NCBI GenBank assembly: GCA_018993155.1
Contig: JAGKSX010000074.1
Location: 1-55,636 of the forward strand
Length of the DNA stretch: 55,636 nt
Origin: Hydrogenophaga sp.
GTDB taxonomy: Bacteria > Pseudomonadota > Gammaproteobacteria > Burkholderiales > Burkholderiaceae_C
Direction: 5' to 3'
Part shown: positions 1 to 55,636 of the stretch, piece after piece
Layout: each line of letters opens with the position of its first letter
Position numbering within the stretch: position 1 is the first letter of the stretch
The notes under the pieces: model-generated
Seen by the model: the letters and a program-made list of their open reading frames with translations, nothing else
What the model was told of the DNA's origin: nothing
Database searches by the model: none
Program-made: the position numbers and the translations under genes

Positions 1-161
1 GCCCGTGAGGGGCAGGGCGCAGCCGGGGCCCCCCAAGGGGGAGAGCGAAAGGCATGTGGAAGGCCCTCCCCGGCAGGGGGCGGCGGAAAGACGGGCCCGG
101 GGCCCCCCCGCTCCCCTCCGCCCCCCCGCCCCCCCCCGCACCCCCCCCGCCCCCCCCAAAC
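1..161. other. C-rich leader region of the acyl-CoA ligase gene
   Basis: No separate gene is supported here. Positions 1-60 hold a GC-rich stretch with a CCCCCC-AAGGGGG core, resembling a diverged copy of the intergenic repeat found elsewhere in the window. Positions 102-157 are almost pure C, with runs of 7, 7, 9, 8 and 8 C separated by single other bases or short breaks, ending three A before the ATG at 162. There is no Shine-Dalgarno sequence. The frame stays open upstream, so an ATG at 54 would add a proline-rich extension of 36 residues. Confidence 0.6.
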
Positions 162-1757
162 ATGTACGGCGAGACCCACACCCCCCGCCGCGGGCTGCGG
201 AGCGCCGCGCTCAAGGAGCTGGCCACCCGGTCGCCCGACGCCCCCTGGCTTGCCGACAGCGAGGGCGCGAGCCTCAGCTTCGGGCAGGCGCACACCCACA
301 GCCTGCGCGCGGCCGGCTTCTTCGAGCGCCTGGGCGTGCGGCGCGCCGACCGCGTTGGCGTGTTCATGTTCAATGGCTGCGACTTCGCCACCGCCTGGAT
401 GGGGCTGGCCCACCTGGCCGCCACCACCGTGTTCCTCAACACCGAGCTGCGTGCGACGTTCCTGCGGCACCAGCTCGTCGACTCCGCGCTGGGCTGCGTG
501 GTGGTCGATGCCGAGCTGCTCGGCGCGCTCGCCGACATCGCCGACGAGGTGCCCGAACTGCGCACCGTCATCGTGGTGGGCGGGCCGTCCAGCGCCAGGC
601 TGCCCGAGCGCTGGCAGGTGCTCGCCTGGCCGGACTGGGCCCGGCAGCCCGACTGGGACGGCCCCGGCCCCGCGCCCGAAGACATCGCCTGCATCATGTA
701 CACCTCGGGCACCAGCGGACCGAGCAAGGGCGTGCTCATGCCCCACGCGCATTGCGCGCTCTACGGCATCGGCACGATCCAGTGCGTGGAACTCACGGCG
801 CAGGACCGCTACTACGTCAGCCTGCCGCTGTTCCACGCCAACGGCCTGCTCATGCAGCTGGGCGCCACGCTGCTGGCCGGCATCCCCGCCTTCGTGCGCC
901 GCCGCTTCAGCGCCAGCGCCTGGCTGGCCGACGTGCGCGAACACGGCGCCACCGTGACCAACCTGCTGGGCGCCACCGCCGGCTTCATCATCCACCAGCC
1001 GCCCACGGCGCAGGACCGCGAGCACCGGCTGCGCGCTGTGCTCACCGCCCCGAACCTGGCCCAGCACGAGGCCGCCTTCCGCGAGCGCTTCGGCGTGAAA
1101 GACATCGTCTCGGGCTTCGGCATGACCGAGGTCAACATCCCCATCTGGGGCCGCATCGGCCGCTCCGTGCCTGGCGCGGCGGGGTGGACGCATGAACAGC
1201 ACTTCGAGGTGCGCATCGCCGACCCCGAGACCGACGAGGCCCTGCCGCCAGGCCAGATGGGCGAGATCCTCGTGCGCCCCAAGGTGCCCTTCGGCTTCAT
1301 GGCCGGCTACTTCAACGCCCCGGCCAAGACCGTGGAGGCCTGGCGCAACCTCTGGTTCCACACCGGCGACGCCGGCACCATGCGGGAAGACGGCCTGGTC
1401 ACCTTCGTGGACCGCATCAAGGACTGCATCCGCAGGCGCGGCGAGAACATCTCGGCCACCGAAGTGGAAGAGGTCGTGGCCGCGCTACCGGGCGTCGAGG
1501 AAGTGGCCGCCTACGCCGTGCCCTCGGACGTGCCGGGTGGCGAAGACGAGGTCATGCTCGCGCTCGTGCCCAAGGCTGGCACCACGCTGGACGGAGCGGA
1601 GATCCTGCGCATCGCAAGCGGGCAGCTGCCGCGCTTTGCCAAGCCGCGTTTCGTCAAGTTCGTGGAGGCCCTGCCCAAGACTGCCACCGGCAAGGTGCAG
1701 CGCGCGGTGCTGCGCAAGCAGGGCATCGAGGGCGCGCTGGACGTGCAGCAGGGCTGA
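162..1757 (+). CDS. AMP-dependent acyl-CoA ligase (CaiC-like)
   Basis: This 531-residue protein is a class I adenylate-forming enzyme that activates a carboxylic acid to acyl-AMP and then to a CoA thioester. The phosphate-binding motif TSGTSGPSKG lies at residues 181-190. It is followed by the FGMTE adenine-site motif, the FHTGD motif that binds ribose, and a C-terminal domain with the catalytic lysine in PKTATGKVQR. Length is normal for the family. The closest described type appears to be crotonobetaine/carnitine-CoA ligase or related long-chain ligases, but the substrate cannot be read from sequence. The start at 162 is preferred because the upstream in-frame extension is a low-complexity proline stretch. 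The next gene is convergent and ends 13 bases away. Confidence 0.85.
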   Translation: MYGETHTPRRGLRSAALKELATRSPDAPWLADSEGASLSFGQAHTHSLRAAGFFERLGVRRADRVGVFMFNGCDFATAWMGLAHLAATTVFLNTELRATFLRHQLVDSALGCVVVDAELLGALADIADEVPELRTVIVVGGPSSARLPERWQVLAWPDWARQPDWDGPGPAPEDIACIMYTSGTSGPSKGVLMPHAHCALYGIGTIQCVELTAQDRYYVSLPLFHANGLLMQLGATLLAGIPAFVRRRFSASAWLADVREHGATVTNLLGATAGFIIHQPPTAQDREHRLRAVLTAPNLAQHEAAFRERFGVKDIVSGFGMTEVNIPIWGRIGRSVPGAAGWTHEQHFEVRIADPETDEALPPGQMGEILVRPKVPFGFMAGYFNAPAKTVEAWRNLWFHTGDAGTMREDGLVTFVDRIKDCIRRRGENISATEVEEVVAALPGVEEVAAYAVPSDVPGGEDEVMLALVPKAGTTLDGAEILRIASGQLPRFAKPRFVKFVEALPKTATGKVQRAVLRKQGIEGALDVQQG

Positions 1758-1770
1758 GGCACTCTCTCGA

Positions 1771-2946
1771 TCAAGGCGCGTGGCCCGCGCTCCTGGGAGC
1801 GGGCGTGGACGGCAGCTGGCTCACGATCAGCAGCGTGATCACCGAGGTGGCCGCCATCACACCGAGCAGGGCGGTGAACCCGGCCTGCTTGACCACCGGG
1901 CCGATGAGCCACACCGCCAGCGAACTCGCGCCCAGCGACACCGCCAGGCGCATGCCCGAGACGCGCGAGCGCAGGCTGTCGTCGACGAAGCGCACGATCA
2001 TCGCGTCGGTGAACGGGATGGCGCCGAAGATCGTCGCCATGAAGAGGAACTGCACGGCGTAGAAGGCCCAGCCGTCCAGCGCCATCGACAAGCCCAGCAG
2101 CACGGCCTGCGCCGCGATGATGCTCACATACAGCGACTTGAGCGCCACCCGGTCGATCAGGTGCCCCACGAGCAACTGCGTGAACGAGGCCACCGCGTAG
2201 ATCGCGGCGAGCAGCAGGCCGATCTGCGCAGGGTCCTGAAGAAGGGCCTGCAGGCGATCGCTCAGCAGCTCGTGGTTGCTGTTGGTCGAGAAGTTGAACA
2301 ACAGGCTGCCGCTGGTGGCGGCGATGGTCATCACCAGGAAGAGCCTGGCCATGGACACATTGGCCGGCGCCACCGTGGTGGCGGACTTCTTCTTCGCGGG
2401 CGCGGCCTGTTCGCGCGTGGCGAGCAGCGCGAAGGCCACGCCGAACAGCAGGCACAGGGCGCCCGGCACCGCGAACGCCATGCGCCAGCCGAAGTACTTC
2501 ACCAGGAAGCCGGTGGCGACCGCCGCCACCGCCACGCCCAGGTTGCCCACCAGGCCGTTGACGCCGATGGTCCAGCCCGGCCGCGGTGCGCCCTGCACCA
2601 GCATGGGAATGCCCACCGGGTGGTAGATCGACGCGAAACAGCCCAGCAGCGCCAGCGCCAGCGCCATCTGCAGCGGCGTCTGCGTCGCGCTCGCCAGCAG
2701 GGCCGCGCCACCCATGCCGAAGAAGAACACCAGCATCATGCGGCGGCGGCCCCACTGGTCGCCCAGCTTGCCCGAGGGCAGCGAGCCCACGCCGAAGAAA
2801 AAGAAGGCCGCCACGCTGTACGGCATCAGGTCCTCCCAGCGCGCCACGCCGAACTCGCGCGCGATCGCCGTCACGGCGGTGGCGAAAATCAGCAGGAACA
2901 TGTGGTCGATCGCGTGACCGATGTTCAGCAGCCACTGCGTGGCCAT
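1771..2946 (-). CDS. MFS transporter
   Basis: A 391-residue inner-membrane protein of the major facilitator superfamily with about 12 hydrophobic segments. The inter-helix signature GKLGDQWGRRR near residue 60 is the MFS loop 2-3 motif. The N-terminus (NIGHAIDHMFLLIF) and a later HPVGIPM motif recall the fosmidomycin-resistance (Fsr) branch. Direction and substrate are unknown; export of a small compound is the likeliest role. An in-frame ATG at 2991 could add 15 residues, but the 2946 start sits directly before the first membrane segment. It is divergent from an AraC-type regulator, an arrangement typical of a transporter controlled by its neighbour, as in E. coli nimT/nimR. Confidence 0.82.
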   Translation of the reverse strand: MATQWLLNIGHAIDHMFLLIFATAVTAIAREFGVARWEDLMPYSVAAFFFFGVGSLPSGKLGDQWGRRRMMLVFFFGMGGAALLASATQTPLQMALALALLGCFASIYHPVGIPMLVQGAPRPGWTIGVNGLVGNLGVAVAAVATGFLVKYFGWRMAFAVPGALCLLFGVAFALLATREQAAPAKKKSATTVAPANVSMARLFLVMTIAATSGSLLFNFSTNSNHELLSDRLQALLQDPAQIGLLLAAIYAVASFTQLLVGHLIDRVALKSLYVSIIAAQAVLLGLSMALDGWAFYAVQFLFMATIFGAIPFTDAMIVRFVDDSLRSRVSGMRLAVSLGASSLAVWLIGPVVKQAGFTALLGVMAATSVITLLIVSQLPSTPAPRSAGHAP

Positions 2947-3081
2947 GGAATTTCGGGAAGGGCTGGAGGCGAGGGCAGGGTGCGTTGGCATGCGTGAATG
3001 GAATGATGATCCGGCAGAAGATCCGGCGGGGAAGGGCCTGTCAGAATTGTGGTGGAGGCGGCAACGCCTGTCTCGCGCCAA

Positions 3082-3903
3082 ATGACCAGCAACCATCTCG
3101 AAAGCGACATGGCCATCCCACTCCGGCCCCCGGCCCTTTCCGACGTGCTGGACGCGATCGACTCGCAGAGCTCACCCATCTTCGCGCGCTCGACCGACTA
3201 CCCCGCGGGCTGGCATATCGAGCCGCACGCGCACGCCAAGCACCAGCTGATCTATGCCGTGCGCGGCGTCATGGTCGTGCAGGCGGAGGCCGGCCGCTGG
3301 GTGGTGCCGCCCACGCGCGCGATCTGGATGCAGAGGGGCATGACGCACGAGATCCGCTGCGTCGGCGAGGTGCACATGCGCAGCCTCATGGTGGCGCCGA
3401 AGGCCGCGCCCCGGCTGATGGACAAGACGCAGGCCGTCGCCATCTCGCCGCTGCTGCGCGAGCTGATCCGTGCCGCCATGGACGTGCCGCAACCCTGTGT
3501 GCCGGGCACGCGCGACGGCCGCCTGATGCGCCTCATCCTCGACGAGCTGCGGGCCCTGCCGGTGCTGCCCCTGTACCTGCAGATGCCCACCGACCCCCGG
3601 CTGCTTCAGATCGCCACGGTGTTGCAACGCCGGCCGGACGACCCGTCCACCATGGCCGACTGGGCCCGGCGCCTGGCCATCGACGTGAAGACCATCCAGC
3701 GGCTCTTCATCAAGGACACTGGCATGACCTTCGCCCAGTGGCGGCAGCAGGCGCGGCTGCTGCGTGCGCTGGAGCGATTGGCCGTCGGCGAGAAGGTCAT
3801 CGACGTGGCGCTCGCGCTTGGCTACGAGAGCCCGAGCGCCTTCGCGGCCATGTTCCGAAAACACTTCGGGCAGACACCGAGTCAGTTCTTTAAAGAGTTC
3901 TAA
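3082..3903 (+). CDS. AraC-family transcriptional regulator (NimR-like)
   Basis: A 273-residue regulator with an N-terminal cupin sensor (HAHAKHQLIYAVRG, then WVVPP) and a C-terminal double helix-turn-helix of the AraC/XylS type, ending in GYESPSAFAAMFRKHFGQTPSQFF. The layout matches the short NimR/YeaM branch that represses a divergently transcribed MFS exporter. The MFS gene starts about 135 bases away on the other strand, so regulation of that gene and itself from the shared gap is the natural inference. Possible starts are GTG 3049, ATG 3082 and ATG 3109. I chose 3082, but 3109, directly before the conserved domain, is also plausible. Confidence 0.85.
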   Translation: MTSNHLESDMAIPLRPPALSDVLDAIDSQSSPIFARSTDYPAGWHIEPHAHAKHQLIYAVRGVMVVQAEAGRWVVPPTRAIWMQRGMTHEIRCVGEVHMRSLMVAPKAAPRLMDKTQAVAISPLLRELIRAAMDVPQPCVPGTRDGRLMRLILDELRALPVLPLYLQMPTDPRLLQIATVLQRRPDDPSTMADWARRLAIDVKTIQRLFIKDTGMTFAQWRQQARLLRALERLAVGEKVIDVALALGYESPSAFAAMFRKHFGQTPSQFFKEF

Positions 3904-3920
3904 AGAATTCTTTTTTCGCC

Positions 3921-3926
3921 TATACT
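3921..3926 (+). promoter_or_regulatory. candidate -10 box for the NYN gene
   Basis: TATACT matches the sigma-70 -10 consensus at five of six positions and lies in an AT-rich break just after the AraC gene. No good -35 hexamer is found 16-18 bases upstream, so the call is tentative. If it is used, transcription would start near 3932 and leave a leader of about 240 nucleotides before the NYN start codon at 4174. Confidence 0.4.
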
Positions 3927-3929
3927 TCG

Positions 3930-4173
3930 ACCGTCGTACAACCAAAGTACGATCGGAAGTGGCATTCCGAGGGTTGACTCCAGTGAGGGGCTGCCGCGTT
4001 CGCGCCGTGGCTTCTCGCTTGTCCGTACCCCCGTTTTATGGTGGCCCGGACGGGGAGCCGGAAGGCTCGCCGAAGTTGGAATCAACCCCGGCATGCCACA
4101 CCCGTTCGGGCCACCGCCACCCTTACCCAGGGTGGTGGCTGGTTGGCTTTTACACACCAAGGAAAGCGCTCAC
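3930..4173 (+). promoter_or_regulatory. candidate structured 5' leader RNA of the NYN gene
   Basis: This gene-free leader folds into a compact design by eye. A hairpin near 3931-3955 has arms CGTAC/GTACG. Arms 4041-4054 and 4101-4114 pair over 14 positions with one G-U. They enclose a 5-bp hairpin with a GGAA loop (4055-4068) and a second hairpin (4069-4092; GCCG, GTTG, loop GAAT, CAAC, CGGC). The result is a three-way junction. A further 10-bp hairpin spans 4114-4138, followed by a weak T-rich stretch and the ribosome site AAGGAAAG at about 4159. A CCCCCG stretch near 4028-4033 could compete for the junction stem. The nested symmetry suggests a cis-regulatory RNA, but I recognise no known class. 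Confidence 0.5.
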
Positions 4174-4638
4174 ATGCCCATTCACCCATCGCCACCCGTG
4201 CCCAGCCTTCGTCTGGCCGTACTCATTGATGCCGAGACCCTGAGCGGTGCGCACGCGCCGCAGCTGATGAAGCTGGCCCGGCAACTCGGCCGGCCCATCA
4301 TCCGCCGCGCGTACGGCGACTGGACGACCTCGCGGCTTGATCTGTGGAAGCAGCATCTCCATCCGCTGGCGATCTGGCCGCACCAGCACTTTCGCTACCG
4401 GCGCTGCAAGAACGCGTCCGACGCCGCGCTGATCATGGACGCGATGGAGCTGTTGTGCCTGCGCCGCGCGGACGCCTTCTGCATCGTGTCGTCCAACAGC
4501 GGTTTCGCGGGCCTGGCCGCGCGCATCCAGGCCAGGGGCGTGCCCGTGTACGGCTTCGGCCAGCGCGACACGGCGCACGCCTTCATCGCGGCGTGCAATC
4601 GGTTCATGTACCCGGACCAGGCGGAACAGACGCGCTAG
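4174..4638 (+). CDS. NYN-domain protein (LabA/DUF88-like)
   Basis: A 154-residue single-domain protein with the NYN (PIN-like nuclease) fold. Visible landmarks are the first strand LAVLIDAE, the middle acidic motif NASDAALIMDAMELL, and the strand CIVSSNSGFAGLA followed by GVPVYGFG. In active NYN proteins the last motif is usually SSDSDF; here both aspartates are replaced (SSNSGF), so nuclease activity may be reduced or lost. There is no C-terminal LOTUS domain. The start at 4174 has a good ribosome site (AAGGAAAG) with suitable spacing. The gene stands alone behind a long, apparently structured leader, which suggests post-transcriptional control. The family is usually linked to RNA processing; the target here is unknown. 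Confidence 0.75.
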   Translation: MPIHPSPPVPSLRLAVLIDAETLSGAHAPQLMKLARQLGRPIIRRAYGDWTTSRLDLWKQHLHPLAIWPHQHFRYRRCKNASDAALIMDAMELLCLRRADAFCIVSSNSGFAGLAARIQARGVPVYGFGQRDTAHAFIAACNRFMYPDQAEQTR

Positions 4639-4658
4639 ATGTGCCGTTCTTCTTTGGT

Positions 4659-4704
4659 GGCGGTGGCGGTGGCAGGGTCAGCCGCCGCTGCCACCACTGC
4701 CGCC
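4659..4704. terminator. hairpin between NYN gene and tRNA-Ala
   Basis: Arms 4659-4675 and 4688-4704 match at 14 of 17 positions as an inverted repeat (GGCGGTGG...CCGCC type) with a 12-base loop. There is no T-run, so it is at best a weak terminator. It separates two converging transcription units: the NYN gene and the tRNA. Confidence 0.35.
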
Positions 4705-4751
4705 TTGCGCCAGGCGAAGTGGTCAAGGGTGCGGTGGAGCTGCCCGCAGGG

Positions 4752-4827
<76 letters not shown>

Positions 4828-4853
4828 AGTGGCCGAAATGGTAGCAAGAACGC

Positions 4854-5750
4854 TCAGTTCATGCCATTGCGGTGAGCCAGTTCGACGAACAGGGCCGAGT
4901 GGTCCAGGTCGGCCAGGCCGTGGTCCCCGGCCTGGGCGTACAGCTGCTCGAACAGGCCGGTGATCGGCGCCTCGAAACCGATCTCGCCGGCCGTGGCGAG
5001 TGCGTTGCGCATGTCCTTCAACTGCACCGCGATCGCGGCGCGCTTGGTGAAGTCGCGCTCCACCATGCGCTGGCCGTGCACCTGCAGGATGCGGCTGTCG
5101 GCGAAGCCGCCGCTGATGGCCTGCTTGACCTTGCCCATGTCGGCGCCGCCCTTCTCGCACAGCAGCAGGGCCTCGGCCACCGCGCCGATGGTGATGCCCA
5201 CGATCATCTGATTGGCCAGTTTGGCGAGCTGGCCCGCGCCGTGCGGCCCCACGTGCACGGCCTTGCCCAGCAGCTCGAACACCGGCAGCGCGCGTTCGAA
5301 GTCGGCCACCTCGCCGCCGGCCATGATGGCCAGCGTGCCCTGCTCGGCGCCGACCGTGCCCCCTGACACCGGCGCGTCGAGGTGGCGCACGCCCTGGCTG
5401 GCAAGCCGCGCCGCGTGCTCGCGCGCCTGGCGCGGCTGGATGGACGACATGTCCACCACCAGGGTGCCGGGCCGCAGGCCGGCGGTGGTGCCTTGCTGGA
5501 ACAGCACGTCCTCCACCACGCCACCGTGTTCGAGCAGGGTGATCACCACGTCGGCCCGCGCCACGGTCTCGGCGGGCGTGTCGGCCACGTTGGCGCCGAA
5601 GGGCTGAAGCCGCTCGGCCTTGGCGCGCGAGCGGTTCCACACGCTGACGTCGCAACCGGCCTCGCAGAGGCGGCGGGCCATGGGGAAACCCATCATGCCG
5701 ATGCCGAGCACGGCGATGCGGGTGGGCAGGGGTGGGGTGGTGGTGTTCAC
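4854..5750 (-). CDS. 3-hydroxyisobutyrate dehydrogenase-family oxidoreductase
   Basis: A 298-residue NAD(P)-dependent beta-hydroxyacid dehydrogenase. The N-terminal Rossmann motif is VLGIGMMGFPMA. The substrate-binding motif is DAPVSGGTVGAEQGTLAIMAGG, and the catalytic lysine lies in GQLAKLANQMIVG. Family members reduce or oxidise 3-hydroxyisobutyrate, tartronate semialdehyde (GarR/GlxR) or succinate semialdehyde; the sequence alone does not separate these. The GTG at 5750 gives the normal family length. An ATG at 5813 would add 21 residues that run into the promoter region of the divergent hydrolase, so I prefer the GTG. It reads toward the tRNA, whose gene follows about 27 bases downstream on the same strand. 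Confidence 0.82.
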   Translation of the reverse strand: MNTTTPPLPTRIAVLGIGMMGFPMARRLCEAGCDVSVWNRSRAKAERLQPFGANVADTPAETVARADVVITLLEHGGVVEDVLFQQGTTAGLRPGTLVVDMSSIQPRQAREHAARLASQGVRHLDAPVSGGTVGAEQGTLAIMAGGEVADFERALPVFELLGKAVHVGPHGAGQLAKLANQMIVGITIGAVAEALLLCEKGGADMGKVKQAISGGFADSRILQVHGQRMVERDFTKRAAIAVQLKDMRNALATAGEIGFEAPITGLFEQLYAQAGDHGLADLDHSALFVELAHRNGMN

Positions 5751-5821
5751 GATGAGGTTGATGGTAGGTGATGGCAATGGGTCACAGCATGCCGCAAAAC
5801 CCCCATGACACAATGCGCGCG

Positions 5822-6706
5822 ATGAAGACCACAGCCTCCTACGACGCCGAATGGCTCGAGCGCGAGTACAACAACCGGGCCCGCGTGCCCGAACACCCGG
5901 TGCATTTCGAGCGCTGGGCGCGTGATTCGGCGGCGGCGCGCCATGAGGGCCGCGCCCTGATCGACGTGAGCTACGGCCATGGGGCGGGCGAGACGCTGGA
6001 CATCTTCCCCGCGCCGCGCCAGGCGGGCAAGCCGCCGGCGCCGGTGCTGGTGTTCATCCACGGAGGCTGGTGGCGCAGCCTGGACAAGTCCGATCACTCT
6101 TTCATCGCACCGCCGTTCGTGGAGCGCGGGGCCTGTGTGGTGGTGCCGAACTATGCGCTGTGTCCGGCGGTGACCATTCCCGAGATCACCTTGCAGATGG
6201 TGCGTGCGCTGGCCTGGGTGCACCGCCACATTGGCGCGCATGGCGGAGACCCGCACCGCATCACGGTGGTGGGGCATTCGGCCGGTGCTCATCTGGCGGC
6301 GATGATGCTGGCGTGCGACTGGTCGCTGGTGGGGGACGACCTGCCGCTGGCTTTGGTGAAGAACGCGCTGGGCATGTCGGGTCTGTACGACCTGGAGCCG
6401 GTGATGCACACGCCGTCGGTGCAGGCGTCTTTGCGGTTGTCGGCGGAGCAGGTGGCCAAGGCCAGTCCGGCGCGCCTGCCTGCGCCGTTGGTGCGCGAGG
6501 GGCGTGGGCAGTTGACGGCCATGGTGGGGGCGCTGGAGAGCAGCGAGTTCCTGCGCCACAACCGGTTGATCCAGTCTGCCTGGGGTGAGCGGGTGGTGCC
6601 TGTCTGTGAAGCGCTGCCCGGTCTCAATCACTTCAGCATCGTGGATGCACTGGCCGACCCTCGGCAGCAGTTGCATCAGGCGGTGCGGTCGCTTCTTTCC
6701 GTTTGA
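5822..6706 (+). CDS. alpha/beta hydrolase (arylformamidase-like esterase)
   Basis: A 294-residue cytoplasmic hydrolase. The oxyanion-hole motif HGGWW and the nucleophile elbow GHSAGAH are clear, and a C-terminal GLNHFS supplies the likely catalytic histidine. The N-terminal YNNRARVPEH and overall order resemble the alpha/beta-hydrolase type of kynurenine formamidase and related carboxylesterases. No tryptophan-degradation gene lies nearby, so the substrate is open. The start at 5822 has no ribosome site, but CACAAT ends seven bases before the ATG, so the message may be leaderless. It is divergent from the dehydrogenase gene. Confidence 0.75.
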   Translation: MKTTASYDAEWLEREYNNRARVPEHPVHFERWARDSAAARHEGRALIDVSYGHGAGETLDIFPAPRQAGKPPAPVLVFIHGGWWRSLDKSDHSFIAPPFVERGACVVVPNYALCPAVTIPEITLQMVRALAWVHRHIGAHGGDPHRITVVGHSAGAHLAAMMLACDWSLVGDDLPLALVKNALGMSGLYDLEPVMHTPSVQASLRLSAEQVAKASPARLPAPLVREGRGQLTAMVGALESSEFLRHNRLIQSAWGERVVPVCEALPGLNHFSIVDALADPRQQLHQAVRSLLSV

Positions 6707-7009
6707 TTTTTTTCTTCGGCTGCAGCGGTCCTCGGCGACCGGGGTGGCCGGCTCCGCTCATGTCCTCCGAACCGGCTTCGCCGGTTCTCCCCCTTCACTT
6801 CGCTGCGCCGGCCACCCCGGTCACCGAGGACCTCGTGGTACCCGGTCCGTGGGCGCGCCAACATCACTGTGGCTCGGGAGCGTTCGGCGTTCTGCGCAGC
6901 GGGGTAAAGGAGGAGACCCGGCGAAGCCGGGTCGGGGGACACCCGCGGAGCAGAGCGCCGGGCGATCACGGGCCCGCGAAAGCAAGGGCGCGAAACGCCC
7001 CGAAAGAGA
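6707..7009. repeat. gene-free region with long inverted repeat
   Basis: No coding sequence is supported. Arms 6727-6752 and 6807-6832 are 26 bases long and match as an inverted repeat with a single mismatch. Inside the loop a second hairpin (6769-6787, GAACCGGC...GCCGGTTC) is present. Further on, ACCCGGC/GCCGGGT forms another small hairpin near 6918-6933. The region separates the converging hydrolase and guaC genes, so it may act as a bidirectional transcription stop, though there is no T-run. It also looks like a member of a GC-rich intergenic repeat class. Confidence 0.6.
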
Positions 7010-7987
7010 TCACATCAAGAGATGCTCACCCGCGTTGTCCCCACCCAGGATCACATAGTTGACCTTGCGCACATCCATCAGCTTGGTGCCGCCGGCGTAG
7101 CTGATCGAGCTCTGCACGTCCTGCTCCATCTCCACCAGCGTGTCCGCCAGCGAGCCCTTGATCGGCTCCAGGATGCGCTTGCCCTCCACGTGCTTGTACT
7201 CACCCTTGTTGAAATCGCTGGCCGAGCCGTAGTACTCCTTGTAGCGCACGCCGTTCTCTTCCACCGTCTGGCCCGGTGACTCCTCATGGCCCGCGAACAG
7301 CGAACCAATCATCACCATCGAGGCGCCAAAACGGATGCTCTTGGCAATGTCGCCGTGGCTGCGGATACCGCCGTCGGCAATGATGGGTTTGGTGGCCACG
7401 CGTGCGCACCACTTCAGCGCCGACAACTGCCAGCCACCCGTGCCGAAACCCGTCTTCAGCTTGGTGATGCACACCTTGCCCGGGCCCACGCCCACCTTGG
7501 TCGCGTCCGCACCCCAGTTCTCCAGGTCGATCACCGCCTCCGGCGTCGCCACGTTGCCCGCGATCACGAAAGACGCCGGCAGCTTCTCCTTCAGGTAACG
7601 GATCATGTTCTTCACGCTGTCCGCATGGCCGTGCGCGATATCGATCGTGATGTACTCGGGCACCAGACCCTCGGCCACCAGCCGGTCCACCGTCGCGTAG
7701 TCGGGCGCCTTCACGCCCAGCGAGATTGAGGCAAACACACCCTCGGCGCGCATGTCGCGCACGAACTGCACGTTGTCCAGGTCGAAACGGTGCATCACGT
7801 AGAAATAGCCGTTCTTCGCCAGCCAGGTGCAGATCGGCACATCCACCACGGTCTTCATGTTGGCCGGCACCACCGGCAGGCGGAACTTGCGCCCGCCGAG
7901 CTCCACGCCGGCGTCGCATTCCGAACGGCTCTCCACGCGGCACTTGCGCGGCAGAAGCAGGACGTTGTCGTAGTCGAAAATTTCCAT
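7010..7987 (-). CDS. guaC: GMP reductase
   Basis: A 325-residue TIM-barrel enzyme that converts GMP to IMP with NADPH, feeding guanine nucleotides back to the purine pool. The catalytic-cysteine loop GPGKVCITK, the [11 protein letters not shown] segment, [16 protein letters not shown] and [12 protein letters not shown] follow the Bacillus-type GuaC pattern and fit its usual length of about 325. A CBS domain, present in IMP dehydrogenase, is absent. The ATG at 7987 is preceded by GGAG about 11 bases upstream. Its leader carries a terminator-like hairpin and an overlapping alternative hairpin, which suggests transcriptional attenuation. It is divergent from uvrD. Confidence 0.93.
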
Positions 7988-8040
7988 TTTGAAACCAAGC
8001 TCCAGAAAGCTGTTGTTGAACAGGTGAGCGCTTGGTCTGG

Positions 8041-8107
8041 CCGGTTTCTCTGGCAGGAAGCCAAAAAAAACCGGGCGCAAGAAGCTTGGGCCCGGTGCCC
8101 GATTGTA
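8041..8107 (-). promoter_or_regulatory. candidate promoter and attenuator of guaC
   Basis: On the minus strand a -10 box TACAAT (8102-8107) is followed by a perfect 7-bp stem ACCGGGC/GCCCGGT (8090-8096 with 8070-8076) and a run of eight T (8063-8070), the form of an intrinsic terminator. An alternative pairing CCGGTTT/AAACCGG (8068-8074 with 8041-8047) uses the same 3' arm and would break the terminator. The upstream neighbour uvrD is on the other strand, so the terminator does not serve an upstream gene. The short distance from the -10 box to the hairpin is unusual for an attenuator, and no -35 box is clear. Confidence 0.45.
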
Positions 8108-8205
8108 GACGCCAAGAAGAACCGGGGTCGGCCTGTCGGTGAAGCCCTTTTGTTATGAGGTGTATACGGATGCCGGTATGGCCCACCGAAGGGCGGGCCG
8201 CTTCC

Positions 8206-8211
8206 TACAAT
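8206..8211 (+). promoter_or_regulatory. -10-like box six bases before uvrD ATG
   Basis: TACAAT ends six bases before the ATG at 8218, with no ribosome site in between. This spacing would place the transcript start at or next to the start codon, giving a leaderless message. A -35 box is not obvious. Confidence 0.4.
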
Positions 8212-8217
8212 CGACAC

Positions 8218-10641
<2,424 letters not shown>

Positions 10642-10652
10642 GGTGATCACAT

Positions 10653-10738
10653 CCAGGGACGCCGAGGGTCCGGCTCTGCCGGCCCCAGGTGTCGCCCCCC
10701 TTTCAAGGGGGAGGCGCCGAAGGCGACGCAGGGGGTCA
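10653..10738 (-). repeat. GC-rich intergenic repeat, copy 1
   Basis: Read on the minus strand, this element of about 86 bases begins with the TGA stop codon of the phoX gene. It then runs through a C-run, a GCGTCGCC-TTCGGCG hairpin, a CCCCCTT-GAAAGGGGG hairpin and a GGCCGGC-AGAGCCGG hairpin to end in CCCTGG. It is clearly related in order and sequence to copies at 29141 and 35566. It fills almost the whole gap between the converging uvrD and phoX genes. Confidence 0.75.
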
Positions 10739-12886
10739 GCTCCCAATGACCCCGCCATCGTTCTTCGTGATCACGATGGTAGCGGAGCGCGGGCGCTTGC
10801 CCGCGCCGTAGCCCGCGCTCGACGGCCACTGGCTCTCGTACTTCGTGGGGTCGTTCACGTCGGCCATCCTGGTGTTTTCGCCCGCGTGCTGGATGTTCAC
10901 GAAGATTGCGCGGCCATCGGGCGTTTCGGTGATGCCGGTGATTTCCGCGCCCTTGGGGCCGACCAGGAAGCGCTTGAGCGTGGCCGGGGTCTGTGCCTTG
11001 CCCACGTGCGTGGTCACTTGGCGGTCGCCATGGCTCAGGGTCTTGCGCGCGCCGTCGCCGCGCTGGCCGGGCAGGGCGGCCAGCAGCATGCAGTTGGTCT
11101 TGTCGGTGTAGGCACCGTCGTCGGTCTGGATCCAGCACACGCCCGTGGCCTTGCTGAACACCAGGCCGTCAGGCGAAGAGAGGTCGTTCTCGTCGCTCAG
11201 GTTGGAGAGGTTGATGCTCGACTTGTCGGCATCCGCTTCGGCCGCGAAGAGGTAAATGTCCCACTGGAAGGCCGTGTCCGCCGGGGCCTTCTCGGCCAGG
11301 CGCACGATGTGGCCGTTCACGTTGCCCTTCTGTTCCTTGCCGGCCTTGAGGTCGGTGTAGGCGCGCGGGTTCGCGGCGTCGGTGGTGGCTGGCGTGCGGT
11401 TGCTGTTGTTGGTGAGGGTGATGTAGACCTCGCCGTTCTTCGGGTTCACGCCAGCCCACTCGGGGCGGTCCATCTTGGTCGCGCCCACGGCGTCGGCCGC
11501 GAGGCGGGTGAAGACGGCCACGTCGGCCTCGTTCTTGAACTCGAAGTAGGAGCTGCCGGCGATCACCGGGTTGTCCATCGAGAGTTCCAGCCATTCGCCG
11601 CTGCCGTCGTCCTTGAAGCGCGCGACGAAGAGCGTGCCCTTGTCGAGGTACTTGTCGCCGGCGGCCAGGCGGTTGGCGGGCTGGGCATCGGCCGGGTCCC
11701 AACGGGCGGCCGAGACGAATTTGTAGATGTACTCGCCGCGCGAGTCGTCGCCCATGTAGGCCACCACCGGCTGGCCGGCGCTCACGCGCGCGAAGGTCGC
11801 GTTCTCGTGGCCCAGGCGGCCCAGCGCGGTGCGCTTGCGCAGCACGCTGGCCGGGTTGTAGGGGTCGAGTTCGACGATGTAGCCGAAGGTGTTCATCTCG
11901 TTGCGGAAGTCGTCCTTCGCGCTGGCGCCCACGGCGCCGTTGTTCCAGCGCGTGTAGGTGTCGCTGGCGCCGCCGCTCTCCCAGCCGTGGCGGCTGGCCG
12001 CGCCGGCCTTGCGGCCGTAGCGGTTGAGGGCCTGGACCTGCTTGTCCTTCTTGCGCGCGTCGTCGTCCCTGGCGTCGCGGAAGAAGTAGCCGAACCAGTT
12101 CTCCTCGCCCGAGATGTAGGTGCCCCAGGGCGTGCGGCCGGTGCCGCAGTTGTTGAGCGTGCCGCGCGCCTGCGTGCCGTCGGTGCTGAAGCGCGTCACC
12201 AGGTGTTCGCTGCCGCGCGCCGGGCCGTGGATGGCCACGGGCGTCATGGTGGTCACGCGGCGGTTGAACGCCGAAGCCTGTTTCGTGGCCCAGGCCTTGC
12301 CGTCGGTCTGCACCTCGACCACGGACAGGCCGTGGATCATGAGTTCCTTGTCGATCTCCGCCGCCGGACGGGGCAGGGTGGACGTGCCGCCGTTGGCGTG
12401 GATGAAGAAGGAGCTGAGCTTCTCGTCGGTGGTGGCTTCGTGGTTCATGGCCAGCAGGCCGCGCGAGGCGAAGCTGTTCGAAGGCTGGCCGTTCGCGTCC
12501 AGGCCGAACCACTCGATGCCGTCGTGGTGGTCGCCGGCGCGCTGGCCGAAGTCGGTGTCGGTGCCGTCGTTCCTGAAAGCCGGCGTGGCGGCGGTGAGCG
12601 GGTCGCCCAGCGCGTAGATCACGCGCGCGGTGTAGCCCGGGGGCACCGTCACCTGGTCGGCCATGGTCTTGGCCACGGGCGTGAAGCCCAGGGTGTTCAT
12701 CGGCGAGGCGGGGCCCGTGGTGGCGCAGCCGCTCAGGGCCGCCGCGCCGCCCAGGGCGGTGGCGCCGGCCGTGCCCACGCCGCCGCGCAGCAGGCTGCGG
12801 CGGCTCAGGCGGGCTTGCAGCACGCTGTCGAAAGCGGGGTTGCTGCTGGTGTTGGAGTCTTCGTCGTTGAAGTGAGCGTGGGGCAT
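10736..12886 (-). CDS. phoX: PhoX-family alkaline phosphatase, Tat-exported
   Basis: A 716-residue member of the PhoX (DUF839) phosphatases, calcium/iron enzymes that release phosphate from organic esters outside the cytoplasm. The twin-arginine signal SRRSLLR lies at residues 28-34, followed by a hydrophobic stretch and a lipobox LSGC with Cys54, so it may be a Tat-exported lipoprotein. The family hallmark NNCGTGRTPWGTY is present, as are DRPEWAGVNP and SSPDGLVFSKATG. The ATG at 12886 has AAGG eight bases upstream. A PHO-box-like repeat lies 48 bases before the start. A paralogue occurs at 19144; this copy has SGEEN where the other has ACEEN. Confidence 0.88.
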   Translation of the reverse strand: MPHAHFNDEDSNTSSNPAFDSVLQARLSRRSLLRGGVGTAGATALGGAAALSGCATTGPASPMNTLGFTPVAKTMADQVTVPPGYTARVIYALGDPLTAATPAFRNDGTDTDFGQRAGDHHDGIEWFGLDANGQPSNSFASRGLLAMNHEATTDEKLSSFFIHANGGTSTLPRPAAEIDKELMIHGLSVVEVQTDGKAWATKQASAFNRRVTTMTPVAIHGPARGSEHLVTRFSTDGTQARGTLNNCGTGRTPWGTYISGEENWFGYFFRDARDDDARKKDKQVQALNRYGRKAGAASRHGWESGGASDTYTRWNNGAVGASAKDDFRNEMNTFGYIVELDPYNPASVLRKRTALGRLGHENATFARVSAGQPVVAYMGDDSRGEYIYKFVSAARWDPADAQPANRLAAGDKYLDKGTLFVARFKDDGSGEWLELSMDNPVIAGSSYFEFKNEADVAVFTRLAADAVGATKMDRPEWAGVNPKNGEVYITLTNNSNRTPATTDAANPRAYTDLKAGKEQKGNVNGHIVRLAEKAPADTAFQWDIYLFAAEADADKSSINLSNLSDENDLSSPDGLVFSKATGVCWIQTDDGAYTDKTNCMLLAALPGQRGDGARKTLSHGDRQVTTHVGKAQTPATLKRFLVGPKGAEITGITETPDGRAIFVNIQHAGENTRMADVNDPTKYESQWPSSAGYGAGKRPRSATIVITKNDGGVIGS

Positions 12887-12934
12887 GGCAATGACCTTGG
12901 GTGAGTGAATCACCGCGGATCATGTGCAGTCAAT

Positions 12935-12952
12935 GTGAAAACCTGGTGACAG
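12935..12952 (-). promoter_or_regulatory. PHO-box-like direct repeat before phoX
   Basis: On the minus strand the site reads CTGTCAC-CAGG-TTTTCAC, two 7-base units 11 bases apart, the spacing of the PhoB box (consensus CTGTCAT, four bases, CTGTCAT). A -10-like CATGAT begins about 10 bases downstream, as expected for a PhoB-dependent promoter. Almost the same sequence recurs at 17724-17741. Confidence 0.6.
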
Positions 12953-13133
12953 CTTGAACGGGTTTCCGTGTCATGGCGGGCGAACGCGTCACCCGACCTG
13001 GGTACGCCGCCATGCGGGTCCTCGATCGCATGCATGCCTGGCGCGCTGGAAGTGACGTGGGCGTCGCCGCGGACGGGGCTCCGAGTTCTCAGCGCGCGCT
13101 GCGATGTCCCTGCCTTGGAAAGCCGGAAGCGTA

Positions 13134-13859
13134 TCAGTGGTTGTGTAGGCTGGCCCGCAGCAACTCCACAGCGTGGCTGTGCAGCTGGCACACACGCGAC
13201 TCGCTCAGGCCGAACTGGCCGCCGATCTCCCGGAACGTCATGTCGCCGCTGCAGTGCAGGACGATCACCTCTCGCTCGCGTGAAGGCAGTGCCCGAATCG
13301 CGTCGGCCAGGGCATTTTGTCGCCGCCCCGCCTCCAGCAGCGACAGAGGGTCTGCATGCCAGTCGCCGAGTGACGGGCCGCTGGCCTCCGAGCCTTCGCG
13401 ATCGTCGTCCTCGTCGGCACTGAGGAGGTCCATGTCGTCCAGCTGCACCAGTTGTGCGCGGTACACCTTGCCCATCCGGTGTTGCACATCTGCAAGCGGC
13501 ATGCCCAGTTCGGCGGCCAGTTCGGTGTCGGTCGGGCGGCGACACAGCCGGTTCTGCAGGCGCTGCACAGCCAGCTCGATCTCGCGCCCGCTCTTGCGGT
13601 GTTGGCGCGGAACCCAGTCGAGTTCGCGCAACTCGTCGATCATCGCGCCGCGAATCCTGAACTTCGCAAAATGCTCCAGTTCACCTTCGCCCGGCTCGCA
13701 GCGCGAAATGGCGTCGCTCAGACCGATCATGCCGACCTGGATCAAGTCGTCGACGTCGACCGAGGCGGGAAGCCGGGACACCATGTGGTAGGCCATGCGC
13801 GTGACCATGGGCTGGTGCTGGCGGAGTTGTTCGTTGTGACCTGCGTTGAAGGCGTGCAT
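13134..13859 (-). CDS. fliA: FliA-type sigma factor (sigma-28 family), orphan
   Basis: A 241-residue alternative sigma factor with regions 2 (VDDLIQVGMIGLSDAIS, FAKFRIRGAMIDELRELDWVPR), 3 and 4 (LPSREREVIVLHCSGDMTFREIGGQFGLSESRVCQLH). The RGAMIDELR-DWVPR stretch and the length place it with FliA, which in other bacteria reads flagellin and chemotaxis promoters. No flagellar gene is present within 13 kb to the left or 40 kb to the right. An acidic insert (DEDDDREGSEAS) sits between regions 3 and 4. The ATG at 13859 gives the normal N-terminus; GTG/ATG starts further upstream are possible. It reads toward phoX, but 250 bases with an own PHO-type site separate them. Confidence 0.82.
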   Translation of the reverse strand: MHAFNAGHNEQLRQHQPMVTRMAYHMVSRLPASVDVDDLIQVGMIGLSDAISRCEPGEGELEHFAKFRIRGAMIDELRELDWVPRQHRKSGREIELAVQRLQNRLCRRPTDTELAAELGMPLADVQHRMGKVYRAQLVQLDDMDLLSADEDDDREGSEASGPSLGDWHADPLSLLEAGRRQNALADAIRALPSREREVIVLHCSGDMTFREIGGQFGLSESRVCQLHSHAVELLRASLHNH

Positions 13860-14090
13860 GGATGGGATCTCTGGTGGGGCGAGCACCGGAAAATGTCGAC
13901 CCGTGCCCTGGGTTGAAATTTAGGGTACCGTCGCAGGGGTGTCTGTGAGGAGTTCTCGACGCGGTGTGCAAGAAAAGGCGCTTTTTTTCAGGTGGGATCT
14001 GCCCATTCGTGTCCGGAGTGAACCCGGGCGGGCGCTGGCCACCGTGGTCGGGGTGCCGGACACCTGTCCCTCCCCTGGAAACCTGAAGCC
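13860..14090. other. gap between sigma factor and arsC-like gene
   Basis: A divergent gap of about 230 bases with no coding sequence. It contains a short AAAAGGCGCTTTT hairpin followed by T at about 13974-13990, and otherwise nothing I can name. Promoters for both flanking genes should lie here. Confidence 0.4.
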
Positions 14091-14450
14091 ATGAGCACCA
14101 TCACCGTCTACCACAACCCTTCCTGCGGCACCTCGCGCAACGTGCTGGCCTTGATCCGCGAACGCGGCGAAGAGCCGCAGGTCATCGAGTACCTCAAGAC
14201 CCCGCCCAGCCGCGAAACCCTGAAGCAGCTTGCGGCGGCCACGGGCGGTTCGGTGCGCACCATCGTGCGCAGCAAGGCTGCGCCCTATGAAGAGCTTGGC
14301 CTGGCCGATCCGAAGTGGAGCGACGAGCAACTGCTCGACTTCATGGAGCAGCACCCCATCCTGCTGAACCGGCCGATCGTGGTCACGCCGCTGGGCACGC
14401 GGGTGTGCCGCCCGGCCGAGACCGTGCTGGAGATCCTGCCGCCGGCCTGA
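14091..14450 (+). CDS. arsC: ArsC-family arsenate reductase (glutaredoxin type)
   Basis: A 119-residue thioredoxin-fold protein. The N-terminal motif NPSCGTSRN carries the active-site cysteine, and LNRPIVVTPLGTRVCRP is the conserved C-terminal ArsC block. ArsC reduces arsenate to arsenite with glutathione and glutaredoxin. No arsenite exporter or ArsR regulator is nearby, so this may be a general stress or housekeeping copy. In this phosphate-linked block it would be useful because arsenate enters through phosphate transporters; that link is inference. The gene ends at the base before the convergent decarboxylase gene ends. Confidence 0.87.
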   Translation: MSTITVYHNPSCGTSRNVLALIRERGEEPQVIEYLKTPPSRETLKQLAAATGGSVRTIVRSKAAPYEELGLADPKWSDEQLLDFMEQHPILLNRPIVVTPLGTRVCRPAETVLEILPPA

Positions 14451-15347
14451 TCAGCCCGCAGCCGCCACGCGCCGCAGCAGGGCTTCGCCCATGCGGATGC
14501 GGTGGCCCGTCTCCACGCCCTCGCACAGGGCGAAGCCCGCTGGCGTGAACACCAGGATGGTCGAACCGTGTTCGAACCAGCCCATCTCCTCGCCCTTGTC
14601 GTAACGCGCGTCGCAGGGCAGCTCGTGCGGCCCCCGGTATTGCGCGTTGAGCGCCACGTCCACCGCGCGCAGCCGCATGCTGGCCACCAGGATGGCGGCC
14701 ACCGGCACCAGCAGCAGCGGCGTGCCGTCGGCCAGGCGCGCGTGCAGTGCGGCGCGCTCGTTGCTGCAGAACAGCCGCTCGATGCGCTGGAGCGCGATCG
14801 GGTTCACGTTCCAGGTGTCGCCGCTATGGTAGGTCACGTGCTCCAGCGCCAGCGCGGCCGGGGCGTGGAAGCGGTGGTACATGCTGGAGGTCAGGCGCAG
14901 CGTCACGTAGCTGCCGCCGCGCAGGGTGTCCACCATCGCCCGCGCGCGAAGGTCTTGTCCGAGCAGGTCGGTGAGCGGGTACGGGAAGCCCTTGGCCTGG
15001 AACACCTGGGCGCCCGGGTCGTCGCCGATGCGCCCGCAGGCGCCGACGATGGCGTCGCAGGGGCTGGCCAGCACCTCGGGGCGCGGGTCGATCGGCCGCA
15101 GGCCGGGCTTGAGTTCGCGCACGAAGCAGTCGTGCAGGCTGTCGAAAGTGGTCTTCTTCGCCTCGCTCAGGTCGATGTCCGTGAACGTGCGCCACACGGC
15201 CATGGAGGCCGCGCGCACCCAGGGATGGCGGATGCGGCTGAACCAGCCCATGAAGCGCGTGAGCGCCGCGCGCGGCACGCGGTTGGTGAGCAGGAAGTTG
15301 ATGTCTTCGTTGAGCGCGAGGCGCTGCAGCTGTCTTGAAAGATTCAT
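14451..15347 (-). CDS. psd: phosphatidylserine decarboxylase
   Basis: A 298-residue pyruvoyl-dependent decarboxylase that turns phosphatidylserine into phosphatidylethanolamine at the inner membrane. The self-cleavage motif HGST-ILVF places the pyruvoyl-forming serine at about residue 262. SPCDAIVGACGRI, YHRFHAP and the HDCFVRELKPGLRPID segment agree with the large bacterial Psd family; length is close to the E. coli enzyme (322). The ATG at 15347 starts the conserved region; an ATG at 15380 is an alternative. It is divergent from a class III aminotransferase gene with 61 bases between, suggesting joint regulation. No phosphatidylserine synthase is in the window, so another serine- or amino-acid-headed substrate cannot be excluded. 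Confidence 0.88.
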   Translation of the reverse strand: MNLSRQLQRLALNEDINFLLTNRVPRAALTRFMGWFSRIRHPWVRAASMAVWRTFTDIDLSEAKKTTFDSLHDCFVRELKPGLRPIDPRPEVLASPCDAIVGACGRIGDDPGAQVFQAKGFPYPLTDLLGQDLRARAMVDTLRGGSYVTLRLTSSMYHRFHAPAALALEHVTYHSGDTWNVNPIALQRIERLFCSNERAALHARLADGTPLLLVPVAAILVASMRLRAVDVALNAQYRGPHELPCDARYDKGEEMGWFEHGSTILVFTPAGFALCEGVETGHRIRMGEALLRRVAAAG

Positions 15348-15408
15348 ACGTGCGTCATGTGGTCGACCTACAAACGACACACATCAACCGCCCTGGAGCG
15401 CTTGCCGC

Positions 15409-17055
15409 ATGTCCTACCTTCCTTACGCCTTGCCCTTGGGTTCGCTGGTGCTGGCTTTGCCGTACCTGCGGCAGCGCCTGCAGCTTTCGCGGGCCAAACA
15501 CCGCTCGCTGGCCGGCCATTCGCGCATGGCCAAACGCCTGGCGACCTGGTTGCCCGGCTACGCCTACGACGAGGCGCGTTTCTTCGATTGCGACGGCGCG
15601 CCGGGCGACATCGCGAAGCTGCGCCGCGCCTCGTTCGACACGCTCGCCACCGGCTTCGCCCAGCGCTATGAAAAGAGCCTGGCGCTGAGCGCCGAAGCGC
15701 GCGAAGGCCTGGCCGACCTGCAGTTCACCGGCAGCTACCGCGTGCCGTTCCAGTTCAGCCCCCTCGTGCGCGAGCGGCTCAAGGTGGGCGCCTTCGTGCA
15801 GTCCGCCGAGGGCAGCCACGTGACCGACCTGGACGGCAACCGCTTCATCGACCTCACGGGCTCCTACGGCGTGAATGTGTTCGGTGTGGACTTCTACAAG
15901 GCCTGCATGGCCGAGGGTGCGCGCATCGGCGAGTCGCTGGGCCCGGTGCTGGGGGCCTACCACCCTTGTGTGGCGGACAACATCGCGCGCCTGAAGGCGA
16001 TCTCGGGCCAGGACCAGGTGTCGTTCCACATGTCCGGCACCGAGGCGGTGATGCAGGCCGTGCGGCTGGCCCGGTACCACACGCGGCGCAAGCACCTGGT
16101 GCGCTTCTGCGGCGCGTACCACGGCTGGTGGGAGGACGTGCAGCCCGGCCCCGGCAACCCGATGCCCCCGCGCGAGACCTACACCCTGAAGGACCTGGAC
16201 GAGAAAAGCCTGCACGTGCTGCGCACGCGGCGCGACATCGCCTGCGTGCTGGTCAACCCGCTGCAGGCCCTGCACCCGAACCGCAACGCACCCGGCGACT
16301 CCACCCTGGTGGACGGCAGCCGCTGCGCGGGCTACGACCGCGTGGCCTACACCGCTTGGCTGAAACAATTGCGCGAGGTCTGCACCGAGCGGGGCATCGT
16401 GCTGATCTTCGACGAGGTGTTCCTTGGTTTTCGCCTCGCGCCCGGTGGCGCGCAGGAATACTTCGGTGTGCGCGCCGACCTCGTCACCTATGGCAAGACG
16501 TTGGCCGGCGGCTACCCCGTGGGCGTGGTCTGCGGCCGGGCCGATCTGATGCAGCGCTTCCGGCCCGAGCGCCCGGCCGATGTGTGCTTCGCGCGCGGCA
16601 CCTTCAACGCGCACCCCTACGTGATGGGCGGCATGAACGCCTTCCTGCGCCGGCTGCAGACGCCGGAGATTCAGGCCTTGTACGAGGACCAGGACACGAA
16701 GTGGGATGCGCGCGCGAAGCGCTTCAACGACACCATGGCCGCCGAGGGTTTCCCGGTGCGCGCGGCGAACCTGCAGAGCATCTGGACGCTCACCTACACC
16801 GAGCCCGGTCGTTACCACTGGATGCTCCAGCACTTCCTGCGCTGGCATGGGCTGGCCTTGAGCTGGGTGGGCACGGGGCGGCTGATCTTCGGTTTGAACC
16901 TGCACGACGGCGACTTCGAGGAGGTGCTGCGGCGCTTCGTGGCCGCCGCGCGGGACATGCAGACCCAGGGTTGGTGGTGGCGCGCGCCGGAACTGACGCA
17001 CAAGGCGATCCGGCGCCAGGTGCTGCGCGAGATGTGGCAGCACCTGGGGCGCTGA
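15409..17055 (+). CDS. class III PLP-dependent aminotransferase (GSAM-like)
   Basis: A 548-residue fold-type I PLP enzyme related to glutamate-1-semialdehyde aminomutase and other class III aminotransferases. The PLP lysine is K363 in TYGKTLAGGYPVG, with the preceding IFDEVFLGFR supplying the ring-binding aspartate. SGTEAVMQAVRLAR and GAYHGWW are further family signatures. It is about 100 residues longer than a typical GSAM: the N-terminus begins with a hydrophobic stretch (LPLGSLVLALPYL) and a basic segment that could attach it to the membrane. The ATG at 15409 has GGAG ten bases upstream. It is divergent from psd and next to lipid-type genes, so an amine-bearing lipid substrate is plausible but unproven. 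Confidence 0.83.
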   Translation: MSYLPYALPLGSLVLALPYLRQRLQLSRAKHRSLAGHSRMAKRLATWLPGYAYDEARFFDCDGAPGDIAKLRRASFDTLATGFAQRYEKSLALSAEAREGLADLQFTGSYRVPFQFSPLVRERLKVGAFVQSAEGSHVTDLDGNRFIDLTGSYGVNVFGVDFYKACMAEGARIGESLGPVLGAYHPCVADNIARLKAISGQDQVSFHMSGTEAVMQAVRLARYHTRRKHLVRFCGAYHGWWEDVQPGPGNPMPPRETYTLKDLDEKSLHVLRTRRDIACVLVNPLQALHPNRNAPGDSTLVDGSRCAGYDRVAYTAWLKQLREVCTERGIVLIFDEVFLGFRLAPGGAQEYFGVRADLVTYGKTLAGGYPVGVVCGRADLMQRFRPERPADVCFARGTFNAHPYVMGGMNAFLRRLQTPEIQALYEDQDTKWDARAKRFNDTMAAEGFPVRAANLQSIWTLTYTEPGRYHWMLQHFLRWHGLALSWVGTGRLIFGLNLHDGDFEEVLRRFVAAARDMQTQGWWWRAPELTHKAIRRQVLREMWQHLGR

Positions 17056-17059
17056 AGCT

Positions 17060-17665
17060 TCAGCTGCGCTGGGCGATGCCGGGATCGATCAGCTGGCCGC
17101 GCATCAGGTACAGCGGAGCCTTGTGGTACAGCTTGATGTCGTGGAACGGGTCGGTCAGGATCTTGGTCATCCAGACCAGACCGGTCTTCACGTCGGCGAT
17201 GAAGAACAGGTGCACGGTGCGGAACAGCAGGCCGCCCACGCCGAGCGCCAGCCACAGCGTGCCGACCTGGCGGATGAACGAGGTCCAGTCCGTGTGAGGC
17301 TCGAACAGGCCGAACACGCCGGGCTCGGCCCACACCAGCAGCGGTGTGCCGGCCCACAGGGCCATCAGCACCACCTTGCGGCGCAGGTTGTAGCCGACCT
17401 TGATCTCTTCCTTGTGTTCGTGCGTGGCCTGGTTCACGTGGTCGTAGCCCTTGGGCTCGAAGAAGAAGTGGCCGGCCTGGCGCGTGGTCATGGACACCAG
17501 CCAGGCGATCAGCGCCGACAGCACGGGATCGGTCCACAGCAGCGCATAGGCCACCACGAAGCTCATGGCGCTGATGAAGTGCAGCGTCTGGTTGATGCGG
17601 CTGTGGTGGTAGTAGCGGTGGTCGTCCCAGCGCTGGACTTCAAGGGTCTTGAAAAAATCGTTCAC
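17060..17665 (-). CDS. Mpo1-like (DUF962-type) membrane protein
   Basis: A 201-residue membrane protein with about four hydrophobic segments. The N-terminal YYHHSRINQTLHFIS and the internal RQAGHFFFEP resemble the HxxxxNxxxH and QxxGHxxFE motifs of the Mpo1/DUF962 family. Yeast Mpo1 is an iron-dependent dioxygenase that shortens 2-hydroxy fatty acids. The middle motif here continues EPKGYD instead of the usual E-K-x-P-A type, so assignment is moderate. The GTG start at 17665 has GGAG six bases upstream. The gene ends five bases from the convergent aminotransferase gene and has PHO-box-like repeats upstream, shared with the divergent glycosyltransferase. Confidence 0.55.
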   Translation of the reverse strand: MNDFFKTLEVQRWDDHRYYHHSRINQTLHFISAMSFVVAYALLWTDPVLSALIAWLVSMTTRQAGHFFFEPKGYDHVNQATHEHKEEIKVGYNLRRKVVLMALWAGTPLLVWAEPGVFGLFEPHTDWTSFIRQVGTLWLALGVGGLLFRTVHLFFIADVKTGLVWMTKILTDPFHDIKLYHKAPLYLMRGQLIDPGIAQRS

Positions 17666-17691
17666 GGTGGCTCCAGAGGGTTGCTAGGGTG

Positions 17692-17766
17692 GCGTCAAGC
17701 GCCTGTCATGTTGGTTCGCGCGTGTGAAAACCCGGTGACAGCCGCGCGCTGTCATCAGACTGTTGC
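17692..17766. promoter_or_regulatory. cluster of three PHO-box-like repeats
   Basis: In the 123-base divergent gap three 18-base sites have 7-4-7 architecture. Plus strand 17692-17709 reads GCGTCAA-GCGC-CTGTCAT. Minus strand 17724-17741 reads CTGTCAC-CGGG-TTTTCAC. Plus strand 17749-17766 reads CTGTCAT-CAGA-CTGTTGC. The minus-strand site points to the Mpo1-like gene and differs at one of 18 positions from the site before phoX. The last plus-strand site lies only 22 bases from the glycosyltransferase start, so the first may be the working one for that gene. Confidence 0.6.
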
Positions 17767-17788
17767 AATGCCCCGGGAAGATGGCCGC

Positions 17789-19027
17789 ATGACCGAAGTG
17801 CACTCAGATCAGATCCTGGTGGAGGAATACCCGGCCGGCAGCCCTTCGATGCGCCTGTCGGTGGTGACCGAGACCTGGCCACCCGAGATCAACGGGGTGT
17901 CGCTCACGCTCTCGAAGCTGGTGCAGGGCCTGTGCGCGCGCAACCACCAGGTGCAGCTGATCCGGCCGCGCCAGACGCGTGCGGACGAGGCGCTGCGGCA
18001 CAGCGGGTTCGAGGAGGTGCTGATGCGCGGCATGCCGATCCCGCGCTACCCCGAGCTCAAGCTCGGCCTGCCGGGCAAGCGCGCGCTGATCCAGGCCTGG
18101 ACGCTCAAGCGGCCCGACCTGGTGCACATCGCCACCGAAGGGCCGCTGGGCTGGTCGGCGCTGCAGGCCGCGCGCCGCCTGCGCCTGCCGGTCACGTCCG
18201 ACTTCCGCACCAACTTCCATGCCTACAGCCAGCACTACGGCGTGGGCTGGCTGCGCAAGCCCATCGTGGCCTACCTGCGCAAGTTCCACAACCTCACGCG
18301 GCTCACCATGGTGCCCACCCAGGCGCTGCGCGCCGAACTCATGGCGGGCGGCTTCAACCACGTGCAGGTGGTCGCGCGCGGCGTGGACACGCAGCTGTTC
18401 CGGCCCGACCGCCGCAGCGAGGCGCTGCGCGCGCAATGGGGCGCCACGGCCAACAGCCTGGTGCTGCTGGTCGTGGGGCGCCTGGCCGCCGAGAAGAACC
18501 TGGACATGGTGCTGCGCGCCTTCGGGGCCATGCAGGTGGCCCATCCCGATGTGAAGCTGGTCTTCGTGGGCGATGGGCCTCTGCGCGAGAGCCTGCGCCA
18601 GCGCTGTGCGCAGGCGGTGTTCGCGGGCATGCGGCGGCACGAGGAGCTGGCCACGTACTACGCCTCGGCCGATCTCTTCCTGTTCCCCAGTGTCACCGAG
18701 ACCTTCGGCAACGTGACCATCGAGGCCCTGGCCAGCGGGCTGCCCGTGCTGGCCTTCGACACCGCGGCCGCGGCCGACTGGGTGCGGCACGAGGCCAACG
18801 GCTGGCTGGTGCCGCTGGGCGACGACGAGGCCTACCCGGCCCTGGCCGCCGGCCTGGCGCGCGAGCCCGCGCGCCTGGCGCAGGCCAGCGCGCTTGCCTG
18901 CGCCCAGGTGGCGCAGCTCGACTGGCAGCAGATCGCGCTGCAGGTGGAGGCGCTGTTCCTGCAGACGCTGGGCACGCCGGCGAGCCCGGTGGTCGCCGCG
19001 CGCGGCCGCACCTTGCCCGCCGTGTGA
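17789..19027 (+). CDS. glycosyltransferase family 1 (glycolipid type)
   Basis: A 412-residue GT-B glycosyltransferase. The N-terminal MRLSVVTETWPPEINGVS is the acceptor-side start typical of GT4 enzymes related to SqdX and alpha-mannosyl or glucosyl diacylglycerol synthases. The donor site shows VVGRLAAEKNLD and the E-x7-E motif ETFGNVTIE, followed by ALASGLPVLAFD. The ATG at 17789 has GGAAG about 9 bases upstream; an in-frame ATG at 17768 lacks a ribosome site. PHO-like repeats lie upstream, and the phoX paralogue follows 116 bases downstream. Under phosphate limitation many bacteria replace phospholipids with glycolipids made by enzymes of this type; this role is inferred. Confidence 0.82.
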   Translation: MTEVHSDQILVEEYPAGSPSMRLSVVTETWPPEINGVSLTLSKLVQGLCARNHQVQLIRPRQTRADEALRHSGFEEVLMRGMPIPRYPELKLGLPGKRALIQAWTLKRPDLVHIATEGPLGWSALQAARRLRLPVTSDFRTNFHAYSQHYGVGWLRKPIVAYLRKFHNLTRLTMVPTQALRAELMAGGFNHVQVVARGVDTQLFRPDRRSEALRAQWGATANSLVLLVVGRLAAEKNLDMVLRAFGAMQVAHPDVKLVFVGDGPLRESLRQRCAQAVFAGMRRHEELATYYASADLFLFPSVTETFGNVTIEALASGLPVLAFDTAAAADWVRHEANGWLVPLGDDEAYPALAAGLAREPARLAQASALACAQVAQLDWQQIALQVEALFLQTLGTPASPVVAARGRTLPAV

Positions 19028-19094
19028 AGGTTTGATGACAACGCGTTTGCCGAAGTGCGTTGCTCGGTCATTGCGACAGTCACGGAAGGGTCAT
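19024..19094. promoter_or_regulatory. two PHO-box-like repeats before second phoX
   Basis: A minus-strand site at 19024-19041 reads TTGTCAT-CAAA-CCTTCAC and overlaps the glycosyltransferase stop codon. A plus-strand site at 19077-19094 reads CAGTCAC-GGAA-GGGTCAT and is in the right orientation and distance (49 bases) for the phoX start at 19144. Both keep the 11-base repeat of the PhoB box with several mismatches. Confidence 0.5.
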
Positions 19095-19143
19095 GTGGGA
19101 CGCCCACACTGCGGATGCATTTTTTTGTAACCCCGGAGCGACC

Positions 19144-21390
19144 ATGTCCCACCACGATCCCGAAGAAAACCTCAATCACTCCCCGAACGAACACTTCCAG
19201 CAGGTGCTGGAACGCGCCACGCTGTCCCGCCGCAACCTGATCCGGGGTGGCGTGGGCCTGGCCGCCGTCTCGTCCATTCCCTTCCTGGCCGCTTGTGGTG
19301 GCGGCAGCGATGCGCCCGCTCCGGCCCCCGCACCCGCTCCTGCCCCGGGCCTGGGCTTCACGGCCATCGACAAGAGCCTGCTCGACGACGTGATCCTGCC
19401 CGCCGGCTACACCTACAAGGTGGTGCACGCCACCGGTGACCGCCTGGTCTCCAGCATCCCGGCCTACAGCAACCTCGGTACCGAGGCGGACGAATGGACC
19501 ATGCGCGTGGGCGACCACCACGACGGCATGGACCTTTTCTACGTCAACGGCAGCGGCAGCTACTCGGCCACGGAGACCACGCGCGCGCTGCTCGTGATGA
19601 ACCACGAGAGCTCGGCCGACGCGCACTTCTTCCACCCCAACGGCCAGACCTCCGGCGGTGTGTCGGGCAAGAAGTTCAGCCAGTTCGACAGCTGGGACCT
19701 GGGCGTGCGGCCCGAGCTGGAAGTGCTCAAGGAAATCAACCACCACGGCGTGTCGGTGGTGGAAGTGGGCAAGAACGGCGCCGGCCAGTGGGAGTACAAG
19801 CTGGACTCGCTCTACAACCGCCGCGTCACCGGCCAGTCGCTGATGCGCATCGACGGCCCGGCCGCGCACCTGGCGGCCATCAAGAGCTTCATGGTGACGG
19901 CCTACGACACCACCGGCGCCACCTCGCGCGGCACGCTGAACAACTGCGGCCACGGCAAGACGCCCTGGGGCACCTACCTGGCCTGCGAAGAAAACTGGGC
20001 CGCGTACTTCTTCATGCCCGGCGGTTCGGTGGACGTGGATGCCAAGACCAAGGCCTCGCGCCAGCGTTATGGCGTGATGCGAGCGCCCAATGCCGGCGCC
20101 ACTGCCGGCTCGCAAGGCTGGTCCAACACCGCCACGGCCGCCACCGACAACCGCTTTGGCCGCTGGGACGTGTCGGCACCCGGCGCCACCGCCGCGCAGG
20201 ACTTCCGCAACGAGCCCAACACCTTCGGCTACATCGTCGAGATCGACCCCCTGACCAGCGGCACGCCCGCCAAGCGCGTGGCCCTGGGCCGCTTCGCGCA
20301 CGAGGCCGCGGTCTGCGGCATTCCGGTGGTTGGCCAGCCGCTGGCCTTCTACATGGGCTGCGATTCGCGCAACGAGTACATCTACAAGTTCGTCTCCGCC
20401 GCCGTGTGGCGCGCCTCCGACGTGGGCGGCGGCCTGGCCGCCGGTGACCGCTACCTCAACGAAGGCAAGCTGTACGTCGCGAAGTTCAACGACAACGGCA
20501 GCGGCGAGTGGATCGAACTCAACATCGCCAACCCGCTGATCAGCGGCTACGCCACCTACGTCTTCGCCAACCAGGCCGATGTGCTGATCAACGCGCGCCA
20601 CGCCGCCGACGCCGTCGGCGCCACCAAGATGGACCGCCCGGAGTGGGGCGCGGTGAACCCGGCCAATGGCGAGATCTACTTCACCATGACCAACAGCAAC
20701 GCGGCCAGCCGCCCGGTGACCGGCACCAACGGCGCCAACCCGCGTTCGTACGCCGACAACGACGGCCGCGCGCAGACCGGCAACCCCAACGGCCACATCG
20801 TGCGCTTCAAGGAAACCGCCGGCGCGTCCTCGGCCACCGCCTTCAAGTGGGACATCTTCCTGTTCGGCGCGGAGGCCGATGCGGGCGCGAACATCAACCT
20901 CTCGGGCCTGACCGCGAAGAACGACTTCTCATCGCCCGACGGCCTGTGGTTCAGCAAGGCCACCGGCATCTGCTGGATCCAGACCGACGACGGCGCCTAC
21001 ACCGACCAGAGCAACTGCATGCTGCTGGCCGCGATTCCGGGTGCGGTGGGCGATGGCGGTGCGATCACGGTGAACAACAGCCTGGGCGGTGTCAACGGCA
21101 CGCAGAACACCTTCATCGGTGCCGCGCTGGGTGAGGCCAAGCTGCGCCGCTTCATGGTCTCGCCCAAGGGCGCCGAAGTCACGGGCATCACCGAATCGGC
21201 CGATGGCCGCGCGATCTTCGTGAACATCCAGCACCCGGGCGAGAACACGCCCGCGCTGGGCGCCGGTCCGTTCGCCTTCCAGAGCCAGTGGCCGGGCAAC
21301 TCGCCCAGCGCGCCTTACGGCCCGCTGGGCCGCCCGCGTTCGGCCACCATCGTCATCACCCGCACCGACGGCGGCGTGATCGGCCAGTGA
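19144..21390 (+). CDS. phoX: second PhoX-family phosphatase, Tat-exported
   Basis: A 748-residue paralogue of the phosphatase at 10736. The signal SRRNLIR at residues 28-34, a hydrophobic core and LAAC (Cys51) suggest Tat export and lipid attachment. A short Pro-Ala repeat spacer (residues 57-68) follows. The hallmark NNCGHGKTPWGTY is followed by ACEENW; DRPEWGAVNP and SSPDGLWFSKATG match the paralogue. The ATG at 19144 has GGAG six bases upstream. PHO-like repeats precede it, and a strong terminator follows. Two copies facing each other across eight kilobases suggest different substrates or phosphate thresholds. Confidence 0.88.
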   Translation: MSHHDPEENLNHSPNEHFQQVLERATLSRRNLIRGGVGLAAVSSIPFLAACGGGSDAPAPAPAPAPAPGLGFTAIDKSLLDDVILPAGYTYKVVHATGDRLVSSIPAYSNLGTEADEWTMRVGDHHDGMDLFYVNGSGSYSATETTRALLVMNHESSADAHFFHPNGQTSGGVSGKKFSQFDSWDLGVRPELEVLKEINHHGVSVVEVGKNGAGQWEYKLDSLYNRRVTGQSLMRIDGPAAHLAAIKSFMVTAYDTTGATSRGTLNNCGHGKTPWGTYLACEENWAAYFFMPGGSVDVDAKTKASRQRYGVMRAPNAGATAGSQGWSNTATAATDNRFGRWDVSAPGATAAQDFRNEPNTFGYIVEIDPLTSGTPAKRVALGRFAHEAAVCGIPVVGQPLAFYMGCDSRNEYIYKFVSAAVWRASDVGGGLAAGDRYLNEGKLYVAKFNDNGSGEWIELNIANPLISGYATYVFANQADVLINARHAADAVGATKMDRPEWGAVNPANGEIYFTMTNSNAASRPVTGTNGANPRSYADNDGRAQTGNPNGHIVRFKETAGASSATAFKWDIFLFGAEADAGANINLSGLTAKNDFSSPDGLWFSKATGICWIQTDDGAYTDQSNCMLLAAIPGAVGDGGAITVNNSLGGVNGTQNTFIGAALGEAKLRRFMVSPKGAEVTGITESADGRAIFVNIQHPGENTPALGAGPFAFQSQWPGNSPSAPYGPLGRPRSATIVITRTDGGVIGQ

Positions 21391-21412
21391 CGCCTTCGGG
21401 CGACTGAATCAG

Positions 21413-21436
21413 AAAGCCCGGCTCTGCCGGGCTTTT
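21413..21436. terminator. intrinsic terminator after second phoX
   Basis: A perfect stem AAAGCCCGGC/GCCGGGCTTT with a three-base loop (TCT) ends in T4. The A-run on the other side makes it usable for the convergent DUF418 gene too. Confidence 0.85.
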
Positions 21437-21443
21437 CTATGCG

Positions 21444-22562
21444 TCAGCGGCGAGCCAGCCACGCCTCCAGCGGCCAGCGCCGGTGGCCGCTGAGCCGGGC
21501 CGCCACCAGGGCCAGCAACCACAGGCCCAGGCAGCCCAGCACGGTCTGCAGCGTGGTGGGCGCCAGCGCCCAGCCCGCGCCCAAAAGCAGCACCAGGCAA
21601 AGGGCGCTGTGCCCCACATACAGCGTGAGGGTGCGCTGCCCGAGCGGGGCGAGCCAGCCGCACCAGCGCGCCCGGCCGCCATCGGACGCCAGGACCACGA
21701 CCGCGAGGTAGCAGGCCGCCACCGGCAGCGCGATCAAGTCGCCGAGCGCCTCGATCCAGGGGTTGATGTCCGTCGCCGCGCCGTGCGCCGCCCAGGCCCA
21801 GCCATAGGCGATGCTCAGCACGAGCAAGGGCGGGCCCGCCAACCGCAGCCCGCGCCGCCACAGCGGCCGCCATCGGCGGTGGGGCAGCAGCCGCAGGCGC
21901 GCCGCAGCCACCCCGCCCACCATGCACAGGTACATCACCGGCCCGCCGACGATCAGGGCCACGATCTGGATCGCCGCGTAAAAGCCGGCGTTGAGCTGGA
22001 AGAAGGCCCAGGCGCCCTGGACGGTCGAGAGCGAGGGGGTGTCCGCCCGGGCCGGGCTTTCAGCGGCCACCAGGGTGAACCCCAGCAACACCAGCTTGGC
22101 CAGCACCGCCCAGCCCAGTGCGCGCCAGAGGTGGCGGCGGAACGCGCCCCAGGGCAGGTGCAGTCGGCGCAGCAACTGCCGGCCGACCAGGGCGTAGAGC
22201 GTGAGGATGTCGCCGAAGTAGAGGAACGCGCCGTGGAAGATGCCCAGCTGCAGCAGGCGGCCCTGGCGCCGCTGGCCGCGCTGCAGCGCTTCGGCCCTGG
22301 GGCGGCCTCGGGCAGCGAGCCAGAGCGCCATGCCGAAGACGAAGGCCAGCGTGGTGTAGCCCTTGCCGTGCAGCAGGGCCGCCACGAGGCCCTGGGCCAG
22401 CGAAGCCCAGGCGCTGTCGGGCGGCGTGCGAAAGCCCAGGGTCGGCCCCCAGGGCGCGGAGGCGTAGCCGATGGCATTGACCACCAGCACCGAGATCAGG
22501 GCGAGGGCGCGCAGGGCGTCCGGCAGCGTCTGCCGAGGGCGTTGGCGGTTGTGGGGGGCCAT
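21444..22562 (-). CDS. DUF418 family membrane protein
   Basis: A 372-residue inner-membrane protein with roughly nine hydrophobic segments and the C-terminal DUF418 block (PLGQRTLTLYVGHSALCLVLLL). The N-terminal LPDALRALALISVLVVNAIGY is the matching start of this family, which is often discussed near acyltransferase-like membrane proteins but has no settled function. It begins three bases after the Lrp-type gene ends on the same strand, so the two probably form an operon. Confidence 0.8.
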   Translation of the reverse strand: MAPHNRQRPRQTLPDALRALALISVLVVNAIGYASAPWGPTLGFRTPPDSAWASLAQGLVAALLHGKGYTTLAFVFGMALWLAARGRPRAEALQRGQRRQGRLLQLGIFHGAFLYFGDILTLYALVGRQLLRRLHLPWGAFRRHLWRALGWAVLAKLVLLGFTLVAAESPARADTPSLSTVQGAWAFFQLNAGFYAAIQIVALIVGGPVMYLCMVGGVAAARLRLLPHRRWRPLWRRGLRLAGPPLLVLSIAYGWAWAAHGAATDINPWIEALGDLIALPVAACYLAVVVLASDGGRARWCGWLAPLGQRTLTLYVGHSALCLVLLLGAGWALAPTTLQTVLGCLGLWLLALVAARLSGHRRWPLEAWLARR

Positions 22563-22565
22563 GGT

Positions 22566-23045
22566 TCACGCTCCCTCGACCGGCATCTGCGTGCCCGTCT
22601 TGAGCCGGCCCATGGTGACCAGGGTCTTGAAGCGCTTCACGTTGTGGTTCTCGAAGAAGAGTTCGCGCGTGAGCTCGGTGTAGTGACCCATGTCGCGCAC
22701 CGCGAAGATCAGCACGAAATCGCATTCGCCGGCCACGTAGTAGCACTGCTGGATGAAGGGGCAGCGCAGGAAGGCCTGCTTCATGGCGTCCAGCAGGTCC
22801 ATGCGCTCGTTCTCCACCTGCACCTCCACCACGATGGTGAGCGGGTAGCCCAGGGCCTCGGGACGCACCTGCGCGGCAAAACGTTCGATCACGCCCTGCT
22901 CGGTCAGGCGCTTGATGCGGCGGTTCACCGCGGCGGCGGACAGGTGCACGCGCGCGCCCAGCTCGGCCTGCGGCATCCGGCAGTCTTCCTGCAGCAGGGC
23001 GATGAGTTGGCGGTCGAAGGCGTCCAGCGGGGCGGGGGCGGTCAT
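22566..23045 (-). CDS. Lrp/AsnC-family transcriptional regulator
   Basis: A 159-residue regulator with an N-terminal winged helix (LDAFDRQLIALLQEDCR...SAAAVNRRIKRLTEQGVI) and a C-terminal RAM ligand-binding domain (FIQQCYYVAGECDFVL). Members sense amino acids and commonly control amino-acid export. It is divergent from an EamA transporter, with about 113 bases between that are AT-richer than the surroundings and contain a GCAA-TAACG-TTGC inverted repeat near 23062-23074. Control of the transporter, itself and DUF418 is the likely job. Confidence 0.87.
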   Translation of the reverse strand: MTAPAPLDAFDRQLIALLQEDCRMPQAELGARVHLSAAAVNRRIKRLTEQGVIERFAAQVRPEALGYPLTIVVEVQVENERMDLLDAMKQAFLRCPFIQQCYYVAGECDFVLIFAVRDMGHYTELTRELFFENHNVKRFKTLVTMGRLKTGTQMPVEGA

Positions 23046-23158
23046 TGGCGGCGCGTCCAGATTGCAATAACGTTGCGTTGAAGCGGCGAATTATCGAATC
23101 TGAATGCGCTGGATGGAAATAGCATTTCGTGCTCCTGCCCACACCGCCCTTTTCCTCG

Positions 23159-24073
23159 ATGACGCCCTCCTTCAGCCCCGCCGACACGAAATCCGGCGTC
23201 GCCTACTCCCTCGCCGCCTCGGTCCTGTTCGCGCTGATGTACTTCCACGCCACGCTGCTCGCGCCACTGGGTGGTGCCGGCATCTACGGTTGGCGCATCC
23301 TGCTGACCGCGCCTTTCCTGGGCGCGTTCATCCTGCTGTCGCGGCGAGGCGCGGAGATCACCGGGCTCTGGCAACGCCTGCGCGAGCGCCCGGTGCTCTG
23401 GCTGGCGATGCTGCTGTCGTCCGCGCTGCTGGGCGTGCAGCTGTGGCTGTTCATGTGGGCGCCCATCAACGGCCATGGGCTGGACGTGTCGCTGGGCTAT
23501 TTCCTGCTGCCGCTGACCCTGGTGCTCACCGGACGCATGTGTTTCGGCGAGCGCATCACGCGCTGGCAGCTGGTGGCCTGCGCGCTGGCCGCGCTGGGGG
23601 TGGTGAACGAGCTGCTGTACGCGCCCCGGGTGTCCTGGCCGGCCTTCGTGGTGGCGCTGGGCTACCCCTGCTATTTCGCGCTGCGGCGCGTGCTGCGCAC
23701 CAACCACCTGGGCGGCATGTGGTTCGACATGGTGCTGAGCCTGCCGGTGGGGCTGTGGTTCATCGCCGCGCCGCTGCCCGAGGGCGCCGGCGCGCTGCAG
23801 CACCCGGTGCTGGGCATCCTCGTGCTGGGCGTGCTCAGCGCGGTGGCGCTGGCCTTCATGATCACGGCCAACCAGCGCCTCAAGCTGGGCCTGTTCGGCC
23901 TGCTGAGCTATGTGGAGCCGGCGCTGCTGGTGGTGGTGTCGCTGCTGCTGGGCGAGCGCATCGCGCAGAGCCAGTGGCTCACCTACGGCAGCATCTGGGC
24001 CGCGATCGGGCTGCTGGCCTGCGAGGGCCTGCTGAGTCTGCGCGCCCTCAGGCCGCAGGCCCTTCCTCGGTGA
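23159..24073 (+). CDS. EamA/RarD-type transporter
   Basis: A 304-residue drug/metabolite superfamily protein with ten hydrophobic segments and two EamA repeats (ASVLFALMYFHATLLAPLGG at the first helix; LSYVEPALLVVVSLLLGERI near the end). The segment LFMWAPINGHGLDVSLGYFLLPL is typical of the RarD subfamily. Substrate is unknown; the divergent Lrp-type regulator points to amino-acid or related export. Its last 26 bases overlap the convergent BPSS1780-type gene. I chose ATG 23159; a start at 23129 would add ten residues. Confidence 0.82.
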   Translation: MTPSFSPADTKSGVAYSLAASVLFALMYFHATLLAPLGGAGIYGWRILLTAPFLGAFILLSRRGAEITGLWQRLRERPVLWLAMLLSSALLGVQLWLFMWAPINGHGLDVSLGYFLLPLTLVLTGRMCFGERITRWQLVACALAALGVVNELLYAPRVSWPAFVVALGYPCYFALRRVLRTNHLGGMWFDMVLSLPVGLWFIAAPLPEGAGALQHPVLGILVLGVLSAVALAFMITANQRLKLGLFGLLSYVEPALLVVVSLLLGERIAQSQWLTYGSIWAAIGLLACEGLLSLRALRPQALPR

Positions 24074-24827
24074 CGAAGCTGTCGCGCACGGTGAACCAGA
24101 TCGAGGTGTGGAACATGGCCGCCAGCAGCAGCACCATGGGGTAGATCACCAGGTTGAGCAGGGCGGTGCCGCCCAGCAGCACGGCCAGCAGGTTCATCAC
24201 CACGCCGGCCATCATGATCACGGCCATCCAGCCCAGGCCGTAGAGCAGCATGGCGCCCTTGTTGGCCCAGCAGGCCATCAGGCTGAAGAACAGGCTCTTG
24301 AGTGGCGTCACCTTGTGCCAGTGCACCAGCGCGGGCGCGTGCCAGAAGGCCATGACCACGGGCACGTACAGCACCAGCGCGGCCCACAGGCCCGGGTTGT
24401 TGAACATGGCGCGCACCCGCTCGGGCGTGACCTCGCCATCGGGCATGTCCACCACCGGTGCCACCTCGGGCGCGAACAGCGCGCCCACGCCGAACACCAG
24501 CATCAGCGCGGCGGCGTACATCGCGCCCAGGATGAGCATGGAGCGGGTGTTCGCCGGCCCGGCGCGAAAGGCCGTCACCATGGTGGTCGGCATCGGGAAG
24601 CGGCCCTGCTGGGCCTCGCGGCTGGCGGCCATGAGGCCCAGCGTGGCCGCCGGCACCAGCGCGAGCGAGAGCAGGGTGCCGATGACCGGCACCAGCGACA
24701 GCACCGAGACCGTGGCCATGAACATGAAGAACAGGCCCGCCATCGCCAGCGGCTGGCGGAAGAAGGTCTGCGCCCCGAGCTTGACCCATTGGAAGCCGGT
24801 GCGGGCGGGAACGATGTGGAGTTTCAT
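24048..24827 (-). CDS. BPSS1780 family membrane protein
   Basis: A 259-residue membrane protein with about six hydrophobic segments. The order MKLHIVPARTGFQWVKLG, then a long internal loop with FAPEVAP and FNNPGLWAALVLYVPVVMAF, matches the BPSS1780 family, known mainly from Burkholderiales and without assigned function. It is the third gene of an operon with DUF2782 and thrB, 13 bases after thrB ends. Its 3' end overlaps the convergent EamA gene. Confidence 0.78.
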   Translation of the reverse strand: MKLHIVPARTGFQWVKLGAQTFFRQPLAMAGLFFMFMATVSVLSLVPVIGTLLSLALVPAATLGLMAASREAQQGRFPMPTTMVTAFRAGPANTRSMLILGAMYAAALMLVFGVGALFAPEVAPVVDMPDGEVTPERVRAMFNNPGLWAALVLYVPVVMAFWHAPALVHWHKVTPLKSLFFSLMACWANKGAMLLYGLGWMAVIMMAGVVMNLLAVLLGGTALLNLVIYPMVLLLAAMFHTSIWFTVRDSFVTEEGPAA

Positions 24828-24840
24828 GCAGGGGGCAGGC

Positions 24841-25848
24841 TCAGGCGGACTGCAGCGCGTCGTCGCGCACCAGGGCCGCCAGGGCAGGGGTGTCGCGCAC
24901 CCGGGCGCGCAGCACGCGCTCGAAGTGGCCGGGATCGTGGGGCTGCAGCAGCGCCGCTTCGCGCGGCAGGTGCAGGTCCCACAGGCGGGAGATCCAGAAG
25001 CGCAGGGCGCCCGCGCGCAACAGCGCGGGCAGCAGGCTGCGCTCGGCCGCCGTGAGGGGACGCACCGCCTGGTAGGCCGCGAGCAGGGCGAGCGAGCGCG
25101 GTGTGTCCAGCGAGCCGTCGTGGTCCTCGTCGTGCAGCACGCACCAGTCGTTGAGGCAGACGGCGATGTCGAACAGGAAGGTGTCGCAGCCGGCGAAATA
25201 GAAGTCGAAGATGCCGGTGAGCACACCGTCCTCGAACAGGGCGTTGTCGCGGAACAGGTCGGCGTGCACCGGGCCGCGCGGCAGGGCCGCGTAGGCGGGG
25301 CCCTGGGCCACGTGGTTCTGGTAGGCCAGTTCCGAACGCAGCAGATCGGCCTGGCCGGGGGTGAGGAAGGGCAGCACCACCGGCGCCGTCTCGTTCCACC
25401 AGGGCAGGCCACGCAGGTTGGGCTGGCTCATGGAGAACTCGCGCCCGGCCAGGTGCATACGCGCGAGCATGGCGCCCACCGCCTCGCATTGCGCCACGCC
25501 GGGGGCCAGATCGCTCTTGCCGCGCAGCCTGGCCACCACGGCGGCCGGCTTGCCCTGTACCTTGAGCAGGATCTCGCCCTGGGCGTTGGCCGCCGGCGCG
25601 GGCACCGGAATGCCGCGCTCGGCGAGGAACTTCATGAGGTGCAGGTAGAAGGGCAACTGCTCGAAGCCCAGGCGCTCGAACACGGTGAGCACATGCTCCA
25701 GCGTGGCGCCGTCGCGCTCGCTGGTCACGAAGTAGTTGGTGTTTTCAATGCCGCCCTGGATGCCCTTGAGGTCCGTGAGGTCGCCCAGTTGGAGGGTGTG
25801 CAGGAGGGCAGCGGCTTCGTCGAACGCGACTTCGGTGTAAACGGCCAT
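24841..25848 (-). CDS. thrB: homoserine kinase (type II)
   Basis: A 335-residue kinase with the aminoglycoside-phosphotransferase fold that phosphorylates homoserine on the way to threonine. The catalytic loop is GPVHADLFRDNALF, the metal-binding motif is GIFDFYFAG, and the N-terminal GIQGGIENTNYFV is typical of ThrB2. Length is as expected. It lies between DUF2782 and BPSS1780 genes on the same strand with short gaps, an order I associate with betaproteobacteria, where it often sits beside polA as here. Confidence 0.92.
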   Translation of the reverse strand: MAVYTEVAFDEAAALLHTLQLGDLTDLKGIQGGIENTNYFVTSERDGATLEHVLTVFERLGFEQLPFYLHLMKFLAERGIPVPAPAANAQGEILLKVQGKPAAVVARLRGKSDLAPGVAQCEAVGAMLARMHLAGREFSMSQPNLRGLPWWNETAPVVLPFLTPGQADLLRSELAYQNHVAQGPAYAALPRGPVHADLFRDNALFEDGVLTGIFDFYFAGCDTFLFDIAVCLNDWCVLHDEDHDGSLDTPRSLALLAAYQAVRPLTAAERSLLPALLRAGALRFWISRLWDLHLPREAALLQPHDPGHFERVLRARVRDTPALAALVRDDALQSA

Positions 25849-25861
25849 GTGGCGGGAGCGC

Positions 25862-26188
25862 TCAGAAATTCAGGATGCGCCAGCTGCTGCGCCCGGCGCT
25901 GCCGGTGCGCTTGCCGCTGTCGCCCGCGCCGGTCTGGCCGTTGTCAGGCTGGATCTGGTAGGCCGGGGCGCCGTTCTTGGGCTGCACCTCGATGCTCTGC
26001 GTCTGGCCGCCCACGCGCAGCTCGTCGATGCGGGTGAGTTTGTCCTCGTGCGTGATGCGCTCGATGTTGTCGCGCGGCGAAGCGGGCTCGCGCGGGGTTT
26101 CCGCCGGGGCCACCTGGGCCAGGGCAGGCAGGGCAATGCACAGGCCGGCCACGAGGGCGGCAAGGGGATGGCGGCGGATCGGGTTCAT
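25862..26188 (-). CDS. DUF2782 family secreted protein
   Basis: A 108-residue protein with a signal peptide (PLAALVAGLCIALPALAQ) and a short exported domain containing RITHEDKLTRIDELRVGG and QSIEVQPKNGAPAYQI, the DUF2782 pattern. Function is unknown. It is the first gene of the operon leading to thrB. It ends 13 bases before thrB starts and is divergent from polA. Confidence 0.8.
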   Translation of the reverse strand: MNPIRRHPLAALVAGLCIALPALAQVAPAETPREPASPRDNIERITHEDKLTRIDELRVGGQTQSIEVQPKNGAPAYQIQPDNGQTGAGDSGKRTGSAGRSSWRILNF

Positions 26189-26290
26189 GCGGCATTGTAG
26201 GCAAGCCGGGCCGGGTGCGCTGCCGGCAGGGGGAAGCCGGTTACCGCCGGACATGGGCCGCGGACCAGCGGGGCAGGGCGCGATCTCCGC

Positions 26291-26296
26291 CACAAT
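26291..26296 (+). promoter_or_regulatory. -10-like box six bases before polA ATG
   Basis: CACAAT ends six bases before the ATG at 26303 and no ribosome site is visible, the same layout as uvrD. This suggests a leaderless message. No good -35 box is evident. Confidence 0.35.
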
Positions 26297-26302
26297 CGCC
26301 CC

Positions 26303-29143
26303 ATGCCTGACGCCCAAACCCCCGACACCCCCACCGGCCAGAAGACCCTGCTGCTGGTCGACGGCTCCAGCTACCTGTACCGCGCGTTCTTCGCCGGCGG
26401 TGAGGCCATGAGCACCACCTTGCCCGATGGCACGGTCCTGAAAACCGGCGCCATCCGCATCATGATCAACATGATGCAGAAGCTGCGCAAGGACGTGCGC
26501 GCCGACTACGCCGCCTGCGTTTTCGACGCCAAGGGCCCGACCTTCCGCGACGCGCTGTACCCCGAGTACAAGGCCAACCGCTCGCCCATGCCCGACGACC
26601 TGCGCGCGCAGATCGCCCCGATCCACGAGGTGGTGAAGCTGCTGGGCTGGAAAGTGCTGGACGTGCCGGGCGTGGAGGCCGACGACGTGATCGGCACGCT
26701 GGCCCACGTGGCCGCGCAGCAGGGCATCGACTGCATCATCTCCAGCGGCGACAAGGACCTGAGCCAGCTGGTCAACGAGCACATCACCGTGATCGACACC
26801 ATGAACGACCGCCGGCGCGACGTGGCCGGCGTGACCGCCGAGTTCGGCGTGCCGCCGAGCCTGATGCTGGACTACCAGACGCTGGTGGGCGACCAGGTGG
26901 ACAACGTGCCGGGCGTGCCCAAGGTCGGCCCCAAGACGGCCGTGAAATGGCTGCAGGAATACGGCTCGCTGGAGGCGCTGGTGGCGCGCGCGGGCGAGAT
27001 CAAGGGCGCGGCGGGCGAGAACCTGCGCAACGCGCTCGAGTGGCTGCCCAAGGGGCGGGAACTGCTCACCATCAAGACCGATTGCGATCTGAAGGACCAC
27101 ATCGAGGGCCTGCCCTCGCTGGAGGCCATCACGATCAATGGGCAGGACAGCGAGGCACTCAAGGCATTCGGCGAGACCTACGGCTTCAAGGGTCTGGTCA
27201 AGTCGCTGTCGCAGCACGAGGTGCCGCCGGAACTGATCGAAAAGAGCCATGCCAAGGCCAAGGCCAAAGGCCCGGCGGACGAGGGCTCGCCCGGCCTGTT
27301 CGACGAACCCGACCTGAGCGGAAGCGCCGAGCGCACCACCAACCTGCGCTACGACACCATCCTCACCTGGGCGCTGTTCGACAGCTGGCTGCAGCGCGTG
27401 CTGGCGGCCGAGCTCGTGGCGCTGGACACCGAGACCACCTCGCTCGACGAGATGCGCGCCGAGATCGTGGGCATCAGCTTCAGCGTGACACCGGGCGAGG
27501 CCGCCTACATCCCGCTGCGCCACGCCGGGCCCGACGCGCCCGAGCAGCTGCCGTTCGACGAGGTCCTGGCCAGGCTCAAACCCTGGCTGGAAGATCCTGC
27601 GAAGCACAAGCTCGGCCAGCACGTGAAGTACGACCGCCACGTGTTCGCCAACCACGGCATCGAGGTGCGGGGCTATGTGCACGACACCATGCTGCAGAGC
27701 TACGTGCTGGAGGTGCACAAGCCGCACGGCCTGGCCAGCCTGGCCGAGCGCCACCTGGGCCGCCAGGGCATCAACTACGAAGACCTGTGCGGCAAGGGCG
27801 CGCACCAGATCCCGTTCGCGCAGGTGGACGTGGCCAAGGCCGCCGAGTACTCGTGCGAGGACAGCGACCAGACGCTGGACGTGCACCGGGTGCTGTGGCC
27901 GCAGCTGCAGGCGGACGAAAAGCTCCGGTTCATCTACGAACTTGAGATCGCCAGCAGCGAGGCGCTGTACCGCATCGAGCGCAACGGCGTGCTGATCGAT
28001 GCCCCCACGCTCGCCGCGCAAAGCAACGAGCTGGGCCAGCGCATCGTGGCGCTGGAGCAGGAGGCCTATGCCATTGCCGGCCAGCCCTTCAACCTGGGCA
28101 GCCCCAAGCAGCTCGGCGAGATCTTCTTCGACAAGCTTGGCCTGCCCGTCATCAAGAAGACCGCAACCGGCGCGCGCAGCACCGACGAGGAGGTGCTGGA
28201 GAAACTCGCCGAGGACTACCCGCTGCCGGCCAAGATCCTGGAGCACCGCAGCCTCTCCAAGCTCAAGGGCACCTACACCGACAAGCTGGCCCAGATGGCG
28301 CTGCCGCGCACTGGGCGCGTGCACACGCACTATGCCCAGGCCGTGGCGGTGACCGGGCGGCTCTCCAGCAACGACCCCAACCTGCAGAACATCCCGATCC
28401 GCACGCCCGAAGGCCGGCGCGTGCGCGAGGCCTTCGTGGCGCCCGCGGGCAGCGTGATCGCCAGCGCCGACTACTCGCAGATCGAGCTGCGCATCATGGC
28501 CCACATCAGCGGCGACGAAGCCCTGCTGCGCGCCTTCCACGAAGGGCTGGACGTGCACCGCGCGACCGCCGCCGAGGTGTTCGGCGTGGAGACGGCGCAG
28601 GTCAGCAGCGAGCAGCGCCGCTACGCCAAGGTGATCAACTTCGGCCTGATCTATGGCATGGGCTCGTTCGGGCTGGCCAAGGCCTTGGGCATCGACAACA
28701 CGGCGGCCAAGAACTACATCACGCGCTACTTCGAGCGCTTCGAGGGCGTGAAGCGCTACATGGACGAAACGCGCCAGCGGGCCAAGGACGTGGGTTACAT
28801 CGAGACGGTGTTCGGCCGGCGCCTGGTGCTGCCCGACATCAGGAACGCCAAGGGCGCGAAGCTGTCGGCGCTGGAGCGTCAGGCCATCAACGCCCCGATG
28901 CAGGGCACGGCGGCCGACCTGATCAAGCTCAGCATGGTGGCGGTGCAGGCCGCGCTGGACGAGCAGCGCCGGGGCACGAAGATGATCATGCAGGTGCACG
29001 ACGAACTGGTGTTCGAGGTGCCCGAGGGCGAGGTGGATTGGTTGAAGACCGAGATCCCGCACCTGATGGCCGGCGTGGCCGCGCTCAAGGTGCCCCTCCT
29101 GGCCGAGGTCGGCGTCGGTCCCAACTGGGATCAAGCCCATTGA
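26303..29143 (+). CDS. polA: DNA polymerase I
   Basis: A 946-residue three-domain polymerase for Okazaki-fragment processing and repair synthesis. The 5'-3' exonuclease domain (about residues 1-300) shows LLVDGSSYLYRAF and SGDKDLSQLV. The 3'-5' proofreading domain has ALDTETTSLD and KYDRHVFANHG, so its metal-binding acidic residues appear kept. The polymerase domain carries ASADYSQIELRIMAHISGD (motif A), RRYAKVINFGLIYGMG (motif B) and MQVHDELVFEV (motif C). The TGA stop is the first codon of an intergenic repeat copy. Large open frames on the opposite strand are composition artefacts. Confidence 0.96.
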   Translation: MPDAQTPDTPTGQKTLLLVDGSSYLYRAFFAGGEAMSTTLPDGTVLKTGAIRIMINMMQKLRKDVRADYAACVFDAKGPTFRDALYPEYKANRSPMPDDLRAQIAPIHEVVKLLGWKVLDVPGVEADDVIGTLAHVAAQQGIDCIISSGDKDLSQLVNEHITVIDTMNDRRRDVAGVTAEFGVPPSLMLDYQTLVGDQVDNVPGVPKVGPKTAVKWLQEYGSLEALVARAGEIKGAAGENLRNALEWLPKGRELLTIKTDCDLKDHIEGLPSLEAITINGQDSEALKAFGETYGFKGLVKSLSQHEVPPELIEKSHAKAKAKGPADEGSPGLFDEPDLSGSAERTTNLRYDTILTWALFDSWLQRVLAAELVALDTETTSLDEMRAEIVGISFSVTPGEAAYIPLRHAGPDAPEQLPFDEVLARLKPWLEDPAKHKLGQHVKYDRHVFANHGIEVRGYVHDTMLQSYVLEVHKPHGLASLAERHLGRQGINYEDLCGKGAHQIPFAQVDVAKAAEYSCEDSDQTLDVHRVLWPQLQADEKLRFIYELEIASSEALYRIERNGVLIDAPTLAAQSNELGQRIVALEQEAYAIAGQPFNLGSPKQLGEIFFDKLGLPVIKKTATGARSTDEEVLEKLAEDYPLPAKILEHRSLSKLKGTYTDKLAQMALPRTGRVHTHYAQAVAVTGRLSSNDPNLQNIPIRTPEGRRVREAFVAPAGSVIASADYSQIELRIMAHISGDEALLRAFHEGLDVHRATAAEVFGVETAQVSSEQRRYAKVINFGLIYGMGSFGLAKALGIDNTAAKNYITRYFERFEGVKRYMDETRQRAKDVGYIETVFGRRLVLPDIRNAKGAKLSALERQAINAPMQGTAADLIKLSMVAVQAALDEQRRGTKMIMQVHDELVFEVPEGEVDWLKTEIPHLMAGVAALKVPLLAEVGVGPNWDQAH

Positions 29144-29227
29144 CCCCCCGCGCCGCGCCTGCGGCGCGTCACCCCCCCAGGGGGCGATGCCTGCGGCCCG
29201 GCAAAGCCGGTTCCGCGGCATCTCTGG
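29141..29227 (+). repeat. GC-rich intergenic repeat, copy 2
   Basis: The element starts at the polA stop codon with TGACCCCCC, then GCGCC-TGC-GGCGC, CCCCCC-AGGGGG and GGCCCGGCAAAGCCGG hairpins, ending near TCTCTGG. It parallels copies at 10653 (opposite strand) and 35566. Confidence 0.75.
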
Positions 29228-29314
29228 AAGGCTCTCCTTGCGCGCCGGTTGGTGAACTTCGGACGGCCAGGGGAGTCAGGTAGTTTTTCAACCCACCAAG
29301 AAGGAGACGCGACG

Positions 29315-30214
29315 ATGCTCGAAGAACAACACGTGCAGGACCTGGATGCCTTGCTGCCTGGCCAGTCCACCGAACACGGTGCCACCCGCCGGACCGCCCT
29401 CAAGGCCGCGCTCGGCGTGGGCTATGCGGCCTCCGCGCTGCCCCTGATGGCGCAGACGGCGATCAAGACGCCCACCGACGGCCTGACCGTGGGCGAGGTG
29501 ACGATCGACGTCAACGGCTTCAAGATGCCCGCCTACCGCGCTGCGCCGGCTGGCAAGACCGGCCTGCCTGTGGTGCTGGTGCTGTCCGAGATCTTTGGCG
29601 TGCACGAGTACATCGCCGACACCGCCAATCGCTTCGCCCGGGCCGGTTACCTGGCCATCGCGCCCGAGCTGTTCGTGCGCCAGGGCGATGCCCAGGGCTA
29701 TGGCGAAATGGCCAAGCTCATCTCGGAAGTGATCTCCAAGGTGCCCGATGCGCAGGTGCTGGGCGACCTGGATGCCACCGTGAAGTGGGCCGCCGCCAAC
29801 GGCGGAGACGCGGGCAAGGTGGGCATCACCGGTTTCTGCTGGGGTGGGCGCCAGGTCTGGCTGTACACCGCGCACAACCCGGCCGTGAAGGCCGGCGTGG
29901 CCTGGTATGGCCGCCTGGTGGGCGATGCGACCCCGCTCAACCCGAAGCAGCCCGTGGACGTGGCGGCCAAGCTCAATGGCCCTGTGCTGGGCCTGTACGG
30001 CGGCGCGGACACCGGCATCCCCCTTGACACGGTTGATAAGATGAAAACCGCCCTGGCGGCCGGCAACGCGGCGGCCAAGGCATCGACCTTCGTGGTGTAT
30101 CCGGACGCACCGCACGCCTTTCACGCCGACTACCGGCCGAGTTTCCGCAAGGAAGCGGCGGAAGACGGGTGGAAGCGGGCGCTGGCCTGGTTCAAGCAGC
30201 ACGGCGTGGCCTGA
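29315..30214 (+). CDS. dienelactone hydrolase family protein with Tat signal
   Basis: A 299-residue alpha/beta hydrolase. The N-terminus contains a twin-arginine segment (ATRRTALKAALG) and a hydrophobic stretch ending ALPLMAQ, so export through Tat is likely. The nucleophile is the cysteine in GITGFCWGGR; the triad is completed by the aspartate in LYGGADTG and the histidine in APHAFHADY, the dienelactone hydrolase arrangement. Classical enzymes open dienelactones in chloroaromatic degradation, but exported members have uncertain substrates. AAGGAG lies nine bases before the ATG. A strong terminator follows the gene. Confidence 0.87.
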   Translation: MLEEQHVQDLDALLPGQSTEHGATRRTALKAALGVGYAASALPLMAQTAIKTPTDGLTVGEVTIDVNGFKMPAYRAAPAGKTGLPVVLVLSEIFGVHEYIADTANRFARAGYLAIAPELFVRQGDAQGYGEMAKLISEVISKVPDAQVLGDLDATVKWAAANGGDAGKVGITGFCWGGRQVWLYTAHNPAVKAGVAWYGRLVGDATPLNPKQPVDVAAKLNGPVLGLYGGADTGIPLDTVDKMKTALAAGNAAAKASTFVVYPDAPHAFHADYRPSFRKEAAEDGWKRALAWFKQHGVA

Positions 30215-30236
30215 TCGGGCCACCCTCCGTTCAACG

Positions 30237-30262
30237 AAGGCCGCCCTGGGGCGGCCTTTTTT
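30237..30262 (+). terminator. intrinsic terminator
   Basis: Stem AAGGCCGCC/GGCGGCCTT with loop CTGG followed by T6 lies 22 bases after the hydrolase stop. It separates this gene from the ZIP transporter. Confidence 0.9.
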
Positions 30263-30277
30263 CGTGGTGACAAGCAA

Positions 30278-31099
30278 ATGACCCTGTTGGCAATCCTCAT
30301 CGGCACCGTGGCAGCGGGCGTGGGCAGCGTCTGGCTGGCGGCCCTGCTGAGCATGGCCATGCTGGCGCGCTACACCCAGCACATGCTCAGCCTGGCCGCG
30401 GGGGCGCTGATGGCCACAGCCTTCATGCACCTGCTGCCCGAGGCCTTCGAGAGCGAGGCCGGCGCGCACGAGCTGTTCGCGATGCTGCTGGGCGGTCTGG
30501 TGTTCTTCTTCCTGCTCGACAAGGCCGAGCTGTGGCACCACGGGCACGAGCACAGCCAGGAAGAGGAAGCGCTGCTCGACCACGAACCTCAGGACCACCA
30601 CGCGCACCACCCTGGCCACAGCCATCACCACCACGGTCACGACCACGGGCCCCGCTCGGGCGGGTGGACGGTGCTGGCCGGCGACAGCGTGCACGCCTTC
30701 GGCGACGGCATCCTGATCGCCTCGGCCTTCATGGCCGACATGCGCCTGGGCGTGGTGGCCGCGCTGGCGGTGCTGGCCCACGAGGTGCCTCACCACATGG
30801 GCGATCTGGTGGTGCTGCGCCACACTTCGCGCAACTCGCGCGCCGCGCTGGTCAAGGTCTCGCTGGCGGGCACGGTCACCGCGCTGGGTGGCCTGCTGGG
30901 TTATTTCCTGCTCACGCAGCTGCAGGACTACCTGCCGTACTTCCTGGTCGCCGCGTCCAGCAGCTTCGTCTACGTGGCCCTGGCCGACCTGATTCCGCAA
31001 CTGCAGAAGCGGCTGAGCCTGCCGGCCACGGTGGCGCAGATCGCCTGGCTGCTGGTGGGCATCGCGCTGGTGACCGTGGTGAGCGGCCTGGCGCACTGA
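30278..31099 (+). CDS. ZIP family metal transporter
   Basis: A 273-residue membrane protein that brings zinc or related divalent metals into the cytoplasm. It shows the ZIP metal-site helix HAFGDGILIASAF and the following HEVPHHMGD. A very histidine-rich cytoplasmic loop (about residues 86-125) lies between helices 3 and 4, a usual ZIP metal-sensing feature. The N-terminal half has SLAAGALMATAFMHLLPEA, also conserved. No ribosome site is strong; the start follows the terminator by 16 bases. The TGA stop opens a further copy of the intergenic repeat. Confidence 0.9.
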   Translation: MTLLAILIGTVAAGVGSVWLAALLSMAMLARYTQHMLSLAAGALMATAFMHLLPEAFESEAGAHELFAMLLGGLVFFFLLDKAELWHHGHEHSQEEEALLDHEPQDHHAHHPGHSHHHHGHDHGPRSGGWTVLAGDSVHAFGDGILIASAFMADMRLGVVAALAVLAHEVPHHMGDLVVLRHTSRNSRAALVKVSLAGTVTALGGLLGYFLLTQLQDYLPYFLVAASSSFVYVALADLIPQLQKRLSLPATVAQIAWLLVGIALVTVVSGLAH

Positions 31100-31187
31100 T
31101 TGCCCCCACGCTCCGCCGCTGCGCGGGTCGCTGCCCCCCGAGGGGGCTGATCCGGCTTGGGGCGGCCCGGCGCCGGATCGTCGCGGC
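31097..31187 (+). repeat. GC-rich intergenic repeat, diverged copy
   Basis: It starts with the ZIP stop codon (TGATTGCCCCCACG), has GCCGC-TGCGCGG and CCCCCC-GAGGGGG hairpins and then CCGGC..GGCGCC elements. The order is like copies 1-3 but the sequence is more diverged. It fills the gap before the convergent histidine kinase gene. Confidence 0.55.
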
Positions 31188-31193
31188 GCGGGG

Positions 31194-33764
31194 TCAGCTT
31201 GTCTGGGGCTCGCCGAAAGAGAAGCAGAAACGCGCGCCCACCCCCGGTTGCCCTTCGCCGGTGATGTGGCCGCCATGGCGCTCGATGATGCGGCGCACGG
31301 TGGCCAGGCCAATGCCCGTGCCCTCGAACTCGCTGGGCATGTGCAGGCGCTGGAAAGGCTTGAACAGCTTGTCGGCATAGGCCATGTCGAAGCCCACGCC
31401 GTTGTCCCGCACATAGAACATCCGGGGTTCGCCGCCCACCGGCGGCAGCAGGCCCCACTCGATCACCGAGCGGTCTTTCGTGCGGCTGTACTTGAGCGCG
31501 TTGGCCAGCAGGTTTTCCAGCACGATGCGCGCCAGGCGCGGGTCGCAATGCGCGCGCAGATCGGGCGTGATGCGCTGCTCGATCACACGCCCGGGTTGCT
31601 TGAGTTGCTCCTGAGCCAGGATGCCTTGCACCATGGCGCTGAGGTCCACGGTCTGCTGCGCCAGCACGCCCTGGCTCACGCGCGCCAGGGCCAGCAGGTC
31701 GTCGATCAACGAGCCCATGCGCTGGGTGGAACTGAGCACCCGGTCGAGCAGCTGGCGCTCGTCGGCGCTCAGGCGCGGCCCCACCTCCTCCTCCAGCAGG
31801 CGGGTGAAACCGTCGATCGCGCGCAGCGGTGACTTGAGGTCGTGCGACACGGAGTACGCGAACGAATCGAGCTCGGCGTTGAGCTGCTGCAGGTCGGCGG
31901 TGCGCTCGCGCACGCGGTGCTCCAGCGTCTCGTTGAGGCGCTGGATCTCGCGGTCGCGGCGCAGGCGCACCAACTCCGAGTTGGCCCGGCCGGCGAAGAT
32001 GGCGATCAGAGCCTGCGTGTCCGGGCGCAACTCCACCGGTTGGCGCCAGAGCGCGAAGAGCACGCCGATCGCGGTGCCGTCGGCGTCGCGCAAGGCTTTG
32101 CCCAGGTAGGCCTGGCAACCGGACTCGATCAGACTGGTGGCTTGCGGAAATTGCGCGGCCAGGCCGCTGGTGCAGATGAGCATGTCCTGCTGGAGCAGGG
32201 AGCGCGCGCAGGGCGTGCCTTCGATGGAGAAGGTGAAGTTGGGCCGTGCCTGCCCGTCCTGGCGGATCGCCAGGCTGCGCACGCGGCCGTCGTCGCGGCA
32301 TTCGCCCACCACCACCATGTCCGAGCCGATGGCCTCGCAGAGGTGGCGCGTGAGCGCGCTGAAGAAGGCTTCGCCGGTCTCGGCGGCCACGCCGCGCGCC
32401 ACGTTGAGCAGCAGCGCCTCGCGCTCCTTCTCGGCGGTGATGCTGACGGTGCAGGCCAGGATGCAGGGCTCGCCGTCGATGTCCAGCAGCTCGGCCCAGA
32501 TCCGGGTGTCCACCAGCGAGCCGTCCTTGTGGCGCATGCGGGTTTCGTAGCCGTCGATGTGGCCTTCGCACAGCAGCTGTTCCACGAAGGCTTCCCGGTC
32601 CCTGGGGGTCAGCCAGGCGCCGATCTCCACCGAGGTCTTGCCCTTGATTTCTTCCGGCAGCAGGCCCTGCGCGCGGTCCTGCGCGCGGTTGACCTCGATG
32701 ATGGCGCCGTCCGAGAGGCGCGAGATCGTCATGTTCAGCGGGCTGAAATGGAAGGCCTTGGCGAAGCGTTCCTCGGAACGGCGCAGCCGCTCCATGACCT
32801 CGTTCTGGGCGCTCACATCGCTGATGGTGGTGATGACCAGCTTGTCTTCGCGGTCGTCGCCCATCTCGCTGGAGACCAGGCCTTCGAAGGTGCTGCCATC
32901 CGCGCGCTGGCCGCGTGCGGGGTACTGTTCGGCGCGCCGCGCGGCGAACAGCGCGGCCAGGTACGTCTCCCGCTGTTCGGGGTCTGCCCACAGGAAGCTG
33001 TCGGGTCGGCCCAGGGCCTGGTCGCGGGTGTAGCCGTAGCAGCGCTCGAAAGCGGGGTTGACGTCCAGGATCATCCCGGAACGGGCCGACTGCGCGATCA
33101 TGGGGCTGGGACTGGTGCGGAAGATGCGGGCGAAACGCTCCAGGTTGAGGTCGCGCTGGTGCTCGGTTTTCTTGCGCAGCTCCAGCTCGGCCTTCTGCCG
33201 GTCGAACGCCTCACGCAACTGGCGCCCGCTGTGATAGACCATCACGCCCACCACGATCACGGTGGCCGAGTGCGTGATCCACACGCGCAGGCCGACTTCG
33301 AAATAGGGCGTCGCGTTGAACCAGCCATTGACCTCGGCCAGCGTCAGCACACCGAGCGCGCCCACGCTCGCCGCGACCGTGGCAATGAGCGCGGTGCGTC
33401 CGAGGAAGGTGCCCGCGCCGGCCACCGCCGCGACGAACAGGAAGCCCACCGCGGTGCGCACAGAGCCGTAGGTGACCACCGAGAGCACGGCCGTGGCCAG
33501 TGTGCCCATCACGATCAGGGGGGCCACGTAGTGAATGCGGTCCCAGCGCACCAGGGCATAGGCCACACCCGACACCAGGACCAGGCAGGCCGCGATCCAG
33601 GCTTCGCGCTGCCCCGGGCTGGCGAAGATCAGGTCGATCACCAGCACGAGCAGCGCGGCGATGCCGGTCAGCAGCGCCAGCAGCTCCAGCACCCGCTTGC
33701 GCTGACCGTCCGGCGCGGGGGCCTGGTCCGTCGGTTCCAGAAGGCGGGAGGAGGTCGGAGGCAT
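31194..33764 (-). CDS. membrane sensor histidine kinase with PAS and GAF domains
   Basis: An 856-residue sensor kinase. Residues about 24-175 hold five or six membrane segments. Two PAS domains follow (about 210-325 and 335-450), then a GAF domain (about 455-610) and a HisKA domain with the phosphorylated histidine near residue 641 in SVSHDLKSPLRAI. The ATPase domain shows the N-box ENLLANALKYS, DNGVGFD and GTGIGLATVRRIIERHGG. The layout resembles light- or redox-responsive hybrid-free kinases, but no bilin-type cysteine can be assigned. No response regulator with output domain adjoins it; the nearest receiver-like gene (35660) lacks the phosphorylation residues. Confidence 0.88.
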   Translation of the reverse strand: MPPTSSRLLEPTDQAPAPDGQRKRVLELLALLTGIAALLVLVIDLIFASPGQREAWIAACLVLVSGVAYALVRWDRIHYVAPLIVMGTLATAVLSVVTYGSVRTAVGFLFVAAVAGAGTFLGRTALIATVAASVGALGVLTLAEVNGWFNATPYFEVGLRVWITHSATVIVVGVMVYHSGRQLREAFDRQKAELELRKKTEHQRDLNLERFARIFRTSPSPMIAQSARSGMILDVNPAFERCYGYTRDQALGRPDSFLWADPEQRETYLAALFAARRAEQYPARGQRADGSTFEGLVSSEMGDDREDKLVITTISDVSAQNEVMERLRRSEERFAKAFHFSPLNMTISRLSDGAIIEVNRAQDRAQGLLPEEIKGKTSVEIGAWLTPRDREAFVEQLLCEGHIDGYETRMRHKDGSLVDTRIWAELLDIDGEPCILACTVSITAEKEREALLLNVARGVAAETGEAFFSALTRHLCEAIGSDMVVVGECRDDGRVRSLAIRQDGQARPNFTFSIEGTPCARSLLQQDMLICTSGLAAQFPQATSLIESGCQAYLGKALRDADGTAIGVLFALWRQPVELRPDTQALIAIFAGRANSELVRLRRDREIQRLNETLEHRVRERTADLQQLNAELDSFAYSVSHDLKSPLRAIDGFTRLLEEEVGPRLSADERQLLDRVLSSTQRMGSLIDDLLALARVSQGVLAQQTVDLSAMVQGILAQEQLKQPGRVIEQRITPDLRAHCDPRLARIVLENLLANALKYSRTKDRSVIEWGLLPPVGGEPRMFYVRDNGVGFDMAYADKLFKPFQRLHMPSEFEGTGIGLATVRRIIERHGGHITGEGQPGVGARFCFSFGEPQTS

Positions 33765-33791
33765 GGGTGGTCGGTCGACAGGTGCCCGCTG

Positions 33792-34649
33792 TCAGCCTTG
33801 CGCCGTGGGCAGGCCCGGCGTGTTGCACCACTCGCTCCAGCTGCCCGGGTAGAGTTTCGCGCGGCCCAGGCCGGCGATTTCCATGGCCAGCAGGTTGGGC
33901 ACGGCGCTCACGCCGCTGCCGCAGTGGTGCACCACGGTGGCGGGGTCGCGGCCCGCGAGCAGGCGGTCGAACTCGGCGCGCAGTTGGGCCGCGGGCTTGA
34001 AGCGTCCGTCCGGTGTTGCGTTGTCACCGAAAGGGCGGTTGAGTGCGCCGGGGATGTGGCCGGCCACCGGATCCAGCGGCTCGGTCTCGCCGCGGAAGCG
34101 CGCACCGGCGCGGGCGTCAACCAGGGTCATGGCGGGGCGCCCGAGCGCGCCGGCGACGTCCGCCGTGCTCACGGTCTGCACCAGCGGCTCGCGCAGTTCG
34201 AAGACCGCTGGCTTCGGAGGATTCACGGGACCGCTTTCCACCGCACCACCGGCCGCCTTCCAGGCCGCCAGCCCGCCGTCCAGCACGGCCACGGCCTCGT
34301 GGCCGCACCACTTGAGCATCCACCACAGGCGGCCGCTGGTGGTGATGGCCTGGCGGTCCAGCACCACCACCTGCTGGCTGTTGTCCAGGCCCAGCTGGCC
34401 CAGGCGGGCGGCGAAGGTGGCGCGCGAGGGCAGTGGGTGGCGTCCGCCGCTGGCGCGGTCGGGGCCGGACTTGTCGCTCAGGTGGTGCTCCAGGTGCACG
34501 TGCACCGAGCCCGGGAGGTGCTCGGCCTCGAACTGGGCCAAGCCTGCCTCGGGCTTCATCAGCTCGTAACTGCAGTCAAAGATGCGCAGCGGGGCGCCAC
34601 GGGCGATGAGTTGCTGGAGTTCGGGTGCGGAGATCAGGGTCGTGTGCAT
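33792..34649 (-). CDS. sseA: 3-mercaptopyruvate/thiosulfate sulfurtransferase
   Basis: A 285-residue protein of two rhodanese domains; the C-terminal one carries the active-site loop CGSGVSA, the mercaptopyruvate-type sequence. The N-terminal domain is the inactive partner (VVLDRQAITTSGRLWWMLKWCGH). It transfers sulfur from 3-mercaptopyruvate or thiosulfate to an acceptor in the cytoplasm. I chose ATG 34649; 34697 would add 16 residues. It lies between an EamA transporter and the kinase on one strand, with gaps of 25-27 bases, so co-transcription is likely. Confidence 0.9.
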   Translation of the reverse strand: MHTTLISAPELQQLIARGAPLRIFDCSYELMKPEAGLAQFEAEHLPGSVHVHLEHHLSDKSGPDRASGGRHPLPSRATFAARLGQLGLDNSQQVVVLDRQAITTSGRLWWMLKWCGHEAVAVLDGGLAAWKAAGGAVESGPVNPPKPAVFELREPLVQTVSTADVAGALGRPAMTLVDARAGARFRGETEPLDPVAGHIPGALNRPFGDNATPDGRFKPAAQLRAEFDRLLAGRDPATVVHHCGSGVSAVPNLLAMEIAGLGRAKLYPGSWSEWCNTPGLPTAQG

Positions 34650-34674
34650 GCGCGCATTGTGGGGCAGATGCCCC

Positions 34675-35565
34675 TCAGTGTTCTTCCGCGGGTGCATTCG
34701 GCACGGTGCGGGTGCGCAGCACGGTGGCGGTGATGCCGCTGACGATGATCAGTGCCATGCCCAGCCAGCCCATCAGCGGCAGCTGGTCGCCGAAGAAGAC
34801 GATGCCGTAGATGCCAGCGATCACGATGCCCGAGTACTGCAGGTTGGCCACCACCATGGTCGCGCCGCGCGAGTAGGCGCGCGTCATGCAGAGCTGGCCG
34901 AACAGCGCCAGCAGGCCGATGGGCAGCAGCCACAGGGCGCCGGGCCAATGCCAGGGGCTCACGCCCGAGAACAGCATGCCGACCCCGCCAGCGAGCACGG
35001 CACCGATCGAGAAGTAGAAGACGGTGCGGCTCTCGGGCTCCCCCGCGCGCGCGAGCGCGGCCACCTGCAGGTAGGCGAATGCCGCGAAGATGCCCGAGAG
35101 CAGGCCCACCAGCGCGCCCACGACCTGGTGGTCGGCCAGCGTGGGGCGCAGCATCATGGCCACGCCGCCAAAGCCCATGAGCACGGTGAGGAACAAGGGG
35201 CCCTGCTCGCGGATGGGGGCGTTGCGCCCCTGCATGAGCAGGGCGCCGCCGAGCAGGAAGGTGGCGATCCACACGCTGCTCATGTAGTTCAGCGTCATGG
35301 CCGTGGCCAGGGGCAGGGCGGCGATGGCGAAGAACCAGGCGGTGAGCGAGATCGTGCCGACGATGCTGCGCCAGACATGCATCATGGGCATGCTGGTGCG
35401 CAGCGACACGCCGTTCACGCGCGTCATCGCGATCAGGAAGATCGCACCCACCACGCCGCGGTAGAACACGATCTCGAAGCTGTTGAAGTGGGCGGACGCG
35501 AACTTGATGCACACGCCCATGGAGGCGAAGAACACCGAGGCGAGCAGCATCCACAGGGCCTGCAT
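34675..35565 (-). CDS. EamA/DMT family transporter
   Basis: A 296-residue membrane protein with ten hydrophobic segments and duplicated EamA domains. The N-terminus MQALWMLLASVFFASMGV and the second-half NLQYSGIVIAGIYGIVFFGDQL are typical of S-adenosylmethionine or metabolite exporters in this superfamily; the substrate is not known. It precedes the sulfurtransferase gene by 25 bases on the same strand. An intergenic repeat starts directly at its 5' end. Confidence 0.82.
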   Translation of the reverse strand: MQALWMLLASVFFASMGVCIKFASAHFNSFEIVFYRGVVGAIFLIAMTRVNGVSLRTSMPMMHVWRSIVGTISLTAWFFAIAALPLATAMTLNYMSSVWIATFLLGGALLMQGRNAPIREQGPLFLTVLMGFGGVAMMLRPTLADHQVVGALVGLLSGIFAAFAYLQVAALARAGEPESRTVFYFSIGAVLAGGVGMLFSGVSPWHWPGALWLLPIGLLALFGQLCMTRAYSRGATMVVANLQYSGIVIAGIYGIVFFGDQLPLMGWLGMALIIVSGITATVLRTRTVPNAPAEEH

Positions 35566-35648
35566 TCACCCCCCCCGCGCCGCCTGCGGCGTCACCCCCC
35601 AGGGGGCAACACCTGCGGGCCGGCGCAGCCGGACCCGCGGTGTTCTGG
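35566..35648 (+). repeat. GC-rich intergenic repeat, copy 3
   Basis: TCACCCCCCCC, GCGCCGCC-TGC-GGCGTC, CCCCCC-AGGGGG and GGGCCGGCGCAGCCGG hairpins in the same order as the copy at 29141, ending TTCTGG. Here the element sits between the start of the EamA gene and the end of the receiver-like gene, so it is not tied to a stop codon. Confidence 0.75.
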
Positions 35649-35659
35649 AGGGCGCCTCT

Positions 35660-36067
35660 TCAGGCGACGAGGATTTCCGGCATCGGCCAGAGCTGCTCCA
35701 GCGTGTGCACCACGTCGCGCAGGCGGAAGGGCTGCAGCAGCAGCCGGCGCACGTCCAGCTCCTTGAGCCGCACCACCAGCTCCGCGTCGGCGCTGGCCGC
35801 CATCACCGCCACCGGAATGTCGGCCTCGCAGCGCAGTTCACCCGCGCGCAGCCGCGTGAGCAGAGCCAAGGCCGCGTCGCGCTCGGCCAGCGAGAGCAGC
35901 AGGCCGTGGTCGACGTTGCTCTGCATCCATTTCTCGCCCTGGGCGATGCTGGTCGCCTGCTGCAGCCGCACCAGCTGCAACTCGCGGCACACCGAGGCCA
36001 CGGTGCCGCGCACCAGGCCATCGGGTTCGATCAGCAGCACCTGCGGCCGGCCCGCAGCGGCGCTCAC
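35660..36067 (-). CDS. degenerate response-regulator receiver domain
   Basis: A 135-residue single-domain protein with the CheY-like pattern: first strand VLLIEPDGLVR with the acidic pair partly kept, and PVAVMAAS and LLQPFR at the positions of the conserved serine/threonine and lysine strands. The third strand reads HGLLLSLAE, so the phosphorylated aspartate is replaced, and the usual KPF is QPF, so the lysine is missing too. It should therefore not be phosphorylated by the normal route. The GTG start at 36067 overlaps the GAF gene stop by four bases (GTGA), indicating coupled translation. Confidence 0.7.
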   Translation of the reverse strand: MSAAAGRPQVLLIEPDGLVRGTVASVCRELQLVRLQQATSIAQGEKWMQSNVDHGLLLSLAERDAALALLTRLRAGELRCEADIPVAVMAASADAELVVRLKELDVRRLLLQPFRLRDVVHTLEQLWPMPEILVA

Positions 36068-36567
36068 GACACCGCCTCCTCGCGCCGGAACAGCTCCTCC
36101 ACCACCAAGTCGCGCAGGCCGTTGAGGATGGCCTCGTCCAGTTTGTCGAAATCGCGCGGGCGCCGGTCCATGATGCACAGCGTGCCCACCACCTGCCCAT
36201 ATGGCAGGCGCAGCAGCGCCCCGGCGTAGAAGCGCACATAGGGCTGGCCCACCACCATGGGGTTGTCGGCGAAGCGGGGATCGGCCAGCGCATCGGGCAC
36301 GATCAGCGTCTTCGCCATCGCCACCGCGTGGCCGCAGAAGGAAATGTCGCGCGGCGTCTCCTGCACATCCTCCAGGCCGAAGGACGACTTGAACCACTGG
36401 CGATCGTGATCGACCAGCGACACCAGCGCAATCGGCACGTTGAACTCCTTGGCCGCGAACGCCGAGATGCGGTCGAAACGCGCTTCGGGCGGCGTGTCCA
36501 GGATCACCAGGTCGCGCAGCGCCTTCAGGCGCTTCGCTTCGTTGTGCGGCAAAGGGGGCTTGATCAT
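36064..36567 (-). CDS. GAF domain protein
   Basis: A 167-residue cytoplasmic protein that is essentially one GAF domain (DRISAFAAKEFNVPIALVSLVD, ISFCGHAVA, PDALADPRF, YAGALLRLPYGQVVGTLCIMD). This form is common as the sensor part of kinases and cyclic-di-GMP enzymes; here it stands alone. The ATG at 36567 has AGGAG at suitable spacing. Its end is coupled to the receiver-like gene, so the two products likely act together. Ligand is unknown. Confidence 0.8.
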   Translation of the reverse strand: MIKPPLPHNEAKRLKALRDLVILDTPPEARFDRISAFAAKEFNVPIALVSLVDHDRQWFKSSFGLEDVQETPRDISFCGHAVAMAKTLIVPDALADPRFADNPMVVGQPYVRFYAGALLRLPYGQVVGTLCIMDRRPRDFDKLDEAILNGLRDLVVEELFRREEAVS

Positions 36568-36707
36568 GCGGGCTCCTGGCCGACGCTGTCGCCGGCTCGC
36601 CTTGAAGATCGGCAGCCAGCCCGGAAACGTGAGACCCGCAAAGCCGACCACGCTCAAATATAAGTAAATTGCGATATAAGAGCAGGCAAGACTACTGGAG
36701 ACGACCC

Positions 36708-37676
36708 GTGCCCCGACTTTCCCTTCGCTGGTGGCTTGCGCCCCTGATCGCCCTGGCCACCTTCGCCGCCCAGGCCCAGCCCGCGGCCGACACCGGCCCG
36801 GCCATGACCGTCGAGGCGGTGGGCCCCCACAGCTACTACGTGCAGGGCCTGACCCAGCTGGGCTCGACCAGGAACCAGAACTTCATCAGCAACGCCGGTT
36901 TCGTGGTCACCCCCGACGGCGTGGTGGTGGTGGACGCGCTGGGCTCGCCCCGACTGGCCGAGCGGCTCACGCAGGTGATCCGCCAACGGACCGACAAGCC
37001 GATCACCCACGTGATCCTGACCCACTACCACGCCGACCACATCTACGGCCTGCAGCACTTCCAGCAACTGGGGGCGAAGATCATCGCGCACAGCGCGTCG
37101 CGCGAGTACATCCAGTCGGACACCGCGCGCCTGCGCCTGGAAGCCTCGCGCACCGATCTCGCGCCCTGGATCAACGAGCAGACCCGCATCGTGCCGGCCG
37201 ACGTCTGGATCGACGGGCCCACCGCCCTGAAGGTCGGCGGCGTGGTGTTCGACCTCACGCCGGTCGGGCCCTCCCACACGCCCGAAGACCTCACGGTGTT
37301 CGTGCCCTCGGAGAAGGTGCTGTTCGCGGGCGACCTGTTCTTCAATGGCCGCCTGCCCTTCGTGGGCCAGGCCAACAGCCGCCAGTGGATCCTGTCGCTG
37401 GAACGCCTGCTGGCCTTCGACGCCAACGCGGTCGTGCCCGGCCACGGCGCCGCGTCCACCGACCCGAAGAAGGACATCGGCACCACGCGCGACTACCTCA
37501 AGCACCTGCGCCAGAGCATGGGCGAGGCTGTCGAGAACTTCGTGCCGTTCGAAGAGGCCTACGACAAGACCGACTGGTCCGCCTTCGAGGCCATGCCCAT
37601 GTTCGGCCCGGCCAACCGCATGAACGCCTACAACACCTACTTGCTGCTGGAGCAGGAGGCGCTGACCAGGAAATGA
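36708..37676 (+). CDS. secreted metallo-beta-lactamase-fold hydrolase
   Basis: A 322-residue zinc hydrolase. The signal peptide [19 protein letters not shown] is followed by the MBL fold with the metal motif [31 protein letters not shown] and VVPGHG. It resembles the SoxH/quinoprotein-relay group of periplasmic MBL proteins; the substrate is unknown and it is not evidently an antibiotic-resistance enzyme. The GTG at 36708 has GGAG seven bases upstream and gives a clean signal peptide. An AT-rich stretch with TATAA elements at 36657-36680 probably holds the promoter. Confidence 0.82.
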
Positions 37677-37677
37677 A

Positions 37678-37706
37678 AAGCCCCGGGGCTCGACGTCCCG
37701 GGGCTT
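37678..37706. terminator. bidirectional terminator between MBL and katG genes
   Basis: Arms AAGCCCCGGG (37678-37687) and CCCGGGGCTT (37697-37706) are perfectly complementary with a nine-base loop, between two convergent genes. Confidence 0.8.
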
Positions 37707-37731
37707 GGAGTCCAGCGGCCGGCCGGGCCGA

Positions 37732-39943
<2,212 letters not shown>

Positions 39944-39965
39944 AACAAATGCCTGGATGAAGGGC

Positions 39966-39980
39966 ATAGGCAGTGCCTAT
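39966..39980. promoter_or_regulatory. OxyR-like operator
   Basis: ATAGGCAGTGCCTAT is a perfect palindrome with the ATAG-N7-CTAT form of the OxyR half-motif. It lies 22 bases upstream of the katG -35 box. The second ATAG-N7-CTAT element, seven bases closer to the promoter on the minus strand, is only weakly matched (ATCC-N7-TGTT). The site also lies close to the end of the AEC transporter gene. Confidence 0.55.
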
Positions 39981-39986
39981 TGCGCT

Positions 39987-40949
39987 TCAGGTCAGCAGCG
40001 CCACGGCCCCGGAGAACGTCAGGAAAGCCGCCGCGGTCGTCACGAGAATGATGCGGGCGATGCGCCCATTGTCCGCGCCGAAGCGCTCGGCCAGCAGCGA
40101 GACGTTGCTCGCGCTGGGCAGCGCGGCCACCAGCACCATCACCACCAGCGTCGGCCACGGCAGCGGCGCACCCGCGCGGATGGCCAGCCAGCCCACGGCG
40201 AGCACCAGCAGCGGGTGCACGAAGAGCTTCATCAGCGCCACCGGCAGGTAGTCGGCCAGGGGCATGGGGTGGTTGGCGGTCATCTGCGCGCGCGCCAGCA
40301 CCGCGCCAATGGTGAACAGCGCCACGGGCGAGGCCGAATCGGCCAGCAGCCACACCGTCTGCTCCACCGGCTTGGGCAGGGTGAAGGCCCAGGCCGAGGC
40401 CAGGCCGCCGAGCACGATGGCCCAGGGCATGGGGTTGGTGAGCACACCCTTGAGCGCCTTGCGCGTGGCCTCGGCCACCGCCGAGCGGCCCTGGCCCTGC
40501 GCCTCGTCCAGGCGCGAGAGCGCGATGCACAACGAGCTGGTGATCACCATGTCCACCACCATGGTGAGGATGACGGTGCCGGCCGCCGACGCGCCGAGCA
40601 GGGCCACGATCAGCGGCACGCCCATGAAGCCCGAGTTGGGAAAGGCCGCCACCAGCGCGCCCAGGGACGCGTCGTTCCAGCGGATGCGCGCGTTGCGCGT
40701 GAAGGCGATGGTGGCGCCCACCACGATAAGGCCGCACAGCAGGTACAGGCCGGCCACCCAGCCATCGAGCAGCTGCGCGATCGGCGTGGTGGAACCGAAG
40801 CGGTACAGCATGCAGGGCAGCGCGAAGAACAGCACGAAGCCGTTGAGCCCGGGAATGGCCTCCAGCGGCAGCAAGCGCCGGCGCGCGGCGACGTAGCCGG
40901 CGAGCACGAGCGCGAAGAAGGGGAAGGTGACCAGCAGGATGTGCAGCAC
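39987..40949 (-). CDS. AEC family permease
   Basis: A 320-residue membrane protein with about ten hydrophobic segments in two halves, of the auxin-efflux-carrier family of organic-acid or malonate-type transporters. PNSGFMGVPLI and SNVSLLAERFGAD are the conserved AEC motifs of the first and second halves. The GTG at 40949 starts the first membrane segment directly and no in-frame ATG lies near. It is upstream of katG on the same strand, but katG has its own promoter. The helicase gene rep is divergent, with about 100 bases between. Confidence 0.83.
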   Translation of the reverse strand: MLHILLVTFPFFALVLAGYVAARRRLLPLEAIPGLNGFVLFFALPCMLYRFGSTTPIAQLLDGWVAGLYLLCGLIVVGATIAFTRNARIRWNDASLGALVAAFPNSGFMGVPLIVALLGASAAGTVILTMVVDMVITSSLCIALSRLDEAQGQGRSAVAEATRKALKGVLTNPMPWAIVLGGLASAWAFTLPKPVEQTVWLLADSASPVALFTIGAVLARAQMTANHPMPLADYLPVALMKLFVHPLLVLAVGWLAIRAGAPLPWPTLVVMVLVAALPSASNVSLLAERFGADNGRIARIILVTTAAAFLTFSGAVALLT

Positions 40950-41051
40950 GGGGCCGATTGTCTCAGGCGCCCGTGGGCGACCCGCGACACCCCGCCCGGT
41001 ATGATCCAACGCTCTTTTCCCGCCTTTCCCGACGCCCGCCCGCCTCCCTCC

Positions 41052-43126
<2,075 letters not shown>

Positions 43127-43130
<4 letters not shown>

Positions 43131-43609
43131 AACACCTCTGCCTCGCCGCCGCGTGGGCGCTGCTGGCCGGCGCCGGCCATGCGCAAGCGCCGGCCACGCC
43201 CCCGACCGTCTGCAGCCAACCCGGCGACATGGCGCCCAGCCAGCTCTACGGCTTGTGGCAGCTGGTGCTGTGGCCGCAGGAGGGGGGCAGCGAGGCCGCG
43301 CCCGCCTCCACCGGCGCGTTGCTGTTCGAGCGCCACCCGGAGTACCCGGACAGCGTGCGCGGCAGCCTGAAGCGCACCACCGCCGGCAACGACCGGCAGG
43401 CGGTGGTGTCCGGGGACGTCGTGGACGGCGAGTTCAACCTCGACGAGTCGGCCGACGGCGTGAGCATGGACGCGGTGTGGGAAGGCCTCGTCACCGCCCC
43501 GGGATGCGGCCAGGAACTGCGCGGCATCCGCCGCTCCGCCCTGGGGCGCGGCACGCCGCCCGAGCCGGTGATGAATTTCGTGCTGAAGAAAGTGTCGGGC
43601 TGGCGCTGA
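43127..43609 (+). CDS. small secreted protein, unknown function
   Basis: A 160-residue protein with a signal peptide (CLAAAWALLAGAGHAQ). The rest (YGLWQLVLWP, GSLKRTTAGNDRQAVVSGDVVDGEFNLDES, GCGQELRGIRR) reads as a small beta-rich periplasmic domain with two cysteines; I do not recognise the family. The ATG overlaps the rep stop (ATGA), so translation is coupled to rep although the two products should act in different compartments. A perfect hairpin follows the gene. Confidence 0.72.
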
Positions 43610-43629
43610 GCCCCTGACGCATCAGGGGC
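43610..43629. terminator. hairpin between convergent genes
   Basis: GCCCCTGA-CGCA-TCAGGGGC is a perfect 8-bp hairpin that starts right after the stop codon of the secreted protein and contains the stop codon of the opposite small gene. There is no T-run, so termination strength is uncertain. Confidence 0.5.
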
Positions 43630-43870
43630 GGGGATTCGCCGGCGGTTGCAGCAGGTGCCGGTTTTCCGGCGCCTGGAAAAAATCCACCAGCACCTGCAGG
43701 TCGCGCTTGCTGAACTGCGCGTAACCCTCGCCGGACTCGATGCGCGAAGACATGACGGCCACACCCTCGTCGAAGAAGTGCAGCGACAGGCCGCGGTCCA
43801 GCACCACGTCGGTGATCTCACCCTGCGGCGACACGGCCGCGCCGGGGCTGGAGCGGGTGGTGCGGCGCAT
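43622..43870 (-). CDS. small hypothetical protein coupled to TRAP permease
   Basis: An 82-residue soluble protein (LSLHFFDEGVAVMSSRIESGEGYAQFSKRDL in pieces, with VVLDRGLSLHFF and LVDFFQAPENR). I recognise no family. Its ATG shares one base with the TRAP large-permease stop (TGATG), so it is probably translated from the same message. The regular alternation of hydrophobic residues supports real coding. Confidence 0.6.
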   Translation of the reverse strand: MRRTTRSSPGAAVSPQGEITDVVLDRGLSLHFFDEGVAVMSSRIESGEGYAQFSKRDLQVLVDFFQAPENRHLLQPPANPRP

Positions 43871-45153
43871 CAGAAGCCCAGCGCGTGCGGCAGCCAGGTG
43901 GAGATCGCGGGCACGAAGGTGAGCAGCAACAGCACCACGAGGTGGGCCCACAGGAAGGGTGGCAGCTCGCGCGTGAGGGCCATCAGCGGCACCTTGGTCG
44001 CCACCGAGGTGACGAACAGCAGCCCGCCCACGGGCGGCGTGATCATGCCCAGCGTGAGGTTGACGATGACCACCATCGCGAAGTGGATCGGGTCGATGCC
44101 CAGCGCGGCCGCGATCGGCGCCAGGATGGGCACGAGGATGGTGACCCCGGGCAGCGGCTCCATGAAGATGCCGAACAGCAGCAGCAGGATGTTCACCGCG
44201 ATCAGGAAGGTGACGGGCGAGAGGTCCCAGCCGATGATGGCCTGCGCCAGGTCCTGCGGCACGCCTTCGATGGTGAGCACCCAGGCAAAGGCCGACGAGG
44301 CCGCCACCACGAACAGCACCGAGGCGGTGAGCATGGCCGAGCGCGCCGCGATGCCGGGCAGCGCCGACCACTTGAGCGTGCCGTAGACCCATTTGCCGCA
44401 GACCAGCGCGTAGAACACCGCGACCACCGAGGCTTCGGTGGGCGTGAAGACGCCGAAGCGGATGCCGACCAGGATGATCACCACCAGGAACAGCGCGGGC
44501 ACGGCCTTGATGGTGTTCATGAGCATCTCGCGGCCGGTGGGGCGTGGGGCGTCGGAGCGGAAGTCGCGCTGGCGGCAGACCCACCAGTTGACCCAGCTCA
44601 TGGCGGCGGCGATCAGCAGGCCGGGGATGAAACCGGCGATGAACAGCGCGCCGACGGAGACGTGTTCGTCCTGCAGCGCGTAGATGATCATGATGATCGA
44701 GGGTGGAATGATGGGCCCCACGATGGCCGTGCTGGCGGTCAGCGCGGCGGCGTAGGCGCGGTCGTAGCCGGCCTTGTCCATCATGCGCACCATCATCGAG
44801 CCCGGGCCGGCAGCGTCCGCCAGGGCCGAGCCCGAGATGCCCGAAAAGATGGTGAGCGACAACACGTTGGCGTAACCCAGGCCGCCGCGCAGGTGGCCAA
44901 CGAACTGCGAGGCGAAGCGCAGCAGCACCAGCGTGAGCGCCCCGCCCGACATGATCTCGGCCGCGAGGATGAAGAAGGGCACCGCCATCAACGGGAAGCT
45001 GTCCACGCCGGTGAACATTTCCTTGAAGACGATGATCTGCGGGTAGTGCCCGCCCAGGGCCACGGCCAGGGCGGCGGCGATGGCGAGCGAGAACGCCACG
45101 GGCACGCCGATCAGCATGAGCACGACGGCGGCGACGAACAGGGTGATGACCAT
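43870..45153 (-). CDS. dctM: TRAP transporter large permease (DctM)
   Basis: A 427-residue membrane protein, the ion-coupled channel of a tripartite periplasmic organic-acid transporter. It has about twelve hydrophobic segments. SGISGSALADAAGPGSMMVRMM and GPIIPPSIIMIIYA are the DctM signatures, and ITPPVGGLLFVTS is the matching second-half motif. It follows the small permease gene by 23 bases, and a small hypothetical gene overlaps its end. Confidence 0.92.
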   Translation of the reverse strand: MVITLFVAAVVLMLIGVPVAFSLAIAAALAVALGGHYPQIIVFKEMFTGVDSFPLMAVPFFILAAEIMSGGALTLVLLRFASQFVGHLRGGLGYANVLSLTIFSGISGSALADAAGPGSMMVRMMDKAGYDRAYAAALTASTAIVGPIIPPSIIMIIYALQDEHVSVGALFIAGFIPGLLIAAAMSWVNWWVCRQRDFRSDAPRPTGREMLMNTIKAVPALFLVVIILVGIRFGVFTPTEASVVAVFYALVCGKWVYGTLKWSALPGIAARSAMLTASVLFVVAASSAFAWVLTIEGVPQDLAQAIIGWDLSPVTFLIAVNILLLLFGIFMEPLPGVTILVPILAPIAAALGIDPIHFAMVVIVNLTLGMITPPVGGLLFVTSVATKVPLMALTRELPPFLWAHLVVLLLLTFVPAISTWLPHALGF

Positions 45154-45176
45154 GATGGGGGTTCCGCGTCAGGGGC

Positions 45177-45692
45177 TCAGAGCGAGGCGGCCGCCTCGGC
45201 GTCCATCTCGGGCGACTCGTGGAAGCGGCCGTCGATCACGTAGCGCCGCACCAGGAAGGCCAGGTGCACCAGCATCAGGATGAAGCCCGCGGGCAAGGCC
45301 GAGTAGATCCAGGCGAACGAGATGCCGGTGGCGGGCGTGGTCTGGAACCGCATCACGCTGGTGTAGACGATGGAGAAGTACGTCATCGAGACGCAGAAAC
45401 CCGCGATCAGCAGCACCACCAGCGCGCGCAGCACCCGCGCCAGCGGCGTGGGCACGGCCTGGTGCAGGTTGTCGATCGCCACGTGCCCACCGAAGCGCAG
45501 CACCAGCCCGGCGCCGAGAAAGGTGCCCCAGATCATGAGGTGGCGCGCGACCTCTTCGGCCCAGACGATGGAGTCGTTGGTGGTGTAGCGCAGCACGACG
45601 TTGGCGAACACGATGACGGACATCGCCGCCAACAGCAGGATCAGCACCCAGCGGTTGACGGCCACCAGGGCGTTCTCGAATCGGTCGATCAT
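45177..45692 (-). CDS. dctQ: TRAP transporter small permease (DctQ)
   Basis: A 171-residue protein with four membrane segments (NRWVLILLLAAMSVIVFANV; WAEEVARHLMIWGTFLGAGL; RVLRALVVLLIAGFCVSM; SALPAGFILMLVHLAFLV). The EEVARHLMIWGTFLG stretch is the DctQ signature. It pairs with DctM in the inner membrane. I chose ATG 45692, which has AGGA upstream and begins the family's usual N-terminus; 45719 would add nine residues. Confidence 0.9.
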   Translation of the reverse strand: MIDRFENALVAVNRWVLILLLAAMSVIVFANVVLRYTTNDSIVWAEEVARHLMIWGTFLGAGLVLRFGGHVAIDNLHQAVPTPLARVLRALVVLLIAGFCVSMTYFSIVYTSVMRFQTTPATGISFAWIYSALPAGFILMLVHLAFLVRRYVIDGRFHESPEMDAEAAASL

Positions 45693-45763
45693 GGGGGGTT
45701 CCTGCGGCGCTCGTGCCAAAGCGAACCACCCGGCACGGGGCCGGGCGGTGGGGGGTCAGACGG

Positions 45764-46750
45764 TCACTTCGCGTTGGCGATGCGGTCGATCAGCTCTTTG
45801 CCGTACTTGGAGGCGTACTGCTGGTAGGCCGGCGAGAGGGCCTGCTGGAACGGCGCCTTGTTGGGCACCTCGGTGATCTGCATGCCCTGGGCGCGCAACT
45901 CGTCCACACCCTTCTTCTCGATGTCGTCGACGAACTGGCGCATGGCCTTCGCGCCTTCCTTGGCGCCCGCGGTCACGGCGGCCTTCTGGCCGTCGTTGAG
46001 CGAGTCCCAGAACTTGGGCGAGACCAGCAGCATGGCCGGCGAATACACGTGGCCCGTGAGCGCCAGGTGCTTCTGCACGGCCGAGAGCTTGGCCGAGGCG
46101 ATCACCGAGATCGGGTTCTCCTGACCGTCGATGGTGCCTTGCTGCAGCGCGCCGGTGACTTCGGGCCAGGCCATGGGCGTGGGCGCGGCGCCCAGCGTGC
46201 GGAAGGCGGTGATGTGCACCGGGTTTTCCATCGTGCGGATCTTCAGGCCTTTGAGGTCTTCGGGCTTGGTGATCGGGTGCTTGCCGTTGGTGATGTGGCG
46301 GAAACCCTGCTCGCCCCAGGCCAGCGCGACCAGGTTGCGCGACTTGAACCTGCCCAGCAGGTCCTGCCCGATCGGGCCGTCGAGCACGCTGCGTGCGTGG
46401 TTGATGTCGCGGAACAGAAAGGGAATGTCGGTCACACCGACCTCGGGCACGAAGTTGCTCAGCGTGCCAGAGGAGACGATGGCCGCTTCCACGGTGCCCA
46501 GCTGCAGGCCTTCGAGCAGCTCGCGCTCGCCACCCAGCGCACTGGAGGGGAATTGACGGAACTTGAACTGGCCATTCGTGGCCTTCTCGAACGAAGCGGC
46601 CCAGGCATTGGCGCCGGCACCGTAGTGCGAGTTCGGGGCCAGGGCGTAGCCGATCTTGACTTCGCGGGTCTGGGCATGCGCAGCGGTGCTGATGGCAAGG
46701 ACTGCGGCGCCCACGGCCAGCAGGCCGGCGCGGCGGGAAATGGACATCAT
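45764..46750 (-). CDS. dctP: TRAP transporter substrate-binding protein (DctP)
   Basis: A 328-residue periplasmic binding protein. The signal peptide SRRAGLLAVGAAVLAISTAAHA is followed by the DctP fold: KIGYALAPNSHYGAGANAWA, GLKIRTMENPVHITAF with the conserved arginine that grips the substrate carboxylate, and GTIDGQENPISVI. This points to an organic acid, not further defined. GGAG precedes the ATG by nine bases. It starts the operon dctP-dctQ-dctM-small gene and is divergent from a LysR regulator. Confidence 0.92.
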   Translation of the reverse strand: MMSISRRAGLLAVGAAVLAISTAAHAQTREVKIGYALAPNSHYGAGANAWAASFEKATNGQFKFRQFPSSALGGERELLEGLQLGTVEAAIVSSGTLSNFVPEVGVTDIPFLFRDINHARSVLDGPIGQDLLGRFKSRNLVALAWGEQGFRHITNGKHPITKPEDLKGLKIRTMENPVHITAFRTLGAAPTPMAWPEVTGALQQGTIDGQENPISVIASAKLSAVQKHLALTGHVYSPAMLLVSPKFWDSLNDGQKAAVTAGAKEGAKAMRQFVDDIEKKGVDELRAQGMQITEVPNKAPFQQALSPAYQQYASKYGKELIDRIANAK

Positions 46751-46793
46751 GTTTGTCTCCGATCGTTGTATGCCGGGTATGGCGGTCGCCACT

Positions 46794-46823
46794 GTATTGA
46801 GATGCCGGCATTCGAGCCAATAC
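46794..46823. promoter_or_regulatory. candidate LysR operator between dctP and LysR gene
   Basis: GTATTG (46794-46799) and CAATAC (46818-46823) form an inverted repeat around the palindrome ATGCCGGCAT (46802-46811). Nested dyads of this sort in a divergent gap are usual for LysR-type regulator sites. A -10-like TATGAT (46843-46848) ends six bases before the LysR ATG. Confidence 0.45.
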
Positions 46824-46854
46824 CGTTTGCAGGCCTCTGCTATATGATTTTCGT

Positions 46855-47772
46855 ATGCCTGACATCCGGCAACTCCGCTATTTCATCGCCGTCGCCGAAG
46901 AGCTGAACTTCATGCGCGCGGCCGAGCGCCTGCACATCAGCCAGCCGCCCCTCTCGGTCCAGATCAAGGCCCTGGAGGAAGAACTCGGGGTGCAACTGTT
47001 CGAGCGCACCAACCGGGGCGTGGTCATGACGCCGGCCTCGCAGACCTACTACGTGGAAGTGCGTGCGGTGCTCGCGCGGCTGGAACACGCGCGCATCCTG
47101 GCGCAGCGCAGCGCGCGCGGCGACACCGGCTCGCTGGCGGTGGGCTTCGTGTCGATCGCCAACGTCACCATGCTGCCCCAGACCCTCAAGCTCTGCCGCG
47201 AGCGCTACCCCGGCATCGAGCTGCACCTGTCGGAAGAGACGCTGGACATGCAGGTGCCCAACCTCAAGACCAACAAGATCGACATTGGCATCGCGCCCGG
47301 GCCGATCAACGAGCCCGGCCTGTCGTTCCAGCCGCTGTTCGACGAGCGCCTGGTGCTGGCCTTGCCCGACAGCATGAAGGAGGCGCACATGAAGAGCCCG
47401 AGCATGAAGCTCTTCAAGCACCAGCCCTTCGTGCTGTTCGGCCGCCCGATGGCGCCCGGCCTGTACGACGCGGTGCAGGACTACTGCGCGCGCGCCGGCT
47501 TCACGCCCGAGATCGTGCAATACGCGCGCCAGATGCAGACCATCATCTCCATCGTGTCCACCGGCCTGTGCATCTCGCTCATTCCGTCCTCGCTCTCGCA
47601 GCTGCAGCGCCCGGGCGTGGCCTACGTGGTGCCGAAGGAGCCCAGCCCGATCGTGCGCATGGGCCTGCTCTACCGCACGCAGGATCGCAACCCGGCGGTG
47701 AAGAACTTCATCGACATCGCGGCCGAGGCGTCCCGCTCGTGGAAGAAGCGGCGCCCGCCCGCCCTGCGCTGA
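46855..47772 (+). CDS. LysR-family transcriptional regulator
   Basis: A 305-residue regulator with the N-terminal winged helix (LRYFIAVAEELNFMRAAERLHISQPPLSVQIKALEEELGVQLFER) and a periplasmic-binding-protein-like sensor domain (GFVSIANVTMLPQTLK). The DNA-binding domain resembles BenM/CatM-type regulators of aromatic and organic-acid use. It is divergent from the TRAP operon, so control of that transporter by its substrate is the likely role. No ribosome site precedes the ATG; TATGAT six bases away suggests a leaderless message. Confidence 0.9.
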   Translation: MPDIRQLRYFIAVAEELNFMRAAERLHISQPPLSVQIKALEEELGVQLFERTNRGVVMTPASQTYYVEVRAVLARLEHARILAQRSARGDTGSLAVGFVSIANVTMLPQTLKLCRERYPGIELHLSEETLDMQVPNLKTNKIDIGIAPGPINEPGLSFQPLFDERLVLALPDSMKEAHMKSPSMKLFKHQPFVLFGRPMAPGLYDAVQDYCARAGFTPEIVQYARQMQTIISIVSTGLCISLIPSSLSQLQRPGVAYVVPKEPSPIVRMGLLYRTQDRNPAVKNFIDIAAEASRSWKKRRPPALR

Positions 47773-47779
47773 TGGCCGT

Positions 47780-48424
47780 TCAAATCCCTCGCATGCCGGT
47801 CGCGGCAGCGAAACGCGCCAGCGTCCAGCCGCTGCCGAGCAACAACATGCGCGTGTGCAGCGCGTCCATCACCTCGGGCGCCACCTCCGGCCCGAGGTAG
47901 GTCAGGGTCTTGTCCTGCAGGCGCACGCAGCCCAGCTCATGATCACGCGCCAGCGAACGCCACAGCGCGTGCGCACCCGGCGACTGGCGCGCGCCGGTCA
48001 CCAGACACAGGCCCGCGCCCAGGCCCCAACGGTAGATGGCGCTCGCCAGGCCGCGCCGCTGGTAGGCCTCGCCGTAGCTGGAATGGGGGGCGCGCACCAC
48101 GCGGTCGGCCGCGCGGTTGACTTCGATGAGGCGGTTGAACACCGTGTAGCCCGCCAGCCGTCGGTGCCGGACGTCTTCCACATACACATAGAACTCGCCA
48201 TCGGCCTCGCGGTAGCGCACCACGAGGTCCGGATCGTTCAGCGGGATGGCGGGAATGCCATGCAGGCGATCACCGGGCTGGTGGATGCGGTCGTAGATTG
48301 AACCGAAGGCGTCCTCCATGGGCTGGCTGGGACGCTCCACGTCGATGCGCAGCTCCGTGCACCGGCGCCACCAAGCAGGTGGCGCGAACGACCAGGAAGG
48401 TGGAGGCGAAAGGGTGAGAACCAT
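47780..48424 (-). CDS. GNAT-like acetyltransferase, tentative
   Basis: A 214-residue protein. GEFYVYVEDVRHRRLAGYTVF, then APHSSYGEAYQRRGLASAIYRWGL, looks like the central strand and the acetyl-CoA-binding Q/RxxG turn of GNAT enzymes (YQRRGLASAIY). The C-terminus (ALWRSLARDHELGCVR) is also in keeping with this fold. Acceptor unknown. An acyl-homoserine-lactone synthase was considered but its signatures are missing. It reads away from the gap with the inverted repeat at 48566. Confidence 0.55.
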   Translation of the reverse strand: MVLTLSPPPSWSFAPPAWWRRCTELRIDVERPSQPMEDAFGSIYDRIHQPGDRLHGIPAIPLNDPDLVVRYREADGEFYVYVEDVRHRRLAGYTVFNRLIEVNRAADRVVRAPHSSYGEAYQRRGLASAIYRWGLGAGLCLVTGARQSPGAHALWRSLARDHELGCVRLQDKTLTYLGPEVAPEVMDALHTRMLLLGSGWTLARFAAATGMRGI

Positions 48425-48823
48425 GGACGGAAAACTCCAGACGTGCAGGCACGGCCGCGCGCGAGCGCGGGCGTGGAACGGCCTTGGCGAAGAGGGCCGG
48501 GCGGCAGGTGCGTGGAGGGAGTGGACTCGGGCCGCGGGCTAGCCGCAGGCCTCGATGCGCCGGAGGCGTTGACCTGTCACGCTCAGGTCAACGCGAAACG
48601 AATGTGCGGCCAGAGGCCCACGGGCATGGCGACGCGGCCGACGAGGGCATCGGCGATGAAGAACGGGCGCGCGCGCACCCACGCCATCACCAAGGTGGCG
48701 CGGGCTTGTGTGAAGAGGCGCACCCGACATGAAGAAACAAACGCTCCGCTGGACGACTGATGGTTGTCAACGCGGGATGTTAGGGGCGCACCCATATCGC
48801 ACGCGGGAGGTGCGGTATTGCGT
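48425..48823. other. 400-base gap with perfect inverted repeat
   Basis: No convincing gene is present. Arms 48566-48576 (GCGTTGACCTG) and 48584-48594 (CAGGTCAACGC) are perfectly complementary over 11 bases around a seven-base spacer. An open minus-strand frame ending at 48583 has a short plausible stretch (LVMAWVRARPFFIADALVG) but no good start, so it may be a remnant. The inverted repeat could be an operator or a stop hairpin between two genes on the minus strand. Confidence 0.5.
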
Positions 48824-49222
48824 TCAGGCGGTTTCTGCGGCCGCCGCGACAGGCGCATCAGGCACACCGACCAACAACTGGCTCAGGTGCGCCGGCACAT
48901 CGTTGTCGAAGCTCATGAGCGCATCGCTGGGCTGCGCGGCGGCGGCGGCCTGCAGCAGGTCGCGCACGGCCGCTTGTTGCCCTGCGTCGGCCGGGTGGCC
49001 GAGCCGCGCCTCCACTGCGCAGAGCACCGCCTCCCGCAGCCGCTCAGAGCCGAGCACGTGCCAGGCGTAGTCGATCTCGTACCGGTCCACCGCGTTCTTC
49101 AGGCTTTCGCCATCCAGCCGGGCCTCTTCGGCCACATGCGCCAGCGTGCGGGTCACCAGGCCTTGGGTGAAGCGGCTCAACAGGTCGTCATCGCGCGCAG
49201 GCGCCGGGGTCACAACAGGCAT
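48824..49222 (-). CDS. hypothetical protein
   Basis: A 132-residue, mostly helical, Ala- and Leu-rich soluble protein (LLSRFTQGLVTRTLAHVAEEARLDGESL; YEIDYAWHVLGSERLREAV). I do not recognise a family. It starts after a terminator hairpin that closes off the type VI secretion genes, so it belongs to a separate unit. Coding is supported by its length and codon pattern only. Confidence 0.55.
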   Translation of the reverse strand: MPVVTPAPARDDDLLSRFTQGLVTRTLAHVAEEARLDGESLKNAVDRYEIDYAWHVLGSERLREAVLCAVEARLGHPADAGQQAAVRDLLQAAAAAQPSDALMSFDNDVPAHLSQLLVGVPDAPVAAAAETA

Positions 49223-49292
49223 CGGATCTCCAGAGGGGAATGGGGGGCTGGTTTCGCGCCGACCGCGTGGAAAGGCCGAGCCCGGAAATGGA

Positions 49293-49318
49293 AAAGCCCA
49301 TCGCGAGGGATGGGCTTT
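49293..49318. terminator. terminator hairpin downstream of tssA
   Basis: AAAGCCCATC (49293-49302) and GATGGGCTTT (49309-49318) pair perfectly over ten bases with a six-base loop, 67 bases after the tssA stop. It is symmetrical enough to work from either side. Confidence 0.75.
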
Positions 49319-49384
49319 GCGATATCTGATTGATTCTGTTGAATTTTTTCAGATCAGAGAGGCCTTGAGTGTAGCACCCTGGGC

Positions 49385-50509
49385 TCAGTCGTCCCGATCC
49401 CAGGCCTGCATCAGGTCGGGCGGGATCATGTGCGCCACTTCCGCGAAACGCCGGCCCCACATGCGATCCGCCTGCTTCAGCAGGATGGTGACAGGGCTGC
49501 TCGGTTCATGGCGTTCGACCCAATGCCGGATGTGACGCAGCAAGGCCCGGATCTGCTCGCGCTCCTGCACGATGTGCGCATGGGTCGCCCCTGCGGCGGG
49601 CAAGGCAAGCGATGCCGACCACCCGGCCTCACCAGGATCACCCAGCGGCGGTGACGCGCCGACGAGCGGGGCCGGGAGGCTCGGCCGCAGGCCATCCAAT
49701 TCGACATCCTCGACCTGCAGCTTTTCGGCGCGCACGGGCACCTCGGCGAAGGCGGCCAGACAGCCCAGCAGGTGCATGAGTGGGCCAAGGTTGGGCGCAT
49801 CGTCGCCGAGAGCGCCCTGGCTCCAATGGTCGATGCCCAGCACCGCATTGCCGCAAGCCAGCAAGGCCCGCAGGGCGCCGTCGCCCTTGACATGCAGATC
49901 CGCCAGCTGCCGCCTGACCCCTTCGGGCTCCGGAGCGTAAGGCGGGCGAGGCACGGCGAAGGCACGTTCCACATCGCGCACCGTCAAACGGAACGCGGTA
50001 CCCCCGCTCACCACCACGTCGCGCACATCCCCCAGCAGGCCATCCGGGTCGCAGAGTGCCGCCAGGGCGTTGGCCCGCACGGCGGGATCGGGCACGCCAT
50101 CCAGCACCACCTGCGGATGGACCTGTTCAGGGTAGGCCTGCAACACCGACTGCAAGGTGAGCAGGCCCTCCAGCAGACCCGCAGCGCCCGCCAGGCGGCA
50201 GCGCGCGCGCGTGAACCACACCAGAACAGCGATGTCCTTGCTGCGCACCAGCAGGCGGCGCGCATCGCGCTCGACCTCGGCCCAGTCGGGCGCCTCGGGC
50301 CGGGATGAAAAGCTCCCGTACTGCACCTCGCTCTGAGGCGCCAGGCGCGCCTGCAGCACGGCGTGATCCGCGTCGTACTCCAGGCTTTCGCCGCAGGGCG
50401 CGATCTCGCTCACGGGTGCAAGCAGTTCCGTGGACACGCCGGGTTTGACCGCCAGCGGGTCCGGGGAGATGCCCACCAGGGCGGCCAACAATTGTCTGAG
50501 AGGGTTCAT
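49385..50509 (-). CDS. tssA: type VI secretion protein TssA
   Basis: A 374-residue protein with the N-terminal ImpA domain (LLAPVSEIAPCGESLEYDADHAVLQ; YGSFSSRPEAPDWAEVERDARRLL) and a C-terminal helical region ending SSPVTILLKQADRMWGRRFAEV, the short TssA type. TssA guides sheath and tube polymerisation from the baseplate. Length is usual for this subtype, and it looks intact. Its start overlaps the tssG stop by four bases (ATGA). Confidence 0.88.
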   Translation of the reverse strand: MNPLRQLLAALVGISPDPLAVKPGVSTELLAPVSEIAPCGESLEYDADHAVLQARLAPQSEVQYGSFSSRPEAPDWAEVERDARRLLVRSKDIAVLVWFTRARCRLAGAAGLLEGLLTLQSVLQAYPEQVHPQVVLDGVPDPAVRANALAALCDPDGLLGDVRDVVVSGGTAFRLTVRDVERAFAVPRPPYAPEPEGVRRQLADLHVKGDGALRALLACGNAVLGIDHWSQGALGDDAPNLGPLMHLLGCLAAFAEVPVRAEKLQVEDVELDGLRPSLPAPLVGASPPLGDPGEAGWSASLALPAAGATHAHIVQEREQIRALLRHIRHWVERHEPSSPVTILLKQADRMWGRRFAEVAHMIPPDLMQAWDRDD

Positions 50510-51531
50510 GTGCAGCAGCTTTCGGGTTCGAACACCATGCCGGTCACGGGCCCGCGCGAGGTTCCCTCTCCCGCCATCCAGGTCGACCAGCCCAGTTGCG
50601 TGCCGTCACCCAGTCGCGACCGGGGCGCGGCGGTCCTGTCGATCAACAACTCCACGTCCCACACATACTCGAAACCGATGAAGGAGCGCACGATCTCGAC
50701 CAGGGCCGGCAGGTCCCGCCCCGTGGCAGCGCCCTGCGGCGTGAGCCGCAGGTACCCGTCAAGATCCAGCGGGCCCATCACGAGGCGAAACCGGCTTTGC
50801 CGATCGGGAACCACCTCTCCGAGCATCGCCCCTTCACCCAGCACGCTCGAGAGCCTTGGCTGGCCCAGCACGCACCGGTCCTGCGGTTCTATCGGCATCC
50901 ACTGCAGCATGTATTCGCGCAGTTGCACCACCACGCCGAAGAAGCGGGACAGAGTGCTGACCAGGCCGTCGGGGTTGCGCGCAGACCGCACCCGGTGCGC
51001 GCTGCTGGCCCAACGCGCGTGCGGCGCCAGGGCGCTGCCCTGCACTTCGGATGGCTCGTCGCCCGTCAAGCGCGCGATGTAGGCGCTGAAAGTCTCCTCT
51101 CCCGCACGGTCCAGGCCCGCGGCACTCTGGCTTTGCGACCAGGCGCGGTAGAGGTGCGTGAACGCGCGATGATGGAACAGATCGAGAAAATCGGCCAGCG
51201 CGCTGTCGCGCCGCGCTTCCACCCGTTCGCGGACCAGCTCGGTGCAGTGGATAGGCAAGGCCCCATTCGGCCCCAGCGTGCCCAGCCCGAACAGCTTGAT
51301 GTGGGCGCGCATCCGTTCGTCGATACCGGGCTTGACCTCCACCTTGACCAACTCGCGCGGGGCAAAGGCGAGGCTGGCCTGCTGGCCCAGTCGGAAGTTT
51401 TCCTGTTGCGGACGCTGGGCCTTTCCGACTGGCGGCATGCTCGGATCCACAGCGGCCAGCCGGCGCATCAAGGGCACGAAGCCGTGCCGCCAGGGGTGCG
51501 CCGACGCATCGTCGATCGCGGGGCGCATCAC
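50506..51531 (-). CDS. tssG: type VI secretion baseplate protein TssG
   Basis: A 341-residue baseplate wedge protein (ImpH/VasB). HGFVPLMRRLAAVDPSMPPVG, GPNGALPIHCTELVRERVEARRDSALADFLDLFHHRAFTHLYRAW and LGEGAMLGEVVPDRQSRFRLVMGPLDL follow the family in order. It appears complete. TssG forms a complex with two TssF, but here tssF is only a C-terminal remnant, so the complex could not form unless another copy exists. The start overlaps the tssF remnant stop by four bases. Confidence 0.88.
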   Translation of the reverse strand: MMRPAIDDASAHPWRHGFVPLMRRLAAVDPSMPPVGKAQRPQQENFRLGQQASLAFAPRELVKVEVKPGIDERMRAHIKLFGLGTLGPNGALPIHCTELVRERVEARRDSALADFLDLFHHRAFTHLYRAWSQSQSAAGLDRAGEETFSAYIARLTGDEPSEVQGSALAPHARWASSAHRVRSARNPDGLVSTLSRFFGVVVQLREYMLQWMPIEPQDRCVLGQPRLSSVLGEGAMLGEVVPDRQSRFRLVMGPLDLDGYLRLTPQGAATGRDLPALVEIVRSFIGFEYVWDVELLIDRTAAPRSRLGDGTQLGWSTWMAGEGTSRGPVTGMVFEPESCCT

Positions 51532-51950
51532 ACCACCCCCCGCGTGCCCATGCGCACCGGCCAGCTCGCCACTCGCCCGCGTTGCATGGATTCCAGCCGG
51601 GTCTGCGTGAACACGTTGATGCTCACGTGGCGCGAGAGGTAGTGTTCCAGCACCAGCCCGAACAGATATGGGCTGACACCACTGAACGCATCCTCATCCA
51701 CCGTCAGGTCGCACTGCACGCCGCGCCCGTACACCAGGGGGCCATGGCCTGGCAGGCGGCGCGTCACTGGCGTGATGCGGCTGCCGATCAAGCCGTCCAC
51801 CTGCCGGCTGGCCACGGGGTCGTCCACGCCCAGGAACAGGCGCAGCATGTCCCGCAGCGCCTGGGCACCCTCCAGCACGGGAGCACCGTTCACCAACGGT
51901 ATCGCCGCGCTGCGGATCGTCAGACCACGCCGGGGGGTCCACTGTTTCAT
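51528..51950 (-). pseudogene. tssF: TssF remnant (C-terminal part only)
   Basis: The 140-residue frame matches the C-terminus of TssF: LGVDDPVASRQVDGLIGSRITPVTRRLPGHGPLVYGRG, then DAFSGVSPYLFGLVLEHYLSRHVSINVFTQTRLESM. TssF is normally about 600 residues, so roughly 460 are missing. The first 35 residues do not clearly fit TssF. The upstream neighbour is a PAAR gene 17 bases away, so the missing part is not just out of frame. I read this as a deletion product, though a translated short form cannot be excluded. Confidence 0.75.
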
Positions 51951-51967
51951 GGGGTGCTCGCTTCAGG

Positions 51968-52246
51968 TCAGCCGTGTGTGGCCGGGGAGGTGCCGATGAG
52001 GCTGCAGCCGCAAGCCGTTTTGTGGCCTTCCAGCGCAACCGGAATGCCGTCGATGAGCAAGCCGGGTTCGCCTTCGACGATCGCATTGACACCGTGTGGA
52101 GAACGGTTGGGGTATTTCATGGGGCAGTCCACCATGTCGCCCAGGCGCGCAATGGCCTTGTTGCCGATGTGATGGTTGGGGGAACCGCTGATGACCCGAC
52201 CGCCATGGTCAGTGGGATCGCCCACCACGATGATCTTGCGTGCCAT
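51968..52246 (-). CDS. PAAR domain protein
   Basis: A 92-residue protein that is one PAAR domain, the cone that sharpens the VgrG spike of type VI secretion. GDPTDHGGRVISGSPNHHIGNKAIARLGDMVDCP and PVALEGHKTACGCSLIG are the family blocks. It looks complete and has no toxin extension. The ATG follows directly after the tssK remnant stop (TAGATG), so translation is likely coupled. No VgrG is in the window. Confidence 0.87.
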   Translation of the reverse strand: MARKIIVVGDPTDHGGRVISGSPNHHIGNKAIARLGDMVDCPMKYPNRSPHGVNAIVEGEPGLLIDGIPVALEGHKTACGCSLIGTSPATHG

Positions 52247-52936
52247 CTAGCGCACCCCCCACAATTCCATGCGCAGGCTCGCAAACCGGGTGGCGAGATG
52301 CAGGCCGATGCCGCCGTGCGTGAGCATGTGCTCCCACATTTCGCCTTGGGGCTCCACCTGGAAGTACACATAGCCCGCGTTGAAAGGAATCTGGCGCGGC
52401 GGCACGGGCAGAACACGCAGGACAATGCCTGGCAGGTGCAGGCGGACGAGTTCGGGCAAGCGATCGGCGGGCGCCAGTTTGCTGTGAGCCGGGAACTGCT
52501 GCGCCAATTGCTCCGCTGGCATGTGGGCCGTGACCGCGAGAACCAGGCTGCTAAAGCCGCGCATTTCCACCGGGTCCAGGCTCGCGAGATGCATGCCGTG
52601 TGGCCGGGGTTTGAGTTCGATGTTCTGAGCGCTTCGCACCAGAAGGTTGTTGAGCAGCTCGCGCGTGTCCTCCACCAGGGACCTGAAGGTAGTGCAGGGG
52701 TCACGATGCTCATACGCTGGCACGCCAATGGGTCGGCGGGTCTGCGTCCGGATGAAGGTGGACAACTCTGCACCCATGCCTCGGAGCAAGGTGTAGACCA
52801 TCTCCGGCGAAGTTTCCTTGACGCGCAGCAGATGGTCGAGCAGCACCTCGAAACGGTTGAGAAGCTGGAGCAGCAGGAAGTCGCTGACTTCGGCGGCTTG
52901 GGTGGCTCCGGTAGGGCACCACCAGAAGGCGCCCAA
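52247..52936 (-). pseudogene. tssK: TssK remnant (C-terminal half)
   Basis: From about 52905 this frame reads as the C-terminal half of TssK: EVSDFLLLQLLNRFEVLLDHLL, EDTRELLNNLL, and GYVYFQVEPQGEMWEHMLTHGGIGLHLAT. TssK is usually about 445 residues, and here about 215 remain. The first ten or so residues of the frame belong to ClpV sequence read out of frame. There is no plausible start codon (only TTG at 52936). TssK links the baseplate to the membrane complex through this C-terminal domain. Confidence 0.78.
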
Positions 52937-55259
52937 GAAAGGCCGCGGGAAAAACCTTGCGCAACTCGGGCTGCAAGGCGTCCATCAGCGCCTGGATGCC
53001 CGGCACAAGAACCGGGTCTTCACAGAGTTGATGGAGGAGATCGGAACCGGTATTGCTCGTGAGGAGAATCAAGGTGTTCCTGAAATCGATGGCACGCCCC
53101 TCCCCGTCTTCCATCCAGCCCTTGTCGAACACCTGATAGAAGAGTTCATGCACATCGGGATGGGCCTTCTCAACTTCATCGAGCAGAACGACGCTGTAGG
53201 GCCGACGTCGCACCGCCTCCGTCAGCACCCCACCCTCGCCGTAGCCGACATAACCGGGTGGAGAGCCCTTGAGACCAGAAACGGTGTGAGCCTCCTGGTA
53301 CTCGCTCATGTTGATGGTGATCAGGTTGTGCTCACCGCCATAGACAGCCTGAGCCAAAGCCAAGGCTGTTTCGGTCTTGCCTACCCCTGAAGGCCCCACC
53401 AGCAGAAAGACGCCCAGCGGCTTGTGAGGGTCCCCGAGGCTGGCCCTGGCTGTTTTGACACGAGCAGCCACCGTCGACAGCGCAGCATCCTGGCCGATCA
53501 CGCGCTTGCGCAACTGGTCTTCGAGGGACAGGACGGCTGTCAGCTCGTCGCGCACCATGCGGCCCACGGGGATGCCTGTCCAATCCGCCAAGATAGATGC
53601 CACGACCCCTTCATCCACCTGGGTGTGAGCACCAGGCTTATCACCCTGCAGTTGGAGCAAATCGCGCTCCAGGGCCTGGAGTTCGCATGCCAGAACATGC
53701 CTTGAGTTTTCGTCTTCGATCCTGCGGCAGGCTTCGCGCTTTTCCAGAATGGCACTGGTGAGCACGCGCTCGGTCGCGCCTGCATCGACCAGCACCTTGT
53801 GCTCGTGATCGACGTCCACCATGCGCTGCTGAATCTCCCCCAGTGCCTCGCTGCGGTCTTTCCCTATGCTGGCCTCCTGCAAGAGAAGGGTGTGCTCGCC
53901 TTGCAAGGCATCCCGACGCGCCTGGATAGCCTCCAGTTCACGCGAGGGGGCATGCAGTGACATGGCAACCCGCGCGCACGCGGTATCCAGCAAGCTGATG
54001 GCCTTGTCCGGCAACTGGCGCGTCGGGATGTACCGATGGGACAAGCAGACCGCGGCACGCACCGCTTCATCGAGTACCGTGACGCCATGGTGCCTGGCGA
54101 ATGCGGGCACAAGGCCCCGCACCATGGCCATGGCCGCCGACTCTTGCGGCTCCAACACTTGCAGCATCTGGAATCGCCTCGTCAGCGCGGGATCCTTTTC
54201 GATGTGCTTTTTGTATTCGGACCACGTGGTGGCACCAATCACACGAAAGGCCCCCCGCGCCAGCGCCGGCTTGAGAAGATTGGCCGCGTCACCCGTTCCG
54301 GCCTGACCACCGGCCCCGATGAGGGTATGGACCTCGTCCACGAACAGGATCACAGGCACTGGGGAATCTGCCGCCTCTCTGAGCACAGCTTTCAGGCGCG
54401 ATTCGAACTCCCCCCGCATGCTCGCGCCGGCAAGCAAGGCCCCCACATCGAGGCTCAGGATGCGCACACGATGCAGACTGGGAGGTACCCGACGGCCCAC
54501 GACGGCCAAGGCCAGGCCTTCGACCACCGCCGTCTTGCCAACCCCCGCCTCGCCCGTCAGCAAAGGGTTGTTCTGACGGCGGCGCAACAGGATGTCCACC
54601 ATGGTGCGGATCTCTTGCTCCCGCCCAACCACAGGGTCGATGCCCTCCTCTCGCGCCAGCGCGGTGAGGTCGGCGCAGTACTTGATCAGTGCGGACTGGC
54701 CGCGGGTCTCTGGATCGAGCGCACCACTGGCCTCCCCTGGCAATGCCGGCTGCCAATCGGTGGACTCGTGCGCCATTGCAGCGTCTTCACCCGAGCCGCG
54801 AACCGCCAGCGGAAAGTCCTCCGCCATTTGCGCCACAGGAATTCTCTGAAAGCACGCGGAAACACCCAACAACACGCGTCGCAAGTCAGGGGTTTGAAGC
54901 ATGCCCCCCAACAGCCAGGCACCACGGATGCGCTGATCACGCATTGTCAGACTGGCAAACACCCATGCGCGCTCAATGGCCAGTTCGACCATATGGCCAA
55001 AATCATTGACACCTGCGGCACCGGTGGGCAAATGGGCCAATGCCATCGCCAGATCCCTCTCAACCTGCGCGATATCCAGGCTGTAGTGCGTGGCCAAGCG
55101 ATGAAAATCGCCATTGGGCGCCTGCCAGAGTTGGTGCAGCCAATGCACCACTTCTACATAGGGATTGCCTCTCAGCTTGGCCAAGACGGTGGCGGACTCG
55201 ATGGCTCGAAACAGGTCGACATTGAGTTTGCCAAACAGTGTGCGGCGAGGAATGCTCAA
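52710..55259 (-). CDS. clpV: ClpV/TssH ATPase, C-terminus replaced
   Basis: An AAA+ disaggregase that recycles the contracted type VI sheath. The N-domain begins with RRTLFGKLN and CKLRGNPYVE-type sequence (here AKLRGNPYVEVVHWLHQ). The first ATPase has GEAGVGKT (about 236-243) and FVDEVHTLIGAGG; the second has GPSGVGKT and LLDEVEKAHPDVHELF. Homology stops at LLVVPYR near residue 784 (position 52908), then 65 residues of out-of-frame tssK sequence follow to the stop. About 90-100 residues of the C-terminal small domain are lost. The TTG start at 55259, with GGGAGA upstream, matches the family N-terminus. Confidence 0.82.
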   Translation of the reverse strand: MSIPRRTLFGKLNVDLFRAIESATVLAKLRGNPYVEVVHWLHQLWQAPNGDFHRLATHYSLDIAQVERDLAMALAHLPTGAAGVNDFGHMVELAIERAWVFASLTMRDQRIRGAWLLGGMLQTPDLRRVLLGVSACFQRIPVAQMAEDFPLAVRGSGEDAAMAHESTDWQPALPGEASGALDPETRGQSALIKYCADLTALAREEGIDPVVGREQEIRTMVDILLRRRQNNPLLTGEAGVGKTAVVEGLALAVVGRRVPPSLHRVRILSLDVGALLAGASMRGEFESRLKAVLREAADSPVPVILFVDEVHTLIGAGGQAGTGDAANLLKPALARGAFRVIGATTWSEYKKHIEKDPALTRRFQMLQVLEPQESAAMAMVRGLVPAFARHHGVTVLDEAVRAAVCLSHRYIPTRQLPDKAISLLDTACARVAMSLHAPSRELEAIQARRDALQGEHTLLLQEASIGKDRSEALGEIQQRMVDVDHEHKVLVDAGATERVLTSAILEKREACRRIEDENSRHVLACELQALERDLLQLQGDKPGAHTQVDEGVVASILADWTGIPVGRMVRDELTAVLSLEDQLRKRVIGQDAALSTVAARVKTARASLGDPHKPLGVFLLVGPSGVGKTETALALAQAVYGGEHNLITINMSEYQEAHTVSGLKGSPPGYVGYGEGGVLTEAVRRRPYSVVLLDEVEKAHPDVHELFYQVFDKGWMEDGEGRAIDFRNTLILLTSNTGSDLLHQLCEDPVLVPGIQALMDALQPELRKVFPAAFLGRLLVVPYRSHPSRRSQRLPAAPASQPFRGAARPSAARQGNFAGDGLHLAPRHGCRVVHLHPDADPPTHWRASV

Positions 55260-55330
55260 GACACTCTCCCGCAATGACCGCCACCGTCGGCCATGAATTG
55301 CACATGGCCTATACAAGTCAGCAAATTCAT
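55256..55330 (-). CDS. 24-codon leader ORF overlapping the clpV start
   Basis: A strong ribosome site AGGAGG lies nine bases before ATG 55330. The frame gives 24 codons and its TGA shares two bases with the TTG start of clpV (TTGA). It could be a leader that couples translation of clpV, or the remains of the original clpV start shifted by a frameshift. I do not recognise the peptide (MNLLTCIGHVQF). Confidence 0.45.
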   Translation of the reverse strand: MNLLTCIGHVQFMADGGGHCGRVS

Positions 55331-55636
55331 GCCGATCGCCCTCCTGACTGTTGTTTTTCGTAGAGCTGCGAATGCTCGATTGCGAGCCACAACTTAACAA
55401 CTGTCATTTCTGACAGGATTGACGCCGCAGTCATTTTTTGCATCAATCAATGCCTGCAGCTCGATCCCAAAAAATGTCAATTCATGACCAAAACATGCAT
55501 TTCGTTTCGAATCGAATTGGAGAGACGTCGAACGAAGGCTGAAAATTTTTTTCAGAGTGTCTGGATGCCGCAACGATGCCTGCACTCAATGCGCGTGTGT
55601 TGAACACAGAACCTGCACCTGAAGCCCATCAAAAGC
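55331..55636. promoter_or_regulatory. AT-richer region upstream of the T6SS genes
   Basis: Base composition falls clearly here compared with the rest of the window. A hairpin CTGTCA-TTTC-TGACAG lies at 55401-55416. A TTGACA at about 55476-55481 on the minus strand is a possible -35 box but no matching -10 box is clear. No gene is supported; a 63-codon frame at 55394-55585 has no ribosome site or recognisable sequence. Confidence 0.45.

Follow-up and report, generated by a model that had tools for sequence, protein, structure and literature searches.

Do the two phoX genes of a Hydrogenophaga genome, together with everything that lies between them, form a single phosphate regulon devoted to membrane lipids? 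The original prediction had proposed this for a 10.7-kb block of the window (the whole 55.6-kb stretch of DNA that was analysed). Its reading of the gene content agrees with our family scans: two PhoX genes enclose genes for a phosphatidylserine decarboxylase, a class III aminotransferase (AT), an Mpo1-like protein, a glycosyltransferase (GT), ArsC and a sigma factor. The PHO-box-like repeats that it placed upstream of both phoX genes, the mpo1-like gene and the GT gene were also recovered. They were scored out of 14 against the PHO-box consensus CTGTCA(T/C)-N4-CTGTCA(T/C). Part of the family scans were run on longer open frames and the gene starts are our choice. The features are as follows.

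10736..12886, minus strand: phoX1, alkaline phosphatase PhoX (PF05787), 413 bits in the family scan; flanking addition
12935..12952, minus strand: PHO-box-like site CTGTCACCAGGTTTTCAC, about 49 nt upstream of phoX1, score 12/14
13134..13856, minus strand: sigma-70 family factor with matches to Sigma70 r2, r3 and r4; bystander
14091..14450, plus strand: arsC, glutaredoxin-type arsenate reductase, TIGR00014 at 137 bits (cutoff 106); bystander
14451..15347, minus strand: psd2, second phosphatidylserine decarboxylase, TIGR00163 at 146.8 bits (cutoff 111.75); core gene
15409..17055, plus strand: AT, class III PLP aminotransferase with a hydrophobic N-terminus, PF00202 at 111.5 bits (cutoff 30.5); core gene
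17060..17665, minus strand: mpo1, Mpo1-like membrane protein, PF06127 at 23.4 bits (Pfam cutoff 24); core gene
17724..17741, minus strand: PHO-box-like site CTGTCACCGGGTTTTCAC, about 59 nt upstream of the mpo1-like gene, score 12/14
17749..17766, plus strand: PHO-box-like site CTGTCATCAGACTGTTGC, upstream of the GT4 gene, score 12/14
17789..19027, plus strand: GT, GT4 glycosyltransferase, 105 bits in the family scan; core gene
19066..19094, plus strand: three PHO-box-like half sites with 11-bp spacing, about 50 nt upstream of phoX2, best pair 11/14
19144..21390, plus strand: phoX2, alkaline phosphatase PhoX (PF05787), 404 bits in the family scan; flanking addition

The true start of the GT4 gene may be the in-frame ATG at 17849.

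The conservation of gene order separates a core from its bystanders. Gene order is kept well beyond this strain, which had been set beforehand as a refuting test: psd2, AT, mpo1 and GT are all present in 74 of 80 related loci. The block as a whole is not one unit, contrary to what had been predicted, since in the fetched stretches of these 80 loci, many of which end at contig ends, the sigma factor is never found (0/80), ArsC is found in three and PhoX in 23 (16 of them with Hydrogenophaga in the title). We thus rejected ArsC and the sigma factor as members. PhoX is an addition seen mostly in Hydrogenophaga; at locus L098, a PhoX-like gene sits inside the module. The true unit is psd2-AT-mpo1-GT, which in other lineages is reordered (psd2, AT and mpo1 occur together, in altered gene orders, in 25 of 30 further loci), carries a PmtA-like methyltransferase within the module, or has AT and the Mpo1-like protein in a single reading frame (two genomes of one genus). 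On a Sphingomonas plasmid, an ACP lies about 11 kb from AT. The four-gene module is widespread, its genes travelling together through many Proteobacteria.

Shared ancestry alone could make these genes neighbours, psd2 being a spare gene for PE synthesis and phosphate control being confined to phoX. The 80 loci are indeed related, and the sigma factor and arsC are unrelated genes that sit within the block all the same. We nevertheless disfavour this explanation as very improbable, because the genes are reordered, AT and mpo1 are fused in places and the module occurs outside the class; the PHO boxes between mpo1 and GT, and a presence of PlcP that follows the absence of a PHP-type domain (both below), also speak against it.

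Is the module under phosphate control? The window has three sites scoring at least 12/14, all in promoters of the block (phoX1, mpo1 and GT), compared with a mean of 1.13 in 60 dinucleotide shuffles; at a score of at least 11 there are 14, with 12.6 expected from the shuffles. The number of sites by itself is thus only mildly above chance, and the real evidence lies in their placement and in the footprint seen in relatives. The divergent mpo1-GT gap has a PHO box of at least 12 in 54 of 76 loci, compared with 0.46% of shuffles. Other intergenic regions reach this score in 14 of 107 cases (13%), also more often than shuffles, and loci of the genus g362 have near-perfect PHO boxes upstream of AT and GT. 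The picture is different for the other half of the module: the psd2-AT gap of the window scores 9/14 at best, 17 of 97 such gaps in relatives reach 12, and none of 25 loci scanned has a PHO box of at least 12 upstream of psd2. In 16 of 31 scanned loci no module promoter reaches 12, including L103 and L104, where AT-Mpo1 fusions lie by btaA. The genome of the window encodes PhoB (TIGR02154 at 341 bits, cutoff 296). Of the predicted single phosphate regulon, the part concerning phoX, mpo1 and GT is supported by PHO boxes, for the latter two also in relatives; control of psd2 and AT by the same regulon is not supported by sequence in this strain, as their gap has no good PHO box.

A second line of evidence comes from the company of known phospholipid-replacing genes. 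Remodelling of lipids by PlcP and Agt under phosphate starvation occurs in Phaeobacter, Pseudomonas aeruginosa, Agrobacterium and Methylosinus. The module shares with it a GT4 enzyme, PHO boxes, a PlcP in the genome and, at times, a nearby plcP (14 of 110 loci have one within the stretch that was fetched), but has in addition psd2, the aminotransferase and the Mpo1-like protein. The main texts of PMC9239053 and PMC8528852 contain neither "aminotransferase" nor "phosphatidylserine decarboxylase", and "aminotransferase" and "phosphatidylserine" are likewise absent from PMC4796936. Among 34 AT-bearing genomes, counted without regard to relatedness (nine of the 25 AT-bearing genomes from the phylum draw belong to one genus), PlcP is present in all 25 that lack a PHP-type phosphoesterase-like domain and in none of the nine that have one; its background rate is 149 of 398 genomes. 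Classical remodelling can do without the module, as 131 of the 149 PlcP-bearing genomes lack AT. The PHP-type domain is found fused to GT in relatives. Its top Foldseek hits are of PHP type (7ug9, E 7.8e-5; 3e0f, E 3.9e-4), from a weak model (pLDDT 57), and neither Pfam nor comparison with PDB sequences gave a PHP match for this part of the fusion.

In the genome of the window, plcP forms a separate pair with another GT4 gene on contig C34, 6 kb before pstS and not adjoining the GT of the window; the two GT4 proteins are 38% identical over 307 residues. The 250 bases upstream of this plcP have no PHO box (best score 8). The AT-Mpo1 fusions of one genus have as neighbours btaA, a methyltransferase and a plcP-like gene, and in one of the two loci a PhoA-type phosphatase. 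This recalls the BtaA-BtaB betaine-lipid (DGTS) operon with plcP, from which the module differs in that BtaA (PF11899) has no match in the genome of the window or in the 25 AT-bearing genomes of the phylum draw. A genome-wide co-occurrence of BtaA with AT was therefore rejected (0/25), and mutual exclusion cannot be claimed either (hypergeometric p 0.14).

The predicted link to phosphate starvation and lipids thus gains from the PHO boxes that relatives carry at mpo1 and GT, from the company of plcP and btaA, and from PhoX. Because of these boxes and this company, the module probably synthesises or modifies a membrane lipid under phosphate depletion. The further proposal of a new aminolipid or glycolipid is possible and stays unproven, because the genome already has the separate, glycolipid-type plcP-GT4 pair.

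The proteins themselves indicate what may be acted upon. PSD2 is above the cutoff of the phosphatidylserine decarboxylase family (TIGR00163; PDB 6l06 and 7cnw) and retains its processing motif and active-site histidines, with H260 G261 S262 T263 (HGST) and YHRFHAP invariant across 30 homologues. It differs from the family at large in being encoded by a second copy (32% identity to the other psd of the genome, on contig C77) that adjoins AT in most, though not all, AT-bearing genomes. In AT, K363 and D335, the PLP lysine and the aspartate, are invariant in 49 homologues, as in the class III enzymes glutamate-1-semialdehyde aminomutase (GSAM) and the aminotransferase domain of mycosubtilin synthase. 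The latter is its best match among solved structures (235 bits, versus 159 for the best GSAM). Unlike these, AT stands alone, has a hydrophobic N-terminus and about 100 additional residues, and is surrounded by lipid genes. The Mpo1-like protein belongs, marginally, to the Pfam family of yeast Mpo1, an Fe2+-dependent 2-hydroxy fatty acid dioxygenase: it falls just below the cutoff, has 201 residues against a profile of 95 positions, and is fused to AT in one genus. H16, H20, H29, H66, D14, D15 and E70 are invariant in 44 homologues; the four histidines may correspond to the iron ligands of yeast Mpo1. Its predicted structure is a good model (pLDDT 89.7) and matched no PDB fold at E 0.001 or better.

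These resemblances allow the acyl chains to be the targets: AT would aminate a keto-acyl chain, a reaction attributed to the mycosubtilin synthase domain, and the Mpo1-like protein would act on a 2-hydroxy fatty acid, leaving head groups untouched. The ranking of AT matches fits this, as does the alpha-oxidation of a 2-hydroxy fatty acid by yeast Mpo1. We consider it improbable, given that the partners PSD2, PmtA-like, GT and BtaA are head-group enzymes and that no ACP or acyl ligase was found in eight annotated neighbour clusters (one member each). Even less probable, and the least so of the explanations considered, is that the module belongs to sphingolipid metabolism. A Sphingomonas plasmid does carry psd2-AT-mpo1-pmtA about 10 kb from serine palmitoyltransferase, ACP and lptFG, but the best match to serine palmitoyltransferase in the genome of the window has 211.8 bits (cutoff 500), and we rejected the link for this genome.

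If head groups are the targets, the module might also serve breakdown. PSD2 (with PmtA elsewhere) would turn phosphatidylserine into PE or methylated PE, as the best substrate for PlcP, and AT and the Mpo1-like protein would recover nitrogen and phosphate by deaminating and oxidising the amino head group, whether released or lipid-bound. The true decarboxylase features of PSD2, the PmtA-like partner of other lineages and the PlcP found in all 25 AT-bearing genomes without the PHP-type domain accord with this, and ethanolamine-phosphate phospho-lyases are among the class III PLP enzymes. Yet, among the references compared, AT scores highest with GSAM and mycosubtilin-type aminotransferases, and a GT dedicated to the module suggests synthesis. 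We regard breakdown as rather unlikely, although less so than an action on acyl chains.

On balance we favour psd2-AT-mpo1-GT as a lipid-remodelling module of phosphate starvation, working as follows. At low phosphate, PhoB would bind and turn on phoX1, phoX2, mpo1 and GT. PhoX would release phosphate from organic compounds, and PlcP, encoded elsewhere beside a GT4 gene and near pst, would cleave phospholipids to diacylglycerol. The GT4 of the window may then glycosylate diacylglycerol or a derived lipid, and, at the membrane, PSD2 may decarboxylate phosphatidylserine or an amino-acid lipid resembling it. AT and the Mpo1-like protein, a presumed iron oxygenase, would form an oxidation/transamination pair acting on a lipid head group; their product would be a lipid containing nitrogen, perhaps N-methylated in some lineages. 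More tentatively, the product could be an undescribed lipid, in which PSD2, a membrane-associated AT and the Mpo1-like protein build a nitrogen head group on diacylglycerol and, where PlcP is missing, one PHP/GT4 fusion protein replaces PlcP plus Agt. The head group would possibly be phosphorus-free, aminolipid or betaine-like, and N-methylated where a PmtA-like enzyme is present; such a product would be an alternative or an addition to BtaAB betaine lipids.

Replacing phospholipids under phosphate starvation cuts the phosphorus demand of bacteria, and to our knowledge few gene sets for it have been described: plcP-agt, btaAB and ols. Among open-licence PMC papers, judged by titles and the starts of abstracts, we found no description of this module as a phosphate-linked lipid-remodelling gene set. 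The synthesis of DGTA in marine heterotrophic bacteria is said in PMC4796936 to await characterisation; if the module does make an undescribed lipid, the btaA-plcP-(AT-Mpo1) cluster would also be a candidate for a bacterial route to DGTA-type lipids. The exchange of PlcP for the PHP-type domain predicts a new phospholipid-cleaving enzyme. The PHO-boxed four-gene set, in genomes with either PlcP or its putative PHP-GT4 substitute, gives lipidomics exact genes to target in the culturable Hydrogenophaga, Limnohabitans and Methyloversatilis.

The window makes up contig C149 of a draft genome (4.9 Mb), and its block runs in the order phoX1 (-), sigma factor (-), arsC (+), psd2 (-), AT (+), mpo1-like (-), GT4 (+), and phoX2 (+), where psd2 is a second phosphatidylserine decarboxylase gene, AT a class III aminotransferase, mpo1 a gene for an Mpo1-like membrane protein, and GT a GT4 glycosyltransferase. 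The AT search of genome_contigs, of which we kept the best 80 of 398 relatives, placed a Comamonadaceae MAG (93%) and Hydrogenophaga closest. The stretches fetched around these genes, several of which end at contig ends, all contain psd2 and AT, while mpo1 is present in 77 and GT in 74. The complete four-gene set occurs in 74 of the 80 loci. Where present, its genes are arranged and oriented as in the window, although AT and mpo1 lie 3.3-4.4 kb apart in L049, L063, L069, and L070. PhoX is encoded in 23 of the 80 loci (16 of them titled Hydrogenophaga), arsC in 3, and the sigma factor in none of the 80 stretches as fetched. The four genes are kept far more often than these neighbours, so the unit is psd2-AT-mpo1-GT. 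A polyphosphate kinase 2 gene (cluster 12, one member annotated, 365 bits; e.g., L046:8133-9038) recurs in 11 of these loci and directly adjoins psd2 in 7 of them, several being titled Limnohabitans. Elsewhere in the window, a C4 antisense RNA (4034-4121, + strand; Rfam RF01695, 54.8 bits for a cutoff of 45), a phage-type regulator, lies ~630 bases from a tRNA-Ala (4752-4827, - strand); this stretch is a possible remnant of an integrated element.

With a threshold of E 1e-60, the class draw (369 genomes) includes 11 that encode the AT and the phylum draw (398 genomes) 25; two genomes belong to both draws, which leaves 34 distinct ones. Gene orders vary among the 30 further loci, and psd2, AT, and mpo1 occur together in 25 of the fetched stretches. 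The exceptions are L100 and L102, where psd2 (57% and 53%) is located outside the stretch, and L099, L103, and L104, where the only psd of the genome is 31%, 33%, and 32% identical to psd2. In L103 and L104, AT and the Mpo1-like protein form a single open frame (742 and 738 residues), which suggests that oxidation by the Mpo1-like part and transamination by AT would share a substrate or a location. Two genomes from separate families encode luciferase-like flavin monooxygenases near the module (L103:4976-5920, L132:5073-7064). A methyltransferase adjoins mpo1 in L126, L132, L133, and L083; its closest match is PmtA, a phospholipid N-methyltransferase (130-153 bits, below the cutoff of 390), and L128 has a methyltransferase (by Pfam) at the equivalent position. 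The presence of PSD2 and of PmtA-like partners points to an amino head group. L083 is the Sphingomonas parapaucimobilis plasmid NZ_CP155753, typed as non-mobilizable, where psd2-AT-mpo1-pmtA lies <~12 kb from genes for serine palmitoyltransferase, acyl carrier protein, a desaturase, and lptFG.

AT keeps K363 and D335, which are presumably the PLP lysine and aspartate of its family. Among structures, its profile scores highest against the mycosubtilin synthase aminotransferase (235 bits), with GSAM next (159 bits). PSD2 exceeds the TIGR00163 cutoff, its profile matches solved PSD structures, and neither the HGST motif nor the two histidines of YHRFHAP vary. H16, H20, H29, and H66 of the Mpo1-like protein are kept, including in the fusion partners at 27-29% identity; yeast Mpo1 is an Fe(II)-dependent dioxygenase (PMC9624242).

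We scored PHO boxes as matches out of 14 to the consensus CTGTCA(T/C)-N4-CTGTCA(T/C). Three sites of the window score at least 12, before phoX1, mpo1, and GT, against a mean of 1.13 such sites in dinucleotide shuffles. The divergent mpo1-GT gap of the relatives has a score of at least 12 in 54 of 76 cases and of at least 11 in all 76 (on both strands in 64), against dinucleotide-shuffle rates of 0.46% and 5.8%. Non-convergent intergenic gaps elsewhere in the 80 loci, which are shorter (median 130 versus 191), reach these scores in 14 and 33 of 107 cases. The background is thus above what shuffles imply, yet the excess in mpo1-GT gaps remains large (Fisher p 6e-16, loci being counted regardless of relatedness). 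Psd2-AT gaps score at least 12 in 17 of 97 cases. In a promoter scan of 31 loci, such sites precede AT in 8 of 31, mpo1 in 6 of 28, and GT in 9 of 24; none was found upstream of psd2 in the 25 loci scanned, and 16 of the 31 loci, L103 and L104 among them, have none before any scanned module gene. Genus g362 has near-perfect boxes before AT (CTGTCATGAATCTGTCAG) and GT (CTGTCATCTCGCTGTCAC).

In the genome carrying the window, the positive control pstS has a site scoring 12 (ATGTCACATGGATGTCAT), and plcP (C34:31382-32110), which encodes the phospholipase of classical remodelling, has no PHO box in the 250 bases upstream (best score 8). A GT4 gene directly follows plcP, with 38% identity to the window GT, and the pair lies ~6 kb before pstS. 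A further psd, on C77, is 32% identical to psd2, so PE has a source besides psd2. Contig C34 also encodes a full PhoB; a PhoB-like fragment at a contig end (C115:3020-3547, model positions 48-225, 271 bits, below the cutoff of 296) is either a second copy or a contaminant.

In seven loci (L101, at 9844-12552, L135, L136, and L138 to L141), GT4 and an N-terminal domain of 450 residues form a fusion; the motifs HCHD, TNHNN, PHP, and GG.DDH of this domain are the same in all seven sequences. The domain is presumably phosphoesterase-like and of PHP type, and a fold search on a weak model tends to support this. A search with the phosphoesterase of L103 identified PlcP in 149 of the 398 phylum-draw genomes, including 18 of the 25 that have AT (not in G717, G378, G450, G476, G480, G535, and G574). 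Among nine further AT-bearing class-draw genomes, 7 have PlcP (not G045 and G186). Among all 34 AT-bearing genomes, the PHP-type domain is present in exactly the nine where PlcP was not found and in none of the 25 with PlcP (Fisher p 2e-8, genomes being counted regardless of relatedness). It is fused to GT4 in seven of the nine, split across two contigs in G186, and reaches a contig end in G480. These nine genomes come from four genera, and the eight of them in the AT tree (47 proteins) form one supported clade, so the swap between PlcP and the PHP-type domain may be a single evolutionary event. This clade unites f47 and f140, which belong to the same class as the window, with f207, which does not; this suggests that the module moved between classes.

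The AT-Mpo1 fusions lie beside genes for BtaA (PF11899, 346 and 369 bits), a SAM methyltransferase, and a PlcP-like calcineurin-type phosphoesterase, and in L104 only, near a PhoA-type alkaline phosphatase (PF00245). BtaA is encoded in 29 of the 398 phylum-draw genomes and in none of the 25 with AT (hypergeometric p 0.14). PlcP genes are within the fetched stretch in 8 of the 80 nearest and 6 of the 30 further loci. The module could serve lipid turnover rather than synthesis, a reading we find less attractive because the core includes a GT, which favours synthesis. Clustering places a UDP-glucose dehydrogenase (L033:14973-16421) near GT in 20 loci and an MFS transporter (L033:13697-15127) in 32, as judged from a single annotated member of each cluster; this would fit the supply of UDP-glucuronate for a glucuronosyl lipid. 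Taken together, the evidence fits a phosphate-starvation membrane remodelling that is additional to the classical PlcP-Agt path treated in PMC4796936, PMC9239053, and PMC8528852.
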